NCBI RefSeq assembly: GCF_000443995.1
Contig: NZ_AUMC01000010.1
Span: 372,001-436,000, forward strand
From: Bacteriovorax sp. BAL6_X
GTDB lineage: Bacteria > Bdellovibrionota > Bacteriovoracia > Bacteriovoracales > Bacteriovoracaceae
Length of the DNA: 64,000 nucleotides
Reading direction: 5' to 3'
Shown: positions 1 to 64,000 of the stretch, piece by piece
Numbering within the stretch: position 1 is the stretch's first letter
How the letters are laid out: each line of letters begins with the position of its first letter
The notes under the pieces: model-generated
The model's database searches: none
Seen by the model: only the letters and a program-made list of their open reading frames with translations
What the model was told of the DNA's origin: nothing
Position numbers and translations under genes: made by a program

Positions 1-1027
1 GTGCTCGGCCGGCCATACTATTTAGAGGTTGAGCAGATCTTGAAAGAAGGCCAGTAAAGCCATTAACACCAAGTAGGTTGCCAATTCCTTCTAGATTTCT
101 CCTGATATTATTTAAGGCCTTCTCATTTTGAGAGACTCTGTAGCGAAATGCCTGTGAAGCAAGATAGGCTCCATTCCAGATCGCTGCATCTGAGAATGTT
201 CCGAAACCTATAACTTCGCCTTGTGTTCCTTGTCCATCCGGCCCATATGCATCAAACCAAGAAATATAATCATTTTTATTATATCTAAGATTTAAAACAG
301 TTCCGTTTATCATATGCTTTTGAGCAATTTTATCTTCGATATTCTCGATTGTGTCTTCTAGGTCTGAGAAACTATATCTTGGAGGAGACTTAAGACGCTC
401 TGGTGTCGCTTGCCTAAAACGTTCGTTCAGGTCAAATACTGTTTTAAGTTGCTCGCTACCTTGAAGTAGAAGCTTATCAAAAGATTTGTTAATTTTCTTT
501 TTTAATACTTTCTTGGCCACAGCAAGAAGGCCATTAATCAGCACATTAGATGCTTTGAGATCAATTCTTAACTTTTTATCGATAGTATCAATTGACTTCA
601 CTCTGATGACACTATTTTCGTCTCTATCGTAGTTGATAACGTATTTAAATTTAAGCTCCTTAATATTTAGCTTAATCAGTTTTGTCATACGAAACCATTT
701 CGTTTCATATCTTAAGCGAGCTCTAAGTTTTAATTTCCACTTATTAGACTCTGGAATTCCGACTACAATTTTACTATCTGCAATCTCATAAAATTCAATA
801 GGAAAGTCGAGAATATTAGTTTTTGTAATATTTGCACTCATAAGCTTTAAATTGCTTCCAATTTCTTTATTGTTAAAATTCTCTTTAATCTCTTTATTGA
901 TATTGAAAATAATATCTTCTTTGAAACCATTGAATAATGACTTTAGTTCGTTGTTGAGAGTGCTTTCATGAGAGAATGCGAATGAAAAACTTTGCACTAA
1001 GACGGCAAGGAATAAAAAGTACTTCAT
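1..1027 (-). CDS. Secreted protein of unknown function (3' end cut by window edge)
   Basis: Reading leftward from ATG 1027 the frame stays open to base 1, giving 342 codons without a stop. The protein starts with a clear Sec signal peptide (MKYFLFLAVLVQSFSFAFS), followed by a Lys/Asn-rich region with alternating charged and hydrophobic residues. Near the window edge it becomes Gly/Ala-rich (GVNGFTGLLSR). I recognise no domain. It appears to be an exported single-domain or repeat-poor protein; the C-terminus is missing, so length and function are unknown. Start choice is supported by the signal peptide immediately after the ATG. Confidence 0.75.
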   Translation of the reverse strand, partial: MKYFLFLAVLVQSFSFAFSHESTLNNELKSLFNGFKEDIIFNINKEIKENFNNKEIGSNLKLMSANITKTNILDFPIEFYEIADSKIVVGIPESNKWKLKLRARLRYETKWFRMTKLIKLNIKELKFKYVINYDRDENSVIRVKSIDTIDKKLRIDLKASNVLINGLLAVAKKVLKKKINKSFDKLLLQGSEQLKTVFDLNERFRQATPERLKSPPRYSFSDLEDTIENIEDKIAQKHMINGTVLNLRYNKNDYISWFDAYGPDGQGTQGEVIGFGTFSDAAIWNGAYLASQAFRYRVSQNEKALNNIRRNLEGIGNLLGVNGFTGLLSRSAQPLNSMAGRA

Positions 1028-1178
1028 ATTACTATCCTATGTATTACAATATAAAATTTTATCCCTAAGTAAATTTGGAGAAACTATAATAGCTCAAATT
1101 GTTTATTGCAAATACGATTGGAGACTTTAAGAGCAGATTCAGTCAAAAGTAAGAATCTTAAGAAAAATTAAGACGTGC

Positions 1179-1194
1179 GGCCAGCTTCCTGGCC
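1179..1194 (-). terminator. Possible hairpin terminator below the 67-aa ORF
   Basis: GGCCAG (1179-1184) and CTGGCC (1189-1194) form a 6-bp GC-rich stem with a 4-nt loop. Read on the minus strand it lies downstream of the small ORF at 1259-1462, but the following U-rich stretch begins about 9 nt after the stem, so it is a weak intrinsic terminator. Confidence 0.3.
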
Positions 1195-1258
1195 ATAATG
1201 ACTTGTAGCATTCACTAGCAAAATAGCTATTACTTTTTTGATTTAAAACTTCCTTGTT

Positions 1259-1462
1259 CTATTCCTTAGAAAATGTATCTACAAATTTTTTGATTTCATC
1301 AACGTGCTCAAGAATATACTTGGCCTTTGTTAATCCAAAGCTCATAACAGTACCGTACTTTTCTAGTTCGTTACCTTCATCATCTACTTTATAAATTTTA
1401 AAAATCTTATTGCCTTTAAACTCTTCAACACCGACGTTATGGGGAGGTAATTCATAATTCAT
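1259..1462 (-). CDS. Small hypothetical protein, 67 aa
   Basis: A 67-codon ORF with a good ribosome-binding site (AAGGA about 7 nt before ATG 1462) and ordinary amino-acid composition. The product is soluble and acidic/lysine-rich, with no signal peptide or membrane segment. A segment around residues 12-35 (EFKGNKIFKIYKVDDEGNEL) looks like a short beta-strand pair, followed by a helix ending in FVDTFSKE. No family recognised. It stands alone between a secreted-protein gene and acnA, which lies on the opposite strand. Confidence 0.6.
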   Translation of the reverse strand: MNYELPPHNVGVEEFKGNKIFKIYKVDDEGNELEKYGTVMSFGLTKAKYILEHVDEIKKFVDTFSKE

Positions 1463-1606
1463 ATATATTCCTTATTAGTTTAGTTAGTTACTCTTATTCT
1501 ATCACTCAATTCGAAAAAAAATAAATGATAAAAATTTAATATCATTAATATTCATCCGAAAAGTAAAATATAGAAAAACATTTTAAATTTTTATCAAGGG
1601 TATTTT

Positions 1607-4234
1607 ATGGAAAATATGGCCAAAGAAATAGAGATGTTATTAGAGTTAGAAAATGAAAAGCTTTCATATGTAAGTCTTAAAAACTTATGTGAAAAATATG
1701 ATGTTGAATTAGAGTCTCTTCCACATACCATTAAAATTCTTATTGAAAATATTGCGAGAAGAGTTGATGGAAAAGATGTGAAGTTAACTGATGTTGAAGC
1801 TTTGGTTAAGTGGGGAAGTGGTTATGATAAGAATGCTGCACTGGCCTTTATGCCTGCACGTGTTTTAATGCAAGACTTTACAGGTGTACCCGCTGTTGTT
1901 GATTTGGCCGCAATGAGAAGCGCTATGGCAAGGTCCGGAGGCGATCCCAAAAAAGTAAACCCTTATGTAGGCGTTGATCTGGTTATTGATCACTCTGTCC
2001 AAGTTGATAATTTTGGTAATGCACAGGCATATGAAAAAAACCTCGAACTTGAATATGAAAGAAACGCAGAAAGATATGCTCTTTTAAATTGGGCACAGCA
2101 AGCTTTTCAAGACTTTCGTGTTGTTCCTCCTGGCATGGGAATTTGCCACCAAGTAAATTTGGAACATCTTGGTCATGTTGTTCAAAGTAAAAAAGGCTGG
2201 GCGATTCCTGATACATTAGTTGGAACGGACTCTCATACTCCTATGATTAATGGACTGGGGGTTCTAGGATGGGGAGTTGGTGGAATCGAAGCAGAGGCGG
2301 CAATGCTTGGGCAACCGATGTTTCTACCTGAACCAATTGTTATTGGTGTACGAACGAAAGGAACTCTTCCTGCCGGTGCAACTGCTACTGATTTAGTACT
2401 AACGCTTACTGAGATGTTACGAAGTCATGGTGTTGTTGGAAAATTCGTTGAGTTTTTTGGAGATGGCCTAAGTAATTTAAGTATTGCAGATCGCGCAACT
2501 CTTTCAAATATGTCACCAGAATTTGGTGCGACAGCAACCTTATTTCCAGTAGATCAAGCTACCCTTGATTATTTAGTTATGACTGGTCGAGGTGAAAAGG
2601 TTGAGCTAGTCGAAAAGTATACAAAAGAACAAGGGTTATTTAGAAGAGATGGAGACAAGGAACCACAATTTAGTGAAGTGCTTGATCTCGACTTGAGTCG
2701 TGTTGTTCCAAGTTTAGCCGGGCCAAAACTTCCTCAGCAAAGAGTTGGCCTTGGTAGTGCTCGTAAGTCGTTTGATGATAATTTTAAGGTTGAAAAAAAT
2801 GATGGTAAAGTTATCAAACACGGTGACGTGGCAATAGCTGCAATTACAAGTTGTACAAATACTTCAAACCCATCTGTCATGTTAGCTGCAGGTCTTGTGG
2901 CAAAGAAGGCCGTTGAAGCCGGTCTCAAAACCAAACCTTGGGTTAAAACTTCTTTAGCTCCAGGATCTCGAGTGGTAACTAATTATTTAAAAAAAGCAGG
3001 GCTTTTACCATATCTTGAAGAGTTAGGCTTTAATCTTGTTGGTTATGGTTGTACTACTTGTATCGGTAACTCTGGCCCTCTACCAGAAGATGTTGCAAAA
3101 GATATTAATGATAATAATCTTGCGGTTGTTTCAGTTTTGTCTGGGAATAGAAACTTTGAAGGACGAGTACATAGTCAGATTAAAGCAAGTTACTTGGCCT
3201 CTCCACCTCTGTGTGTTGCTTATGCACTGACAGGAACATTTCTTTGTGATCTATCGAGTGAAGCAATTGGTCAGAATGCAAATGGTAAAGATATTTATTT
3301 AAAAGATATTTGGCCATCGGCATCCGAAGTGCAAGAGCTCATTTCTTCTTCTGTTAGTTCTGAGCAATATGAATATGAGTATGGAAGAATCTTTGCTGGT
3401 GATGAGAAGTGGAAGAGTATGGCCGTTCCTAAAGGTGATCTTTTTGAGTGGCAAGATGACTCAACTTATGTCAGAGAACCAGACTTCTTCGTAAACCTAC
3501 CTGAAAAAGTTGCACCATTAGAAAATATTAATGATGCAAGGGTTATGTGTTTACTTGGAGACTCAATTACGACAGATCATATCTCACCGGCCGGAACGAT
3601 AGGAAAGGATTCTCCAGCTGGAAAGTATTTAATTGAGCAAGGTGTTTCACAAAAAGACTTTAATAGTTTTGGCTCACGACGAGGAAACCATGAAGTTATG
3701 ATTCGTGGGACGTTTGGAAATATTCGCTTAAGAAATGAAATGGCCCCAGGTACAGAAGGCCCTTGGACAACTCATTTACCAAGTCGGGAACAAATGAGTA
3801 TTTATGATGCTTCTAAACGCTATGAAACAGAAAAAGTTCCTCTTGTTGTTGTCGCAGGTAGTGCATACGGATCGGGAAGTTCTCGTGACTGGGCCGCTAA
3901 AGGAACAACTCTCTTAGGTATTAAGGCGGTACTTGCAGAAAGCTACGAGAGAATTCATCGTAGTAACCTTGTGTGCATGGGTGTACTTCCTTTGCAGTTT
4001 AAAGAAGGTCAAAATGCTAGAACTCTCAAAATAACAGGTCTAGAAACATTTTCGATCGAAGGGATTGCAGAAGGAATAACACCTCGTAAGGAGCTTTTGA
4101 TTAAGATGAAACGTGAAGATGGTAGTATCGAAAAATTTGAAGTTATTCTAAGAGTCGATGCTCAAGCCGAAGTGGATTACTATACACATGGTGGTATTTT
4201 GCAAATGGTTCTAAGAGAGATGCAAAATCGTTAA
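1607..4234 (+). CDS. acnA: Aconitate hydratase (AcnA/IRP1 type)
   Basis: TCA-cycle aconitase converting citrate to isocitrate through cis-aconitate with a [4Fe-4S] cluster. At 875 aa it has the length of the bacterial AcnA family. Cluster-ligand motifs are visible: SCTNTSNPS in the middle of the protein and GCTTCIGNSGPL further on, supplying the three Cys ligands. The C-terminal swivel domain carries LGDSITTDHISPAG and YGSGSSRDWAAKG, the substrate-binding serine/arginine region. AAGGG lies upstream of ATG 1607; a second in-frame ATG four codons later (MAKEIEM) cannot be excluded. It is monocistronic by spacing. Confidence 0.96.
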   Translation: MENMAKEIEMLLELENEKLSYVSLKNLCEKYDVELESLPHTIKILIENIARRVDGKDVKLTDVEALVKWGSGYDKNAALAFMPARVLMQDFTGVPAVVDLAAMRSAMARSGGDPKKVNPYVGVDLVIDHSVQVDNFGNAQAYEKNLELEYERNAERYALLNWAQQAFQDFRVVPPGMGICHQVNLEHLGHVVQSKKGWAIPDTLVGTDSHTPMINGLGVLGWGVGGIEAEAAMLGQPMFLPEPIVIGVRTKGTLPAGATATDLVLTLTEMLRSHGVVGKFVEFFGDGLSNLSIADRATLSNMSPEFGATATLFPVDQATLDYLVMTGRGEKVELVEKYTKEQGLFRRDGDKEPQFSEVLDLDLSRVVPSLAGPKLPQQRVGLGSARKSFDDNFKVEKNDGKVIKHGDVAIAAITSCTNTSNPSVMLAAGLVAKKAVEAGLKTKPWVKTSLAPGSRVVTNYLKKAGLLPYLEELGFNLVGYGCTTCIGNSGPLPEDVAKDINDNNLAVVSVLSGNRNFEGRVHSQIKASYLASPPLCVAYALTGTFLCDLSSEAIGQNANGKDIYLKDIWPSASEVQELISSSVSSEQYEYEYGRIFAGDEKWKSMAVPKGDLFEWQDDSTYVREPDFFVNLPEKVAPLENINDARVMCLLGDSITTDHISPAGTIGKDSPAGKYLIEQGVSQKDFNSFGSRRGNHEVMIRGTFGNIRLRNEMAPGTEGPWTTHLPSREQMSIYDASKRYETEKVPLVVVAGSAYGSGSSRDWAAKGTTLLGIKAVLAESYERIHRSNLVCMGVLPLQFKEGQNARTLKITGLETFSIEGIAEGITPRKELLIKMKREDGSIEKFEVILRVDAQAEVDYYTHGGILQMVLREMQNR

Positions 4235-4293
4235 GATTTTATAAAAAACCAAAAATTACTAATTTATCTAAACTTGCAGTGCAATTAAGTGTT

Positions 4294-4326
4294 TAGAGCT
4301 TTTCGTATGGCCCTTTAGGAGCTCTA
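4294..4326 (+). other. 7-bp inverted repeat between acnA and the methyltransferase gene
   Basis: TAGAGCT (4294-4300) and AGCTCTA (4320-4326) are perfect complements around a 19-nt loop. No T-tract follows, so it is not a convincing terminator. It may be a leader hairpin or operator for the gene at 4386. A TATAAT-like hexamer near 4345-4355 precedes that gene, but I could not place a convincing -35 with it. Confidence 0.3.
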
Positions 4327-4385
4327 CTTCCGTGTTGATTTTCATTTTATAATGAAAGAACTCACAAAAACATAGGAAGGATAAT

Positions 4386-5204
4386 ATGACGAACAAAACA
4401 GGTGTCTTAACATTTGGGGTGATTAGTTATTTAGTGGGCTTTTCAGCTCTCGTTGGTTGGATAGGTAGCATGTTAGGCGTAATTCCATTTCAATATGGAA
4501 TTGTGGATTACACTACGGATTCTCTTGGTAGTGCATTTGTTATTGCCATTGGACTTTCCGCTTTGTTTATAGCTCAGCATACAATAATGGCCAGAGAAAG
4601 ATTTAAAAAATTTATTAATCAGTATATTCCTGAAGCCGCTGAACGATCTCTTTATGTAATGATGTCCGGAATTACTCTTCACTGTGCAATTCTATTTTGG
4701 CCTAAGAATGGTGTTGTTATGTGGAATATCGAAAATGCGGTGGCATCTACTCTCATTATGAGTATTGGAGTTGCTGGATGGGCCTACTTATTTGTGGCAA
4801 GTTTTGCTTTAAATCACTTTGAGTTATTTGGATTGGAACAAGTTTATAATTATTATCGAGGAAGACCAATTCAGCGTATCCCTTTTCAAGAGAGCTGGAT
4901 GTACAGTTTTGATCGTCACCCGCTTATGACAGGTTCACTTATCGGTATGTGGTTTTCTCCAGAAATGACCGTTGACCATCTGATGTTTAGTGGAATTTTT
5001 TCGGCCTATATTGTCGGTGGAGTTTCTATTGAAGAAAGGGATCTTGTTAGGCAATGGGGGAGTCGCTATATGGACTATCGAATTCGTGTTAAGACCATTG
5101 TTCCAACTTTTGATATCATTGGCCCAAATGATATTAAGGCCAGTGAAACTAAACAAAAAAATCAAAAGAAAGATGAGGACAAACAAAGAAACAAGGCCGC
5201 TTGA
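4386..5204 (+). CDS. MddA-like membrane S-methyltransferase (NnrU/isoprenylcysteine methyltransferase superfamily)
   Basis: Integral membrane protein of 272 aa with five or six hydrophobic segments and a charged C-terminal tail (KQKNQKKDEDK). The signature SFDRHPLMTGSLIGMWFSPEMT followed by EERDLVRQWGSRYMDYR matches the SAM-binding C-terminal region of the ICMT/NnrU/MddA superfamily. The arrangement HP-(L/M)-x-G...EERDL is most like methanethiol S-methyltransferase MddA, which makes dimethyl sulfide. The substrate is inferred from these motifs only. AGGAAGGA sits just before ATG 4386. It is followed within about 100 nt by tonB on the same strand. Confidence 0.75.
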   Translation: MTNKTGVLTFGVISYLVGFSALVGWIGSMLGVIPFQYGIVDYTTDSLGSAFVIAIGLSALFIAQHTIMARERFKKFINQYIPEAAERSLYVMMSGITLHCAILFWPKNGVVMWNIENAVASTLIMSIGVAGWAYLFVASFALNHFELFGLEQVYNYYRGRPIQRIPFQESWMYSFDRHPLMTGSLIGMWFSPEMTVDHLMFSGIFSAYIVGGVSIEERDLVRQWGSRYMDYRIRVKTIVPTFDIIGPNDIKASETKQKNQKKDEDKQRNKAA

Positions 5205-5300
5205 TCTTGAGGGGGCTTTGTCTCCCTCTCATTTATTGAAAATTCTTCATGAATAGAAAAGCATTTGTGAATTTAGATCCATTTGGTGATAATAAGGCTT

Positions 5301-5894
5301 ATGCGCAAGAATCGTTTTCTCTATTCGACAATTTTTTCGATAGGAATTCATGGATTATTAATATTTGGGACAGCTTCAGTTTTGAGGCCAAAGTCTTCGA
5401 GTACGCATTTTTCAGTAAATCAGGCTCCGGCCATTCAGATCAGACGTTTAGTGAAAGTAAAGAAAGTCACTGAATCACCTAAGAAGCTTACTCAAAAAAA
5501 GGCCCGTTCAAAACAGCTAGTGCAGAAGAAAGCTACTAAGCTAGTTGAGCAGTCCCAAGAGAACGCTCCAGTGATTAAAAAAGTCATCGACACTGGAGTG
5601 GCGAGTGAGAAGGCCAAGTACCTCAAATCGATTAGAGATCAAATTCTTGCCCAGAAACGCTATCCTAGGGTGGCCAAGATGTTAAAAAAACAAGGTGTTG
5701 TTGATATCTACTTTGAGGTCTCATACCCAAGCCATCTTTCTAATATTCAGATTAAAAAGGGCAGCGGTCATGCCATTCTCGATAGGTCCGCCCTAGAGAC
5801 AATAGAGGCCCTTGGGAAATTACCTCGGATGCCAGATTTTCTAAAGTCAGAAGTTCTTAAGGTCGCAATTCCGATTAAATATGAGTTATTGTAA
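5301..5894 (+). CDS. tonB: TonB-family energy transducer
   Basis: Couples the proton-motive force to outer-membrane receptors. The layout is typical: short cytoplasmic N-terminus, one membrane anchor (FLYSTIFSIGIHGLLIFGTASVL), a Lys/Gln-rich periplasmic linker with KK and QK repeats, and a TonB C-terminal domain beginning at YPRVAKMLKKQGVVDIYFEV. An upstream ATG at 5283 would add six residues, but the TAAGG motif placed just before ATG 5301 favours the later start (197 aa). No exbB/exbD is in the window, so the motor must be elsewhere. The receptor gene follows at 5974 on the same strand, suggesting a dedicated pair. Confidence 0.87.
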   Translation: MRKNRFLYSTIFSIGIHGLLIFGTASVLRPKSSSTHFSVNQAPAIQIRRLVKVKKVTESPKKLTQKKARSKQLVQKKATKLVEQSQENAPVIKKVIDTGVASEKAKYLKSIRDQILAQKRYPRVAKMLKKQGVVDIYFEVSYPSHLSNIQIKKGSGHAILDRSALETIEALGKLPRMPDFLKSEVLKVAIPIKYELL

Positions 5895-5973
5895 CAGGAT
5901 TGACGCACTGTAAAAACTAACTTCTTTATTAAAACCATTCCAAAAATCAGTTCAAATATGCTAGTTTGCCTAT

Positions 5974-7995
5974 ATGATAAAAAAGTTTGATGGCCAATAC
6001 TTATTAGTATTTTTAGGCCTTCTCACAAATTCACTTATCTTTGCGCAAGATGTAAACCGTCTTGAGTCGATTTATATTACCGACGAGGTAGAGGCCTATG
6101 AAGAGGGACAAAGTACTACTTTAGGATTACAGGATGAAATTACATCTGATGAACTTGAAGAAGAAGTCGCTCAAAGTATCGATGATGTTCTAAAAAATAC
6201 TTCTGGTGCTACTACTAAAGGAGGTCCGCGCTCTATTGGTGAAACCCCACAAGTTCGTGGCCTTGAAGCAAATAAGTTATTTGTAAATATCGATGGTGTT
6301 AAACAAACTTTTTATTTTTCAAATCATAACTACTCTCATCTCGCAGTTGATCCAGACAGTATAAAGAAAGTTGATATTTTTAAGTCGAATACAGACTACT
6401 CTCAGGGAATCAGTCTTGGTGGCGGAATGTCCTTTGTCACTAAAGATGGGAGCGATTATTTAAAGGCCGGTGAAAAATCAGGGAGTATCCTAAAATACTC
6501 TTTTGAAGAAGCTTCAAATATGAATGCTGAGTCTGTAAAAACATTTGGGCTTATGGATGGCGGAGATTATCTCCTTAGTGCCGGTTTTAAAGACTCAAAG
6601 GATCTTAAGCTAAGCGATGATACGACGTTAAAAAACTCTGCCTTTGAATCATATAATTTTTCAACAAAATTTGCTTTTGATTTAAAGAGTTCTCAGAAAG
6701 TTAAACTTAGTGCAGAGATTTATAATCTTGAAGATGAGTCTCCGCTAAATGCAACTCTTGATCCTCCAAGTGATCTGACAACCCTTCAGGGGAAAACGAT
6801 CATAAAGCGTGAGTCTGTTAGTGCTGAGTATAAGAGAAAGGGGCTTGTAGGAAATCTCTATTTCTCTGAACAGTTTAATAAACAGCTACGTGATAGTGAT
6901 GGCCGAAAGGAAGAGAGAAATATCGAAACAATTGGTACGCGAATAAAAGATCAGCTCAATTTAAGAGATGATTTAAAACTTGTTATTGGCGCTGACGCAA
7001 CAATTGATAAGGTTACTGGCAAAAGTTCAAGTGGTAGTGTCTCAGACTATCCTGATGGTCAGATTACAGAAGCAGCGGCTTTTGCACAGATGAATTATAA
7101 AGCAGGGGGACTTAGCGTTGCACCAGGAATCCGCTTTAGTGACTATAAACTTGAGTCGAAGAATTCAAACTTTGCGGATGTAAAAGATAATAATCTTTCA
7201 TCAAAAATCTTTGTAAATTACGAATTCAAAGGTTTTAATTTTTTCTCTAATTTCTCACAAGGTTTTAATTCTCCAGATGTACAAGAGGTCTATGCAACAG
7301 GACTACATCGCCCAGGGGATGGATTCTTCATTTCCGATAATTACTTTGTGACAAATTTAGATCTAAAACCTGAGACATCAAACACACTTGAGTTTGGAAC
7401 AGAGTTTAAGAAACAACTTTTTTCTGATTTGGATCTCCTTACATTTAGGGCAAGCGGTTATATCTCAAAAGCACGTGACTATATTGATCAAGAAGTAATT
7501 GATTATGCCATTATTGATGGAAAAAATGGTACAACTCAATTTGTTAACCGTGATAAGGTGACTCTGTACGGACAGGAATTTGACCTTAAGTATCTCTATG
7601 ATCAATTTGAGCTTACCGCAGGGTATTCTCGAAGTGTTGGTTGGGACAATTCAAGAAAGATGTGGCTTTCTAATATGCCAGCAAATACCTATACACTAGG
7701 TTTCAGCTATTACCTTGATCAATATGGTATAAAGCTAGGGTACGGTGCACTGATGGCAATGAGGCAAGATCGAGTGAACCCCGCTTCACTTGAGAGAACA
7801 ACGGCAACGCCAGGGTATACTCTTCATAATATTTTTGCTTCAAAAGAGTTTTCTTATGGAATTTTAAATGGTCTTAAGATAACGACTAGGCTTGATAACT
7901 TAACTGATAAATCATATCGAAGACACGGCTCATATATTCATGAAGTTGGTCGAAATTTTAAAATGAGTCTTCAATATAAAATAAAGCATTTTTAA
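5974..7995 (+). CDS. TonB-dependent outer-membrane receptor, haem/haemoglobin-receptor type
   Basis: A 673-aa receptor with signal peptide (LLVFLGLLTNSLIFAQ), plug domain (QSIDDVLKNTSGATTKGG...VRGLEANKLFVNIDGVKQ) and a long beta-barrel ending in YRRHGSYIHEVGRNFKMSLQ. The plug sequence VRG...V.IDG.KQ...F..H....DP..IK.V.I and the terminal strand resemble the TonB haemoglobin/transferrin/lactoferrin receptor group; haem is therefore the likely but unproven ligand. There is no strong ribosome-binding site before ATG 5974, and a TTGACG hexamer near 5903 could be its own promoter. It is preceded by tonB and followed by a small secreted protein gene 15 nt downstream. Confidence 0.88.
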   Translation: MIKKFDGQYLLVFLGLLTNSLIFAQDVNRLESIYITDEVEAYEEGQSTTLGLQDEITSDELEEEVAQSIDDVLKNTSGATTKGGPRSIGETPQVRGLEANKLFVNIDGVKQTFYFSNHNYSHLAVDPDSIKKVDIFKSNTDYSQGISLGGGMSFVTKDGSDYLKAGEKSGSILKYSFEEASNMNAESVKTFGLMDGGDYLLSAGFKDSKDLKLSDDTTLKNSAFESYNFSTKFAFDLKSSQKVKLSAEIYNLEDESPLNATLDPPSDLTTLQGKTIIKRESVSAEYKRKGLVGNLYFSEQFNKQLRDSDGRKEERNIETIGTRIKDQLNLRDDLKLVIGADATIDKVTGKSSSGSVSDYPDGQITEAAAFAQMNYKAGGLSVAPGIRFSDYKLESKNSNFADVKDNNLSSKIFVNYEFKGFNFFSNFSQGFNSPDVQEVYATGLHRPGDGFFISDNYFVTNLDLKPETSNTLEFGTEFKKQLFSDLDLLTFRASGYISKARDYIDQEVIDYAIIDGKNGTTQFVNRDKVTLYGQEFDLKYLYDQFELTAGYSRSVGWDNSRKMWLSNMPANTYTLGFSYYLDQYGIKLGYGALMAMRQDRVNPASLERTTATPGYTLHNIFASKEFSYGILNGLKITTRLDNLTDKSYRRHGSYIHEVGRNFKMSLQYKIKHF

Positions 7996-8010
7996 TAAAC
8001 GGAGTTTTTA

Positions 8011-8493
8011 ATGAAAACAATTTTAGCATTCTTAATGGTAACATCAGCATTTGCAACGATTCCTCAAGGGACATATCTTCTCGATCGTATTGAGTGTACG
8101 ACTGGAGAGACTCTTAAACTTGGTGGAGCATTTATGAGATATAATGTGACTCTTAAGATTGCAGAAGAAAATGCTGAGATGACGGCAATTGCAAAGAGTG
8201 CAAAGTGGGCACCATACTTACTAAATTGTACTCAAGTTAATTCAGGTGAGTTTAAGTATATTGGCCCTGGTCAGTATCAAGGCGGACTTGAAATGACTAA
8301 AGTTAAGTGTAATCTTGGTGTATGGGAAGGAATCTTAAAGAAGCAACACTTTGGTGTTGAATCAAATGGATCAATTTTTGATTACGAGTATAGCGATGGA
8401 AAGCTTGTTCTTAGTGTGAAAGATACTTTTACAAATTATAAGACATGTCGTGAAGCTGGCGGTTCTCCAATTTATCACTACAAAAAACAATAA
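8011..8493 (+). CDS. Secreted hypothetical protein following the receptor
   Basis: A 160-aa exported protein: signal peptide MKTILAFLMVTSAFA, then a beta-rich domain with four cysteines (IECTTG, LLNCTQ, KVKCNLG, YKTCREAGG), which could form two disulfides in the periplasm. CGGAG lies 6 nt before ATG 8011. The gene starts 15 nt after the TonB-dependent receptor and is probably in the same operon, so a role with that receptor (ligand capture or a periplasmic accessory) is possible but not shown. No family recognised. Confidence 0.72.
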   Translation: MKTILAFLMVTSAFATIPQGTYLLDRIECTTGETLKLGGAFMRYNVTLKIAEENAEMTAIAKSAKWAPYLLNCTQVNSGEFKYIGPGQYQGGLEMTKVKCNLGVWEGILKKQHFGVESNGSIFDYEYSDGKLVLSVKDTFTNYKTCREAGGSPIYHYKKQ

Positions 8494-8499
8494 TATATT

Positions 8500-9888
8500 T
8501 TATAAAGGTTGTGTCATCTTAGATGGCACAACGTATTTATCAAAATCATCTGCACTTAAAAGTCCTAGTTCAATTGCCGATTCCTTAAGTGTTGACCCCT
8601 TAGCATGTGCATTCTTTGCAATCTTAGCTGCATTATCATAGCCAATATGTTGATTTAAAGCTGTCACAAGCATTAGAGAATTACTTAGATGCTTTTTTAT
8701 ATTTTCATAATTTGGTTTAATTCCAGTGAGACAATTCTCATTAAAAGAATCCATTGAGTCAGTAAGCAGTATGAGTGAGTGGAGAAAGTTATGAATCATA
8801 ACGGGTTTATAAACATTAAGCTCGAAATTTCCTTGAGTTCCTGCAAAGCCGATCGTGGCATCATTACCTAGGACTTGTACACACACCATCGTAATGGCCT
8901 CACACTGCGTAGGATTTACTTTCCCTGGCATGATTGATGAACCAGGTTCGTTAGTTGGAATTGAAATTTCTCCAATTCCGCAACGTGGCCCACTGGCCAA
9001 CCACCTAATATCATTTGCAATTTTTAACAAGGCCGTTGCAAGCCTTCTCATACTACTTGAGCCTGTAACAATAGCATCGTGTGCAGCAAGAGATGCAAAC
9101 TTATTAGGTGCAGTGATAAATTTTTTTCCCGTAATCTCTGAGATTTTTTGTGCCACTAGTTTTGCATATTCTGGATGTGTATTAAGTCCTGTTCCAACTG
9201 CTGTTGCGCCTAGAGCAATTTCTCTTAAACCTTCTATCGAATGGAGTATGTCTTTTCTCGCTCCTTGAAGTTGTGCTGTGTAGCCGGAAAACTCTTGCCC
9301 TAGAGTAAGTGGAGTTGCATCCATTAAGTGTGTTCTTCCAATTTTTACGATATCTTGAAACTCATTTGTCTTCTTTTCAAAGGCCTTGATAAGACGATTG
9401 AGTGATGGAATTAAATGATCTTCAATTTGTTCTACGGCCGCAATATGCATGGCCGTTGGGAATGTGTCATTCGATGACTGCGACTTGTTGACATCATCAT
9501 TAGGGTGAATTGGATTTTTGGATCCCATAATTCCACCACTAATTTCAATAGCGCGATTTGAAATAACTTCATTTGCATTCATATTTGTTTGAGTACCAGA
9601 TCCAGTTTGCCAGACAACAAGAGGGAAGTGTTCATCAAGTTTTCCTTTGATAACTTCGTCAGCTGCTTGTGTAATGAGGTCAGCTTTTTCTTTTGATAGT
9701 TTCCCAAGCTCTTGGTTAGCAAGAGCTGCACCTTTTTTAAGGATTCCAAGTGCTCTTATCATTTCACGTGTAAAATGATCCCTGCCAATCTTGAAGTTTT
9801 GCAATGAACGTTGAGTTTGTGCTCCCCAGTAGCGAGAAGACTCTACTTTAATTTCACCAATACTATCGGTTTCGATCCTAAATTCCAT
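8500..9888 (-). CDS. fumC: Fumarate hydratase class II
   Basis: Iron-independent fumarase of the aspartase/fumarase superfamily, interconverting fumarate and malate. The 462-aa length is typical. The superfamily signature [16 protein letters not shown] is present. Substrate motifs [12 protein letters not shown] near the N-terminus and [20 protein letters not shown] in the middle are also present. A GTG at 9891 directly precedes ATG 9888; the spacing from the AAAGGA motif favours the ATG. The gene converges with the secreted-protein gene at 8011-8493, leaving only 6 nt between stops. Confidence 0.96.
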
Positions 9889-9968
9889 CACAATTCCTTT
9901 TTTACTGTTTAGATTCTAGTATAGAAACTTATTAGGCCAACCTTAAGAAAGGTTAAGTGTGGAACTTC

Positions 9969-10769
9969 TTATAACTCAAATAGATCCAATGTGAAGACAA
10001 CGGGAATTTCTTCCCCCGTTTCGTTTAAGACGACTTCAAAATCTTCGAGTAGTTTTAAAATCTTTTCTTTTAGTACCGGTAGGTCTTTTCTTGAAATACC
10101 AAGTAAGCTTGAATAATGAAGATCATTTTCTTTCACATCATCAACTGATTCCATGGCCTTTTGTCGCCAGTTAACATGATGGCGTGGAAGCATATCAGAA
10201 CCCTGGGGGAGATGGATTCTCGTACTACCAATGGCAAGATTGCCATTAAGGTCAATAGTGACAAAATTTTTATCAATAAGAAAATCAAGAGCATCTTTAA
10301 CAACTTTAATACTTAACTTTAAATGAGATGCGATATCCTGAGCTTTATTGAATGTAGGAAGGGCCGTTAGAATGTGAATTGCAACATAGTACCAGCTTGA
10401 GTAGTACTTCATTTGAACTTCACTCGTAAGTGTATTGGAAGCCTTTATTCGATTCGTGATCTCCTTACGCTTGTTTTGTACTTCATTAATTTTTTCGAGG
10501 AAATACTCTTCAAGCTCCACACTTCCAGCACGATCTTTTTGTATCATGAGAAGAAAATAGTCTTTTTCCTCATCCGTTAATTGTAGGTAGTTTGATGTTT
10601 TAATTGCATGTTCTAGAGAAAGGTGTGATCGAAAAGTTAGTACCTGATTAATGAAGGAAAGCTGGCAATTAAGCTCTTCGCTCAGGGATTTTCTCGTCAA
10701 ATTCTTCGACTTTGGGCCAAGGCATTCTCTTAGGTATTCTCTATAGTCAGTAAAATCATATATATTCAT
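9969..10769 (-). CDS. TIGR02147-family protein (DUF4423), putative regulator
   Basis: 266 aa starting MNIYDFTDYREYLRE, the hallmark opening of the TIGR02147 family. Next comes an HTH-like segment (LTRKSLSEELNCQLSFINQVLTFRSHLSLEHAIKTSNYLQLTDEEKDYFLLM) and a winged-helix-like second domain (DIASHLKLSIKVVKDALDFLIDKNFV). The ending KILKLLEDFEVV..VVFTLDLFEL is the usual DUF4423 C-terminus. The family is found mainly in Fibrobacter and Bdellovibrio-like bacteria and has no established function; regulation of a neighbouring gene is inferred from the HTH. It is divergent from a small secreted protein gene at 10881, with about 110 bp of AT-rich DNA between. Confidence 0.85.
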   Translation of the reverse strand: MNIYDFTDYREYLRECLGPKSKNLTRKSLSEELNCQLSFINQVLTFRSHLSLEHAIKTSNYLQLTDEEKDYFLLMIQKDRAGSVELEEYFLEKINEVQNKRKEITNRIKASNTLTSEVQMKYYSSWYYVAIHILTALPTFNKAQDIASHLKLSIKVVKDALDFLIDKNFVTIDLNGNLAIGSTRIHLPQGSDMLPRHHVNWRQKAMESVDDVKENDLHYSSLLGISRKDLPVLKEKILKLLEDFEVVLNETGEEIPVVFTLDLFEL

Positions 10770-10880
10770 AAGTTAGTATTTTATAACATAATAAGTAATA
10801 AGATTATAACTTTTATATAGATACGTGTCATTTATTTAGATATAAAGCCTACACATTAATAAATATCAATGGAGATATAC

Positions 10881-11174
10881 ATGAAAACAGTAATTTACGT
10901 ATTATTTTCTTTAATTTCACTTTCTGTGGCAGCGGCCAGCGCCTCAGATTTAAGCTCACGAATTCTCACAGATCAGCTAGTTATTGAAGAAGAGTTTCAA
11001 ATTAATATTGAACCTACATCTTTTGAATGCTTTTCTGAGAGTGGAAGGGGTCAGCAGGAGCTTGGTTATTGTCTTGTTCAAGGTGATCTAAAAGCGCCAA
11101 ACTCAAGTTGTGATTTTATGATCTCTGTAAGGGAATTTTCATACAATGTGTTAATGCTTCAATGTGAAGAGTAG
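10881..11174 (+). CDS. Small secreted protein carrying the GDLKAPNS motif
   Basis: A 97-aa protein with signal peptide (MKTVIYVLFSLISLSVAAASA) and cysteines at ECFSES, GYCLVQ, SSCDF and LQCEE. GGAG precedes ATG 10881; an in-frame ATG at 10869 overlaps that motif and is less likely. The segment CLVQGDLKAPNSSCDFMISV is strikingly similar to CTVEGDLKAPNSNSTFSLSA near the C-terminus of the next gene product. The two therefore share a small beta-rich module. Divergent from a TIGR02147 regulator. Confidence 0.65.
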   Translation: MKTVIYVLFSLISLSVAAASASDLSSRILTDQLVIEEEFQINIEPTSFECFSESGRGQQELGYCLVQGDLKAPNSSCDFMISVREFSYNVLMLQCEE

Positions 11175-11255
11175 TTGTCTAGTTTACGGACATTGGACGT
11201 AATTATTTCAAAAAGACATGTGTATCATTTAGTTGATGATAAATTTGGAGATATG

Positions 11256-12233
11256 ATGAAAGGCTTATTCTTTATAACATCTTTATTCTTGGTTCAGTCT
11301 GCACTAGCTGAGCAAGTAAAGTGCGTACCATCCTTAAAGATTCCTAAGGAGATAAAGAAAGACTTTTATCAGAATTATAAAGTTCAAACTCAACGACTTG
11401 GTGTCGGAAGCAGTGGTGGTGGAGACAATATTCGCCACTACTTTATTTCTGAAGCTAGGGAAATCTTAAATGAGCTAAGAAGTCATCCCAAATCAATTGA
11501 AGGCCTTGTCTCTCTAAACAGTTTAGAGGAAATCCTCGATATCAAATTTATCAAAGTTACTTCAAAGAAGTTAATTGATAATACTGGCTCAATTGTTGAT
11601 GCCTTTGCAAGTGAAGGTCAGATTACATTAAATGAAGAGATTTGGCTTAACTACATTAAAAGAAGTGATAATGTGAAATGGCTTGTTCTACACGAGCTTC
11701 TTAGAGCAAGTGGTGTTAATGATGATAACTATACTATCTCTAATAAAATCATCGAAAGAACACCTAGGCTAACTTTTAATAGTTACCTGGCAAAATGTGG
11801 TGATTACAGATTTATTTTAAACTCGAATATTCCAATTGCTGCTTATGTTGGCGAAAAGTATATGAAATTAGATTCTGTTAGTATGTATGATGGGAAAGCA
11901 AGTATTAGGATTCACAAGAAGAAGCTAGAGATAAGCGAGAAGACGTGTCAGAAGCAGGCCGTTGCAAATGGTTTAGTGGCCCAGATCTTAGTAGAAAAAG
12001 AAAAAATCCAACGAAGTCATCATATTAGAATTTATTCGAATTCGTTAAAGTGTATAAAAAGTCAGGTCTACGGATTTGAAGGTGCTTTTACAGGTGTCTG
12101 TACAGTAGAAGGAGACTTAAAGGCTCCTAACTCGAACTCAACTTTCTCATTAAGCGCTTCAATATCGGATGGGGGCCCTAAAATACACTACAATATTAAT
12201 GTTATTAATGGTGAGGGGATTGAACCTTTCTAA
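11256..12233 (+). CDS. Secreted protein with degenerate HExxH-type motif and C-terminal GDLKAPNS module
   Basis: 325 aa with signal peptide MKGLFFITSLFLVQSALA. An open frame extends back to a TTG at 11175, but GGAG at 11247-11250 with 5-nt spacing points to ATG 11256. The sequence GVGSSGGGDNIRHYF is followed by VKWLVLHELLRASGVNDDNY. The second resembles a metallopeptidase helix, but the second zinc histidine of HExxH is replaced by Arg (HELLR), so catalysis by the usual mechanism is doubtful. The C-terminus repeats the module of the preceding small protein. Its 3' end overlaps the convergent gene by 29 nt. Confidence 0.72.
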   Translation: MKGLFFITSLFLVQSALAEQVKCVPSLKIPKEIKKDFYQNYKVQTQRLGVGSSGGGDNIRHYFISEAREILNELRSHPKSIEGLVSLNSLEEILDIKFIKVTSKKLIDNTGSIVDAFASEGQITLNEEIWLNYIKRSDNVKWLVLHELLRASGVNDDNYTISNKIIERTPRLTFNSYLAKCGDYRFILNSNIPIAAYVGEKYMKLDSVSMYDGKASIRIHKKKLEISEKTCQKQAVANGLVAQILVEKEKIQRSHHIRIYSNSLKCIKSQVYGFEGAFTGVCTVEGDLKAPNSNSTFSLSASISDGGPKIHYNINVINGEGIEPF

Positions 12234-13179
12234 AGTTTATAATCTCCGCTTGAATTTTGCCATCTTTGTGAATGAATTCAATTGATAAGTCGTTTTGCTT
12301 AACTCTGATCATCTTATCTTGGCCCTCACAATAAGTGTCTAGCCAAAAGTTCATTCTAATAATTGCCTCGTTGTCACTATAGATCGGCCTTTGCCAATGG
12401 CCATTATTCAAATTAAAACCATAAACAAATTCTTTGTCTCCACAAGATAGATACTTATAAATAGTCTCTCCTAGGTATTCTAATTTTCCATTATATGTAT
12501 AACTTAGATTCGAACTAATATAGTTATTTGCATTTGAAAGTAGACGAAGTGTTAATGGTGCCCCATTTATTTCAAATTCAAAAGATTGCCAGTTTTCATT
12601 CCATTGATTCCTAACTTTTGTCCCTAACTGATCCAAAAAACTGTGACTAATAACTCCAATTTGGTGTCCTAGTTCATGTATTAAGATGCTAATCATTGCA
12701 GGGATATCATTAGCAATAAATATAGACTCTTCTAGGTTTATAAAAATATGGGCTCGTCGACTAAAGCCGGTTTTTGCAATCCGAGATGTGATATCGATTT
12801 TGTTATGAAAGAAATCACCAGCAAATTCTTTACTAACAAAGATAAGGGGTCTTTTCATATCGGCCTTAGCGATGAATGCCTGATTTATTTCTCTTAAGAT
12901 CGATTCTTCTTGAGAGTCTACCTGGCATTTATACTTGTCACCAAGACAGTTAAAAATTGCATTTTGAAGATTATAATAAGCAAAGGTGAAGTTTTGTTCA
13001 ATTAGACCAGAACCATTTCCAACAATATCACCAGAGCCTAATGCCTTAATGATTGGCATAGATTTTTTATTAAAATTCTTTGTTAAGATATAGCTTTGGG
13101 AAGGGGTGAGTCTTTCAAGTTCTTTTGAAAAAATACAATTTGAAAATAGTAGTACTGTTAAAATTAAGTAACTTCTCAT
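12205..13179 (-). CDS. Secreted putative zinc metallopeptidase (HELGHQIG)
   Basis: 324 aa with signal peptide (MRSYLILTVLLFSNCIFS). The helix ISILIHELGHQIGVISHSFLDQ contains HExGHQxG with a further His seven residues on, a plausible zinc site; the Glu is intact. A downstream region with single cysteines (YLSCGDKEF, DTYCEGQD) suggests a disulfide. I cannot assign it to a named peptidase family. It starts 8 nt after the stop of the TIGR02147 gene at 13188-14051, so the two are almost certainly cotranscribed. Confidence 0.75.
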   Translation of the reverse strand: MRSYLILTVLLFSNCIFSKELERLTPSQSYILTKNFNKKSMPIIKALGSGDIVGNGSGLIEQNFTFAYYNLQNAIFNCLGDKYKCQVDSQEESILREINQAFIAKADMKRPLIFVSKEFAGDFFHNKIDITSRIAKTGFSRRAHIFINLEESIFIANDIPAMISILIHELGHQIGVISHSFLDQLGTKVRNQWNENWQSFEFEINGAPLTLRLLSNANNYISSNLSYTYNGKLEYLGETIYKYLSCGDKEFVYGFNLNNGHWQRPIYSDNEAIIRMNFWLDTYCEGQDKMIRVKQNDLSIEFIHKDGKIQAEIINFRKVQSPHH

Positions 13180-13187
13180 TGTTCTTC

Positions 13188-14051
13188 CTAGTGCTTAACA
13201 ACTTGATCCGTATGGGAAAAGAATTGTGTATTTAGCTGATAGAGATTGTCAGCATTATTTGTTGAAAACTTCTCATTAAAATCTTTAATAAAATCGAAGA
13301 TATATTTTTTAGCTTCAGCGATATCACTATCTTTCACTTTCATTGTGACTGCTGTTATTTGTCTCTCATTTACAGATTGTTCTTCAATTGATTCAAGAGC
13401 ACGATTAAGCATTCCATGATGGTGTCTCTTAATTGCTGAGCTTGGGACATCATTTGTTGTAATAAGCCCTTCTTTTAGAACAATTAAGCGACCTTCTTCA
13501 TCTCTTCCGATAGTTTTAGTATCAAGCATTGTTTCAATTGCGTACTTAATTTGTTTGAGGGGAACTTTTTTTCTAAGTTTTTGATGAATCCACTGATTAT
13601 CTTCAACGAATGAAGGCATGGAAATAAGTTGTTTAATTGCAAGGAAGTACCAGTCGCTTATCGCATTGAACTCTTTTAGACTGAGTGAAATTCCATTTTC
13701 TTTTAAGTTCAGTGTGGCAATTTTCTTTAAGATTTCTTTAGTATCTTTGTTCTTTTTTTGAGCTTTCTCAAGTTGAACCAGAAGCATGAAGTATTGCTTC
13801 TCTTTCATATCTAATTTTAAATCTTCAGAAAGAGCATTGATCATTTCAAGACTAGGTGATCTTTGTCCTTTGATGACCATTGTTAGTGAACTAGGGGACT
13901 TGTATCCAAGGCGATTTGCCCAAGTTTTTAAGTTATTTGCAGTATGAGAATAAAGGCCATCAGGCATGCCGGCCTTAACAAGGAAGTCACAATAATTTTC
14001 AAAGTCAAAAATTGAAACTCTTGGATCTTTTATTTTAAGTTCTTCTTCCAT
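13188..14051 (-). CDS. Second TIGR02147-family protein, cotranscribed with a secreted peptidase
   Basis: 287 aa with VSIFDFENYCDFLVKAGMP at the N-terminus, an XRE-like HTH (NLKTWANRLGYKSPSSLTMVIKGQRSPSLEMINALSEDLKL) and the DUF4423-type second half (QWIHQKLRKKVPLKQIKYAIETMLDTKTIG). The MKEKQYFMLLVQLEKA segment is the family's usual link between the two parts. It is a distant paralogue of the protein at 9969-10769. The stop codon is 8 nt upstream of the HELGHQIG gene, so regulator and peptidase form one transcription unit. A GC hairpin separates it from the upstream gene at 14104. Confidence 0.85.
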   Translation of the reverse strand: MEEELKIKDPRVSIFDFENYCDFLVKAGMPDGLYSHTANNLKTWANRLGYKSPSSLTMVIKGQRSPSLEMINALSEDLKLDMKEKQYFMLLVQLEKAQKKNKDTKEILKKIATLNLKENGISLSLKEFNAISDWYFLAIKQLISMPSFVEDNQWIHQKLRKKVPLKQIKYAIETMLDTKTIGRDEEGRLIVLKEGLITTNDVPSSAIKRHHHGMLNRALESIEEQSVNERQITAVTMKVKDSDIAEAKKYIFDFIKDFNEKFSTNNADNLYQLNTQFFSHTDQVVKH

Positions 14052-14071
14052 TTGTTCCCTAAGTGAAGAAA

Positions 14072-14090
14072 GGCCCTTTAGGGAAGGGCC
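14072..14090 (-). terminator. Terminator-like hairpin after the Cys-repeat secreted protein gene
   Basis: GGCCC and GGGCC pair across a 9-nt loop; on the minus strand the stem is followed by TTTCTTC. It lies between the stop at 14104 and the next start at 14051, so it would end the transcript of the 168-aa gene. The T-tract is interrupted, so strength is uncertain. Confidence 0.4.
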
Positions 14091-14103
14091 CTACATCTTT
14101 TAA

Positions 14104-14610
14104 TTATTCACAAGCTTCAATAGAGTAGTTTTTCGTGAATAGTTTTCTACCCAGTTTATTGTCATGTCTTCTACCGTGAAGAGTTTTATGTACATCAATT
14201 TCGTACGAAAGTGGGTGTGTATATGTGTATGTTTCATACTGCATACAGTACTGACGGCCATCTCTTTGCCCTTGGTGTGACCAGCGTACACATCTTTCTC
14301 TTTCAGTTACGATCTCAGCTGTTCCATAGTAGCTTGTATAAGCAGTACAGATGCTATCTCTGTCTCCACCACGGTGTTGCCACTCTACACATCTTTTAAG
14401 CATTTTCTTCGTTCTAATTGTCTCTCCATCAAGACAAGCGAAGAATACTGAAATTGCGCCACCATTATCTAGATTTAATGCAGGCTCATTGAAAGTAACT
14501 TTCATGAAGTTGTCTTTGATAGTATCCCAAGAGTCTTGTTCAGTAGGCATTCCTGCTAGAACTGACGTTGAGACAAATAGTGCTGCAATTAGTGTAATTA
14601 ATTTTCTCAT
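14104..14610 (-). CDS. Secreted protein with a duplicated Cys-Trp-His motif
   Basis: 168 aa with signal peptide MRKLITLIAALFVSTSVLA. The mature part contains two copies of a motif: CVEWQHRGGDRDSIC and CVRWSHQGQRDGRQYC, about 40 residues apart, both of form C-V-x-W-x-H-x-G...R-D...C. Other cysteines are at FFACLDG and IEACE. Disulfide-rich exported protein; no family recognised. GGGAG precedes ATG 14610 with 8-nt spacing. The 215-bp upstream region contains a 15-bp palindrome (14731-14745) that may control it. Confidence 0.75.
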   Translation of the reverse strand: MRKLITLIAALFVSTSVLAGMPTEQDSWDTIKDNFMKVTFNEPALNLDNGGAISVFFACLDGETIRTKKMLKRCVEWQHRGGDRDSICTAYTSYYGTAEIVTERERCVRWSHQGQRDGRQYCMQYETYTYTHPLSYEIDVHKTLHGRRHDNKLGRKLFTKNYSIEACE

Positions 14611-14730
14611 TTAAATTCTCCCTATAGTTAGTTTGACTCTGTTGAATCTTATGTTCTTAAAAATCTAAACTAAAACTATGTAGTGGTGAGAATTTTGTAA
14701 ATAAAATTTCACGATATAGCAAACAATGTT

Positions 14731-14745
14731 TTCACAATATGTGAA
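14731..14745. promoter_or_regulatory. 15-bp palindrome, candidate operator
   Basis: TTCACA-ATA-TGTGAA is a perfect inverted repeat, and a related half site TTTCACGATAT begins 23 bp away at 14707, about two helical turns. It sits roughly 120 bp upstream of the gene at 14104-14610 and is a plausible dimer-binding site. No regulator can be assigned from sequence; the half-site TGTGA resembles CRP-type sites. Confidence 0.35.
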
Positions 14746-14825
14746 TCCTGATTAGGGATGTGGGGCCTGCAATTCTTTATATAAGTTGCAAGCCATTGAA
14801 TTACTATGAGAGTTAAAATAGTAAA

Positions 14826-15359
14826 TTATTTTTCATTTAGAAACTTAATAACTCTCTTTTCTAATGGAGCCTTTGTTAAGCCTATTTTTCTGGCCGTCTT
14901 AGTAGCTTCTTCTATTGATAGCCCTTCGTATTGATAGAGATGAGTTAAATACCAAGCAGCGGCACGATTTCCACTTGAGCAGTGAACATAAATCATCTTA
15001 TCTTTGTTATTGTTGATGATTTTTGAGATCTCATTTAGTGATCTTTCATCGATCTCCTTGTCTTTATTGAAGAAAGGAATTTGATGATACTCAAGATTAA
15101 GCATCTTTGCTGTTGCTTCTTCATCATAACCTTTGAATTCATTCTTCCCTCTTAGGTTTATTACAACTTCATAGCCATCTTTCTTGGCCTTACTCAATGT
15201 AGGTTTTGTTGGTTGTGGGGCAATAGCTAAGTGACTTACAACTTTTGCTTCTTCATAAGTTGTAATAATTGGTGTTTTTTCAACATTGTGAGAAGTTGAG
15301 CATCCAATGTAGAACGCTACCATGAGAATAGTTGTAAAAAGAGCTGTTATCGATTTCAT
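14826..15359 (-). CDS. Lipoprotein with DSP-like/BLH phosphatase domain
   Basis: 177 aa. The N-terminus MKSITALFTTILMVAFYIGCS is a lipoprotein signal with Cys20 in the lipobox. The rest matches the DUF442/beta-lactamase-hydrolase-like phosphatase fold: VVINLRGKNEF, a conserved second strand, and the P-loop VHCSSGNRAAAW (CX5R, catalytic Cys and Arg intact). It should be an envelope-anchored phosphatase or a sulfur-metabolism enzyme of the ETHE1/rhodanese-linked type; a rhodanese gene lies divergently at 15469, which favours a sulfur link. A long hairpin at 14764-14794 (GGCCTGCAA/TTGCAAGCC, one wobble) lies downstream, without a T-tract. Confidence 0.8.
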   Translation of the reverse strand: MKSITALFTTILMVAFYIGCSTSHNVEKTPIITTYEEAKVVSHLAIAPQPTKPTLSKAKKDGYEVVINLRGKNEFKGYDEEATAKMLNLEYHQIPFFNKDKEIDERSLNEISKIINNNKDKMIYVHCSSGNRAAAWYLTHLYQYEGLSIEEATKTARKIGLTKAPLEKRVIKFLNEK

Positions 15360-15468
15360 ATATAATTCCTTTGTTTATTTGATTTAAAATTAGCATACAC
15401 TTAAATAGTTAAATGATATTTGACCTACATCAAATATTTATTCAAGATAATGGCATAGGATGATTTAT

Positions 15469-15846
15469 ATGGAAGAACTTATTCAATTTATACGACACAA
15501 TATGATTTTTGTTTTTATTTTCGCCTTTATCTTGTGGCGAATTTATCGCTTTTTCAAGGCCAAGAACGAAGTTCAAAGAATATTGAAAGAGAATAATTTT
15601 CAATTAGTCGACGTTCGAAGTGAAGGGGAGTTTCAAGGGTTTTCAATACCGAATTCAATTAATATTCCAATCGATCGCTTAGGCTCTGATTACGAAAAAC
15701 TTGATAAGAACAAAGCGGTCATTGTCTTCTGTGCCTCTGGTGGAAGAAGCGCCATGGCCAGACTACATCTTCTGAGACTCGGGTTTAAGAAGGTAGTCAA
15801 TGCTGGTGGTGTTCACGCTCTATCTCGTATTCTAAATCAAAAATAA
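15469..15846 (+). CDS. Membrane-anchored single-domain rhodanese
   Basis: 125 aa with one N-terminal membrane helix (MIFVFIFAFILWRIYRFF) and a rhodanese homology domain: QLVDVRSEGEFQGFSIPNSINIPIDRL and the active-site loop VIVFCASGGRSAMA with catalytic Cys, then LRLGFKKVVNAGGV. Sulfur-transfer function is inferred from the intact Cys loop. An ATG at 15460 is also in frame, but AGGA at 15457-15460 is correctly spaced (8 nt) for ATG 15469. Divergent from the phosphatase lipoprotein. Confidence 0.85.
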   Translation: MEELIQFIRHNMIFVFIFAFILWRIYRFFKAKNEVQRILKENNFQLVDVRSEGEFQGFSIPNSINIPIDRLGSDYEKLDKNKAVIVFCASGGRSAMARLHLLRLGFKKVVNAGGVHALSRILNQK

Positions 15847-15920
15847 GGGATAAATTCGATAAAATTTACTCTAAATTAGCTTCCTAGTTCCAAGTAATGG
15901 TACTTTTGTGGTAGTTCTTT

Positions 15921-15946
15921 AAAGTAGTTCGGTGGTGAACTACTTT
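15921..15946 (+). other. 10-bp perfect hairpin between rhodanese and XRE regulator genes
   Basis: AAAGTAGTTC and GAACTACTTT pair perfectly across GGTGGT, followed by CTCTTC. It could end the rhodanese transcript (weak T-tract), or serve as an operator or leader hairpin for the XRE gene, whose AAGGAG lies about 20 nt on. Confidence 0.45.
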
Positions 15947-15979
15947 CTCTTCATTAACTTACATAGCAAGGAGAATGAA

Positions 15980-16723
15980 ATGAGAAATGATGTATTTGTT
16001 GCACTAAAAGACGTAATGAAAGTTAGAAAGGTTAATTATAAGGAGCTGGCCGCTCGTATCGAGATGTCTGAATCGGGCCTTAAGAAGCTTATGGCCGGTC
16101 AGGACTGTTCTTTAAGTAAATTAGACCAAATATGTGATGCGCTAAATATCAATTTAGCAGAGTTATTTTCGATTGCTCAGCAGTCCAGTGAACCAGTCTT
16201 AAAGTTAGATGATAAACAAGAAGCTTTATTCCTAAAAGAACCAATTATCTATCACTTTTTCACAGAGTTACTTTCTACTGATGGTGACTGGAAGGCCGTT
16301 GTTAAAAAGCACCGCCTTGATAAGAGCGAATCTCTATCAATGCTTAGAAGCTTGGATAAGGTTAATCTCATTGAATTGGGAGAAAATGATCGAGTAAAGC
16401 TACTGTTTAAAGGAAGTGATATCAATATCTCTTCTAAACTTGGAGCTTTGGTAAGTTTTAATATTGATCGATATTTCTTCGAATATGCCCAGGAACAATT
16501 CAAGTTAGAGCAAAAGACTTCACGTGGATCTAGAGGAAGCTTTTATTTAAAAAAAGAGTCAGTTACTGACTATCTTAAGGCCCTTGATGATTTACAATTA
16601 GAATTTGCTAAGAGGTCAAAGAGAGAGGAGCTTCTTTATGGAAGTGAGAAGCTTGAAAGTATAACTTTCATGTCTTATCTGGCCACTGACTTTAGGGCAT
16701 CAGATTACGTATTTACTAAGTAA
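15980..16723 (+). CDS. XRE-family transcriptional regulator
   Basis: 247 aa. The N-terminal HTH is clear: MKVRKVNYKELAARIEMSESGLKKLMAGQDCSLSKLDQICDALNINLAELF. The remaining ~180 residues (YHFFTELLSTDGDWKAVVKKHRLDKSESLSMLRSLDKVNLIEL...) look like a winged-helix plus an effector domain and are not recognisable as a named family, though the organisation recalls TIGR02147 proteins. An upstream in-frame ATG at 15932 is rejected because AAGGAG lies directly before ATG 15980. Perfect hairpin 30-60 nt upstream. Confidence 0.8.
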   Translation: MRNDVFVALKDVMKVRKVNYKELAARIEMSESGLKKLMAGQDCSLSKLDQICDALNINLAELFSIAQQSSEPVLKLDDKQEALFLKEPIIYHFFTELLSTDGDWKAVVKKHRLDKSESLSMLRSLDKVNLIELGENDRVKLLFKGSDINISSKLGALVSFNIDRYFFEYAQEQFKLEQKTSRGSRGSFYLKKESVTDYLKALDDLQLEFAKRSKREELLYGSEKLESITFMSYLATDFRASDYVFTK

Positions 16724-16757
16724 ATGAAAAAGTAAAAGTCGAGGGACGAGAAATAGA

Positions 16758-16777
16758 AGCGCCACTTTCGCGGCGCT
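16758..16777 (-). terminator. Hairpin after the chemoreceptor gene
   Basis: AGCGCC and GGCGCT pair across 8 nt; on the minus strand TCTATTTCTC follows. It lies just downstream of the stop at 16783, so it probably terminates the chemoreceptor transcript; on the plus strand it follows the XRE gene by about 35 nt. Confidence 0.45.
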
Positions 16778-16782
16778 ATCAC

Positions 16783-19176
16783 TTATATTACATCTTTAAA
16801 TCTTGAGTCATCTGCACTAATTGAATCTGCATCCACTAATTCTAAACTTTTCTTCTTTTTAGCAAATGGCATCTTGATCACTGGCCTAACTGGACTTGCC
16901 ACTACAGGTTGCTCATCTGAAACATTTTGACCAAATACAATCATTTGAATATCTTCGACAATTCTTGAAAGATCATTTGATTGCTCTTTAAGTTCTGCTG
17001 CCTTTGATGAAGAAGTATGTGCAACTGATGTATTTTGTTGCGTTACTGCATCAAGTTGTTGAACAGCAGTTGTGATCTCGTTTACACCTGCTGATTGCTC
17101 AGTTGATGAAGCAGCGATTTGTTTAACAGAGCTATTTACTTCGTTAAAGCTTTCTAGAATCTCACTTAAGACAGAGTCACATGTTTTAATCTCAACTAAA
17201 CTTTCATCAACAGATTTCTTTCCGTGCTCAATAATCCCAGACATTTTAGATTTTGAGTTTTCAACAGTGCGGTGAACTTGGCCAATACTTCGCTCTAGTA
17301 GTTCTGTAATCTCTTGGGCCGCCGTTCCACTCATCGCAGCTAGGGCACCAACTTCCTCTGCTACAACTGCAAAGCCTTTCCCATGTTCTCCAGCTCTTGC
17401 TGCCTCAACTGAAGCATTGAAAGAGAGTAGCTTAGTTTGGAAAACAATATCATTGATAACTTTTGTTTTTTCTGAAATCTCATCAATTACTTTTGTTATA
17501 TTTTGAATCTCAACATTATTTTCTTCTACACTTTGAATTAGGACTTCATTATTTTTGTGAATATCCTCAATTTTATGTTTTACACTACTTACATACTCTT
17601 TACCTTCTTGTGCCTTGGTCTGACTTTTTTCTGAAAGGTCTGAGGTTGTAGTAGCATTCTCAGAGTTTCTATCGACCATCGCTGAAATTTCAGTAATTGA
17701 AGCGGAGGTCTCTTGCAGACTGGCCGCTTGCTGTTCTGTTGCAGATGAGAGATCAGATGAACTCTGTGCAAGAGCGTTGGCGGAGTTTAGAACATTATGT
17801 GCTCCAACCTTAAGCCCCTCTGCAAGCTTCACAAGACTATTAGAGATAGCTTTTGAAAATGTTAGAGCAAGTAGTAAAATTGCAATCCCAGAAATTGTAA
17901 TTAAAGTCATGATTACATTTCTTACTGTATAAAGTGATGCAAGAGCTTCATCTTCATCCATTTCACTTAAGATATACCAATCAAGTCCTGCAATATTTAG
18001 TGGCTTATATGCACTAATAACGTTTACATCACGATAATCTTTAAAGATTTCAGCTCCAGCTTTTCCGTCTACAACACGATCTGCACCAAGAGTATCAATC
18101 TTAGCAGCAAGGGCAGATGTCTTTTTCGACTTCATATAATTAATCGCACTCTCGCTTAGTCCTACTTTATGCATTGTTTTAAAGAAGTTTGATTCGTCTT
18201 CTACAAGAGCTCTTGAAACACTTCTCATCACTTTATCTTTACCGATAATATAAGTTTCTCCTGAATCTCCTTGGCCCTGCTCTTTCCACTTTTTATCACT
18301 TGTTAAAATTTGATTGATCTTAGCAACTGGTACTTGGAAAACTAGTACAGCACTTAACTTGTCATTCTCAAAAATAGGTGCGGAGATAAATTGTGCTGGC
18401 GATTCGTAACTTGGATAGTACTTTTGAATATCTGTAAAGAAGAACGCATCTTTAGATTTTGCATTAAGTGCTAAGTTATAAGCTTGCGCTAGGCCTGAGC
18501 TTGCATAAGGACCAGTTTTAAGGTTTGTGGCAAAGTCAGCTTCTTTGTAGACAGAGTAAATAACCTGGGCCTTTTGAGCATCAATTAGAAAAATATCATA
18601 ATAACCAAACTTATTTAGGTATGTACGAAATGCATCATGATATCTTTCATGTGTTTTAGAATAATTTGATCCATCTTTAAGTGAAACTAGCTCATCTTTT
18701 GAGCCTAGAGGACTCTTATTAGAGCTAATAAATGCGTTTTGAAGAAGTAACTCATTCTTGCTTAATTCTCTAATGATTTCACTTGTTCTATTAAATTCAT
18801 ATCCAATATTCGTTTTATTATATTGGCCCCCAAACTCGTTAGCATAGAAGGATGTGAGTGCTGATTTCGCTTCATTGAAATCAGTTCTTGTTTCTATTTC
18901 ATAAGTCTGGAAAGCTTTTTTGAATTTTCTTGCAGCATCAATAGTTGAAATATTTTGGGCCAATGCCGAGACTTGGCCGCCCATTGTTTTATACAGTTCT
19001 TCGAGTTGAAAGCTTCGTCCTTCACGTACCGAAATAAGCATATTTTCAGCATTCTTATGTAGAGTCTTATCGACATTGTTAAGAACCACGAATGTTATTG
19101 TTAATGAAGGTAGTAGGCCCGCCAATAAGAAGCCGAGAACCAATTTTTTACTTAGGGAAAATTTACTAATGTTCAT
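16783..19176 (-). CDS. Methyl-accepting chemotaxis protein with large periplasmic sensor
   Basis: 797 aa. TM1 is near residues 10-30 (LVLGFLLAGLLPSLTITFVVL). A ~380-residue periplasmic region follows with dCache features (YDIFLIDAQKAQVIYSV, SYESPAQFISAPIFEN). TM2 is VIMTLITISGIAILLLALTF. The cytoplasmic coiled coil carries the signalling tip INDIVFQTKLLSFNASVEAARAGEHGKGFAVVAEEVG, which docks CheA/CheW. No canonical HAMP is obvious after TM2, and there is no C-terminal NWETF-type tether. A sigma-28 (FliA) promoter match lies 43 bp upstream, so it should be expressed with flagellar genes. Flanking genes are unrelated. Confidence 0.93.
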   Translation of the reverse strand: MNISKFSLSKKLVLGFLLAGLLPSLTITFVVLNNVDKTLHKNAENMLISVREGRSFQLEELYKTMGGQVSALAQNISTIDAARKFKKAFQTYEIETRTDFNEAKSALTSFYANEFGGQYNKTNIGYEFNRTSEIIRELSKNELLLQNAFISSNKSPLGSKDELVSLKDGSNYSKTHERYHDAFRTYLNKFGYYDIFLIDAQKAQVIYSVYKEADFATNLKTGPYASSGLAQAYNLALNAKSKDAFFFTDIQKYYPSYESPAQFISAPIFENDKLSAVLVFQVPVAKINQILTSDKKWKEQGQGDSGETYIIGKDKVMRSVSRALVEDESNFFKTMHKVGLSESAINYMKSKKTSALAAKIDTLGADRVVDGKAGAEIFKDYRDVNVISAYKPLNIAGLDWYILSEMDEDEALASLYTVRNVIMTLITISGIAILLLALTFSKAISNSLVKLAEGLKVGAHNVLNSANALAQSSSDLSSATEQQAASLQETSASITEISAMVDRNSENATTTSDLSEKSQTKAQEGKEYVSSVKHKIEDIHKNNEVLIQSVEENNVEIQNITKVIDEISEKTKVINDIVFQTKLLSFNASVEAARAGEHGKGFAVVAEEVGALAAMSGTAAQEITELLERSIGQVHRTVENSKSKMSGIIEHGKKSVDESLVEIKTCDSVLSEILESFNEVNSSVKQIAASSTEQSAGVNEITTAVQQLDAVTQQNTSVAHTSSSKAAELKEQSNDLSRIVEDIQMIVFGQNVSDEQPVVASPVRPVIKMPFAKKKKSLELVDADSISADDSRFKDVI

Positions 19177-19218
19177 TAACTATCCTTTTATTAGTATAAA
19201 ATAATATTGTTAATTGGG

Positions 19219-19245
19219 TTATCGATTGATTGCTAAATAACTTTA
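19219..19245 (-). promoter_or_regulatory. Sigma-28 (FliA)-type promoter of the chemoreceptor gene
   Basis: On the minus strand TAAAGTTA, an 11-nt spacer and ATCGATAA match the established FliA consensus TAAAGTTT-N11-GCCGATAA with the exact spacing. The -10 lies 43 bp before ATG 19176. This is the expected class of promoter for a chemoreceptor. Confidence 0.75.
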
Positions 19246-19574
19246 TAGAAGGCACTAGTTTCTTTGTCATGAGGAAAATTTGTTTACAATTCTGAAGCCT
19301 AATTAAAACCATCCGTTAGAAGATTCTCGGTGAAAAAACCTGATTTTTATTATAAAAAAACTCTAATTAAAATTTATTAAGCTCTAACAAGATTATTGTC
19401 TGAGCTAAACTTCATTATTACAGTATTAGCTATGGAAGCCACCAAACACCACGAGCTATCAAGTAATTTCTGGAATGAGCTGCAAGAGGCATTTAGAGTG
19501 AAGTCATATTAATAGGGTAATATCCTTAGTGTTGTTGGCCTTTTTATTTACAGGTGTATACTTAATCAATTGGA
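19246..19574. other. AT-rich intergenic region, no gene seen
   Basis: About 330 bp between the chemoreceptor promoter and the N-acetyltransferase gene. It holds only a 26-codon open frame at 19432-19512 without a ribosome-binding site. A loose TTAAGCTC/GAGCTAA inverted repeat near 19378-19407 is also present. Nothing I would call functional. Confidence 0.4.
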
Positions 19575-19583
19575 GTGCAATTA

Positions 19584-20336
19584 ATGAAACAATTAAATAA
19601 TGAAATCAAAAAGTTCTTAGTTGAAAATACTTTCAACAATATTGATATATTAATTAGTAATAGGGTTATTTTAAAACTCGATACTGAAAGTCTTCACGAT
19701 AAGTTAATTATAAGAAAACGTGGAGGTTACTGCTTTGAAAATAATCAATACTTCTATTCTCAATTGAAAGAAGGGGTAAAGGAGGTTCGGAGAGTTCTTG
19801 GCCGAGTTGTCTATGGAGATACACCAGATGATAAACCAAGATCTCATCAGGCTACAGTTATTACGATTGATAATAAGCAATATCTAGTCGATGTTGGCTT
19901 TGGGCCATATACTCCTGGAGCAGTTATACCTTTGAGTGGAGAAGAGATTGAGAGCTTTAATAAGAGAGTTTACCGAGTTACAAAAATAAATGAGATTGAT
20001 TATCAACTAGAGATTGAAAAGAAAGATGGTTTCTTTTCTCTCTATCAATTCAACCTTGCTAATTATAATGATGCTGACTTTAAAGTAGCAAATTACTATA
20101 CCAATACTCATGATGATTCAAAATTTACAACATCTCTTGTTCTCTCTCAGCAAACTGAAAATGGGACAAAATTTATTAGTAATCTTCTGTACTCGGAAAT
20201 ATGTGGTGAGCAGAGAAGAGATATTGAAATTAAATCTGCATCCGAGATGTATGAAATTATATCTGGCGAATTCAATGCACACTTTAGTGAACAGGAATGT
20301 GAAGATTTATTTAAGATTGTTAGAAGATTAATTTAA
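19584..20336 (+). CDS. Arylamine N-acetyltransferase family protein
   Basis: 250 aa. The NAT Cys-His-Asp triad is visible: Cys50 in RKRGGYCFENN, His88 in PRSHQATVI and Asp103 in YLVDVGFGPYTPG. These enzymes transfer acetyl (or acyl) groups from CoA to arylamines or hydrazines; the natural substrate here is unknown. A GTG at 19575 is in frame, but GGAG at 19572-19575 overlaps it and is spaced 8 nt from ATG 19584, which I take as the start. It stands alone ahead of dbpA. Confidence 0.88.
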   Translation: MKQLNNEIKKFLVENTFNNIDILISNRVILKLDTESLHDKLIIRKRGGYCFENNQYFYSQLKEGVKEVRRVLGRVVYGDTPDDKPRSHQATVITIDNKQYLVDVGFGPYTPGAVIPLSGEEIESFNKRVYRVTKINEIDYQLEIEKKDGFFSLYQFNLANYNDADFKVANYYTNTHDDSKFTTSLVLSQQTENGTKFISNLLYSEICGEQRRDIEIKSASEMYEIISGEFNAHFSEQECEDLFKIVRRLI

Positions 20337-20405
20337 ACTAAGTTGTGGTGATTAACTCTTATTGTTTTGGTTGACGAGGCGTCAATAAAAAGAGAAAAGA
20401 TTATT

Positions 20406-21785
20406 ATGAGTAATAATTTCGCTAGTTTAAAAATTGATATCCGTTTAAAGAGAAACCTAAAAGATTTAAAGTTTGAAGAGATGACTCCTATTCAAGAGGA
20501 AGCTCTACCTATTATTCTTGAAGGAAAAGATATAATCGCTCAGGCCAAAACAGGTAGTGGAAAAACCGTTGCTTTTGGGTTGGGAGTTCTTAACTCTATT
20601 GATTTAAAGCAAAGTAGACCTCAATGCTTAATCTTGTGCCCGACAAGAGAGCTTGCTGAACAAGTGGCCATGGAGCTAAGAAAGCTTGCTCGAGCTATTG
20701 CAAACTTAAAAGTTTTAACGATAACGGGTGGAAGCTCTGAATACCATCAAGAGAAATCTCTGGGACATGGTGCTCATATAATAGTTGGAACCCCCGGGCG
20801 AGTAATAAAGCTACTTAAGAGAAAAGCTCTGATTCTTGATTTTGTAAAACAATATGTGCTCGACGAAGCTGATCGAATGTTAGATATGGGCTTTATTGAT
20901 GATATCTCACGAATCTCGACTTATGTTCCTAAAAATCGTCAAACCCTCTTATTCTCTGCCACTTTTCCTGAAGACATTGAAGAGCTTGGGAAGAGGCTAC
21001 AAAATGATGCCGTAAGGGTTAGTGTTGACGTTACTCATGAAGGATCAAATATCAAAGAAGAGTTTTTTCAACTTGATTCTCATAAAGATAAGATGTCTGC
21101 TCTTATTAAAGTTTTGGCCGCCTATCAGGCGAAGCGTTTTATTGTCTTTTGTAAAACAAAGAGAATTTCTGATACTGTGGCCGATGATTTATGTAAGAAC
21201 GGAGTAATTGTTGAGTCAATCCACGGTGACCTTGATCAAAACGAGCGAACTGCTGCACTAACGATGTTCTCAAATAAGAGCTTAAATGGAATTGTCGCTA
21301 CTGATGTTGCGGCAAGAGGTATTGATATTAAAGATCTCGATCTTGTTGTGAATTTTGACCTTTCTAATGATCCAGAGGTTTATGTTCATAGAATTGGAAG
21401 AACTGGACGAGCTGGTAATGAGGGGAGAGCTGTTAGCTTTCTTGTCGAACAAGAATTAGAGAGCTTTGAGAATATTTGTGAATATCAAAAAGCTGATTAT
21501 CAATTAAAAGGGTTAGATGCTCTTTCTGGTGAAAATGAGTATAGTATTAAACCAGAGATGGCGACTATTTATGTTCTCGCAGGTAAAAGGGATAAACTAA
21601 GACCTGGTGATTTTGTGGGAGCAATTGTTGGAGAAGCCGGTATTAATTCGCAAGAAATCGGAGATATTTTAGTAACAAAGAATAAGAGCTACATTGCTGT
21701 TAAAGCTGATCTTATTAAACATGTTGTTCACAGTCTTAGAAAAGGAAAAATTAAGAAGAGGAGATTTAAGTTAGGATTTCTTTAA
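20406..21785 (+). CDS. dbpA: DEAD-box RNA helicase, DbpA type
   Basis: 459 aa. All helicase motifs are present: TPIQEEALP (Q), AKTGSGKT (I), PTRELAEQ (Ia), TPGR (Ib), DEAD (II), SATF (III), VATDVAARGIDI (V) and HRIGRTGR (VI). The C-terminal ~75 residues (MATIYVLAGKRDKLRPGDFVGAIVGEAGINSQEIGDI) are the DbpA RNA-binding domain, which directs E. coli DbpA to 23S rRNA hairpin 92 in 50S assembly. A TTG at 20367 extends the frame, but ATG 20406 starts the conserved protein. Confidence 0.92.
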   Translation: MSNNFASLKIDIRLKRNLKDLKFEEMTPIQEEALPIILEGKDIIAQAKTGSGKTVAFGLGVLNSIDLKQSRPQCLILCPTRELAEQVAMELRKLARAIANLKVLTITGGSSEYHQEKSLGHGAHIIVGTPGRVIKLLKRKALILDFVKQYVLDEADRMLDMGFIDDISRISTYVPKNRQTLLFSATFPEDIEELGKRLQNDAVRVSVDVTHEGSNIKEEFFQLDSHKDKMSALIKVLAAYQAKRFIVFCKTKRISDTVADDLCKNGVIVESIHGDLDQNERTAALTMFSNKSLNGIVATDVAARGIDIKDLDLVVNFDLSNDPEVYVHRIGRTGRAGNEGRAVSFLVEQELESFENICEYQKADYQLKGLDALSGENEYSIKPEMATIYVLAGKRDKLRPGDFVGAIVGEAGINSQEIGDILVTKNKSYIAVKADLIKHVVHSLRKGKIKKRRFKLGFL

Positions 21786-21915
21786 TGAGTATTCCTTTTT
21801 AAGATTGGAGCTCTTTCAATTAACCCAAGAGGTGTTATTTGATGAGGAGAGTTTTAGCAAGTAATTGTCTGTGCGTGACTTTGTGTAAAAGCTTAGAGTT
21901 AGTGGGGTTATTATA

Positions 21916-22362
21916 GTGAAAAAGATTTCCGAAGAGTATAAGCGTGATCTATTAGAGTCAATTCCTGTTGTCTCGGATATGAATCTTGAGATTAAGACTG
22001 TAGATGATCAGAAAATCGTACTAAAGGCTCCTTTAAATAAGAATATTAATTATGAAGGAACGGCATTTGGTGGAAGTATCAATACTCTTGCGATTCTATC
22101 TTGTTATCTCCTAACTCATCATACGATGAAAATTCACGATATTGATTTTAAATCTCTCGTTATTCAAAATAGTGAAATTGATTACCTTATGCCTGTTGAT
22201 TCAGACTTTGAAGCTGTGGCAGAAATTGACGAGGTTTCAGTTGCTATCTTCATTCGATCTCTTAAACGCAGAAAGGTCGGACGCTTAAATGTTCACTCGA
22301 AGATTATGGTAGGAGACAGTATAAGAGCAAGCTTTAAGGGCCGCTTTGTCGCTACTTTATAA
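21916..22362 (+). CDS. YiiD C-terminal-domain thioesterase (hotdog fold)
   Basis: 148 aa. Sequence NYEGTAFGGSINTLAILSCYLL matches the conserved region of the 'putative thioesterase, YiiD C-terminal' family, a hotdog-fold group acting on acyl-CoA or acyl-ACP; the following strand VIQNSEIDYLMPVDSDFEAVAEI fits. The start is a GTG with GTGGGG upstream. In this organism it is a stand-alone domain, without the N-acetyltransferase domain found in E. coli YiiD. Substrate unknown. Confidence 0.8.
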   Translation: MKKISEEYKRDLLESIPVVSDMNLEIKTVDDQKIVLKAPLNKNINYEGTAFGGSINTLAILSCYLLTHHTMKIHDIDFKSLVIQNSEIDYLMPVDSDFEAVAEIDEVSVAIFIRSLKRRKVGRLNVHSKIMVGDSIRASFKGRFVATL

Positions 22363-22656
22363 TTCGCATTTTTCTTTTGTTAGAAGTAAGTGACCACTCA
22401 AGTATTGCTTCGAGGGAAGTTGAAAAGTCACTGCTGTATGTCGAAGTTAAAGTCTTTTAAAGCTAAGGCATTCATAAAGTGGTGCTTTATAAGTTGTGCA
22501 CTTAGCTCAAATACTTTCTAACTTTTAAGTAACTAATAACTTTAATTAGTTCCATATTTTGGTACTTTGAAATCAGTTGTTCTGCACTATCTCAATATGG
22601 GGTATGGTTTTTTCATCATCTAAATATTATTAGATGAATAATAGAAGGAGCATATT
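22363..22656. other. Intergenic region leading to a micro-ORF
   Basis: No gene before the micro-ORF. Several inverted repeats occur: AGTGAC (22389-22394)/GTCACT (22427-22432), AACTAAT (22531-22537)/ATTAGTT (22545-22551), and a stronger palindrome at 22616-22637. Promoter hexamers are not clear; TTCTGC with TATGGT downstream is only a poor match. The region may include a small RNA leader. Confidence 0.3.
22616..22637. promoter_or_regulatory. 22-bp palindrome ahead of the micro-ORF, candidate operator
   Basis: TCATCTAA and TTAGATGA are perfect complements around ATATTA. The palindrome ends 5 bp before the AAGGAG of the 11-codon ORF, so it lies in the promoter or 5' leader of that unit. It could bind a dimeric repressor or form a leader hairpin. 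Confidence 0.4.
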
Positions 22657-22692
22657 ATGTTTAACTATTTAGGTACTATCATTATTAAATAA
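22657..22692 (+). CDS. 11-codon micro-ORF with a perfect ribosome-binding site
   Basis: ATG 22657 encodes MFNYLGTIIIK and a TAA. AAGGAG at 22645-22650 is spaced 6 nt, the optimum. Eight nt after the stop a GC-rich hairpin begins (22700). Signal strength suggests real translation: a tiny hydrophobic peptide, or a leader peptide in attenuation of the downstream protease gene (the Thr-Ile-Ile-Ile run is at the end). Neither is proven and chance cannot be ruled out from one genome. Confidence 0.45.
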   Translation: MFNYLGTIIIK

Positions 22693-22699
22693 TTTAGAG

Positions 22700-22717
22700 G
22701 CCTCCTTAAGTGGAGGC
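22700..22717 (+). terminator. Hairpin after the micro-ORF
   Basis: GCCTCC and GGAGGC pair perfectly across TTAAGT, followed by ATTCTTGTTTG. The T-tract is interrupted, so it is a moderate terminator or attenuator between the micro-ORF and the protease gene. Confidence 0.55.
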
Positions 22718-22847
22718 ATTCTTGTTTGTACATATTTTCAAGCCTTTATTTTCCAAAAATATTGTAAAAGTAACTGATTCCTTAGAAGTCATTTGAAGAA
22801 GCTCATCCTTTCTACTAAATTCAGCGAGAATAGAAGAAGGGAAATTC

Positions 22848-23666
22848 ATGAAAATCACAATCTTAAGCCTATTATTATCTCTTGGTGTTAACGCCGAAAT
22901 GGTGTCGATTAGACAATATCAAACTCCAGTTAAGAACCAAAAAGACAGAAATACATGTGCATACTTTGCGGTAACGGCCATGCTTGAGGGTGCTATTAAA
23001 AAGAGATTTGATATGGAGTTTGATATTTCAGAGCAATTTCAAATTTACTATGGAAAAGAGTACTTTGGTGAATACCCAAATGCTGAGCATGGATACACTT
23101 ATGAAATTGCACGTAATTTTCGTAATCAATACTTCTTTATCGAGGAGGCACAGCTTCCTTACCAAATGAGTTACTTTGAAAATAATGGCCCTTGCTCACA
23201 ATATGATCCATTTGATCAAAGTACGCCGTCTTACTGTTTCTCTCATGCTCCAGTCGATACTAACTCACTTAAAAGAGTGAAAGTGGATGGATTAGAAGTA
23301 AAAATGGTCACCAATTTGTGGAGCTCTTGGAAATCTAAAACTGATTTATATGAGGATGAAATTAGAAGTGGGAATGGACTTGTAGCAACAGTTCTCGTTT
23401 ATTCTCCACTTTGGGAAAATGCTCATGTGACACTTCCTGATGAAACTTTTGCAAAGTGTGAATCGGGTGAAGTCGCCTGCTATGGCCATGCGATTCACTT
23501 TACTGGTTTTGATAAAGAAAAGAAAATCTTTCAATTTAAGAATAGCTGGTCTAGTGATTGGGGTGATGAAGGTTATGGTTATATGTCTTATGAGTATGTC
23601 ATGAAGCACGCTGTAGATCCGATCTCATTTAGGTGGGACCGTTTTTTTGCCGATATCAGAAAATAA
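22848..23666 (+). CDS. Secreted papain-like (C1 family) cysteine protease without propeptide
   Basis: 272 aa with signal peptide MKITILSLLLSLGVNA. The C1 catalytic set is intact: Gln31 in PVKNQKDRNTCAYF (oxyanion hole), Cys37, His214 in CYGHAIHFTGFD, and Asn232 in QFKNSWSSDWGDEGYGYMS. The mature protein begins only about 15 residues before the Gln, so the inhibitory pro-region usual in papain enzymes is absent. Extra cysteines (GPCSQY, SYCFSH, AKCESG, VACYG) suggest disulfides. Probably a secreted or periplasmic digestive protease. AAGGG precedes ATG 22848. Confidence 0.87.
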   Translation: MKITILSLLLSLGVNAEMVSIRQYQTPVKNQKDRNTCAYFAVTAMLEGAIKKRFDMEFDISEQFQIYYGKEYFGEYPNAEHGYTYEIARNFRNQYFFIEEAQLPYQMSYFENNGPCSQYDPFDQSTPSYCFSHAPVDTNSLKRVKVDGLEVKMVTNLWSSWKSKTDLYEDEIRSGNGLVATVLVYSPLWENAHVTLPDETFAKCESGEVACYGHAIHFTGFDKEKKIFQFKNSWSSDWGDEGYGYMSYEYVMKHAVDPISFRWDRFFADIRK

Positions 23667-23801
23667 TATCAAACAAGAGATTTAAAACTCTGCTTATTAA
23701 TGAGATGGTATGAGCTTTTATTGAGAGAAATGTGAAGTTAGTTGACCTTCGGCTCTTTTAAAGTTCTTGAACGTTAAATGGGAATTATAGGAACTTAGTT
23801 A

Positions 23802-24269
23802 ATGAAAAAACAAGAGTTTAAAATATGGGTGGATGCAGATGCTTGTCCTAAAGTTGTAAAAGAGATTCTCTTTAAAACCTCTGTACGTTTACAAATCCCA
23901 CTCGTTCTTGTCGCTAATTCTTATATGAATATTCCACTTCATGAATTAATTTCTTTTGTAAAAGTTGAAAGTGGAGCCGATGTTGCTGATATGTATATTG
24001 CCGAACATGTAGAGATTCAAGACCTTGTTATTACTGCTGATATTCCCTTGGCAGCAGAGGTTGTAAAAAAAGGGACGCTTGCTATTAACCCACGCGGAGA
24101 GCTCTATGATGAAGAGAATATTGGAGAGCGCCTTTCAATGAGAGACTTCATGCAAGAGTTAAGAGACGGTGGAATGGTTACAGGTGGCCCAGATGCATTT
24201 GGCCCCAAGGATAAGCAGAAGTTCGCGAACTCGTTAAATAAAATCCTTTCTAAGAAGGGGTGTCAGTAA
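23802..24269 (+). CDS. yaiI: YaiI/YqxD family protein (DUF188, UPF0178)
   Basis: 155 aa with the family pattern: [15 protein letters not shown] at the N-terminus, [28 protein letters not shown], and the C-terminal [28 protein letters not shown]. The invariant Asp residues resemble PIN/NYN nuclease-like folds, but no activity is established for the family. AGGA upstream of ATG 23802. Function unknown. Confidence 0.9.
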
Positions 24270-24417
24270 ATATAGTTTACGCTTTGAATGATAAAGATTG
24301 ACTTGTACCATAAATAAAGAGATGAAGTGTATTGATCTGGATACATATTAAATATTTGCCATTGCTAGTATTTGGATTAAGCAACGGCACTAATGCTTTA
24401 AAGCAAGGGTATTTACT

Positions 24418-25737
24418 ATGTCATCAGTCAATTCATTTGATTCTCTTAAGTTATTACCAGAAATTCTCTCTAGTCTTAAAAAGAAGGGCTACACAAAACC
24501 AACTCCTATTCAGGCGGGCTCAATCCCTCACTTACTAAATGGTGGAGATATTCTTGGGATTGCTCAAACTGGAACTGGAAAGACTGCTGCGTTCTCGCTA
24601 CCAATACTAAATAATCTTAGTTCTAATAAAGTTAAAACAAAGCCAAGGCATATGAGGACTCTCATCCTTACGCCAACGAGAGAATTAGCATCGCAGATTA
24701 ACGAAAATATTGAAGAGTATGGGAAGGGCCTAGGCATAAAGAGTACGGTTATCTTTGGTGGAGTTAAACCAAGGCCTCAGATTCAACAGTTAAAGAAGGG
24801 AATGGATGTCATTATTGCAACTCCAGGTCGCTTTTTAGATCTCATGGGTGATGATCATATCAAATTTACTCAACTTGAAACCTTTGTTCTTGATGAAGCC
24901 GACCGTATGCTTGATATGGGCTTTATTCGCGATGTAAATAAAATCATTGCCAAGCTTCCAAAGAAGAGACAAACACTGCTATTCTCGGCAACAATGCCTC
25001 AAGATATTGTGAACCTATCAAAGAAGCTTCTTGTTAAGCCTAAGAAAGTAGAGGTTACTCCAGAGTCAACAACAGTCGAAAGAATTGATCAAAAAATCAA
25101 TTTCGTTCATAAAACAAATAAGCCAAAACTTTTAAAAAGTATCTTAGAAGATCAAACAATTGAGCACGTGCTTGTTTTTACAAAAACAAAGCATGGAGCA
25201 AATCGTGTCGTAAAGCATCTTGAGCAAGTGGGAATTACGGCCGCGGCGATACACGGTAACAAGTCGCAAAGTGCACGCGAGAAGGCACTTGGTGGATTTA
25301 GAAAAGGTGACATTAGAGTTCTTGTTGCAACTGATATTGCTGCTCGAGGAATTGATGTTTCTCACATCACTCACGTTATAAATTACAATCTTCCAGATGA
25401 TCCTAAAAGTTATGTTCACAGAATCGGGCGAACAGCAAGAGCTGGCCGAGATGGAGTTGCTATTTCATTTTGTGATGACACAGAAAAGAACCTTTTAAAA
25501 GATATTGAGAAAACAATTAAGTATCAAATTCCTCAAGATAAGGATCACCCGTTTCATGGTGTCGCAGGAACTCCTGCACAACCCCAAAATAATCGACGTC
25601 CAGAAAAGAAGAAGCAGACATCTTCAAGAAGTGGTGCGAAGTCTAAAGGCAATAAGACGAGTAAATCGAATAATCAACAAAGAAGTGCGAGACGCAGACG
25701 TGCTGCAAGTAAAGCGAAGTCGATTAAAATAGGTTAG
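24418..25737 (+). CDS. rhlE: DEAD-box RNA helicase, RhlE type
   Basis: 439 aa. Full helicase core: TPIQAGSIP, AQTGTGKT, PTRELASQ, TPGR, DEAD, SATMP, VATDIAARGIDV and HRIGRTARAGR. The last ~70 residues are a basic, Ser/Asn-rich disordered tail (RRPEKKKQTSSRSG...SARRRRAASKAK) as in RhlE proteins, for nonspecific RNA binding. Family members act in ribosome maturation and RNA decay, often at low temperature. AAGGG with an 8-nt gap precedes ATG 24418. The 148-bp upstream region is a possible leader. A 480-bp structured region follows. Confidence 0.92.
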   Translation: MSSVNSFDSLKLLPEILSSLKKKGYTKPTPIQAGSIPHLLNGGDILGIAQTGTGKTAAFSLPILNNLSSNKVKTKPRHMRTLILTPTRELASQINENIEEYGKGLGIKSTVIFGGVKPRPQIQQLKKGMDVIIATPGRFLDLMGDDHIKFTQLETFVLDEADRMLDMGFIRDVNKIIAKLPKKRQTLLFSATMPQDIVNLSKKLLVKPKKVEVTPESTTVERIDQKINFVHKTNKPKLLKSILEDQTIEHVLVFTKTKHGANRVVKHLEQVGITAAAIHGNKSQSAREKALGGFRKGDIRVLVATDIAARGIDVSHITHVINYNLPDDPKSYVHRIGRTARAGRDGVAISFCDDTEKNLLKDIEKTIKYQIPQDKDHPFHGVAGTPAQPQNNRRPEKKKQTSSRSGAKSKGNKTSKSNNQQRSARRRRAASKAKSIKIG

Positions 25738-25799
25738 CGGGATTACTTCTTTTATGGCCCAATATGCTTCCATACAGAAAGCAGGGTTTTAAGTTTTCT

Positions 25800-25999
25800 G
25801 GTACGTCGATACTTTTGGCATTTTTAACGACTTATATTCTTTTGAGAGGTGATTTCTCTTTTCTTGCATCTTAAGACTGTATTCTTCACAAGATATTTTA
25901 CATCTTTCATCGATCTAGAGTGATAATTGCGAAAATATGGTCAATATTGGCGGAACTAGACTTGTAAGTTGTTATTTGTACCAAAAGTATCGACGTACC
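25800..25999. repeat. 200-bp segment bounded by 19-bp perfect inverted repeats
   Basis: GGTACGTCGATACTTTTGG (25800-25818) recurs as its exact complement at 25981-25999. Complementarity continues inward after a symmetric 6-nt mismatch: TAACGACTTA against TAAGTTGTTA (one G-U). A 19-bp match by chance is negligible, so the structure is real. It could be a short inverted-repeat transposable element (MITE), an invertible segment, or a rod-shaped noncoding RNA. I see no target-site duplication, no recombinase nearby and no clear promoter. Confidence 0.8.
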
Positions 26000-26144
26000 G
26001 AAGGTGCTGGCATTACCAATTTGAAATTTAGTGTTATCGAAAATGTTAGTGAGATTGCAGAGTTGGTTACCCGAAAGCTCCCATCGTGGTCGCTTCTGGG
26101 TTGTCTTGCGTAATCTGCTCCTACAGATGGCCGCAAGCAAAAAA
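26000..26144. other. Remainder of the intergenic region with nested hairpins
   Basis: CTTGCG (26105-26110) pairs with CGCAAG (26132-26137), with ATCTG (26113-26117)/CAGAT (26124-26128) inside. This lies directly before the A-tract of the bidirectional terminator. A 77-codon minus-strand frame across 25907-26140 looks spurious because it spans these palindromes and has low-complexity composition. If transcribed in the plus direction, the region plus the 200-bp segment would give a ~370-nt RNA ending at the terminator. Confidence 0.4.
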
Positions 26145-26170
26145 AAAGCCGAGTGGGTTAACTCGGCTTT
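26145..26170. terminator. Bidirectional intrinsic terminator below tRNA-Asp
   Basis: AAAGCCGAG and CTCGGCTTT pair across 8 nt. On the minus strand the stem runs into nine Ts, an excellent terminator for the tRNA-Asp transcript. On the plus strand it could stop read-through from the helicase gene. Confidence 0.85.
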
Positions 26171-26206
26171 AATATCTTAGTCTCCGAAGAGATTAAAACT
26201 TGAATG

Positions 26207-26311
26207 TTACGAAATGAAAAAAATGGCGGGAGCGAAGGGACTCGAACCCTCGGCCTTCTGCGTGACAGGCAGACGTTATAACCAACTTAACTACGCCCCC
26301 TCATTTCGTAA
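26207..26311 (-). repeat. 11-bp inverted repeat flanking tRNA-Asp (leader/trailer stem)
   Basis: TTACGAAATGA occurs at 26207-26217 and its exact complement at 26301-26311, immediately outside the two ends of the tRNA. In the precursor, the leader touching base 1 of the tRNA would pair with the trailer beginning 6 nt after CCA, prolonging the acceptor stem. Such a duplex would affect RNase P and 3' processing. Confidence 0.75.
26224..26300 (-). tRNA. tRNA-Asp (GTC)
   Basis: Reading the minus strand: acceptor arm GGGGGCG/CGCTCCC with one G-U pair, D-arm TAGTTAAGTTGGTTATAAC, anticodon loop CTGTCAC with anticodon GTC closed by TCTGC/GCAGA, T-loop GGTTCGAGTCC, discriminator G73 and encoded CCA at 26226-26224. 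G73 and GTC together identify aspartate. Length 77 nt including CCA. Confidence 0.96.
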
Positions 26312-26316
26312 GACTT

Positions 26317-26345
26317 AATATAGGGATTTCGGTTTCATTCGTCAA
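26317..26345 (-). promoter_or_regulatory. Sigma-70 promoter of tRNA-Asp
   Basis: On the minus strand TTGACG, a 17-nt spacer and TATATT; the -10 lies 16 bp before the first base of the tRNA. Hexamers and spacing are close to consensus, as expected for a tRNA gene. Confidence 0.8.
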
Positions 26346-26481
26346 TAGAAAAATTTAAAAAAAGTTCAATTTTTTTTTGCCCTTCTATAAAATTTGTCTA
26401 CTGAGTAGTAAAAATACCAGTAATAAAGGACGTCTTAGATTATTTCTGCTAAGATTAGCCAAGATAAAAAAGGTAAAATTT

Positions 26482-27567
26482 ATGAGTTTTTTAACGTCAC
26501 TTTGGAATTATATTTTAGTCTCTGCCCCATTTTTAATGTTCGGGCTTCTTGTTGCAGGTATTATTAAGGCATTTATCTCTGTTGAGAGAATTAAAAAGGC
26601 CATGGGTGGTAAGGGCCTGATGGGTGCTATAAAAGCATCACTCCTTGGAATCCCACTTCCTCTGTGTAGCTGTGCTGTTATTCCTACCGCTGCTACACTT
26701 AAGAAACAGGGAGCTTCAAACTCCGCCACCTCTGCATTTCTAATTGCAACCCCTGAGTCTGGGGTTGATTCAATTGCCATGACTTATGGAATGATGGATA
26801 TCCCAATGACAGTTATTCGTCCAGTTGCTGCTTTCGTTTCAGCATTTGTAGCAGGTGCGCTTCAGTTAGTTTTTAAAACGGATAGTGATGTAGTTCAGAT
26901 GGAAGCGGAAGTTAAAGCTAGCTGTTGTGGAAGCTCTAACAAGAAAGATGAAAGTGTTATAGTAAAGCAAAGCTTTGGAAAAAAGGCCAAGGCCTCATTT
27001 CATTTTGGGTTTATTGAACTTGTTGATGATATGGCAATTTGGTTGGCCTTTGGAATTGTGGCCGGTGCACTTATTGATTTTGCTCTTCCTGCAAATTTCT
27101 TTGATGGACTTTCTGGTTGGGCCGGAAGGGGAGCAATCCTTCTTGTTGGTATTCCTCTCTATATATGTGCATCTGCGACAACACCAATTGCTGCATCTCT
27201 TGTAATGAAAGGAATGAGCCCTGGTATGGCCTTATTATTTCTTCTAGTTGGTCCTGCTACAAATATATCAAATATTCTTGTTATCGGTCAGTATATAGGT
27301 AAGAGAGGAGTAGTGATTAACCTTCTTTCAATTGCACTTGTTGCTTTAGGTTTTTCATTTTTAACGGATTATCTATACAGCGCTTTTTCTTGGCCACTTA
27401 ATTTTAATATTTCTCATCATAATCATGACTCATCAAGTTGGTGGGAAATTTCACTAGCAGTTGCATTTACAATGCTACTTCTTCGCTCGCTTGTATTTGT
27501 TGAGCTTCCTAAAAGAATTAAAAAATATTTTGAAGATAAAGGAAATTCAGGTAGCTGTTGCGGATAA
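26482..27567 (+). CDS. UPF0718/ArsP-superfamily permease, SO_0444-type Cu/Zn efflux candidate
   Basis: 361 aa membrane protein. The first half has IPLPLCSCAVIPTAATLKKQGASNSATSAFLIATPESGVDS. The second has GIPLYICASATTPIAASLVMKGMSPGMALLFLLVGPATN. These duplicated motifs are the signature of the DUF318/ArsP permease superfamily. A central cytoplasmic loop has CCGSSNKKDE and the protein ends SGSCCG, a Cys-rich pattern associated with SO_0444-type Cu/Zn efflux members; the substrate is inferred. Also HHNHDSSSWW before the last helix. ATG 26482 is preferred over an upstream ATG at 26377, as AGGTAAAATTT precedes the conserved start. The terminator overlaps the end of the gene. Confidence 0.85.
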   Translation: MSFLTSLWNYILVSAPFLMFGLLVAGIIKAFISVERIKKAMGGKGLMGAIKASLLGIPLPLCSCAVIPTAATLKKQGASNSATSAFLIATPESGVDSIAMTYGMMDIPMTVIRPVAAFVSAFVAGALQLVFKTDSDVVQMEAEVKASCCGSSNKKDESVIVKQSFGKKAKASFHFGFIELVDDMAIWLAFGIVAGALIDFALPANFFDGLSGWAGRGAILLVGIPLYICASATTPIAASLVMKGMSPGMALLFLLVGPATNISNILVIGQYIGKRGVVINLLSIALVALGFSFLTDYLYSAFSWPLNFNISHHNHDSSSWWEISLAVAFTMLLLRSLVFVELPKRIKKYFEDKGNSGSCCG

Positions 27568-27580
27568 CAGCTACCTTTTT
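27549..27580 (+). terminator. Strong terminator overlapping the permease stop codon
   Basis: AGGTAGCTGTT and AACAGCTACCT form an 11-bp stem with a 6-nt loop, followed by TTTT. The left arm encodes the final Gly-Ser-Cys-Cys, so coding and termination signals coincide. Confidence 0.85.
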
Positions 27581-27594
27581 AAATATAGAAGTCT

Positions 27595-29736
27595 TTATTT
27601 GTGGCGTTTTTCGATATCGTCTTTTGATTTATAGATCATGCTTCCAAGGCCGTTGATAATGGCCGAGGAACGTTTCCCTAAGGCCACTCCCTGCACATTG
27701 GCTTCAAAATTTTCAATATCAAAAATTTCCATCTTGTCTGAATCATGCCAGTCACGACTAAATCGTCTTTCAAAACTCGCAACTTCTTTCTTATCAAAGA
27801 TCTGGGCACCAAACTCTCTAAATGAGCCCTGGAGAGTATCTGGGTTAATATTGGAAGAGCCACCTAAAACAGTGATTCCATCAATTGATGTGATCTTTCT
27901 ATGGTTTTCTTGGTGATATTCTTTCGTCGATCCGTCTGGAAAGTTTGCTGTGATACCGTAAGTCTTACGAGCACGTACTTGAATTCCTGCATCAACTAGC
28001 TTTTTTACGAATAGGGTATTTGGTAGTCCATTCATTCCAAAGTTTCCGTTATGGTCGATAACAAGCTTGATATCAAGTAGAGGATTTTGTCTCTTTGCTT
28101 TTACAAGAGCATCTATTACATACGAATCATACAAGAATAGCTGTTCCATAAAGATATTCTTTTCGGCCTTTGAGATCATATCAACTAAGATATTTCGAAC
28201 ATTCTTAATTGTTCCATCAACATCAGCTTCAGCAAGGCGAATGACAGAATCACCCTTAACCTCATACTTCTCTTTTTTTACTCTCATATCTTCTAGAATT
28301 TGATCTTTTTTAGCGAGATAAGCGCGGTTATCAAAGCCTTGCTCTTTATAATAGAACCCAATGAGCTCTTTTGGATCTTCTGTAAGTGCTGCTTCTAGAT
28401 CTCGGTAGTATGAAGCCTGAACAAGTCCGGCAGCTGCTCCCGTCACGTAGATTGCATCATCGTAGTAATAACCACCACTGTGATCAGTCCAGTTCTTTGA
28501 ACCAAAATATGCCTGTGCATTTTCAGTATTTCCATCAACGACAATTACTTTAGAGTGGTCGATTTTTGACTCAAAATAAGTACTACCTGACTCAAAATAT
28601 TTAATAGCTTCAGCTGTTTTTGGAATTAGCTTTGTAATACCAAAAGGAATTCCTGGAGGGTGGCGCTGAATATTTGCTTGTAGGAGAGATACGCTCTTCT
28701 TTAATACAGGATCCTTTTCACGGCGCTCTTTGATATATTCAAAAATTGGCATCATTTCATCTAGCATATTGTAGTTAGTTGCGTAGTCGTGGAGTAGGAC
28801 AACTTTAAAATTTGGGTTTGCCTTAAGCTTCTCTTTAGTTTGATCTAAAAGGTACTCCGAAAGAGTTGCACCTAGTGTTCCCCCAAATAGGAAAATATCG
28901 ATAAAGATTGAATCCTTAGAGCTTGCAATCATATCACGAATTTTGATGTAGATTGGATCCTGTTGAAAAATGATATTTCCTGTTGGGTCGTCAGCTGTTG
29001 GCATTTTTATATAGTCTGAGTCAAAGTCTAGCGTCCCGCCAGCAAAGATAACCCTTTGATTAAGCCAATCGATACGATCAAGGGATCTTTCATTTTCTGA
29101 TACAATCTCTGTTTTATTTGAAGGGACAAAGCCAAGTGCAGAGAGTGAGTAGTTATTAATATCACTAAATGTCTCTGTGAAGTCGATCGTTGCAATTTCA
29201 TTTTCTTTAATGCTTTCAACTACATTTTTACTACTGGCGATCTTCATTGCTTGAAGTTTTAAAGTAGGAAAGTATGTTGAAATAGAATTTGAATTGATTC
29301 CCTTTCTCGTAATTTTAGACAGAAGCTTTTGGGCCGCTTTCTTATCCTTATCTTTCGTGAGTGGATTATCAATAAAGTCTCTAAGGATAAAGAGTTTGTA
29401 GGCCAAGAAGTAGTAGATAACTTTTCCAAGCTCTTTTTCATTTGGCGAGACCTTTGTCCAGTAAGTAACCGGCATGGCAATTTTACTTGGAAGCACACTG
29501 TCGACTTCTTTAAGAAATTTAACAGCAGCTTTCTCTTTTGATTTGTCTAGCTCTTTGATCGTATCAAAGAAAGATGGTGCATGAGCATAGTCACGCTGGC
29601 CATAGACTGACTGATAAGACTCTAGAAATAACTTTTGAGAGTCAAGTCGATCTTTAATGTTGAAACTTGTAGCAAATGATTGGACTGCAAGTGTCGAAAG
29701 TAGAGCTGTTGTTAATAATTTCTTTGTCGATTTCAT
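27595..29736 (-). CDS. Secreted phospholipase D-like protein with two HKD motifs
   Basis: 713 aa with signal peptide (KKLLTTALLSTLAVQSFATS). Two complete PLD active-site motifs are visible: HSKVIVVDGN (His394, Lys396, Asp401) and HRKITSIDG (His612, Lys614, Asp619), each followed by GS.N (YFGSKNWTD, LGGSSNINPD). The C-terminal half resembles cardiolipin synthase/PLD enzymes; the first ~220 residues are unrecognised. Because it is exported, host or prey phospholipid hydrolysis or transphosphatidylation is more likely than cardiolipin synthesis. It follows the gene at 29748 by 11 nt, forming a two-gene unit. Confidence 0.86.
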   Translation of the reverse strand: MKSTKKLLTTALLSTLAVQSFATSFNIKDRLDSQKLFLESYQSVYGQRDYAHAPSFFDTIKELDKSKEKAAVKFLKEVDSVLPSKIAMPVTYWTKVSPNEKELGKVIYYFLAYKLFILRDFIDNPLTKDKDKKAAQKLLSKITRKGINSNSISTYFPTLKLQAMKIASSKNVVESIKENEIATIDFTETFSDINNYSLSALGFVPSNKTEIVSENERSLDRIDWLNQRVIFAGGTLDFDSDYIKMPTADDPTGNIIFQQDPIYIKIRDMIASSKDSIFIDIFLFGGTLGATLSEYLLDQTKEKLKANPNFKVVLLHDYATNYNMLDEMMPIFEYIKERREKDPVLKKSVSLLQANIQRHPPGIPFGITKLIPKTAEAIKYFESGSTYFESKIDHSKVIVVDGNTENAQAYFGSKNWTDHSGGYYYDDAIYVTGAAAGLVQASYYRDLEAALTEDPKELIGFYYKEQGFDNRAYLAKKDQILEDMRVKKEKYEVKGDSVIRLAEADVDGTIKNVRNILVDMISKAEKNIFMEQLFLYDSYVIDALVKAKRQNPLLDIKLVIDHNGNFGMNGLPNTLFVKKLVDAGIQVRARKTYGITANFPDGSTKEYHQENHRKITSIDGITVLGGSSNINPDTLQGSFREFGAQIFDKKEVASFERRFSRDWHDSDKMEIFDIENFEANVQGVALGKRSSAIINGLGSMIYKSKDDIEKRHK

Positions 29737-29747
29737 AGTCGATCCTA

Positions 29748-31028
29748 TTATTTAATAAATTTTTCTAAGTTAAGTTTTTCTACTAGGTACCCTGTATTCT
29801 CTTGTAGAAGAGTTTTCTTAATTGCATCTTTAACATGCATTCTTAAGTCATAATCTCTAGGATTAGTTGTTACACGACTTTTCTTGGTGAACTTCTTATC
29901 TTTGTGACTGTAGACAAGCGTTTTAATTTCACCAGTAAAATTTGTACGAATAGTACCGTTCGAGTAGTCGCCTTTGATTTTAAATTTTGAAGTCTGAATA
30001 TCATTCTTCTTGCTAAAGAAGCTGAAGATTCTCTTGAAAAAGCTATCATGCTTCTTGTCTAAAGATACGATTTCACCAAAGTGAAAGATGGTTTTTGTCT
30101 TCTTTGGAATTAGACTGGAAAGATTGTACTCATAAATGGTATCAACAGTCAGAACATGGGGCATTTCTTTCTTCGCTTCAAATTCCTGCTCTGTAATATT
30201 TAAGTACTTCGATTTGAAAGATTCAATCTTTAAGTCTGTAGGGTAGTTAACTCGGTAGTACTTACGAAGTCGAACATATCCTTTAATACCGTTTTTCCTA
30301 GGCTTTGGAATCGGTTGAGAAATTTTCCAGTCTGTATCAATCAGTTCTGATGTCAGTGTGATTGCCCCACCAAGGTATTGGTAGATATCATTGGAAACAG
30401 GAATCTGTGTGTCGAGTACACGGTGAGAAAAATTCTTATTATATGTTTGGTAAGCTTCATAAAGTGTTCCTTGAGACTCAAGGTTTATAAGCTGGTTTGT
30501 TTTTAATTCATCTTTGTAAGAAACAGTATCTTTGTTATAAGGCGTAAACATAATATCGAATTCAAAATTTGAATCGATAAGCTTGTGTACTTTTATTGTA
30601 TAGACAAAGGTATTAAGGAATTCCTTTGTTAACTCAGGAAGAACTTCTGACTTAAGAGTTGTTCCATCTTGATTACCTTTTTCAATAAGTCTTTTGAAAC
30701 CGGCCGTAAGACCCTTTTCAATTGCTTCTTTTCCATTTTTTGTGAAATACTTTGCACCTTTGTCTGACCAGAAATCGACTGACATCTTGTAGTCAACGTT
30801 ACCGTTGAAGTCCTCGTAGATGAGAAAGTCTTCAAAAGGAAAAAGCTGTTGGTATTCTTTGTATTCGCCCGGAACCTTTTGTGAGGCTGGGGCCCTTCGT
30901 TCTTGAATCTTTTCTTTTGAATAGACGTTATCAAATTTTGATGTAGAAAAGAATTGATACGCGACAAATGTATTAACACTAAGTATGCACGCTAAAGCGA
31001 AAAAACTTTGTTTCTTACCTTCTTTCAT
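29748..31028 (-). CDS. Exported or membrane-anchored protein of unknown function, partner of the PLD-like gene
   Basis: 426 aa. N-terminal hydrophobic helix (SFFALACILSVNTFVAYQFF) without a clear cleavage site, then a large soluble domain rich in Lys, Tyr and beta-strands (FEFDIMFTPYNKDTVSYKDEL, DYSNGTIRTNFTGEIKTLVY). It contains almost no cysteine outside the anchor. No family recognised. It is the first gene of the operon with the PLD-like protein; the 11-nt gap suggests the products work together, perhaps as chaperone or regulator of the lipase-like enzyme. This is inference. Confidence 0.72.
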   Translation of the reverse strand: MKEGKKQSFFALACILSVNTFVAYQFFSTSKFDNVYSKEKIQERRAPASQKVPGEYKEYQQLFPFEDFLIYEDFNGNVDYKMSVDFWSDKGAKYFTKNGKEAIEKGLTAGFKRLIEKGNQDGTTLKSEVLPELTKEFLNTFVYTIKVHKLIDSNFEFDIMFTPYNKDTVSYKDELKTNQLINLESQGTLYEAYQTYNKNFSHRVLDTQIPVSNDIYQYLGGAITLTSELIDTDWKISQPIPKPRKNGIKGYVRLRKYYRVNYPTDLKIESFKSKYLNITEQEFEAKKEMPHVLTVDTIYEYNLSSLIPKKTKTIFHFGEIVSLDKKHDSFFKRIFSFFSKKNDIQTSKFKIKGDYSNGTIRTNFTGEIKTLVYSHKDKKFTKKSRVTTNPRDYDLRMHVKDAIKKTLLQENTGYLVEKLNLEKFIK

Positions 31029-31270
31029 AATATGTCTCTCTAATTTGTAAATATCCTTCTTCTCTTGTCGGCTTTTAAATGCAAAAACTTTACTTCTTAT
31101 TCGTAATACCTTGAAAGTACGTGATAGAAGTAAAGTCAGACTCTTTTGCTTGTAAAAAAGTCTAATTGTTTTTTATATATTACCTCCCTACATATTACCT
31201 TTATTTAAGTTTAGAAAAATTCGGATGGAAGTTATCGTTATTTACAACCAAAAAAACATGGAGGAAAAAA

Positions 31271-31723
31271 ATGAAAAAGGTAATTCTAAGTCTAATTCTT
31301 GCAACAGGTCTTTCGTTTAATGCATCTGCAGCAGTTGGTATGTTAACAGGTAATTGCTACATCGCTTACACAGGACTTCTTGCAATGAAAGTAGGTGTAG
31401 GTTATTCAGTTAAAGCGATCTTTACTGGTGAACAAAAAGACTGGGCGAAGGCCGCAAAGATTGGACTAGCTGGTTTAATCGTTTTAGATAATGAGGGACT
31501 GGCCGAGTTTGGTCCTGTTTATGGAACTATGAAAGGTGTAAATGCTGATCAAATTGCTATTTATAACTCTGAAGTTGAAGAAGCGAATTTAATTTTAGAA
31601 GAAGTTATTTCGCAAATGGATCGCGATACATCGGTAGCAGAAACTAAAGAAATTTGGGCACGCTACGAATCTTCTCTTTCTCCTGAAACACTAGATGTAA
31701 TGCGTGCGATTGTTTCAGAATAA
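31271..31723 (+). CDS. Small secreted protein, 150 aa
   Basis: Signal peptide MKKVILSLILATGLSFNASA, then AVGMLTGNCYIAYTGLLAMKVGVGYSV, a Gly-rich hydrophobic stretch that could be an amphipathic or membrane-associated helix, and a helical acidic tail (EVEEANLILEEVISQMDRD). GGAGG lies 7 nt before ATG 31271; the in-frame ATG at 31166 is rejected as it precedes that motif and adds an uncharacteristic Tyr-rich stretch. Followed by a bidirectional terminator. Unknown function. Confidence 0.75.
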   Translation: MKKVILSLILATGLSFNASAAVGMLTGNCYIAYTGLLAMKVGVGYSVKAIFTGEQKDWAKAAKIGLAGLIVLDNEGLAEFGPVYGTMKGVNADQIAIYNSEVEEANLILEEVISQMDRDTSVAETKEIWARYESSLSPETLDVMRAIVSE

Positions 31724-31744
31724 ATAATACCTTCTACAAAAAAT

Positions 31745-31768
31745 AAAGGCCCTCTATGGAGGGCCTTT
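31745..31768. terminator. Bidirectional terminator between the 150-aa gene and def
   Basis: AAAGGCCCTC and GAGGGCCTTT form a perfect 10-bp stem with loop TATG; T-rich stretches lie on both sides, so it serves the plus-strand gene and the convergent def. Confidence 0.88.
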
Positions 31769-31776
31769 TATTATTT

Positions 31777-32289
31777 TTATAAATTTTCTTCGTAAACGAG
31801 TTGTTTAATATCTTTGACATTATCGACGTAAAGCTTTCCATAAAGGTGATCAATCTCGTGTTGAAACACTGTTGCTAAAAAGTCCTTCGCTTCAAAAGTA
31901 ACTTCTTCTGCTTTCTCATTTAGATAGGTTACACGAATATGATTTGGTCTTTCCACATATCCTCTAAGGCCTGGGACAGAAAGACATCCTTCCCAGTAAC
32001 CATCTTCTTTATCCGTTAAAAATTCAATTTTAGGGTTAAAGATAATCATTTTACCACTAGGGTTAGCGTCTTCGTAGCGAGAGTCTTCTGGTACGTCAAT
32101 AATTGTAACTTTCTTAGATACTCCTATTTGAGGAGCTGCGATTCCGATACCACCAGCTGCTATCATTGAATCATTCATATTTTCTAGAAGCTGCTTTGTT
32201 TCTTCACTTAGTATCTCTTCTTTTGTAAAGTCTTGCGCTATTTCTCTTAATACGGGATCGCCCATTGTTCTGATTCTTTGAACTGTCAT
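31777..32289 (-). CDS. def: Peptide deformylase
   Basis: 170 aa. The three PDF motifs are intact: GGIGIAAPQIG (motif 1), EGCLSVPG (motif 2, metal Cys) and QHEIDHLYG (motif 3, HExxH). Removes the N-formyl group from nascent proteins. It starts MTVQRIRTMGDPVLRE, typical for the family. Not linked here to fmt. Confidence 0.96.
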   Translation of the reverse strand: MTVQRIRTMGDPVLREIAQDFTKEEILSEETKQLLENMNDSMIAAGGIGIAAPQIGVSKKVTIIDVPEDSRYEDANPSGKMIIFNPKIEFLTDKEDGYWEGCLSVPGLRGYVERPNHIRVTYLNEKAEEVTFEAKDFLATVFQHEIDHLYGKLYVDNVKDIKQLVYEENL

Positions 32290-32341
32290 AATTTTATTCC
32301 TTTAAATTTACTTTCACCCTCGATTCTATCATAATTTTAAT

Positions 32342-32818
32342 ATGAAAATCTTATTTGTTTGTCTTGGTAATATATGTCGTTCACCTGCCGCTGATGGAGT
32401 TCTTCTTCATCGAATAAAAGAGCTCGACTTAGCTGAACAAATTCAGGTGGACTCTGCTGGTACGAGTGCATATCATGAAGGAGAAGGAGCGGATCGACGT
32501 ATGCAAGAGCATGCTAATAAAAGAGGGTATACACTCCCTAGTATATCAAGAGGTTTTACCAAACGGGATCTCGAAGAGTTTGATCTTATTATTGCAATGG
32601 ATAAGTCAAATTATCGAAATATTCTTAAGCTAGACATTGAGGGGAAGTATAAGAATAAGGTGAAATTATTTTGTAGCTTTTGTAGTGGCCCTTATACTTC
32701 TTATGAAGAAGTTCCTGACCCGTACTTTGGAGGGGCAAGGGGTTTTGAAGAAGTAATGGACCTCGTTGAAAATGGAGTAGAAGGAATTCTAAATCAATAT
32801 GGCAATAAAGAAAGATAA
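32342..32818 (+). CDS. Low-molecular-weight protein tyrosine phosphatase
   Basis: 158 aa. The P-loop is at the very N-terminus, FVCLGNICRSPAA (Cys7, Arg13), and the general-acid DP loop is VPDPYFGGARGFEEV near residue 122. These are the defining LMW-PTP features; the protein could act on phosphotyrosine or arginine phosphate. No strong ribosome-binding site is visible before ATG 32342. Its last 20 nt overlap the start of the GreB-like gene, so translation of the two is probably coupled. Confidence 0.93.
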   Translation: MKILFVCLGNICRSPAADGVLLHRIKELDLAEQIQVDSAGTSAYHEGEGADRRMQEHANKRGYTLPSISRGFTKRDLEEFDLIIAMDKSNYRNILKLDIEGKYKNKVKLFCSFCSGPYTSYEEVPDPYFGGARGFEEVMDLVENGVEGILNQYGNKER

Positions 32819-33290
32819 TTATATTACTCCTCGTGGGTACACTAAGCTTGAAGAAGAATTGACTTTTTTAATGAAGACGGAAAGACCTGAGGTGACGGCC
32901 ACAGTTAAGTGGGCAGCTTCTTTAGGTGATCGTTCAGAAAATGCTGACTATCAATATGGAAAGAAGAGACTTCGTGAAATTGATCGACGAATTCGCTTTT
33001 TAAATACTCGAATTAACGCGGCCTTAATTGTGGACCCACTTTCTGTCTCATCTGAAAAAATTCAATTTGGCGCAACGGTTATCTTGGAAGATGAGGAAGG
33101 TAATGAAAAGAAATACTCAATTGTTGGAGTTGATGAAGTTGACACGACAAAGGGACTTGTTAGTTGGAAGTCTCCGATTGCAAGGGCCATGATTGGTAAG
33201 GAAGAAGGGGATGAGGTTATTGTTCAGGCCCCAGGTGATGATTTTGAATACACAATTATAGAAATTAATTATATTGATATAGAGGTATAA
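32799..33290 (+). CDS. greB: Transcription elongation factor GreB
   Basis: 163 aa. The N-terminal coiled coil NYITPRGYTKLEEELTFLMKTERP... and GDRSENADYQYGKKRLREIDRRIRFL are diagnostic of GreB; the Asp/Glu tip (GDRSENAD) activates RNA-polymerase-mediated cleavage in backtracked complexes. The C-terminal FKBP-like domain is complete. Coding begins 20 nt inside the phosphatase gene in another frame, and DUF6165 follows at once, so four genes from 32342 to 34476 probably form one operon. Confidence 0.93.
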   Translation: MAIKKDNYITPRGYTKLEEELTFLMKTERPEVTATVKWAASLGDRSENADYQYGKKRLREIDRRIRFLNTRINAALIVDPLSVSSEKIQFGATVILEDEEGNEKKYSIVGVDEVDTTKGLVSWKSPIARAMIGKEEGDEVIVQAPGDDFEYTIIEINYIDIEV

Positions 33291-33291
33291 G

Positions 33292-33666
33292 ATGATAATT
33301 GAATGTCCAGTTTCCCTCGGTGAATTAGTTGATAAAATGACAATTTTAAAAATTAAGACAGAAAGAATTGAAGATGCTGAGCGTGTCCGTCTTGCTCAAG
33401 CAGAATATGATGAGCTTGAAAAAATTTTGACCAAGCTAAACCTAGAAGATATGGATAAGTTTATCAGTGAGCTAAAAGTAATTAATGAGAAGCTTTGGGT
33501 AATTGAAGATGATATTCGTTTGAAAGAGAAGGCCTGCGACTTTGGTGATGAATTTATCTCTCTGGCACGTAGTGTCTATAAAACAAATGATTTGAGATTT
33601 AAGGTTAAAAATTCAATCAATATGAGTTACAATTCTGGCATAAAAGAAGTCAAATCATATAAATAA
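33292..33666 (+). CDS. DUF6165 family protein
   Basis: 124 aa. The pattern CPVSLGELVDKMTILKIKTERI, EDIR-type helix LWVIEDDIRLKEKACDFGDEF, and LARSVYKTNDLRFKVKNSIN matches the DUF6165 family. All-helical, soluble, no known activity. GAGG before ATG 33292, which lies 1 nt after the greB stop. Cotranscription with greB and a methyltransferase is clear, function is not. Confidence 0.8.
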   Translation: MIIECPVSLGELVDKMTILKIKTERIEDAERVRLAQAEYDELEKILTKLNLEDMDKFISELKVINEKLWVIEDDIRLKEKACDFGDEFISLARSVYKTNDLRFKVKNSINMSYNSGIKEVKSYK

Positions 33667-33684
33667 ATAACAAAAGAGTATTTA

Positions 33685-34476
33685 ATGTCGAAAATTCCAA
33701 CGAATTTGAAGTACCAACTTTACGAAAAGTCAGTTCAAAATCACGAAGCTGATATTGAATTTATCAACAAAGAGTATAAGAAGATTTTTGGACGCTCTCC
33801 AAGAACTTTAAGAGAAGACTTTGGTGGTACGGCCGCGATGGCATGTGACTGGGTAAAAGAAGCTGGTGATCGAGAAGCTTGGGGAATTGATCTTGATGAA
33901 GAGCCACAAGCGTATGGAATTGAAAATCACTACTCTCGTCTAACAGACGAAGAGAAAACACGTATGCATTATATCAATGGAAATGTGCTTGATAATTATG
34001 ATTTTAAAGCAGATGTTACTGTTGCCTTTAATTTTTCATACTTTATTTTCAAAGAAAGAAATGTCCTTCTTAATTACTTTAAGCAGGTAAAGAAGAATAT
34101 GGGACCAGAGAGTGTTTTCATGGTCGATATCTTTGGTGGAGAAGAGTGTCGTCAAGAGTTAGAGGAAGAAACAGAGCACGATGACCATACATACTTCTGG
34201 GATTGCGATAGCTACAATCCATTAACTGAAGAAGTACAATACTATATTCACTTTAAGACACATAGTGATGGAAAACTTTATCGCAAGGCCTTCTCTTATG
34301 ATTGGAGACATTGGTCAATAGGTGAGATCAAAGACATAATGAAGGATGCTGGTTTTGAGAATATTATCACTTACTGGGAAGGTGAGGATGATGATGGCTC
34401 AGGCGATGGGATTTTCTATCGCTCATCAGTTGAAGAAAATTGTGAGTCTTGGGTAACCTATATTATGGCCTATTAA
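33685..34476 (+). CDS. Class I SAM-dependent methyltransferase
   Basis: 263 aa. The SAM-binding motif I variant LREDFGGTAAMACDWVK is followed by the acidic strand EAWGIDLDEEP, a second-motif region MHYINGNVLDNYDFKADVTVAFNFSYF, and a typical catalytic sheet. The substrate is not identifiable. Its C-terminus (GSGDGIFYRSSVEENCESWVTYIMAY) is conserved-looking, as in a family of small-molecule or peptide methylases. Last gene of the LMW-PTP/greB/DUF6165 unit, 18 nt after DUF6165. Confidence 0.8.
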   Translation: MSKIPTNLKYQLYEKSVQNHEADIEFINKEYKKIFGRSPRTLREDFGGTAAMACDWVKEAGDREAWGIDLDEEPQAYGIENHYSRLTDEEKTRMHYINGNVLDNYDFKADVTVAFNFSYFIFKERNVLLNYFKQVKKNMGPESVFMVDIFGGEECRQELEEETEHDDHTYFWDCDSYNPLTEEVQYYIHFKTHSDGKLYRKAFSYDWRHWSIGEIKDIMKDAGFENIITYWEGEDDDGSGDGIFYRSSVEENCESWVTYIMAY

Positions 34477-34591
34477 TCTGATTTCAGTAGGTTAGTGAAT
34501 GTAAATTCGATATAAATACACAAAAAATAAATAAATTTCCCTTTTCAATGCTACAAGCTACTGTTTTTAAATTTAAATAGGACAGTAGCTT

Positions 34592-37500
34592 GTGAAAAAA
34601 TTAGTTTCATACTTTGTAGGAAATAGTTTTCTAGTAAACTTATTAAGTATCATGATGGTGCTATTTGGAATTATCTCCCTTGCCCATATGAAACGAGACT
34701 TAATCTCTAATTGGTCTTCAAAAAGAATTCAAGTAACGGCCACTCTAACAGGTGCAAGCGCTTCTCAAGTTGAGAGATTTCTTACTTATCCAATTGAGCG
34801 TGCCATAAAAGGTAGTGCTGGTATTGATAAGATTTGGTCAAATTCACAACAAGGGTATATGCGTATCAATGTTGATGTAAAAGACGAATTTGAAGAAATC
34901 AATGATCTAGAAACACGCATTAAAGACTCTATTGAAACGATTCGTGGAGACCTTCCTTCTGAAACTAAAGATATTGTCGTTCGCCATATTAAGCAAACAG
35001 ACTCTTGGTTTAACTACTATGCAATTTTAAACTTTGATCAAAATAGCGATCTCCATCAGAATTGGCTTTTAAAAATTGAAGAAGAACTTGAAAGGATTAA
35101 TGGTATTTCAAGAGTTGATACTTACGGCTACACTAAAGATCTCTATATTAAGCTAAAAGTTGATAATATGGCCCGCTACAGAATTGCTCCTTCTGATATT
35201 TATAATAAAATTAAAGAAACATTTAGAATTTACCCTCTAGGAAGTATTCGCAAGGGAAGTGATTCTTACTCAATTGAAATTGAAAATCTTAAATATGATA
35301 TCGAGTCTCTTAATAATCTTTTAATTCGTTCTAATAACTCAAGCCACACGCTTCGCCTCAAAGACTTAGCAACTCTTGAGTACCGTTTGCCCAAGATTAA
35401 CAGAACTAATTATACAAATGGTAAGCCGGGGATAAGCTTTAATATCTTTAAAGATGTTGAAGCTGACTCAATTACATTAAAAGAGATGTTAGAAGATAAA
35501 CTCGCTAAGATAAATAAAGAAGCTCCAGAAGAAATAAATATCATTAGTGTTGAGGATGGCCCTGCATTTATTGAAAGGCAAATTAATGCACTTCAGTCGA
35601 ATGCTCTAATGGGAATCATTCTTGTTCTTATCACTCTTTGTTTGTTTCTTGGTTTTAAGACGGCAATTATGACGTCTATTGGGATGCCTCTTGCTTACTT
35701 CTTTACCTTTACTGTACTTGAAACAATGGGGATCTCAATTGATCTAATCTCTGTCGTAGGAATGTTACTCGTAATCGGTATTCTTGTTGATGATGCTATT
35801 ATTATTTCAGAACAATATATGCAAAATCTTGAAAAGGGTGCAAGCTCTAAAGACGCTGCTGTTGGAGCAGTCCTTTCCACTTGGAAGCCTATTTGTGGAA
35901 CCGTTGCTACCACTCTGATTGCCTTTACTCCTATCCTTGTTGGAAAGGATTCAATGTCAAATATCTTAATGGCAATTCCTGTTGTTGTTTTCTCTGCTCT
36001 TCTTTTGAGTTTGTTTGAAAGTTTCTTTATTCTTCCAAACCACTTAAAGCACTTTGTGACAAAGGCAAATGCACATCATGAGTCAAGCTACTTTCAACGA
36101 TTTAAACGCGGATACCTGAGACTTCTTGATGGCGCATTAAGGTGGCGTTATATAGTTTTAGCAGGCTTTGTTGTGGCCATGATTGGTTCAATTATATTTG
36201 CAAGCAAGAATATCAATTTCAATTTCAATTTAAGTATCTCTTCTGAGACTGTTGAATTTATTGGAGCATTAAAAAAGTCTGAGGGCCTTGATGATTCGTA
36301 TAAACAACTTGCTCCGCTTGAAGAGGTAATGAATAAGATTGATAAAAATAAATATAATAATTATCAATTTACGATTGGCCAAAATTATACAAATGGTAAG
36401 AAACAAGAAGGTCCACAATATTTTAGCTATCGAGTTTCATTTTCTCAGCTTGATAATAATGTTGAGGCCAATAAGAAAGATGTTCAAGACTATCTTAAGG
36501 ATCAGCTCAAAGAACTAGAGAAAACAGGTAAGTTTGAAAGATTGGAAGTAAAAATTGCAAAAGGTGGAAATGATGAAAGTCGTGAAAATCTCGTTGAAGT
36601 AACAATTCAGTCCCTCTCTCCATTTAATGTTGAAGAGGTAACAGAGTATACAAAGAAGGCCATTGAAGATTTACAGATTGAAGGTATAAAGTCGGTAGAT
36701 TTAGATGATTCTCTTTTTAAGGATGCTTGGGTTTTCACTCCTAAGAAAAATGAAATACAATCTCGTGGGCTCTCTCTTGGACAGGTCTCTAGTCAACTTG
36801 TTCAATTTATTAATAAGAATGAAGTTTATGAGTACACAAGTGGTAATCGTAAAATTCGTTTCTTAACTTATGCTGCTGATGGGGATGACTTAACTTTTGA
36901 AGAGCTTGGAAACCTTCCTGTTGTTCTTGCAAATGGTGAAGTCATTAAGTCTTCAGAGATTGGTACTTGGAAGAAGCAGAAGAAGCAATCAGTAATTAGA
37001 CACTCAAACTTAATGAGAAAGGTTGTAGTAGATCTTCCGTTTGATAAAGAGATTGTAAAAAAAGAAGTACTGATTAAAAAAGTTGATCTTCTAACAAAAG
37101 AGCTTTCAAAAAAATATCCAGACTTAATGTTTAATGCACAAGATGCTGATGAGCAGTCGAGAAAGAATAAGAATTCGATGATTAAGAAATTTGCATTTGC
37201 TCTTCTTGGTATCTTCTTCGTTCTTGCAATTGTTCTTAGAAGTATCATGCAACCACTTCTTATTTGTTCTGCTATTCCATTTGGTGTTATTGGAGTTATT
37301 TGGGCATTCTACTTTCAGGGACTAGATATTAGCTTAATGGCAATTATCGGTATCATTGGAATGGCCGGGGTTGTTGTTAATGACAGCTTACTTCTTGTTG
37401 TGACAATTAATGAGAAAAGAAGAGACTGGTTTAGCTTTCACCGCCCTGAAATCCTTGAAGGAGCAGGAAGTCGACTTAGAGCAATCATTCTAACAAGTAT

Positions 37501-37774
37501 CACAACTCTTGGTGGTGTTTTCCCAATGGCCTATGCAATTGGTGGAGACTCTGGATTTACTAAGGGGCTGGCCATGAGTATGGGATGGGGACTACTTTTT
37601 GCAACAGTTCTAACCCTTATTGTCCTTCCTTGTATGCTACTTATTCAAAGAGACTTTATGGTTTTCTTTAAGCGTAAAATTTTAAGAAAAGGAATAGTTG
37701 AGGAAATTATTGAAGAAGTTGATGAAGTTGTTATCGTAACTAATAAGTTAGAAGAAGAAAGTGTTATTCATTAG
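34592..37774 (+). CDS. RND-family efflux permease (AcrB/MdtC-like), orphan
   Basis: 1060 aa with about 12 membrane helices (first at residues ~10-30; blocks near 335-470, 525-545, 855-1040) and two large periplasmic loops. TM-region signatures VVGMLLVIGILVDDAI and IIGMAGVVVNDSLLLVV are those of the AcrB superfamily; the Asp pair in ILVDDAI fits proton relay. Translation starts at GTG 34592. No membrane-fusion or outer-membrane component gene is near, so partners must be elsewhere. Ends in an acidic cytoplasmic tail that overlaps the convergent lipoprotein gene by 4 nt. Confidence 0.9.
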   Translation: MKKLVSYFVGNSFLVNLLSIMMVLFGIISLAHMKRDLISNWSSKRIQVTATLTGASASQVERFLTYPIERAIKGSAGIDKIWSNSQQGYMRINVDVKDEFEEINDLETRIKDSIETIRGDLPSETKDIVVRHIKQTDSWFNYYAILNFDQNSDLHQNWLLKIEEELERINGISRVDTYGYTKDLYIKLKVDNMARYRIAPSDIYNKIKETFRIYPLGSIRKGSDSYSIEIENLKYDIESLNNLLIRSNNSSHTLRLKDLATLEYRLPKINRTNYTNGKPGISFNIFKDVEADSITLKEMLEDKLAKINKEAPEEINIISVEDGPAFIERQINALQSNALMGIILVLITLCLFLGFKTAIMTSIGMPLAYFFTFTVLETMGISIDLISVVGMLLVIGILVDDAIIISEQYMQNLEKGASSKDAAVGAVLSTWKPICGTVATTLIAFTPILVGKDSMSNILMAIPVVVFSALLLSLFESFFILPNHLKHFVTKANAHHESSYFQRFKRGYLRLLDGALRWRYIVLAGFVVAMIGSIIFASKNINFNFNLSISSETVEFIGALKKSEGLDDSYKQLAPLEEVMNKIDKNKYNNYQFTIGQNYTNGKKQEGPQYFSYRVSFSQLDNNVEANKKDVQDYLKDQLKELEKTGKFERLEVKIAKGGNDESRENLVEVTIQSLSPFNVEEVTEYTKKAIEDLQIEGIKSVDLDDSLFKDAWVFTPKKNEIQSRGLSLGQVSSQLVQFINKNEVYEYTSGNRKIRFLTYAADGDDLTFEELGNLPVVLANGEVIKSSEIGTWKKQKKQSVIRHSNLMRKVVVDLPFDKEIVKKEVLIKKVDLLTKELSKKYPDLMFNAQDADEQSRKNKNSMIKKFAFALLGIFFVLAIVLRSIMQPLLICSAIPFGVIGVIWAFYFQGLDISLMAIIGIIGMAGVVVNDSLLLVVTINEKRRDWFSFHRPEILEGAGSRLRAIILTSITTLGGVFPMAYAIGGDSGFTKGLAMSMGWGLLFATVLTLIVLPCMLLIQRDFMVFFKRKILRKGIVEEIIEEVDEVVIVTNKLEEESVIH

Positions 37775-38289
37775 AATAACTCTTTCTCCGCTTCTTTTGC
37801 TTTTTGCTCTTCAATTTTCTTGATCATTGCCTCTCTTTTGAGAATACGATCTATGCGGTAGAGGATGGTCTTTTCAAGGATTCCATCTGAGCGAACTAGT
37901 CGCCATCCTTGTAGGAAGTCTTTTTCAATCATCTGGCGACGATAGATTGAAACCTTAGAAACTTCTTGTTTTCCGCGATACCCTTTAATGACATTAATAA
38001 CTAATTTAAATTGAGCTGCCTTTACCATTTCTTTAGAGCCAAAGGCATCAGAGAAGTTAATTTGACTCGTATTGTTGATCCAGCGAGTTTTTACGACTCC
38101 AGCTTCTTGGTTTTTAACTGAAATATCGTACTGTTGCATAATTTCTAAAACTGCTTGCCATGTTTGATTAAAATTGGACTTGTAGGTCTTTGAAGGAATC
38201 TCTGATTCTTCAACAAGTTGTTCAAATTGCTCGTACGAACTACAACTAAATAGCAGGGAAAAAAGCACTATTATTTTTAACATTTTCAT
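37771..38289 (-). CDS. Lipoprotein with BamC/NlpB-like helix-grip segment
   Basis: 172 aa, signal ending in the lipobox LLFSCSS (Cys16). The mature part (FNQTWQAVLEIMQQYDISVKNQEAGVVKTRWI...FKLVINVIKGYRGKQEVSKVSIYRRQMIEKDF) resembles the repeated helix-grip unit of BamC/NlpB, at about half its length. A role in outer-membrane assembly is therefore possible but weak. Rich in charged helices at the C-terminus. Its stop overlaps that of the RND gene. Confidence 0.7.
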   Translation of the reverse strand: MKMLKIIVLFSLLFSCSSYEQFEQLVEESEIPSKTYKSNFNQTWQAVLEIMQQYDISVKNQEAGVVKTRWINNTSQINFSDAFGSKEMVKAAQFKLVINVIKGYRGKQEVSKVSIYRRQMIEKDFLQGWRLVRSDGILEKTILYRIDRILKREAMIKKIEEQKAKEAEKELF

Positions 38290-38354
38290 ATAATTATAAT
38301 AACATAGTCATAGACTCGATCGAGATAGAAAAATTGACACCAAAGGAGACGGTA

Positions 38355-39320
38355 GTGGAGCATTTTGGTCAGATGAAGGAAGTTTTAAAACTTGAAGCTG
38401 ATTCAATTCTAAGAGTTATTGATCTCTTAGATGAGACGATGTGTAATAAACTGACAGATGTCTTCGAGTATCTCCATGCCCACAACGGACAAATGGTTTT
38501 ATGTGGTGTTGGAAAGTCTGGACTTATTGGTGAGAAACTATCTTCAACATTTAGCTCTTTAGGTCTTCGCTCTATTTTTCTTCACCCTACAGAGGCCCTG
38601 CACGGTGACCTTGGGAGAGTTAGTGAAAACGATGCAATTATCTTCTTATCGAAATCTGGCACAACGAGCGAAATTCTTAAATTAATTCCATTTCTAAGAA
38701 TTAGAAAAGAAAATCGAATAGCACTCGTAGGTGATTTATCAAAGCAAATTGCCCTTGAATGTGGAATATCTTTTGACTGTTCTGTAGAGCGTGAGGCCTG
38801 TATTAATGATCTCGCTCCAACAACTTCTTCAACCGTTGCTCTTGCTATGGGGGATGCAATTGCTGTCGCCTATGAGAAATTTGTAGGACTTTCGCGTGAA
38901 GGTTTTGCAATTAATCATCCAGGTGGAAAATTAGGAAAGTCCCTTACGATGAAGGTAAAAGATTTAATGTGGGTTTATAAAGAATGTCCAATACTTAAAT
39001 CAACTAATCTTCTAAAAGATGCAGTTCTTGAAATGACGAATAAGCCTCTAGGGGCATTGGCCGTTATTGATAATGGCAACTTTAGTGGAATTCTTGTGGA
39101 AGGTGATATCAGGCGCTCAATTGCTAAGAACGCCAATGCGCTTGAAACGGCACTAAGTGAAATCATGACAAATGAGCCAAAGAAGGTTTCTTCAGATGAT
39201 CTTGCAATCGATGCGCTTGCACTAATGGAACAGAATAAGATTTATGTTCTTCCTGTTATTGATGGGACTGAATTTAAGGGTTTTATTCGCATGCACGACC
39301 TACTGAAGGAAGGCTTCTAG
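38355..39320 (+). CDS. kdsD: Arabinose-5-phosphate isomerase (KdsD/KpsF)
   Basis: 321 aa. SIS domain with MVLCGVGKSGLIGEKLSSTFSSLG, HGDLGRV and FLSKSGTTSEI, then two CBS repeats from about residue 200 (MKVKDLMWVYKE; IMTNEPKKVSSDDL). Converts ribulose-5-phosphate to arabinose-5-phosphate for Kdo in lipopolysaccharide. The frame opens earlier (TTG 38334), but AAAGGAG with a 6-nt gap points to GTG 38355. Followed convergently by lnt, another envelope gene. Confidence 0.93.
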   Translation: MEHFGQMKEVLKLEADSILRVIDLLDETMCNKLTDVFEYLHAHNGQMVLCGVGKSGLIGEKLSSTFSSLGLRSIFLHPTEALHGDLGRVSENDAIIFLSKSGTTSEILKLIPFLRIRKENRIALVGDLSKQIALECGISFDCSVEREACINDLAPTTSSTVALAMGDAIAVAYEKFVGLSREGFAINHPGGKLGKSLTMKVKDLMWVYKECPILKSTNLLKDAVLEMTNKPLGALAVIDNGNFSGILVEGDIRRSIAKNANALETALSEIMTNEPKKVSSDDLAIDALALMEQNKIYVLPVIDGTEFKGFIRMHDLLKEGF

Positions 39321-39326
39321 TTGGCC

Positions 39327-40778
39327 CTAAAGTGAAAAATCCTTAATTTCTTGTTTAAAGTTCTCTGTTCGAATTAGTTCTCGTCCATCTTGCTTGATTA
39401 CGGCCGAGATCCCTGTATTTGTTGCTCTTATAATTGGAAGGTTAAATTCCACAGCTCGCCACTTTGCTAAGAATAAATGCTGCTCTTGTTCTGAATAAGG
39501 CCCGTACCAAGAATCATTAGTAACATTGACAATGAAGTCTATTTTCTCTCCACGCTTCTTAACTTCTTTAATATACTTCCTAACATAGCGAGGGAAGAGA
39601 ACTTCATAACAGATAAGTGATATAAAGTTTTTATTTTTGACTTCAAAATTTGTGTACTTCGTTCCACTTGCAAAGAATGAAATATTAGTTAGGTGAGGGG
39701 CAAGGTACTTATTCAGTGGACCAAAAGGCAGGCCCTCTCCAAATGGAATAAGAACTTGTTTGTGATAAACTTGGTCAATGATCCCTTCTCCTCGAGATAA
39801 GATAGTCGCATTATAAGTATTTTCTAAGACGCTCGGATCTGCTGAGGCGAGATCGTATGTTCCAATGAAGTAACTAGCTTCACTTTTAACGAAAAGCTCC
39901 GTTAACTCACTAGCAAGTTTTTTATTTTCCTTTGAAAAAACAAATCTCGGATACGATGTCTCAGGCCAAATTACAAGGTCAATATCATCAACTCCATCAG
40001 CTAGACTTAGATCCTTATAGATATTAATTACCTCAGACGAAGCAAGCCTAAGGCCTTGTTCAGATTTGAGCTTTAAGTCGTTCCCAATATTTCCTTGTAC
40101 AATGCGAATCTTAAGGTCATCTCCAATTTTGGCCTTAATAGGACCTACACCAAAGTTAACAAGTAGGAGTGATAGAATTATTCCACCTTGTACCTTGTGG
40201 AGCTTTTGTTTTTGATAGAACATGAAAATAAGATGTCCTATAAATAAGCTTAAGAAGCTATAGAATGGTACACCTAGTAGTCTTGCTGGCTTTAGAAATG
40301 GAGAGATCTTAAGCCATGGGTGACCAAAAAGAGCTGGGAATTGTTGTGGTGTAAAGTATTCTAGAACTACAAAAATTAGTGAGTAGAGGATTCCTCCTGC
40401 TAGTGTATCAACTTTCACATACTTCTTTAGAAAGAAGACAATGATGAGAAAGAGGTAGAACTGAGGGGCGATAATAACTGAAAAAAGTTGCCACAGAATA
40501 AAGTTGAAAGGAAAGAATAAATTTCCAAACTCATTTAACGTAAAAGTTAACCAGTAATATCCAGCAAAATTATATCCCCAACAGAATAAGAAAATATTTA
40601 AGAGATTATGTTTAAATCGATTTTCATTTTTTAATCCGTAAAAAAGAATGGCCGCACTTAAAAAAATGGTTGGAAAGATTGTGAATTTACCAATGAATGG
40701 GAAATTTAACGCGTAAATGATACCTGCAAGAATGTGTACAACTGGCAGGAAGAATTTATATTTCAGCAGGCTAGACAT
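39327..40778 (-). CDS. lnt: Apolipoprotein N-acyltransferase
   Basis: 483 aa. About seven membrane helices in the first half, then a periplasmic nitrilase-like domain with the Glu-Lys-Cys triad: WPETSYPRF (Glu), KQVLIPFGEGLPFG (Lys) and ISLICYEVLFPRY (Cys). Adds the third acyl chain to lipoproteins, fitting the many lipoproteins in this window. The stop is 6 nt from the convergent kdsD stop. Confidence 0.94.
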   Translation of the reverse strand: MSSLLKYKFFLPVVHILAGIIYALNFPFIGKFTIFPTIFLSAAILFYGLKNENRFKHNLLNIFLFCWGYNFAGYYWLTFTLNEFGNLFFPFNFILWQLFSVIIAPQFYLFLIIVFFLKKYVKVDTLAGGILYSLIFVVLEYFTPQQFPALFGHPWLKISPFLKPARLLGVPFYSFLSLFIGHLIFMFYQKQKLHKVQGGIILSLLLVNFGVGPIKAKIGDDLKIRIVQGNIGNDLKLKSEQGLRLASSEVINIYKDLSLADGVDDIDLVIWPETSYPRFVFSKENKKLASELTELFVKSEASYFIGTYDLASADPSVLENTYNATILSRGEGIIDQVYHKQVLIPFGEGLPFGPLNKYLAPHLTNISFFASGTKYTNFEVKNKNFISLICYEVLFPRYVRKYIKEVKKRGEKIDFIVNVTNDSWYGPYSEQEQHLFLAKWRAVEFNLPIIRATNTGISAVIKQDGRELIRTENFKQEIKDFSL

Positions 40779-40841
40779 ACTTTATTGTCGTATATGATTT
40801 AACATTTGCCAATACTAAGCTTATGAAATTACAATATTCTT

Positions 40842-41501
40842 ATGGATAAAGAATTCTTAAACGACATACAAAAACATCAACATCTCTTCATGGAAGATAA
40901 TATTGCACAGGAAGTGCAACTTATAACATGTCCGAAGTGCGATAGTGAAGATATCTTTGAGGCCCGTTGCCAAAATTGCGACTTCGATTTATCTTTCAAT
41001 CCATTAGGAGAGCCATTAGGGGAGAAGAGTTTCTATACTTTTCGAGAGAGGTATTGGCTAACATTATCTCCTCTTGAAATGGAAAACCCTGCGATTTTTC
41101 AAGGTGATGTGAAGTTTAAGAAGTTCATGATTAAAGTCCGTCGCCGCTATAATAATCTTCTTGATTACTTCTATAGCGAAGAGTCGAAGAACGATAAACT
41201 TAGACCTTTATATCTACAAGAGCTTGTCGATATTGTTATTGAGATGATGAATTCAGGTGTGAGTGAGCAAGAAATTTGGCAACCTTATACGCAGAAGGGA
41301 ATTGATGAAATCTCTCTCTATGAACGTATTAAAGAGGCCATTTCTGAAACACGAGAGCATAATAAAAGCCAAGTCGAAAGTTTTCTTGATTATAAAATGA
41401 TGGGATTTTTTAAGGTATCTTATTTATTATATGGAATGCTGGCGGTGATTTTTATTATGGGGACGACCCTTGCGCTTACGTCCTATTTAAGGGCCATCTA
41501 G
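40842..41501 (+). CDS. Zinc-ribbon protein with C-terminal membrane anchor
   Basis: 219 aa. An N-terminal four-Cys ribbon ITCPKCDSEDIFEARCQNCDFDL (CxxC...CxxC) is followed by an all-helical middle region and one C-terminal membrane segment (YLLYGMLAVIFIMGTTLAL), so the ribbon faces the cytoplasm. No family recognised. Convergent with the subtilase gene, with 8 nt between the stops. Confidence 0.7.
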   Translation: MDKEFLNDIQKHQHLFMEDNIAQEVQLITCPKCDSEDIFEARCQNCDFDLSFNPLGEPLGEKSFYTFRERYWLTLSPLEMENPAIFQGDVKFKKFMIKVRRRYNNLLDYFYSEESKNDKLRPLYLQELVDIVIEMMNSGVSEQEIWQPYTQKGIDEISLYERIKEAISETREHNKSQVESFLDYKMMGFFKVSYLLYGMLAVIFIMGTTLALTSYLRAI

Positions 41502-41509
41502 AAATTATA

Positions 41510-42649
41510 TTATTTTCTGATAATTACTTTTGGAGTGTTTGCTACTTCTCTCTTGCTTCCTTTGTAATTAGCAAGTTTTCCGTTCGTTTTCGTGTTTAGC
41601 TTCTCTGCAAGTTCAACTGCTGCTGTCGCATCAACACGTCCTGAAGATTTAACCTTTCCATTAAAAGTGATCTCTTTCTTTGCAGTGATTGAGATAATCT
41701 TCTTGATTTGTTTTGCTGAAAGACCTGGGTATCCAGCTTTTAACATTGCAGCTACTCCCGAAACAAATGCTGTTGCTTGTGAAGTACCTGTTAGTAGTCC
41801 ATTTCTTGATGTAGGAATAGCAGAGTTAATCTTATATCCTGGTGCTGAAACGTCTACAGTTTGTGCTCCCCAATTTGAAGAATTAAGGATCTTCATTGAC
41901 TGGTCGTGAGCAGTTACTGTAATGATATTTGATAACTTGTAGCTTGCTGGGAAATATGCTGTTTTCTTGTTATCGATATTTTCTTGCTCGTTACCAGCTG
42001 CTGCGACAACGATAATTCCCTTTCTTTCTGCTTTTTTAAGAATTTCAAGTTCTTCTAAATCTGGCTCTGGTCCACCACCAGAGTAGTTGATAATATCAAC
42101 ACCAAGATCAACTGCATAACGAAGTGCCTTGATTGTTGAGTTTAAGTTATCCTTACCTGAAGCATGGCGATTGTAATACTTAAGTGAAAGAATCTTAACA
42201 TTTGGGAAAACTGATTTAATAATCCCTGAAACGTGAGTTCCGTGACGGTTTTTATCATAAGGAGTATTCACATTACTTGCGCCCTTAGAGAAGTCTAGGC
42301 CAAAGTTAGTAATACTAGCATCACCTTTAGGTACATAAATATTATCTTTAAGGAATGGGTGAGTTGGATCAATACCTGTATCAATTACTGCTACTACAAC
42401 TTCTTTTTGAGTTGTTAGCTTCTTAAGTGCTCCTGGAAGATTAATTGAACCTTGCGCAAAGTTATTCTTAATTCCCCAGCTTGAAAAACGAGATCTAAGT
42501 ACATCAGTATTTGATGTTTCTTTTTGGTATTCTTTTTTGAAAACACGTTGTCTTAATTGATCAAATGATAATTTTTGACCTTTTTCAGCTCCAAAAGCAA
42601 AAGAGCTAGCAATTAAAGTAGAAAGTAGAAGAAAAGATTTTAGTTTCAA
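41510..42649 (-). CDS. Secreted subtilisin-like serine protease (S8 family)
   Basis: 379 aa. Signal peptide MKLKSFLLLSTLIASSFAFGA. The triad is intact: Asp90 (VAVIDTGIDP), His136 (RHGTHVSG) and Ser290 (TGTSQATA), with oxyanion Asn220 (AAAGNEQE). The N-terminal ~65 residues may be a short propeptide. The start is a TTG: AAGGAG is placed 6 nt before it and no ATG fits. Likely an extracellular digestive protease. Predicted promoter region shared with nothing else on this strand. Confidence 0.9.
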   Translation of the reverse strand: MKLKSFLLLSTLIASSFAFGAEKGQKLSFDQLRQRVFKKEYQKETSNTDVLRSRFSSWGIKNNFAQGSINLPGALKKLTTQKEVVVAVIDTGIDPTHPFLKDNIYVPKGDASITNFGLDFSKGASNVNTPYDKNRHGTHVSGIIKSVFPNVKILSLKYYNRHASGKDNLNSTIKALRYAVDLGVDIINYSGGGPEPDLEELEILKKAERKGIIVVAAAGNEQENIDNKKTAYFPASYKLSNIITVTAHDQSMKILNSSNWGAQTVDVSAPGYKINSAIPTSRNGLLTGTSQATAFVSGVAAMLKAGYPGLSAKQIKKIISITAKKEITFNGKVKSSGRVDATAAVELAEKLNTKTNGKLANYKGSKREVANTPKVIIRK

Positions 42650-42737
42650 AAAGTGCTCCTTAGTAACTCAAACTCACTGTTATAGAATGCACAGCATGTG
42701 CCAACACTATGACAGAATTCTACCTACTTAAACCGTT

Positions 42738-42773
42738 CACCTATAGCCTATATGGATAGTTTATAGATAGGTG
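42738..42773. promoter_or_regulatory. Upstream inverted repeat, candidate enhancer-binding site
   Basis: CACCTAT (42738-42744) and ATAGGTG (42767-42773) are perfect inverted copies about 110-145 bp above the sigma-54 type promoter. That is the usual distance for an upstream activator site of a sigma-54 enhancer-binding protein. Assignment is inferred from position only. Confidence 0.3.
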
Positions 42774-42880
42774 TCAAAATCTTATACACTATTTTGAAAG
42801 TGGTGATAGAAAATAAGGCCAAAAGGCCACCGTGTTCATTACTCCACTTTATTAAGTTACCGTAATTATTATATCAGACT

Positions 42881-42898
42881 TTGGCATGGCCCGTGCTT
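42881..42898 (+). promoter_or_regulatory. Sigma-54 type promoter
   Basis: TTGGCATGGCCCGTGCTT carries GG and GC elements exactly 10 bp apart and matches YTGGCACGRNNNTTGCW at all but two positions. The inferred transcript start near 42909 gives a short leader for the 72-aa gene at 42940. Confidence 0.6.
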
Positions 42899-42939
42899 AA
42901 TTATGAATAGAAGAAGAACTTACCATGGAGGGTAATTCA

Positions 42940-43158
42940 GTGAAAACAATTTGGACATTATCAATTAGCATCTTTGTCTTTGCATATGTCATGATCGTAG
43001 CACCAATTAATAACACAAATTCAAGTACTACGAGTCCTAAGGTAGAGGAGATCCTCAAATCAAATGAACAAGTTAAGAAAGTTTTACAAAGGGATATATC
43101 AAAATATGTCTATATAAAGAAGGAGACCTTTAGTGTAGACGAGGGGATGGCCCTATAA
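42940..43158 (+). CDS. Small membrane-anchored protein, 72 aa
   Basis: One N-terminal membrane helix (TIWTLSISIFVFAYVMIVAPI), then a short polar tail (VEEILKSNEQVKKVLQRD..YVYIKKETFSVDEGMAL). A GTG at 42940 is the likely start: GGAGG at 42927-42931 is placed 8 nt before it. The ATG at 42925 would put this motif inside the coding region. No family recognised. Behind a sigma-54 type promoter and ended by a strong terminator. Confidence 0.65.
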   Translation: MKTIWTLSISIFVFAYVMIVAPINNTNSSTTSPKVEEILKSNEQVKKVLQRDISKYVYIKKETFSVDEGMAL

Positions 43159-43160
43159 TA

Positions 43161-43186
43161 AAAAAGCCTGCAGTTGCAGGCTTTTT
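43161..43186. terminator. Strong bidirectional terminator
   Basis: AAAAAGCCTGC and GCAGGCTTTTT form an 11-bp stem with loop AGTT. It serves the 72-aa gene and, from the other side, the DksA-like gene. Confidence 0.9.
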
Positions 43187-43213
43187 TAACTAACATTTGG
43201 AATATGTAAAAAG

Positions 43214-43585
43214 CTACGATGCTCTTCGCATGTGTTGTTCTTCACGCTCTCTTTCTTCAGCGTGTGTGATACATAAATCGGCCCATGGTTGGTTTTCAAG
43301 CCTTTTCTTACCAATTAGCTCGTCGCAATCTTCACAGTGTCCGTAAGTACCGTCTTCAATACGGTGAAGGGCCTCTTCGATTTGTCTTAGTTTAGTCATT
43401 GCTCTAGCACGCATATTAAATGTAACCTGTTGGTTAATTACTGCGTTTGCTACGTCACCTTCATCAGGTAGATCATCTGTCGACATCTTAAGGTCTTCAG
43501 TACTTGTTAGAATACCACCGTTAAGAATCTCAGCTTTAGCGGCCAATAACTTCTTTTTAAAATAATCTAGTTTTTCAGCTTCCAT
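43214..43585 (-). CDS. DksA/TraR-family zinc-finger protein
   Basis: 123 aa. The coiled-coil tip has DEGDVA (residues 41-46), the DxxDxA motif by which DksA enters the RNA polymerase secondary channel, and the C-terminal finger is GHCEDCDELIGKKRLENQPWADLCITH: Cys84, Cys87, Cys105, His108. The fourth ligand is His rather than the usual Cys. AAGGAGGAGG precedes ATG 43585. Likely a stringent-response or related transcription factor. Confidence 0.9.
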   Translation of the reverse strand: MEAEKLDYFKKKLLAAKAEILNGGILTSTEDLKMSTDDLPDEGDVANAVINQQVTFNMRARAMTKLRQIEEALHRIEDGTYGHCEDCDELIGKKRLENQPWADLCITHAEEREREEQHMRRAS

Positions 43586-43651
43586 TTAGTCCTCCTCCTT
43601 AACGAAGTAAAACAAGCAAAGTTTGTTGGTTAAACTATTACGCGACACTTA

Positions 43652-43679
43652 ATTTTAACCTTGAATTTATTTAGTTCAA
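43652..43679 (-). promoter_or_regulatory. Promoter candidate of the DksA-like gene
   Basis: On the minus strand TTGAAC, 16 nt, TAAAAT. The -10 lies about 70 nt before ATG 43585. Reasonable, not perfect, sigma-70 match. Confidence 0.4.
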
Positions 43680-43689
43680 AAGTTGTTTT

Positions 43690-43897
43690 AAAAGTCGGCA
43701 ATTGTTGCTTTTAATTCATTTTCAATAGTTGCCCTAAAACCTCAGCCTTTGCTTCGCTCTGAAGCTCCTTGGGAACCTATTGTAGGCACTCTTCGTATGT
43801 GGGTGGAAAATAATTAAGTTAATTTCTTTTTACTAATAATATCGGTAAGTTCTGCCGGTAATAAAAAAAGGACGCTGAACGCGTCCTCATTTTTTTC
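43690..43897 (+). ncRNA. Candidate structured noncoding RNA (6S-like architecture)
   Basis: The 340-bp gap before the large lipoprotein gene contains a folded unit: outer CGGCA (43696-43700)/TGCCG (43853-43857); inner CAATAG (43723-43728)/CTATTG (43777-43782), extended by TT/AA and CCC/GGG across single bulges; and apical GCTTC (43751-43755)/GAAGC (43761-43765). A terminator closes it at 43870-43896. A ~180-nt rod with a terminal stem and central bubble is how 6S RNA looks, but I cannot confirm identity, and the minus strand could fold likewise. Confidence 0.3.
43870..43896. terminator. Bidirectional terminator
   Basis: GGACGC and GCGTCC pair around TGAAC, with seven Ts downstream on either strand (43890-43896 on the plus strand; the A-tract 43863-43869 on the other). 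It ends the 1189-aa lipoprotein transcript and, on the plus strand, any RNA from 43690. Confidence 0.85.
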
Positions 43898-43925
43898 GCC
43901 TAAATTTATTGGCATTAAACTATGA

Positions 43926-46900
43926 TTATCGTTGATCCATCTCTTCTTTGATATACGGTCGGTTAAGACTAACGGCGCCAGTGTTTGAATTGACTATGAA
44001 GTACTGGTCGAAAGTTGTCGTGGCCATATCTGCTAGGACGTAACTCGTACCATTTGTAAGAACCCCAGTATCAAGTATTCCAACGAATGAATTGGGGTTG
44101 ATAAAGACATAGTGATTACTTAGAGAAATGGCCGAACCAGCATTATTATTACTATGAATATCTGTTGGATTATACCCATCAGTATGACCTATATATAGAA
44201 CATTTTCATAACTAACATTAAACGTATTTGTTCCTTTGTTTGAGAAGAATGCATATGTGTTAACTGGAGCTGGGTCAGTGAACATATTGCCAATGAACTC
44301 AAGATTCTTAAAGGCAAATGTTTCAGAAGTCGACATTGAATAATCAATCTTATCAACAAAGAGTGAACCAATAGGGGATGCAAAGTTATTATTCTTCACA
44401 CTAATATTTTCAAATATTAAAGAGTCACCAGTATTCTCAGTTGAGTATGTTCCGGCAACTAAGCCTGTTGCTGCACATCCTGTACTGCCTTCAATCGTAT
44501 TATTTTCGAATTGAATATTGAAAAATTGTGCACGGTCATCACCATAATTATTATAGTGATTGATTCTACCCATTAATAAACCTGCATCACCAGAGGTATC
44601 GCAATCAAAACTCATCGTAGAATTGGCAATTCTTAGGTTTTTAATTCGTCCATATTCAACATAAGGAAAAATTCCATTATAGCTTTTGTAAAGGCCAGTA
44701 TAGTCATTATTAATATTTGAAATAGTAAATCCGGCACCATCAAATGAACCGTTAAATGGACTATTATCAGCAGACAGTTGAAGGAATTGTCCACCCATAT
44801 CAATATTGGCCGTTAATCTAAAATTGAAGTTACTCATGAATAAATTATTTCTAATGAATAATAAATCTTCTGAATTTGAAATTAAAAATGGACTAAATTC
44901 TGAGCCTGTTACTATAGCACGTCCGTTTGATGTAAATCTCATAAATCGATTAAATGCAATATCCAATCTCGAGTTTCCATCTGCTGTGAAGAATTGGCTT
45001 CCAGTAAAGGTAGAAGGTAGAGATTTATTTGTAAGGTCGTTAAATGTAATACTAATCTCGCCTCCAGGAGTTCCATAATTTAGTGCTCTTTGAGCAAGGG
45101 CCGTTGAGCTATCTGTATAGCCTTGATAAACAATATCATTTACCGTAATTCGACTTAATATATTTGATAATGATGTTTCGTTGATAAATCCGATGTAATC
45201 GACAATATTAGAAGTACTAGCTCCCCATCTTGTATAGTGGTGACCATTTACTATAACGTGGCTATTTGAATTAGGCATAACTCCAATAAGAGATCCGCTT
45301 GAGTTCCCTGTGGCATAACCAAGGTCCGTAAAAAGAAACCCTGAATAGAAGTTATTATTAAAGTTAACAGAAGAGTAATTAATAGTTGAAGTTAATGTTC
45401 CCAGCGCACCACCAGCACCTTCAAGTCCTGAAGAGCTTATAGACGCTCCTGAGATTGAACTTGATTCAACGTGATTAAGGCCGAAATTCGCTGAACTTTC
45501 ATCTAGGCTTAAATGACCAATGAGTCCACCAGCACTTCCATCAGCACTTACAATTGCTCTTGTTGATGAGTTATATACTCTAAGTGAATCGCTAGTATTA
45601 GCATATGATGCATGACCGATAACTCCACCTGCATTTTTTAATGTTGTATTTATGCTTCCAGTTGTTATAGATGAACGAATCTGTAACGTTTCTGGGTTGT
45701 ATATCTTACCAACAATACCTCCTGCTGCTTGTGCAGGGCCGTAAGATAAATCACTATTGATATCAAGGTGTACATTACTTCCACCTAATTCAAGTCGGCC
45801 ATAGTTATTTGCGGCAGTTGACATGTGTTGCCCTAGGACTCCACCAATAACGGCCGGAGCATTAGAGGTGTATGAATTAATAAATGCGTAATTATTGCTA
45901 TAGCTATCTATATTGGTATTGTTCTCAGAGAAACCAATAAGTCCTCCTACCGATTGTTGTATATTTGATGAGTCAATCTCTATATTGATACTGCCTTTTA
46001 TATCATAGACTTGAACTTCTCGATTATATGTCGTATCGGTTGCTCCACTCGTTAAGGAACCAACTAGTGCACCTATGTAATTACTATCAGAAGTCGGAAG
46101 TCCAGTACATTTAAGTTTAAATTCATCAAAAGAAATTCTTTCGAATCTTGTATTCACATTTTTTGATATCGTACCGTCAAAGTAAGATTGATTTACAAGT
46201 GCACCACATGAGTAACCAACACTAGGGCCAGAAGGAGTTGTCGATGGTGTCGAGTTCGTCATTGATCCTGTGATCATTAATTCGTGAAATTCGGAAGAGT
46301 CTCCAAGGTACTTGGCAAAAATAGGCCCGTTAGTTAGAGAGTTCACATCGATATTTAAATGTTCAATACTAGCAGATTCATCTGTTACATTAGTTCCTAT
46401 GCTATTAAATAATGTATCAGAGGCACCAACGATATGAGGTTTACTACTAACACTTAAAAGAATGTCTCCTTGAATACTTCCTGTGAAGTCTGTACTAGTT
46501 GTTGCTGGAGTACTTCCTGCGAAATCAATCTTTTTCCCGATGATGTAGCCATCGGAAGGGTACGATACAATATTATTAAACTGAGTTGATGTACAAATTA
46601 TATTAATTCCTCTTGAAGCAGCACTATCGGCGGCAAAAGGGGAGCCGGAAGCAGCACCATCAAAGGCGCAGGAATTGTAGCCGACAAGGAAAGTTAAGCC
46701 ATTTATTGAGTCTTCTTTCGCTAGTAAGTAATCTTTAGATGGAAGGCCTAATGACTTTGGAAGTTTTTGAGAGAGTGATGCACCTGAACAATTATTATCA
46801 TAATAAGCTATAATCTCAACCGGATTATAAAACCCTTTGTCACTTGTAACGACGTTATATTCGTTAGTGAGGTTATAAGTATAGATATTTCCAGCATTTG

Positions 46901-47495
46901 GCGTTAAACATTTTGATTCTAGAGTTAGGCTAGGATCGACAACTCCTTCCGCATTAGTTGTCAGGTAGCGAATCTTAAGTGATTGAGCATTACTTGGGGC
47001 CTCATCACAGCTATCTCTTTTTCCTTTTCCCACAACCTGAACAACACCGTGACAAGTTTCAACCTTAAATTGATTTCCAGTCGAACTGTCGTGAACAACT
47101 GTATTTGTAAGAGACGCACAGTTTGAGGTAGTCATTACTAGGTTCATTGGTGTTTGAGATGAATTCACATCAGTGTTTATTTGAGAGCAGTACTTTGTTC
47201 CTGTAAGATTTGATGGAGTTGCTCCACTGTGCCAACCAATGGCCTTAACATCGTAATTTCCAAAAGGAAGTTCAATTTCAATTTCAGAAGATGAGCTAGG
47301 ATCAAGCCCAATTTGAAACACTTGTTTTGTCGTATTATTTCGTCCAAATATAAGTACACCACCATCAAAATTTGAACTTAAATCACCAACTAGAAATTGT
47401 GACTTAGAAAATGTAACTTTAGTATTTGATGTTTTTACTCCACATGAAGAAAGTAGTAGTGATACTAGAAATAATCCAAAAATATGACGGTGCAT
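43926..47495 (-). CDS. Large lipoprotein with GLUG-type repeats
   Basis: 1189 aa from ATG 47495 (the earlier in-frame ATG at 47522 adds MDYIEFGDL, unlike a signal peptide). Lipobox LLLSSCGVK (Cys18). Residues ~25-330 contain an N-terminal domain also found in the neighbour at 47638, including DGGVLIFGRNN and IGWHSGATPSN...KYCS. The rest holds repeated Gly-rich units (GGLIGFSENNT, GGVLGQH, GGIVGKIYN, GGVIGHASYA, GGLIGHLSLD, GALGTL), the GLUG pattern of surface beta-helix proteins. Probably a surface-exposed adhesin-like lipoprotein. Sigma-28-like promoter upstream. Confidence 0.85.
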   Translation of the reverse strand: MHRHIFGLFLVSLLLSSCGVKTSNTKVTFSKSQFLVGDLSSNFDGGVLIFGRNNTTKQVFQIGLDPSSSSEIEIELPFGNYDVKAIGWHSGATPSNLTGTKYCSQINTDVNSSQTPMNLVMTTSNCASLTNTVVHDSSTGNQFKVETCHGVVQVVGKGKRDSCDEAPSNAQSLKIRYLTTNAEGVVDPSLTLESKCLTPNAGNIYTYNLTNEYNVVTSDKGFYNPVEIIAYYDNNCSGASLSQKLPKSLGLPSKDYLLAKEDSINGLTFLVGYNSCAFDGAASGSPFAADSAASRGINIICTSTQFNNIVSYPSDGYIIGKKIDFAGSTPATTSTDFTGSIQGDILLSVSSKPHIVGASDTLFNSIGTNVTDESASIEHLNIDVNSLTNGPIFAKYLGDSSEFHELMITGSMTNSTPSTTPSGPSVGYSCGALVNQSYFDGTISKNVNTRFERISFDEFKLKCTGLPTSDSNYIGALVGSLTSGATDTTYNREVQVYDIKGSINIEIDSSNIQQSVGGLIGFSENNTNIDSYSNNYAFINSYTSNAPAVIGGVLGQHMSTAANNYGRLELGGSNVHLDINSDLSYGPAQAAGGIVGKIYNPETLQIRSSITTGSINTTLKNAGGVIGHASYANTSDSLRVYNSSTRAIVSADGSAGGLIGHLSLDESSANFGLNHVESSSISGASISSSGLEGAGGALGTLTSTINYSSVNFNNNFYSGFLFTDLGYATGNSSGSLIGVMPNSNSHVIVNGHHYTRWGASTSNIVDYIGFINETSLSNILSRITVNDIVYQGYTDSSTALAQRALNYGTPGGEISITFNDLTNKSLPSTFTGSQFFTADGNSRLDIAFNRFMRFTSNGRAIVTGSEFSPFLISNSEDLLFIRNNLFMSNFNFRLTANIDMGGQFLQLSADNSPFNGSFDGAGFTISNINNDYTGLYKSYNGIFPYVEYGRIKNLRIANSTMSFDCDTSGDAGLLMGRINHYNNYGDDRAQFFNIQFENNTIEGSTGCAATGLVAGTYSTENTGDSLIFENISVKNNNFASPIGSLFVDKIDYSMSTSETFAFKNLEFIGNMFTDPAPVNTYAFFSNKGTNTFNVSYENVLYIGHTDGYNPTDIHSNNNAGSAISLSNHYVFINPNSFVGILDTGVLTNGTSYVLADMATTTFDQYFIVNSNTGAVSLNRPYIKEEMDQR

Positions 47496-47527
47496 AAGGT
47501 CCCCAAATTCAATATAATCCACAAAAC

Positions 47528-47555
47528 CTATCGGTTAAGAAAATAGTAACCTTTA
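47528..47555 (-). promoter_or_regulatory. FliA-like promoter of the large lipoprotein gene
   Basis: On the minus strand TAAAGGTT, 12 nt, ACCGATAG: near the FliA consensus but with the spacer one base longer. It ends 33 bp before ATG 47495. CGATAGGTTT also occurs upstream of the paralogue at 49158. Confidence 0.4.
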
Positions 47556-47637
47556 AAGAATCAGAGACAAAAAAATACCGGATTTCAGAGTTTTAGGTGA
47601 ATGATTAGTCAAGGAGATGCCACTTTATAGTGTCATT

Positions 47638-49158
47638 CTAGTCATACATATAGATGAATTCCTGTCCAGTATTAGTACTTAAGGTTAGGTTACCTGATTG
47701 AGTAGGTGTGCCAGATACTCTAATTGAACATGTCGTTCCAATTGAGCAAGAGGTATCTCCACCAAGTGTTAGCGAATCAGGACTTGAAGAGATTATAAAG
47801 TGTAGTGTGTTGTCAGTATTATTTGTTACATAAATATCTGCATATCCATAAGTAGAAATATTAATGTTAGTGTTTGGAGCTGGTGTTAGGTCAGAGTGCG
47901 AGGCCGTAACAATTTCTTGGGCCGTAACAGTAAAGCGCTTTTCTGGTGATGTGACATCTGTACCTAGGCTAGAGTCAAAGTAGCTTGCTGTTAACTTGAA
48001 CTCAAATGTATCATCAATATTAAAGTTCGATGAACTCCCATCAAGAAGAACGTCACCAGTGCTTTCATCGTATGAAATAGGATCAGAGCCAACAGGGTAG
48101 CTACATGCAACTAATGATGTGTCATCTGTTCCGGCCACCTTATATTCACAGGTATAGTTTATTGAACTTCCTTTATAGCTATCGTTGTCTACATCGTATG
48201 GCCCGCCAACTTGTACTGTAAGTGAAGTGTTTCTTTCAAATGAATAAGTTGAACCTGAAAGCGAGATCTCAAAAGGGGTAGGTGGCATTATATATTTAAA
48301 ATATGTCCCATCGTAGAAGTGGCGATCGTTACCGGAAGCATCTTTTTCCCCAATACTATTCATCGTAGTGAGTTTGCCATTTAGCCCGCTTGAACAGTTT
48401 GTAGTTCCACCGTTACTGTCTTCATAACCTTCAATTCTAAGAGGTAAGTAAAAGCCACCTTTAAGTCTAATAGGTAGAACAAGTCCAATAGAAGAATCAA
48501 GAACCATTTTTGCGTAGTCGCTTCCATCTACTAGGTTACCATTAGTGCTGCTGTAGCACGTATTCATTGCTTCAGTGAACTTTGATTGGGTATGGATTTG
48601 ATTGCGGTTTATAGGTCCTTCGTAGTGAGGAATACCAAATTTTAAAGACAAGTCTGTCGCGTTAAACCTTACATATTCACCCATATTACAATTTGTCGTT
48701 TCACAAATAGACATATATTTGGCAGTTTGAAGGCCATCAATAAATTCGGCACAAGGATGGCCTGTGTCTACAACATTAGCCGGTGCCACTCCATCAACTT
48801 TTGTCAGATTAAAGTTAAAGGTTGTTTGTTCGGGAATTGAAGCATTCTTTACGACTGAGCAATAAAGGTCACCCTTCATCATTTCTCCGGCGCTCGAGCC
48901 ATGCCAGCCTAGAACCATAATTTTCCAAACTCCATTATCAAATTCGTGGTCAAGGCTTGCTTGTGAGAGAGGAACAACATGAAGAAGAGGTGGCCGGTCT
49001 GACGGTCCACCAACAGCTAACATAACAGCTCCATTATCAAAGAGTCCTGCTACTTGAGAGAAAGCACCCTGAAGTTTAACTTTAACACTTGAGGACTTTC
49101 CTCCACATGAAGTAAGGATGATAGTAAATAGAATAAGTAGCATATTGATAACTTTCAT
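47638..49158 (-). CDS. Paralogous lipoprotein with Ig/cadherin-like C-terminal region
   Basis: 506 aa. Lipobox FTIILTSCGGK (Cys18). The first ~190 residues match the N-terminal domain of the 43926-47495 product: FDNGAVMLAVGG, VWKIMVLGWHGSSAGEMMKGDLYCS. The second half has beta-sandwich features (EISLSGSTYSFERNTSLTVQVGG, FNIDDTFEFKLTASYFD) and ends in a domain with SLTLGGDTSCSIGTTCSIRVSG, as in choice-of-anchor or Ig-like repeats. Likely surface-exposed. Separate transcription unit: 142 nt separate its stop from the paralogue's start. Confidence 0.82.
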   Translation of the reverse strand: MKVINMLLILFTIILTSCGGKSSSVKVKLQGAFSQVAGLFDNGAVMLAVGGPSDRPPLLHVVPLSQASLDHEFDNGVWKIMVLGWHGSSAGEMMKGDLYCSVVKNASIPEQTTFNFNLTKVDGVAPANVVDTGHPCAEFIDGLQTAKYMSICETTNCNMGEYVRFNATDLSLKFGIPHYEGPINRNQIHTQSKFTEAMNTCYSSTNGNLVDGSDYAKMVLDSSIGLVLPIRLKGGFYLPLRIEGYEDSNGGTTNCSSGLNGKLTTMNSIGEKDASGNDRHFYDGTYFKYIMPPTPFEISLSGSTYSFERNTSLTVQVGGPYDVDNDSYKGSSINYTCEYKVAGTDDTSLVACSYPVGSDPISYDESTGDVLLDGSSSNFNIDDTFEFKLTASYFDSSLGTDVTSPEKRFTVTAQEIVTASHSDLTPAPNTNINISTYGYADIYVTNNTDNTLHFIISSSPDSLTLGGDTSCSIGTTCSIRVSGTPTQSGNLTLSTNTGQEFIYMYD

Positions 49159-49376
49159 AAATTCCTCAGGCAGCTAGTTAACTAAATAAATTATCGTCTA
49201 TCTCAATAATAAACTTTAATATGCTTCTCACTAAACCTATCGTGATTACAGTATGTTAGTGGAGAAGGAACCAGAGGGGGTGCCAATAATTAGGGGAAGT
49301 TCTTCAGCTTTAGATAAGAGTCTATTCACTGAGCGATAGAATGAGCGTTACGAGGTATATTTGCCAATGGAGCAAA

Positions 49377-50474
49377 TTATACATATTTAACAAAAGACTT
49401 CGGGCTTAGAACTAGCTCACCCAAGCGCTCCTTTTCATGGATATACTTTCTTAATTCGTCTTGTGCCTTATTGATAGCTGATGCAGGCTTGGGTTGATCA
49501 TATTTCATGAGAAACTCTTCTCGTACACCTGCGGTAACCTCAGATAGAAGGTCGTTAATTAATTCCTTGGATGACATTCTTAAAGCACAGGCCATAAGGT
49601 CAAGGCTGAAGTTTAAGAAGAATTCACGCTTCATATCTGTTGTCATATATCGGAGTCGATCGATATCTTCTACTGACTCAGAAATATTGATAGCAAGCTG
49701 AGGGTTCTTGTCGTGAATCTTAGCAAGTTGCTTTTGATAATCATCAGGATTTAAACCATTGAAAAGGTTTGTATCAAGACCTTTTAATTTATTTTCTCTC
49801 TTTTTAACAAGAGAACCAATTGAGTCATATGTAATTGAATTTAGCGTTTGGGTGAATTCAACGCCAATGCGAAGAAGGTGAGTTTGTAAGCCTTCTCCTG
49901 AGAGGCGGTAGCGGTTTACTGAAGCGATCTTGGCTTCATGTTGCTGTGGTAACTCTTGATCCGTAATAGAAGTGATATAAATTACTTTACCGATCTCATA
50001 CTTTGCTTTTCTTTTGGCATCAATAACAAAAGCAAGCCCTCTAAGTGAGATGTCGAGAATAATATCATGTTGGACTTCGTTTTCGCCTTCAACTTCGTAA
50101 GAGATATTTTTGAAGTCTGGATATTTGTATGTAAATCTCTCCACACTTCGACGATCACGCATTCGGACTTCACTAGGTGTCTTAAATGAGAGTCCACCAT
50201 CTTCTAACTTGAAGATATCTTTTTTAAATATCATATCCCCAGCTGGATAGTGAAAGAAAACTGGAGAAAGGGGAGCGATACGAGTGTAATAAGGTGCACT
50301 TTCCTTTGTTAATTTAATTGAGCATTTCTCAACTGTAACAGATTTAAAAGTTGCAGTGTATTCTTCACGCATATCTTCATTGTTTTGCCAAAACTTCAAA
50401 ACAGCACAATCCTCGTGGAGCTCAGTGAGCCTTTTGAGAATATATTCTTGATCGAAAGATGACCATAGTTTCAT
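49377..50474 (-). CDS. PilZ-domain protein
   Basis: 365 aa. A PilZ domain is centred near residues 105-230: RDRRSVERFTYKYPDF (RxxxR), DIILDISLRGLAFVIDA (DxSxxG) and LRIGVEFTQTL. These residues bind cyclic di-GMP. An N-terminal ~100-residue region (YilZ/YcgR-N-like) precedes it; the C-terminal ~130 residues are helical and unrecognised. Likely c-di-GMP effector controlling motility or attachment. It overlaps none of the neighbours; mltG lies 21 nt upstream, so it may share its transcript. Confidence 0.87.
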   Translation of the reverse strand: MKLWSSFDQEYILKRLTELHEDCAVLKFWQNNEDMREEYTATFKSVTVEKCSIKLTKESAPYYTRIAPLSPVFFHYPAGDMIFKKDIFKLEDGGLSFKTPSEVRMRDRRSVERFTYKYPDFKNISYEVEGENEVQHDIILDISLRGLAFVIDAKRKAKYEIGKVIYITSITDQELPQQHEAKIASVNRYRLSGEGLQTHLLRIGVEFTQTLNSITYDSIGSLVKKRENKLKGLDTNLFNGLNPDDYQKQLAKIHDKNPQLAINISESVEDIDRLRYMTTDMKREFFLNFSLDLMACALRMSSKELINDLLSEVTAGVREEFLMKYDQPKPASAINKAQDELRKYIHEKERLGELVLSPKSFVKYV

Positions 50475-50495
50475 ATTTTTATACTTCTTTAATAC

Positions 50496-51533
50496 TTATT
50501 GTTTCTTATTAAGATCTCGCCAGCTACGTCCCTTTCGGTTTGCTCTGTTCTTTTGCCAAAAGTCTACGGCCTGACTGTGCTTTTTATATGTTTTAGAAAA
50601 AACGTGAGTTCCGTCATTTTTAGAGACAAAGTAAAGGAAGTCGTGCTTCTTGGGGTTAAGTGCTGCTTTTAGTGCCGCAAGACCAGGATTAGCAATTGGT
50701 CCAACTGGAAGACCTGAGATCTTGTAAGTATTGTATGGAGTCTTTTGTCTAAGGTGTTTCTTACTGATATTGCCTTTATATGACTCCCAGATTCCGTAAA
50801 TCGTTGTTGGGTCAGATTGAAGACGCATTCTCTTTTTAAGACGATTGTGAAAAACACCTGAAATAGTTGGTCTTTCAAATTTTGCACCCGTTTCCTTTTC
50901 AACCATTGAGGCAAGAGTTACTAGCTGATGCTTTGTTAGCCTTACTTTTGAAAAGTCTAAGTCTTTTGTTTTATCTTTAAAGTTATCATACATGCGATGG
51001 ATAATTGCACGTGCTTTCATCTTCTCATGGAATTGATATGTGTCAGGATATAGATAGCCTTCTACTCGACCTGCTGGAATACCTAGAGAGTGAACGAACT
51101 TCTTATCCTTTGCTTCCTTGATAAAGTCTTTTTCATCAACAATCTTCTCATCGGCCAAGGCCTTGGCGATTTGAAATAGGTTATAGCCTTCTGGAATTGT
51201 CACTCGGACAGTTAAGCTCTTACCACTAATTAGTAAAGCAAGTAGCTCATCCATTGTGATACCTTTTGGGATGATATAGCGACCGGCCTTAAAACTTGTT
51301 AGCTTCCCCTCGAATTTTACATAACGATGGAAGAGGCGCGGTGAGTAGATGATCTTATCTTGTGCTAAACGATAGTTAATCGTTCCAAAAGTGTCTCCAC
51401 TGTTAATCTGGAATTCGGTTTCGGGTCCACCGTATTGCCAATGATAAATATTGTAGTAAGTGTGTGCCACTAAGAGGCAGATCGATAATGCAGGTGCAAG
51501 CACCAAAAAAATAAATAAGTTTTTCTTTGTCAT
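50496..51533 (-). CDS. mltG: Endolytic murein transglycosylase MltG
   Basis: 345 aa. N-terminal membrane anchor (LFIFLVLAPALSICLLVAHTYY), LysM-like region, and the YceG catalytic domain with YLYPDTYQFH, ASMVEKETGAKFERPTISGVFHNRLKK (catalytic Glu), RLQSDPTTIYG and YKISGLPVGPIANPGLAALKAAL. Cleaves nascent glycan strands. ruvX is 38 nt upstream, the PilZ gene 21 nt downstream, all on the minus strand. Confidence 0.95.
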   Translation of the reverse strand: MTKKNLFIFLVLAPALSICLLVAHTYYNIYHWQYGGPETEFQINSGDTFGTINYRLAQDKIIYSPRLFHRYVKFEGKLTSFKAGRYIIPKGITMDELLALLISGKSLTVRVTIPEGYNLFQIAKALADEKIVDEKDFIKEAKDKKFVHSLGIPAGRVEGYLYPDTYQFHEKMKARAIIHRMYDNFKDKTKDLDFSKVRLTKHQLVTLASMVEKETGAKFERPTISGVFHNRLKKRMRLQSDPTTIYGIWESYKGNISKKHLRQKTPYNTYKISGLPVGPIANPGLAALKAALNPKKHDFLYFVSKNDGTHVFSKTYKKHSQAVDFWQKNRANRKGRSWRDLNKKQ

Positions 51534-51571
51534 AATAGCAATAGGATATCTTATTTTTAGATTTTGTGAAA

Positions 51572-52030
51572 TTAACTTCTTATGAAATCTTCCAAGATAA
51601 TCACGGCACTAAGTTCATCAATTTTTGTTGGGTCAAACTGAAAATTATATTCTGGAGAGTTTAACATTCGTTCCTTGGCCGACTTAGTCGTTAAGGTTTC
51701 ATCTTGTTGATAGAATTTTACACTAGGAAACTTCTCAACTAATGCGTTGAAAATGGCCTTGTGTTCTTTAGTCTTTTCACTTTCATTACCATCAACAAAG
51801 TAAGGTATACCCATAACGATTACTTCTACGACTTGCTCTTCAATAACTTCTGCAAGTTCACTATAAAAGTGGCCGATCCCTTTATTGATGATTCTACCGG
51901 CACCAATAGGAAATGGCTCTCGGCCAGGGCAGTAGAAGCCAAGACCAATCACTTTCTCACCGTAGTCGATTGAGAGGATATTAAGACCGCGAAGTTCTTC
52001 AAATTTAGGATAGCTAGAAAACTCATTCAT
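51572..52030 (-). CDS. ruvX: Holliday junction resolvase-like RuvX (YqgF)
   Basis: 152 aa. RNase H-like fold: LSIDYGEKVIGLGFY at the start, GIPYFVDGNESEKTKEHKAI, QDETLTTKSAKERM and DELSAVIILEDFI. The acidic Asp/Glu/Asp catalytic set is conserved. YqgF proteins act in 16S pre-rRNA 5' processing and were first described as resolvases. Start codon just after a potential promoter region shared divergently with rho. Confidence 0.92.
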   Translation of the reverse strand: MNEFSSYPKFEELRGLNILSIDYGEKVIGLGFYCPGREPFPIGAGRIINKGIGHFYSELAEVIEEQVVEVIVMGIPYFVDGNESEKTKEHKAIFNALVEKFPSVKFYQQDETLTTKSAKERMLNSPEYNFQFDPTKIDELSAVIILEDFIRS

Positions 52031-52081
52031 ATTAGATAGTTATGCCCATTTTGGTGCCTCAAGTCAATCTCGAAAGTCAGC

Positions 52082-52110
52082 TTGACTAGCAAGGGGGGAG
52101 GGTTTATGAT
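52082..52110 (+). promoter_or_regulatory. Sigma-70 promoter of rho
   Basis: TTGACT, a 17-nt spacer and TATGAT lie 133-161 bp before ATG 52243. The predicted transcript start near 52117 leaves a ~126-nt leader with a weak hairpin (ATCCAT/ATGGAT), where rho autoregulation could act. Confidence 0.7.
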
Positions 52111-52242
52111 GAGTTTATCTATTTAAATCAATACCAACCAATTTAATCTAATAAATCCATGCCATTAATGGATCATTAATAGAGGCAAATTCTAAATAAA
52201 TCCAATTTTATATATTCAGATATTTCAGGAGTAGTACATTTT

Positions 52243-53490
52243 ATGCATTTAAGTGAATTGAGAGAGATGGAAATCAAAGAGTTAAACAAAATTGCTGAAA
52301 AGGCAAAAATTGAAAACTCTGCGGGAATGAAAAAACACGAACTAATCTTTGCTATTCTAAAAGCACACGCAAAAGAAAAACAGGACATTTTTGGAAACGG
52401 TGTTCTTGAGATCTTACCAGATGGTTTCGGATTCTTAAGATCTCCTGGTTATAACTACCTTCCTGGTGCCGATGATATTTATGTATCACCAAGTCAAATT
52501 AGAAAGTTTGCCCTTAAAAAAGGAGACTCTGTCGAAGGACAAATTCGTCCACCAAAAGATAACGAAAGATACTTCGCTCTTTTAAAAGTAAGCACAATCA
52601 ACGATCAAGAGCCTGCTGCTCACAAGAAGACAGTTCTTTTCGATAACTTAACTCCATTATACCCACAAAAGAAGATTAACCTTGAGTTTAATCCAAGCAA
52701 TTACTCAACTCGTATGATCGATATGTTCGTGCCACAAGGGTTCGGACAACGTTGTCTGATCGTTGCTCCTCCAAAAGCTGGTAAGACACACTTATTACAA
52801 GAGGTTGCAAACGCAATTACTGAAAATCACCCAGAATCAGTTCTTATCGTTCTTCTAATTGATGAAAGACCGGAAGAAGTAACTGACATGAAGAGAAATG
52901 TTAACGCGGAAGTTGTTTCATCAACATTTGATGAGCCTGCAAACCGTCACGTTCAAGTAGCGGAGATGGTTCTTGAAAAAGCAAAGCGTCTTACTGAAGC
53001 TGGCAAAGATGTTATTATCCTTCTTGATTCAATTACTCGTCTTGCGCGTGCATATAACACTGTTGTTCCACCATCTGGAAAGATCCTTTCTGGTGGGGTT
53101 GACTCAAATGCACTACACAGACCAAAGAGGTTCTTCGGTGCTGCTAGAAATATTGAAAATGGTGGTTCTCTTACAATTATCGCTACTGCACTTGTTGATA
53201 CAGGCTCAAGAATGGATGAAGTTATCTTTGAAGAATTTAAAGGAACGGGTAACTCTGAAATTCAACTTGATAGAAAGCTTCTTGAGAAGAGAATCTTCCC
53301 TGCTCTTGATATCAACAAATCTTCAACTCGTAAGGAAGATCTACTTATGGATCAACTAGATCTACAAAGAACTTATGTTCTAAGAAAGGTTCTTCACCCA
53401 ATGAGTACTATTGATGCAATGGAATTTATGCTTCAAAGAATTACGAAGAGTAAAACTAATGCAGAATTCATGGACTCAATGAATAGCTAA
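52243..53490 (+). CDS. rho: Transcription termination factor Rho
   Basis: 415 aa. The N-terminal OB-fold region is [19 protein letters not shown]...[37 protein letters not shown], followed by the RecA-like ATPase with Walker [25 protein letters not shown], and [18 protein letters not shown] precedes the ATG by 11 nt, longer than usual. No long insertion. Followed by prfA (22 nt gap), prmC and murA, likely one operon. Confidence 0.96.
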
Positions 53491-53512
53491 GAAAAAGCTA
53501 AAAGGATTTTAA

Positions 53513-54583
53513 ATGAGCATGTTTGATAAGCTTGATTCAGTTGTACAGCGCTTTGAGGTACTGACTGAAAAAATGGCAGACCCAACATTATATGATAGGC
53601 AAGAGGAGTTCAAAAAGATTTCAGCAGAACGTGCAAATCTTGAAGAAGTTGTCATTGCTTACAAAAAATATAAGCAAATTAAAGAGGATATTGCCGAAGC
53701 AAAAGAGATGCTTAAGGAAAGTGATCCTGATATGAAGGAGATGGCAAAAGAAGTTCTCGATGAGAATGAGCCATTAATTCCTGAGCTTGAAGATGAGCTT
53801 AAGATCCTTCTTCTGCCAAAAGATCCACTAGATGATAAGAACGTTATGGTTGAAATTCGTGCCGGTGCTGGAGGGGACGAAGCTTCGATCTTCACTGGTG
53901 ATGTTCTAAGAATGTACCAGAACTACGCTCGCTCGGTAGGCTGGAAAGTTGAAATTGACTCTCTTTCTGAAAACGATGAAGGGATTAAAGAGGTTATCTT
54001 TTCAATTTCTGGTGAGAAAGTTTACTCAAAGATGAAATATGAATCTGGTGTCCACAGAGTTCAACGTGTTCCAAAAACAGAATCTCAAGGGCGTGTCCAC
54101 ACTTCAACGATTACAGTTGCAGTAATGCCTGAAACTGAGGATCTTGAGTGGGAACTCGACATGAATGATGTTCGTGTTGAGGTTATGCGTGCCTCTGGTT
54201 CAGGTGGGCAGCACGTTAACACGACTGACTCTGCGGTTCGTATGACTCACATTCCAACGGGAATTGCAGTTTATAACCAAGATCAAAAGTCACAGCTTAA
54301 AAATAAAGAAAAGGCCAAGAAGATTCTTGCAGCACGTATTTTTGATAAAATGCTACAAGAAAAGAATGCTTCTGAGGCAGCTGAGAGAAAAGGCTTAATC
54401 GGTACAGGTGATCGTTCTGAGCGTATTAGAACTTATAATTATCCTCAGGGGCGTTTAACTGACCACCGTATTGGTCTGACTCTTTACTCTCTTGATAAGA
54501 TTATTGAGGGTGATATGGCCCCGGTTCTTGATGCACTAATTGCTCATAACCAAGCAGAGTTGCTTAAAGGCCAAGAGGAATAA
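53513..54583 (+). CDS. prfA: Peptide chain release factor 1
   Basis: 356 aa. GGQ loop RASGSGGQHVNTTDSAVRMTHIPTGI catalyses peptidyl-tRNA hydrolysis; recognition of UAA/UAG is by the PxT region (VPKTESQGRVHTSTITVAV: P-x-T). RAGAGGDEASIF and the C-terminal YNYPQGRLTDHRIGLTLY are typical of RF1. AAGGA before ATG 53513. Adjacent to its methyltransferase prmC. Confidence 0.97.
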   Translation: MSMFDKLDSVVQRFEVLTEKMADPTLYDRQEEFKKISAERANLEEVVIAYKKYKQIKEDIAEAKEMLKESDPDMKEMAKEVLDENEPLIPELEDELKILLLPKDPLDDKNVMVEIRAGAGGDEASIFTGDVLRMYQNYARSVGWKVEIDSLSENDEGIKEVIFSISGEKVYSKMKYESGVHRVQRVPKTESQGRVHTSTITVAVMPETEDLEWELDMNDVRVEVMRASGSGGQHVNTTDSAVRMTHIPTGIAVYNQDQKSQLKNKEKAKKILAARIFDKMLQEKNASEAAERKGLIGTGDRSERIRTYNYPQGRLTDHRIGLTLYSLDKIIEGDMAPVLDALIAHNQAELLKGQEE

Positions 54584-54591
54584 GTAGTAGC

Positions 54592-55476
54592 ATGAGCTTC
54601 ACTACACTTGGGGACTACATCGGCTCGTTCTTTAATGAGAATAAAAAATTCTTAGCGGCAAACTACCCTGGAATTACTCTTTCTCGTTTAAAGGCCGAGC
54701 TGAAGGACTTCTGTCGTATCCTCGAGTCTCAATTCGATGACATTTATATTTCTGAAAATAAAGGTGTCATTGAAGAGTTCTTAAAAAAAGTCAGACAGGG
54801 GACACCTCTCGAATACATTAGCAATCGTGCTTTCTTTTATCGCTCTTCTTTTTATGTAAATGAAAATGTTCTTATTCCTCGAAGTGAAACGGAAATCATG
54901 GTGGAGTGGACATCTGAATATATTAAGAAGAATAAGCTCAATGATATCTCTATTGCAGATATCGGCACAGGAAGTGGGGCAATTGCCCTAAGTTTAGCAG
55001 GAGAAATTGGAGAAATTGAAGCGAGAATTGTGGCCAGTGATATTAGTCCTATGGCCTTAGAAGTTGCTCGTGCCAATAAATTCTTTCACCGATACCGCTA
55101 TCCAAAGACTGTAAAAATTGTCTTTGAAGAATCTGATTTATTAACAAATCTCGATGAGAAATTCGACATCATCATTAGTAATCCTCCATATATTAAGGAA
55201 GCCGCTGACTTAAGTGAAGTACATGGACAGGTTCATCGTTTTGAACCTCATCTTGCTCTTTACTTAAAAGATGAAGATTACGATAATTGGTTTAAAAATT
55301 TCTTCCAACAAGTGGAGGAAAAGTTGAATACCGGTGGCCTGTTCATAATGGAAGGTAGTGAATTGCATTTAGAACACTTAAAAGATATTTTAAGTGAATA
55401 TCAATTCTCTAATCTTGAACTGATTAAGGACTACACTGATCGCTACCGTTTTCTAAAAGGAATTAAAAATGGATAA
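54592..55476 (+). CDS. prmC: Release factor glutamine methyltransferase
   Basis: 294 aa. SAM-dependent enzyme that methylates the GGQ glutamine of RF1/RF2. N-terminal helical domain, then IADIGTGSGAIALSLA (SAM site) and SNPPYIKEA (NPPY catalytic loop). It begins 8 nt after the prfA stop and overlaps murA by 8 nt, so all are cotranscribed. Confidence 0.95.
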   Translation: MSFTTLGDYIGSFFNENKKFLAANYPGITLSRLKAELKDFCRILESQFDDIYISENKGVIEEFLKKVRQGTPLEYISNRAFFYRSSFYVNENVLIPRSETEIMVEWTSEYIKKNKLNDISIADIGTGSGAIALSLAGEIGEIEARIVASDISPMALEVARANKFFHRYRYPKTVKIVFEESDLLTNLDEKFDIIISNPPYIKEAADLSEVHGQVHRFEPHLALYLKDEDYDNWFKNFFQQVEEKLNTGGLFIMEGSELHLEHLKDILSEYQFSNLELIKDYTDRYRFLKGIKNG

Positions 55477-56719
55477 AATTATAGTTAAAGGACCAGCACG
55501 TCTTTCTGGTGAAGTTGAAATATCTCCGGCCAAGAATGCCTGTCTGCCAATCTTAGCGGCAATCCTTTTAACAGATAAGAAAGTTACATTAACGAGTCTA
55601 CCAAAGCTTCGTGATATTAATACAATGCTTAAGCTTCTTGAGATGATGGGCGTACAATGTGATCGAAATGGAAAGGATATTACATTCGATGCTTCTTCTC
55701 TAAGTTCTCACGAAGCAACTTATGAGCTTGTTAAAACAATGCGTGCATCGATCTTTGTTCTTGGGCCACTTCTTTCGCGTCTTGGAAAAGCTAAAGTATC
55801 ACTTCCTGGTGGTTGTGCCATTGGTACTCGTCCAATTGATATTCACCTCGACAACCTTGAGAAGATGAATGTTAAGATTGAAATGAAAAGTGGTTACGTT
55901 TACGCAGAAACAGATCACCTTAAAGGTGCTCATGTAAAGCTTAAGTTTCCATCTGTTGGGGCAACGGAGAACCTAATTATGGCGGGTGTCTTTGCTGACG
56001 GTCAGACTATTATTGAGAATGCAGCAATGGAGCCAGAAATTGATGACCTTGCAAATTTCTTAAACTCACTAGGTGCGAAGGTTTCAGGAATCGGAACATC
56101 TCGTATTGTTGTTGACGGAGTTAAGGAACTTAATGGTGGAACTTACCAAGCAATTGGTGACCGAATTGAGGCCGCAACTTATATTATCGGAGGCCTTATG
56201 ACAAAGTCTGAGGTTACGATAAAGAACTTCAATCCAAAGCATCTTTTTAATGTTCTTGAAAACCTTCAAGGCATGGGAGCAAAGCTTGAGATCGGTGATA
56301 ACTTTGTTAAGACATACCCATCTTCACTTAAAGGTTCAAAAGTTATTACTGAGCCATTTCCTGGTTTCCCAACTGATGTTCAAGCACAGATGGTTGCACT
56401 TTTAACTGTTGTTGAAGGGAACTCTCTTGTGACAGAAAATATTTTTGAAAATCGTTTCATGCATGTGCCTGAACTTACTCGTCTAGGTGCAAGTATTGAG
56501 CAATTAGGAAGCTCTGTCTTTATTGAAGGTGGAAAGCCTCTAACGGCAGCTCCTGTAATGTGTACAGATCTTCGTGCCTCAGCAGCTCTCGTTCTTGCCG
56601 CTCTTTGTGCATACGGTGAAACGAAAATTGATCGTGTTTACCATCTTCAGCGTGGTTATGAAGATCTACCGGAGAAGCTTAAGAAGCTTGGTGCAAGTGT
56701 TGAACTCGTAAACGAATAG
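55469..56719 (+). CDS. murA: UDP-N-acetylglucosamine 1-carboxyvinyltransferase
   Basis: 416 aa. First committed step of peptidoglycan synthesis. The active-site loop SLPGGCAIGTRPIDIHL contains the Cys attacked by fosfomycin (equivalent of Cys115), so the protein is predicted sensitive at that residue. KNACLPILAAILL and the C-terminal TDLRASAALVLAAL are typical. AAGGA upstream of ATG 55469, inside prmC. Confidence 0.96.
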   Translation: MDKIIVKGPARLSGEVEISPAKNACLPILAAILLTDKKVTLTSLPKLRDINTMLKLLEMMGVQCDRNGKDITFDASSLSSHEATYELVKTMRASIFVLGPLLSRLGKAKVSLPGGCAIGTRPIDIHLDNLEKMNVKIEMKSGYVYAETDHLKGAHVKLKFPSVGATENLIMAGVFADGQTIIENAAMEPEIDDLANFLNSLGAKVSGIGTSRIVVDGVKELNGGTYQAIGDRIEAATYIIGGLMTKSEVTIKNFNPKHLFNVLENLQGMGAKLEIGDNFVKTYPSSLKGSKVITEPFPGFPTDVQAQMVALLTVVEGNSLVTENIFENRFMHVPELTRLGASIEQLGSSVFIEGGKPLTAAPVMCTDLRASAALVLAALCAYGETKIDRVYHLQRGYEDLPEKLKKLGASVELVNE

Positions 56720-56730
56720 GGAGAAGCGTA

Positions 56731-57066
56731 ATGAGTGATTGTTTATTTTGCAAAATTCTAAATGGTGAAATTCCTTCAACAAAAGTATTTGAAAATGAAA
56801 GCGTTTATGGCTTTCAGGATATTCAACCACTTGCAAAAGAGCACTATCTCTTTATTCATCGCAATCACTCAAAGAATGTGAATGAGATGGATCGCGATGA
56901 TATGGCCCAGGTGTTTGATGCCATTAAAGAATTCACACAGTCGAATGAACTCGAGAATAATGGCTTTCGTGTGGTTTCAAATATTAACGATCACGGATGT
57001 CAGTCTGTTTATCATACGCATTTTCATGTACTTGGCGGTGAGCAACTTAAAGGCTTTGGCGCTTAA
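56731..57066 (+). CDS. HIT-family nucleotide hydrolase
   Basis: 111 aa. Ends YHTHFHVLGG, the HxHxHxx histidine triad, with CLFCKILNGEIPSTKVFENE at the start (zinc-binding Cys pair as in Hint proteins). Hydrolyses purine nucleoside phosphoramidates or related adducts. GGGAG before ATG 56731; 11 nt after murA, so end of the operon. A 13-bp hairpin follows. Confidence 0.92.
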   Translation: MSDCLFCKILNGEIPSTKVFENESVYGFQDIQPLAKEHYLFIHRNHSKNVNEMDRDDMAQVFDAIKEFTQSNELENNGFRVVSNINDHGCQSVYHTHFHVLGGEQLKGFGA

Positions 57067-57109
57067 GTATCCCACAATTAAAAAGTTCTATTTCAAATTA
57101 GAAATATAG

Positions 57110-57166
57110 TCTCCTTAGAATTGATTTTCGCTATAACGGCAAAAAATAATTCTAAGGAGATTTTTT
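57110..57166 (+). promoter_or_regulatory. 13-bp perfect hairpin that contains the ribosome-binding site of the next gene
   Basis: TCTCCTTAGAATT (57110-57122) pairs with AATTCTAAGGAGA (57148-57160), 25-nt loop. The right arm is the AAGGAG of the gene at 57167 and is followed by TTTTTT directly before the ATG. It is thus at once a terminator-like structure after the HIT gene and a translation switch for the lipoprotein. Confidence 0.75.
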
Positions 57167-58204
57167 ATGCGTTCAATTTTTCTGATTCCCATGATTCTAC
57201 TTCTTTCATGTGGAAAACCAAATGAAAGTGTACTTGTTGACCAAGGCCTTAATCCGAGCTTTAAAGGCCAGTCACTTATTGCAACTCAAATTCAATGTCA
57301 GTCAATTCAATTCAATTTTTCAAGTGAAGAAATTTCTTGTCCAACGACATTTATCAATGAAGAGAAGCTATTCTTATTCTCTGCTGATCAAGAAGATATC
57401 GATTTTAATACTTTAAATGATCTTTCACTTATCACTCTTAGAATTTCTACCAAGGCTGATCTTCAGGCTCGTTTTTACCTCGTTTCAAAATATGGAAAAC
57501 GTCTAAGTGAAACTGTTTTCTTTGATGGAAAGAGTGATCTGAATTTTAAAGAGAAGAATATTGGAGACTTCCTTGCGCATGAGGTTTATTTAAAATTGGA
57601 AGATTATTATACAAGTGGAGTAAGGCCTGTTTCTGTTCGTGATGAAGAAGACCAAAATTGTGATACTGGTTTATTTAATGTCGAAGATGTAAATATTGAA
57701 GATCTTCGTGGTCAGTGTCCAAACCTTAAGGTTATCACAAATTTTAAGGCAGTGGTTAATGCTCCTGTTTATAATGAAAACTCTGACTTTAATATGGAAA
57801 ACGTTGATTATTACATTCCTGCAACTCGTAGAAAAAATCCATTTAATGGAAAAAATTATACAATACCGGCCCCTCTTATTCGTTTAAATTACCGTATTTT
57901 TAAATATATGAAAGAACAAGAGTTAGAAGTTAATAGATTTTATAATATTGTAAATAACGAGTTTGGACTTGATATCAAAGAACTAGATAATGAAATTTGT
58001 GAAGAAGAAGGAATCTTAGCAATACAGTCGTACTCAGAATTAAAAAAGAAATGGATGACTCTTGACGACCAATCTGCACGAAAACAATCATTTCAATCGG
58101 TTCATATTAATGGTGAATATATTGATTTTAAAAGTAATTATAAAGTTAAAAGGTGCTATCCGGTTAAACCTAAATTAAGCGGATATATCCTTATTAAGGA
58201 ATAA
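57167..58204 (+). CDS. Lipoprotein of unknown function, hairpin-controlled translation
   Basis: 345 aa. Lipobox ILLLSCGKP (Cys16). Mature part with ~8 Cys (ATQIQCQSI, EISCPTTF, QNCDTGLF, RGQCPNLK, NEICEEEG, KRCYPV), likely disulfide-bonded. No domain recognised; the second half has FNGKNYTIPAPLIRLNYRIFKYM and is rich in Asn/Tyr. The AAGGAG lies 7 nt before ATG 57167, inside the hairpin. Followed by a strong bidirectional terminator. Confidence 0.8.
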   Translation: MRSIFLIPMILLLSCGKPNESVLVDQGLNPSFKGQSLIATQIQCQSIQFNFSSEEISCPTTFINEEKLFLFSADQEDIDFNTLNDLSLITLRISTKADLQARFYLVSKYGKRLSETVFFDGKSDLNFKEKNIGDFLAHEVYLKLEDYYTSGVRPVSVRDEEDQNCDTGLFNVEDVNIEDLRGQCPNLKVITNFKAVVNAPVYNENSDFNMENVDYYIPATRRKNPFNGKNYTIPAPLIRLNYRIFKYMKEQELEVNRFYNIVNNEFGLDIKELDNEICEEEGILAIQSYSELKKKWMTLDDQSARKQSFQSVHINGEYIDFKSNYKVKRCYPVKPKLSGYILIKE

Positions 58205-58206
58205 TG

Positions 58207-58233
58207 AAAGCCTCCGAAATGGAGGCTTTTTTA
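58207..58233. terminator. Strong bidirectional terminator between the lipoprotein and zinc operon
   Basis: AAAGCCTCC and GGAGGCTTT, 9-bp stem with loop GAAAT, T-tract on the plus side reaching the stop codon of the znuB-like gene, which is read on the other strand. Confidence 0.9.
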
Positions 58234-59022
58234 TTTGCGCTTTGAAAGGATAGTTTTAATTACATATAGAAGTAAGGTTAATATAATTATTTGAATTGGT
58301 GTGGTGCTAATCCTTTCAAATATAATAGAAGCTGCAAGACCAAGTAGTGCAGCAATTATAGCAGTCGGTAGTAATGTTAATGTAGCCTTCTTTTCACTTT
58401 TAAATGATGAACCTAGAACTAGTGCTGGAAGCATTAAAAAACTCATCGTATAGAGAAATCCAAGGACATATAAGGACGTAATTAAGGGAATCGTAAACAG
58501 AAATAACTCAATAAGAGAGTCCTTTGTTCGACCTAGAACACTTATCTCAAAAGTTCTCTTATTAATTGACTTGGCCATTAATTTATAAAGAATTCCAAAG
58601 AGAAAAAATGCTGAAATGGCCAAGATATTTTCAAAACCTGAGGCCGTTACCATATTGCCAAAGAAGCCAATGCTCATATGTGAGTCGAGTTGTGGAAAGT
58701 AGCTAATAAGAAGATATTGTAGGGACGTTAGAACAAGGTATCCTCCCACCATAAAATTATTCTTCTTATCATTCTTAATCTCTAGTTTATAAAGAGCATA
58801 TTTTCCTGCTGCAAAAAGGGTATAACTACATAGAAAGCCAGAGTATTGATCATGGAAATAGAGTTTTGCTACAAGATTTCCAAGCATGGCAAGTTGTGAA
58901 AGAAGGAAGATTTCTAAAATATTGCCACGAGAAAAGAAATGCTTACCAATTTGAGTCAGTCCTGCTGCCGAAAAGGCCGCTACAATAAATGAGAGTTTGT
59001 AAAAGGCAAAGAGACTAGTCAT
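58231..59022 (-). CDS. znuB: ABC-3-type metal transporter permease, ZnuB-like
   Basis: 263 aa, seven or eight hydrophobic helices (e.g. LSFIVAAFSAAGLTQIG, IIIFL-type stretches, FLMLPALVLGSS), the architecture of ABC-3 (ZnuB/MntB) permeases, but divergent in sequence. Last gene of the operon; its start overlaps the ATPase gene by 8 nt. Substrate zinc is inferred from the neighbours: a ZnuA-like binding protein and a Zur-type regulator. Confidence 0.82.
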   Translation of the reverse strand: MTSLFAFYKLSFIVAAFSAAGLTQIGKHFFSRGNILEIFLLSQLAMLGNLVAKLYFHDQYSGFLCSYTLFAAGKYALYKLEIKNDKKNNFMVGGYLVLTSLQYLLISYFPQLDSHMSIGFFGNMVTASGFENILAISAFFLFGILYKLMAKSINKRTFEISVLGRTKDSLIELFLFTIPLITSLYVLGFLYTMSFLMLPALVLGSSFKSEKKATLTLLPTAIIAALLGLAASIIFERISTTPIQIIILTLLLYVIKTILSKRK

Positions 59023-59596
59023 GGCGCTTCACCTCGAGGACCTTTAATCGATTCTCTGGTATATCGATGACATGATGACTCACAAGAATGATAGAAATTC
59101 CTAAAACCGTACTAACTTTAATTAAAAGATCAGAGACAATCTTAATTGAGTCCTTGTCGAGATGATTAAATGGTTCATCTAGGATAAGAACTTTCGTATT
59201 CTTTGTTAGACGAGTTAAGATCATGACCTTTTGTTTCTCCCCACCACTTGCATTAATCCATCTCTTTTTTCTTAGAGAGTCTGTGATAAGCTCATTACTT
59301 GAATCCATGGCCTCATAAAGATCGTGGATTTCTCCAATTGTGTATGAGAAGTTTGTATTTGGGTTTGTTATTTGTGGAAGGTATGAAATTGCATATTTAG
59401 GGATCGTCCAGTTATAAGAACCAGATATTTTAGGGATTGCCCCCAGAATCGTCTTTATTAGAGTTGTTTTCCCACTTCCATTAGTACCTTGAATATAGAG
59501 GATTTCACCAGCACCTAGGCTTAGGTTAATGCCACTTGAAAGTGGGGATTTGTGGCCAATGGCCAGCTCTTCTATATTGAGGTAGCAGTGTTTCAT
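59015..59596 (-). CDS. znuC: ABC transporter ATP-binding protein, ZnuC-like (short)
   Basis: 193 aa, shorter than the usual ~250. Walker A IQGTNGSGKTTLIK, ABC signature NASGGEKQKV, Walker B KVLILDEPFNHLD and H-loop VSHHVID are all intact, so it should be active; it lacks the C-terminal extension of E. coli ZnuC. Stop overlaps the znuB-like start by 8 nt; its start overlaps the znuA-like stop by 1 nt. Confidence 0.88.
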   Translation of the reverse strand: MKHCYLNIEELAIGHKSPLSSGINLSLGAGEILYIQGTNGSGKTTLIKTILGAIPKISGSYNWTIPKYAISYLPQITNPNTNFSYTIGEIHDLYEAMDSSNELITDSLRKKRWINASGGEKQKVMILTRLTKNTKVLILDEPFNHLDKDSIKIVSDLLIKVSTVLGISIILVSHHVIDIPENRLKVLEVKRHD

Positions 59597-60507
59597 TATT
59601 TAGCTTTAACCTTAGCATTCTCAAGGATATCTTTAGCGATATAGCTAAGTAGATCTTCGTAGGTTTTAACCTTGCCTTCCTTTTCAATACTAATTGGGAC
59701 GCGGCTTACATGAATTCCACTCATTTCTTGAAATTTATCAGTTAAATTCTTTGGAGAAGTTGTAGCAGCAAGAGCAAGTGAGACACCTTTTTGTTTGGCC
59801 TCAATTGATACTCTAGCAAGTCGCCCTGCTGAAGGTGGAACACCTGGAACAGATTCAATGGCACCAATATTACTTATTCCAAATTCATTTAAGAAGTATG
59901 AAAATTCACGGTGGTACTCCATGAATTTTAAATTTTTAACATTCTTAAGTTGATTGGCTATTTTTGATTTAAGTTTGTTGATATCTTTTTTCGTATTTTC
60001 AAAATTATTTAAATAGTAGGCAGCGTTCTTTGAATCAATATCAATAAGAACATTTAAGACTGTTTCAGCACCTTGAAGAAAAGCTGTTGGCCCTAGATGA
60101 TAGTGAGGATTTCCTTGTGGATGTACATCTCCGTGCGAACGATCAATTTTTCCTGTTGGAACATCTAGTGCTTTTACTGTTTTTCCTGTTTCGCAGTATC
60201 CTTTTCCTCCTGGTTGAATCTTTCGATTACCTGAGCGAGTAAGAATCTTTGGCGCCCATCCGACCTCAAGGTCAAGTCCTACCATACAAAAGATATCAGC
60301 ATTTGCGGCCTTTGCAATAAAGTGAGGCATGGCATCGATATAGTGTGGATCTTCAGTCCCGTTAAGAAGTGATTCAACTTCAACTTTCTCGCCACCAATA
60401 CGTTGAGCAAGCCAAGCGATATCTGTTGTTGTCGTTATGACCTTTAGTTTTGCCATTGCATTGAAACTAAATGCTAGAAATAGAATTATTATGATTTTAG
60501 AATTCAT
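59596..60507 (-). CDS. znuA: Zinc-binding periplasmic protein, ZnuA-like (cluster A-I)
   Basis: 303 aa with signal peptide MNSKIIIILFLAFSFNAMA. Metal-site candidates: GTEDPHYIDAMP (His), HYHLGPTAFLQ (His) and MEYHREFSYFLNEFGI (His), as in Zn/Mn A-I binding proteins, plus a short His/Asp loop GDVHPQGNPHYH near residue 125. No long His-rich insert as in E. coli ZnuA. Its first 11 nt overlap the preceding gene, so the operon is translationally coupled. Confidence 0.88.
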   Translation of the reverse strand: MNSKIIIILFLAFSFNAMAKLKVITTTTDIAWLAQRIGGEKVEVESLLNGTEDPHYIDAMPHFIAKAANADIFCMVGLDLEVGWAPKILTRSGNRKIQPGGKGYCETGKTVKALDVPTGKIDRSHGDVHPQGNPHYHLGPTAFLQGAETVLNVLIDIDSKNAAYYLNNFENTKKDINKLKSKIANQLKNVKNLKFMEYHREFSYFLNEFGISNIGAIESVPGVPPSAGRLARVSIEAKQKGVSLALAATTSPKNLTDKFQEMSGIHVSRVPISIEKEGKVKTYEDLLSYIAKDILENAKVKAK

Positions 60508-61564
60508 GGGCCGGATGACTCCCTAAAATAAAGATAAACTGTAGTGATAAACGTGTATCTTTTGCTGTTGTCGCACCTTCTTCTCGGTCAAATTCGTGTG
60601 AAATTGTTGGACGTATCTTTGCAAACTCACTCGATGTATATGTTGTTTGAAGAAGAGCACCATAGCTAATATTATTAATTTTCTTTCCTGTTAATGAGTT
60701 TCTCTTTGAAAGATCTTTAAAAGCATCGAGGCGAAAACCAACACTCGTTTGGGCTCCTGTTGCAAAGTCATTAAAGACATAGAGACCAACTTGTTCTGTG
60801 ATGTCACCATCTATATCTTTTTCACTCTTATACCAAAGTTCAGATTGGAGAAGGTAATTTAAGGTTTTTCCTTCTTTCCACTTTCCTGTTAAGTCAATTC
60901 CCGCAAGCATCATTTGATTATCTTGTGCATCTGTGCGGCCAAGATAATTTAAACCGAACTCCATTCCATTAGTTGTACTAAATGGAAGGAAGCTTGAGAG
61001 CCTTGTGTAGTGAGTAGGGGACTTTGGCTTACTACCTGCTGTGTGAGAGTGTCCATAACGATGGCCGCTAGTTACACCAACAGTTAGATTCATATTCATA
61101 CTAGAGGGGATAAGGTAATTATATTCAACTCCAGCATCAAAGACACCTTCTTCTGCAAAGAATGTACGATGAACTTTTGGGGCCCTTGTAAATGCCCAGT
61201 CATGTTGATGAAAACGATTTAATCGTCCTACTCCAAGGAAGAATTGCCCAACCTTCAGGTTAGAGCGTGGAATTAGTTTTGAAGTTGCAATATAGAGTTC
61301 GTGAAGTTCAAATACTGTTTCACCATTTTCATCGTGAGCAGCAGCACTTAAAACTCCATCGAATTGATGATCAATAGGAGCGTAGAACATAAACTCACCC
61401 ACTCTTGTGATAAGTTTATCTTGCGCTTGACTATCTTTATTTATACCTTGTTCATAGACAAGATCTCCAGCAACAGAAATTTCTAAACCTGTTCCTAAAA
61501 TTGCGTATGAAGAATAACTAAATGAAACTAGTATTAAGTAAAATAATATTTTAATCTTATGCAT
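60497..61564 (-). CDS. Outer-membrane barrel-like protein with His-rich loops
   Basis: 355 aa with signal peptide (MHKIKILFYLILVSFSYSSYA). The sequence alternates in the way of a transmembrane barrel (IDHQFDGVLSAAAHDENGETVFELHELYIATS, GAQTSVGFRLDAFKDL) and ends with TRLSLQFIFILGSHPAHEF. Predicted loops hold His clusters (FHQHDWAF, GHRYGHSHTAG). Porin or metal-channel role in the outer membrane is inferred from the barrel and operon. Not a TonB receptor: no plug. Overlaps both neighbours (11 nt and 8 nt). Confidence 0.75.
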   Translation of the reverse strand: MHKIKILFYLILVSFSYSSYAILGTGLEISVAGDLVYEQGINKDSQAQDKLITRVGEFMFYAPIDHQFDGVLSAAAHDENGETVFELHELYIATSKLIPRSNLKVGQFFLGVGRLNRFHQHDWAFTRAPKVHRTFFAEEGVFDAGVEYNYLIPSSMNMNLTVGVTSGHRYGHSHTAGSKPKSPTHYTRLSSFLPFSTTNGMEFGLNYLGRTDAQDNQMMLAGIDLTGKWKEGKTLNYLLQSELWYKSEKDIDGDITEQVGLYVFNDFATGAQTSVGFRLDAFKDLSKRNSLTGKKINNISYGALLQTTYTSSEFAKIRPTISHEFDREEGATTAKDTRLSLQFIFILGSHPAHEF

Positions 61565-62192
61565 TTGAAATGGCCTCTAAAGGTCCCTCTAAAATTATGA
61601 CTTGAGACTTATCGCCTTCAAATCCCCAGAATGTACCACTTGCACGTCCAACACCAAGCCAGACATCAAAAGCGAAGTCTTCGCTATTGTAAAGACAGTC
61701 ACCATCAAATGTGCATTCCTCTGCATCACTGTGTTCACCGTTGTAGTCCCAAACGAGGTGGTGAATATCTGTGTGATCATTATGAATATCGATATCAAGA
61801 TCGATTATTTCGATATTTTCAAATTGAGATAATTCGACTGTGTCAGTAAGTCCGTTAAGTGTCATCTCTAATGTTACAACACCATTTGCTCTAGTGAATG
61901 TGTAGACAACACCACCACTTAATTTCTTTGAAGCAAAGAAGTAGAACTTAATAGTCTCTCCATTATTGAGCTTAAATTTTGTTCTAAAACTATGCCCTGA
62001 GTTTCCTCCGTTATCGACAGTTCCACTTAAAAGATAGCGGTTGTCTCCGGACTTAACAGCGTCAAGACCTCCTACCAACTCAGCAGAGTTTGGAAGTAGG
62101 TTAGCACCTGTATTTGATCCGCTAAGCTCACCACATGAAATGAGTAGTGAGCTTAGAATAAAAATTGAAATTATATTGGCGATATATTTCAC
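61557..62192 (-). CDS. Lipoprotein with His/Asp metal-like segment
   Basis: 211 aa, lipobox ILSSLLISCGEL (Cys20). The segment LDIDIHNDHTDIHHLVWDYNGEHSDAEEC has six His and several Asp/Glu, a plausible zinc site; two Cys follow (TFDGDCLYN). Beta-strand-rich before that. No family recognised. Sits between the His-rich secreted protein (21 nt) and the barrel gene (8-nt overlap). Confidence 0.75.
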   Translation of the reverse strand: MKYIANIISIFILSSLLISCGELSGSNTGANLLPNSAELVGGLDAVKSGDNRYLLSGTVDNGGNSGHSFRTKFKLNNGETIKFYFFASKKLSGGVVYTFTRANGVVTLEMTLNGLTDTVELSQFENIEIIDLDIDIHNDHTDIHHLVWDYNGEHSDAEECTFDGDCLYNSEDFAFDVWLGVGRASGTFWGFEGDKSQVIILEGPLEAISNA

Positions 62193-62213
62193 AACTTCTC
62201 CAAAGGCCTTTTA

Positions 62214-62837
62214 TTAAAGTGAAGGCTCGTTTTCACCACTTAGTCTGTAGTGGCAGCTGAAGTCTGCTTCATGACCATGAGTGTGGCAAAGAACGTAGAT
62301 TGTTTGAGTTTTACCTGTAATGTTGTAATTAATTTTTGTCCAAACATCAGCGCCGTGATCATGGTCATCTGCTTTTGCTAGGTGATGGTGACCATGGTCG
62401 TGGTCGTGATCATCTTCAATGCTAAGCCATACTTTTACAGCTTCAACTTTTGAAAGGTCATTTCCTTTGCGACTTAATGTTTTTTCAAATTTAGAAAGCG
62501 CACTTTGATTTGCTGCTTTTATATAGTCTAGAGTAATCTGTGCATCTTTATGTTTGTGATCATCACCTTGAGTGTATGATTCTTCATGACATGCGGCCAC
62601 TGGGCCATGGTAGTGACAACCATAAGTGATATTGATGTCGTGCTCATTAAGGACACTAACAACAACTTCATGACCTTCTAATTCTGCATTCCAAGCGATG
62701 ATTGAATCTGCTCCAACTTCAATTGAAGCTTCTGTGAGGGCAGTCTCAGTTGTTTCAATAATATTTAATCCATTAAGTTCTGATGCGTTTACATTAGTAA
62801 TTAATAGTAGTGAGATTAGCATTGAGAATAGTTTCAT
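62214..62837 (-). CDS. Exported His-rich protein, first gene of the zinc operon
   Basis: 207 aa with signal peptide MKLFSMLISLLLITNVNASE. Three metal-ligand rich blocks: CHYHGPVAACHEESY, a His/Asp run DDHDHDHGHHHLAKADDHDHG near residues 140-160, and VLCHTHGHEADFSCHY near the C-terminus, with Cys/His pairs reminiscent of zinc sites. No lipobox, so periplasmic or secreted. First to be transcribed after the palindromic operator. Zinc capture or storage is the natural inference. Confidence 0.82.
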   Translation of the reverse strand: MKLFSMLISLLLITNVNASELNGLNIIETTETALTEASIEVGADSIIAWNAELEGHEVVVSVLNEHDINITYGCHYHGPVAACHEESYTQGDDHKHKDAQITLDYIKAANQSALSKFEKTLSRKGNDLSKVEAVKVWLSIEDDHDHDHGHHHLAKADDHDHGADVWTKINYNITGKTQTIYVLCHTHGHEADFSCHYRLSGENEPSL

Positions 62838-62899
62838 ATTTTCTCCGTGTTTTTAGCTAGTTATTAACTTTGGTGAACAATTTCTACCATTGTAGGGAT

Positions 62900-62924
62900 C
62901 TTATTGCAAGTAGTTTGCAATAAG
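62900..62924. promoter_or_regulatory. Perfect palindrome between zinc operon and regulator, candidate Zur box
   Basis: CTTATTGCAA and TTGCAATAAG are perfect inverted arms around a 5-nt spacer. It lies 63 bp before the His-rich gene start and about 52 bp before the regulator's -10 element, so it can control both directions. Symmetry and position fit a dimeric Fur-family repressor. Confidence 0.75.
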
Positions 62925-62975
62925 GTTGGAGTGAGATTGATACAATGTGTAAAATTGATTACAATGGATAGGCTA

Positions 62976-62981
62976 TATAAT
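62976..62981 (+). promoter_or_regulatory. -10 element of the zur-like gene
   Basis: TATAAT, perfect hexamer, 30 bp before ATG 63011. A TTGATT is 15 bp upstream, short for an optimal promoter, so activity may be modest or regulator-dependent. Confidence 0.5.
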
Positions 62982-63010
62982 GAAGTTTGAATATTTGAGA
63001 GATGTATATA

Positions 63011-63466
63011 ATGAGTAGAGTTCAGGACTTAATTGAAATTCTTAAATCCCGTGGCCTAAGAATTACCCAGGCCCGTCAGGGGGTTGCTGCTGTTCTTGTG
63101 GTAAGTGAAGAGCACCCGTTAACGCCTGAAGAAATCTTTCAATCAATTAAAAAGTCTGATGAGTTTCAATGTGACCAGGCCTCAGTTTATCGAACTCTCT
63201 CTTCTTTTGAGGAGTTGGGAATAGTTAAAAAAAGTATCTTTCAAGGTGAGGCCGCAAGGTACTCTCTTTGCGGATGTGCCGAACATGGGGATGATCATGA
63301 TCACCACCACCATCACGAACATTATTTTAAATGTAATAGGTGTAATAAGATTGAGCCTCTTGATGGCTGCTTTCTTTCAAAAAAAGAAGAGGAGTTGAAG
63401 AAGGCCGGTTACACTGGACTTAAACATCATATTGAAATAACGGGAATTTGTCCTAGTTGCTCTTAG
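63011..63466 (+). CDS. zur: Fur-family zinc-uptake regulator (Zur) with His-rich insert
   Basis: 151 aa. Winged HTH: LIEILKSRGLRITQARQGVAAVL...DQASVYRTLSSFEELGIVKK. Between the DNA-binding and dimer domains is GDDHDHHHHHEHYFKCNRCNK, with CxxC, and CPSC near the end, the structural Zn site of Fur proteins. ATG 63011 is taken because AGAG is spaced 9 nt; an ATG at 63002 directly abuts this. Divergent from the zinc operon, which identifies it as Zur rather than Fur. Confidence 0.85.
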   Translation: MSRVQDLIEILKSRGLRITQARQGVAAVLVVSEEHPLTPEEIFQSIKKSDEFQCDQASVYRTLSSFEELGIVKKSIFQGEAARYSLCGCAEHGDDHDHHHHHEHYFKCNRCNKIEPLDGCFLSKKEEELKKAGYTGLKHHIEITGICPSCS

Positions 63467-63474
63467 GAAATAAA

Positions 63475-63497
63475 AAAGCCTCCGTAGTGGAGGCTTT
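63475..63497. terminator. Bidirectional terminator between zur and ileS
   Basis: AAAGCCTCC and GGAGGCTTT form a 9-bp stem with loop GTAGT; T- and A-tracts on either side. It serves zur and the convergent ileS. Confidence 0.9.
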
Positions 63498-63511
63498 CTT
63501 TTATATGCTGA

Positions 63512-64000
63512 TTAAGCTTTCGTAATTGTCATTTTAAGATTCTCATCATCAACCTTAAATTCATGATCTAAAGTCTCACTGCTAACATTTAGTGAGTTAG
63601 CAAGAGTTTCTTTTGTGATGTAATCAGTGTGAGTTTCAATTGCTTTTGCAAGAAGTTCTGTAGCAGCAAAGCTAACTTCGATACGATCTTCAACATTGAA
63701 ACCAGAATCCTTTCTTGTTCTTTGGATTCTATTAACAACCTCACGAGCAAGACCCTCAAGGATCAGATCCTCTGAAAGATTTGTGTCGATATCAATTGAG
63801 ATATAACGATTAGATAGGGCCTGTGTTCCTTCTTTCGCTTCTCTAAAGATTAGAATATCAGACGGTGCAAAAGTTTCACCTGCAAGCTCAAGGCTTCCTT
63901 TTTCTTCTAATTCACTAAGTTCGGCCGCACCAAGCTTTGAGATCATTCCCATAAACTTACCAAATTCTTTTCCAAGACGTTTTCCTAGAACTGGTGAGTT
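63512..64000 (-). CDS. ileS: Isoleucyl-tRNA synthetase, C-terminal part (truncated by window edge)
   Basis: The frame is open through base 64000 and includes NSPVLGKRLGKEFGKF, then EGLAREVVNRIQRTRKDSGFNVEDRIEV, the end of the anticodon-binding region of bacterial/eukaryal-type (ValRS/IleRS-like) IleRS. About 160 C-terminal residues are present and no zinc-finger Cys set follows, as in the type lacking it. The N-terminal catalytic domain is beyond the window. Confidence 0.9.
   Translation of the reverse strand, partial: NSPVLGKRLGKEFGKFMGMISKLGAAELSELEEKGSLELAGETFAPSDILIFREAKEGTQALSNRYISIDIDTNLSEDLILEGLAREVVNRIQRTRKDSGFNVEDRIEVSFAATELLAKAIETHTDYITKETLANSLNVSSETLDHEFKVDDENLKMTITKA

Follow-up and report, generated by a model that had tools for sequence, protein, structure and literature searches.

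The leader of a lipoprotein gene in the 64-kb window (the whole stretch of DNA analysed, 64,000 nucleotides of the marine predatory bacterium Bacteriovorax sp. BAL6_X) holds a hairpin that buries the Shine-Dalgarno (SD) site of the gene and that is one of a class, the same design recurring at about twenty other genes of the genome. We consider this focal hairpin to be, on balance, a probable insulator, which would silence read-through RNA from murA-HIT and permit translation from a promoter nested within it. Computation gave the structure of the hairpin, how strong it is and how it depends on where the RNA starts, as well as the genome-wide class, the confinement of that class to same-strand neighbours, and the co-varying arms with nested promoter elements in two of its members. 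The focal case itself rests on class membership: its promoter is a weak candidate and its gene an ORFan, and the class therefore carries the argument. The features of the region are as follows.

55469-56719, plus strand: murA, in the upstream operon rho-prfA-prmC-murA-HIT (from the open reading frame list)
56731-57066, plus strand: HIT-family gene, last of the upstream operon (Pfam HIT, 1.5e-19)
57108-57123, plus strand: left arm, with perfect core 57110-57122; contains the anti-SD CTCCTTA
57116-57121, plus strand: alternative -10-like TAGAAT in the left arm, start near 57128; weak
57132-57137, plus strand: candidate -10 TATAAC in the loop, start expected near 57144; weak, putative
57147-57162, plus strand: right arm, with perfect core 57148-57160
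57153-57159, plus strand: SD site TAAGGAG, wholly within the right arm, 7 nt before the ATG
57161-57166, plus strand: T6 run directly 3' of the perfect core, a possible intrinsic terminator tail
57167-58204, plus strand: ORFan lipoprotein gene, 345 aa, lipobox LLLSCGK, start site covered by the hairpin
58206-58230, plus strand: ordinary compact terminator 3' of the lipoprotein gene (11-bp stem, 3-nt loop), in contrast to the focal hairpin

The lipoprotein gene lies on the same strand as the HIT gene, 100 nt downstream of it, with the HIT stop codon about 40 nt before the hairpin. The genes further upstream are those we take to be rho, prfA, prmC and murA, names assigned by eye from the translations. 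The 345-aa reading frame scores well as coding, and no homolog of it was found in the family, in 129 genomes of the class Bacteriovoracia or in the genome collection. Downstream of the HIT gene, three congeneric genomes have a different gene in convergent orientation, the counterpart of which is on another contig in this genome, and the HIT-lipoprotein neighbourhood is thus specific to this species among the genomes seen. Further along the window, on the minus strand (59015-60507), are zinc/manganese-type ABC transporter genes (substrate-binding, ATPase), none of which reaches the NCBIfam cut-off.

The first-pass annotation had described a 13-bp perfect stem burying the ribosome-binding site, and this was borne out. 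The core is a 13-bp perfect inverted repeat, which the flanking pairs extend to a predicted RNA helix of 16 bp (57108-57123 with 57147-57162), and the start codon (57167-57169) follows immediately after the T6, the first two T of which are paired in the longer helix. The 101-nt stretch with the hairpin had a minimum free energy of -29 kcal/mol (z -5.4), with none of 200 shuffles as good, and the hairpin ranked first among the inverted repeats of the window. Comparison with Rfam gave no family at or above its gathering score; the best match to the hairpin (28.3 bits against a gathering score of 60) was to a microRNA model fitting a generic hairpin, and the Rfam matches are chance only. The focal arm pair occurs once in the genome, which ruled out a dispersed repeat or mobile palindrome. 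A dispersed palindrome of REP-like appearance does occur elsewhere, around GTGCCATGCACCTTTGGTTTCGC (C6:253149, C3:483205, C6:185802, C6:91717 and C6:99650), several copies having long perfect arms. A gene on the minus strand with the left arm for its SD was also rejected, as no suitable start codon was found downstream by eye.

Folding predictions indicated that access to the focal SD depends on where the RNA begins. For RNAs starting at or before 57108 the predicted cost of opening the SD was 16-18 kcal/mol, and for RNAs starting at or after 57124 it was 1-5 kcal/mol, with any 3' end tested. The SD is thus predicted to be paired on RNA started upstream and free on RNA begun inside the hairpin, which is without the left arm. 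A start inside the hairpin had previously been put forward as an observation that would refute a switch; within the class, such a start is probably what the device is for, the long RNA being silent and the short RNA translated.

The same calculations bear on a thermosensor, also suggested in the first-pass annotation. An RNA thermometer would have its SD paired, as here, and would be expected to show marginal stability near the growth temperature, which is absent in the focal hairpin; the predicted opening costs were 23.0, 19.4, 16.2 and 14.2 kcal/mol at 4, 25, 42 and 50 °C, respectively, and the SD is predicted to stay closed at any plausible temperature. Because of this high cost throughout, and because the class occurs only behind same-strand neighbours (23 of 23 members), a restriction needless for a temperature sensor, we regard a thermometer as hardly credible. 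The strong burial of the SD would also accord with a switchable element, the long RNA having its SD freed in certain conditions by an anti-terminator such as a protein, a small RNA or a ligand, and the lack of an Rfam family at gathering score leaves room for an undescribed switch. Against this, the predicted folds offer no competing partner for the left arm, opening would cost about 17 kcal/mol, and the loops of the class differ in sequence and length. We think such an element improbable.

Two putative promoters lie within the focal hairpin. The loop TATAAC is held in CGCTATAAC (57129-57137), 38 nt before the ATG, which is the usual position of the extended -10 in leaders of the Mpl-like gene family described below; CGCTATAAC matches the extended -10 at only 5 of 7 fixed letters, as the TATAAC lacks the last T and there is no TG. 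The TAGAAT of the left arm pairs with a -35-like TTCAAA (57092-57097), with 9 of 12 letters and a spacing of 18. Both -10 candidates are weak, and AT-rich loops yield such matches by chance. A sigma28 promoter in the loop was rejected, as CGCTATAA has by eye no TAAA at the right distance.

To place the focal hairpin in its genome, 2.68 Mb (83%) of the genome was assembled, genes were called and every leader was searched. SD-burying stems scoring at least 16 were present in 18 leaders, compared with 0-1 in dinucleotide shuffles. A strong SD-burying stem such as that of the focal gene was found at 23 of the 1183 genes that have an SD and an upstream gap of at least 25 nt. All 23 have a same-strand upstream gene, against a base rate of 609/1183 (51%; p about 3e-7), as do all 18 members with a loop of at least 9 nt (p about 9e-6); we set the score threshold and the 4-nt overlap with the SD ourselves, and recognised the class only once this same genome had been looked over, so these p-values describe a pattern and are not those of a preset test. 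The excess was upheld by a different measure, as perfect 10-nt anti-SD copies occurred in 10 same-strand leaders (0.2 expected from swapped leaders) and in no divergent leaders (0.5 expected). Enrichment of secreted proteins in the class was not significant (p 0.12), and lipoproteins made up 6/23 of the class against 72/1160 of the other genes (p 0.003; the signal test was crude and was selected once the list was known). The same scan on the retrieved loci of relatives mostly re-found the two genes chosen for study below and lends little independent support. Within the window, an inverted repeat (ACAAGCTACTGT/ACAGTAGCTTGT, 34553-34593) lies before and over the start of the gene at 34592, a weak class member with an SD opening cost of 4.7 kcal/mol.

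The composition of the class also bears on two further explanations. A perfect inverted repeat surrounding a candidate promoter could be a DNA operator bound by a dimeric regulator. The arm sequences vary from gene to gene, co-varying in two families, no class member lies in a divergent region, and the focal arms are 25 nt apart, all of which make an operator very improbable.

The other explanation is that the hairpin is a plain intrinsic terminator of the murA-HIT operon, the burial of the SD being a by-product of the 100-nt gap. The hairpin has the stable stem followed by a T-run of such terminators, a run of six T is unusual between SD and start codon (5 of the 1183 genes), and the interval from the HIT gene to the lipoprotein gene, the part before the hairpin included, yielded no further terminator-like site. 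In addition, terminators, like the class, need a same-strand upstream gene. The T6 tail is compatible with a plain terminator and counts against an insulator. Nevertheless, the focal hairpin lacks the short loop and GC-rich stem of intrinsic terminators, as its loop is 23-25 nt (or 7 nt when an inner stem with mismatches is included), GC pairs make up 4 of 16 in its AT-rich stem and its position is exactly on the SD, and a simple terminator (consensus) scan omits it. Across the genome, large-loop hairpins peak exactly at the SD, and do so only in same-strand pairs, whereas small-loop hairpins, the ordinary terminators, spread further upstream, and 18 of the 23 class members have no run of at least four T after the SD. 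A few of the 23, with a short loop and a T-run (e.g., C10:818838), may be plain terminators. For the focal hairpin, we consider termination as the sole role possible though unlikely.

Two class members with orthologs show arms that co-vary across the family together with a promoter element in the loop or left arm, and hairpins are absent from some orthologs of both. The first is an Mpl-like ligase gene (C3:315609). Of 6 genus genomes, 4 keep its SD hairpin, one of them with a stem that is largely changed, and the remaining two lack a comparable hairpin and also differ in the gene upstream; in the genus alignment of the leaders, two pairs had changed on both sides. The wider sample comprised 64 relatives from the genome collection, of which 58 leaders were scored; named neighbours such as Bacteriovorax sp. 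MedPE-SWde and DB6_IX place the organism with marine Halobacteriovorax/Bacteriovorax. An extended -10 (TGNTANAAT or near) was found in 28 of the 58, mostly at -32 to -39, and sits between the arms where a hairpin exists. In 16 leaders with this element, the predicted SD opening cost was 5.7-12.4 kcal/mol on the long RNA and 0.2-3.1 kcal/mol on RNA starting after the extended -10. As MAFFT alignment misplaced the arms, co-variation was assessed by arm swapping: own arms gave 5.98 kcal/mol against 3.36 for swapped arms (0 of 2000 permutations). The relatives L248 and L251, in which the upstream gene is divergent, have no hairpin.

The second member is a lipoprotein gene (C6:308954), where own arms gave 7.37 kcal/mol against 5.62 for swapped arms (0 of 2000 permutations). 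In its leader TAAA-N15-GACGATAA, a sigma28 box, spans the left arm and loop, and in its orthologs CTCCGATA serves as both -10 and anti-SD, the sigma28 -10 lying within or next to the left arm throughout the family. The -10 box here is CCGATA, which is similarly placed in the class member C10:674875. The ortholog L163/L172 has GGAG, then a T7 run and then the ATG, which is nearly the focal layout. In the ortholog leader L169, the loop of the SD hairpin seems to enclose another compact hairpin with a T-rich stretch after it, which may be a terminator lying within an insulator. Of 140 attack-phase promoters in Bdellovibrio, 92 carry TTAAG-N16-CCGATA (PMC3627812). The CCGATA -10 of these sigma28 (FliA) promoters is also found in or next to the left arm of some class members; the passages used here mention no hairpin. 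The focal leader differs from the Bdellovibrio promoters in having no clear sigma28 box.

For the insulator reading we infer two things, activity of the focal promoter and read-through from the upstream operon. Read-through RNA from rho-prfA-prmC-murA-HIT would carry both arms, the left arm would pair with the SD and the lipoprotein would not be made. A promoter inside the hairpin (the loop TATAAC or the left-arm TAGAAT) would start an RNA that lacks the left arm and so has a free SD for translation. In addition, the T6 tail probably stops some of the transcription coming in from upstream, a role favoured by the rarity of such runs between SD and start codon. The earlier suggestion that the hairpin ends the upstream operon while overlapping the start of the next gene is thereby taken into the insulator reading.

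Comparable arrangements are known from mobile elements. In IS10, IS50 and IS200, the transposase start is folded over on read-through RNA and open on RNA from its own promoter; there the arms come from the element ends, and here they belong to ordinary gene leaders of unrelated sequence. By analogy, the proposed mechanism matches that of phage T4 gene e. Hairpins in the T4 genes e, soc, 49 and I-TevI keep the start site covered on read-through RNA made early, with the SD and/or start codon in a helix on long upstream RNAs, as predicted for the focal hairpin, and the DNA encoding the 5' strand of such a structure holds a late promoter (reviewed in PMC3014915). The T4 cases are phage genes switched from early to late expression, whereas here about twenty chromosomal genes of a predatory bacterium are concerned, some with a sigma28 or extended -10 promoter and the focal one with a T-run. 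A limited literature search, narrow in scope, found no chromosomal precedent, and the repeated use of the design on bacterial chromosomal genes behind co-oriented neighbours appears to be new.

We give about an even chance to the broader proposal that, in the Bacteriovoracaceae, SD hairpins with a nested promoter serve as a general checkpoint of the mRNA 5' end, whereby genes downstream of co-oriented neighbours but with their own timing, some of it attack-phase and sigma28-dependent, would stay untranslated on read-through RNA. If so, the identity of a transcript, beyond its amount, would decide protein output, and a trick of a few phage genes and transposons would be a routine means of separating neighbours with different timing in a predatory bacterium. 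RNA-seq on its own would then give a wrong picture of protein production, because a gene transcribed by read-through can stay untranslated. The arrangement also gives a sequence rule that can be searched for in other genomes, namely an anti-SD copy, a nested -10, an SD and a same-strand neighbour.

Apart from the hairpins, the sigma28-type pattern TAAA-N17-CGATAA occurred 43 times in the genome, compared with 12 for the reversed pattern. Forty sigma28-type sites with a spacing of 16-18 lie before genes (e.g., C10:607465, C3:552561 and C6:526216) and are candidates for an attack-phase regulon.
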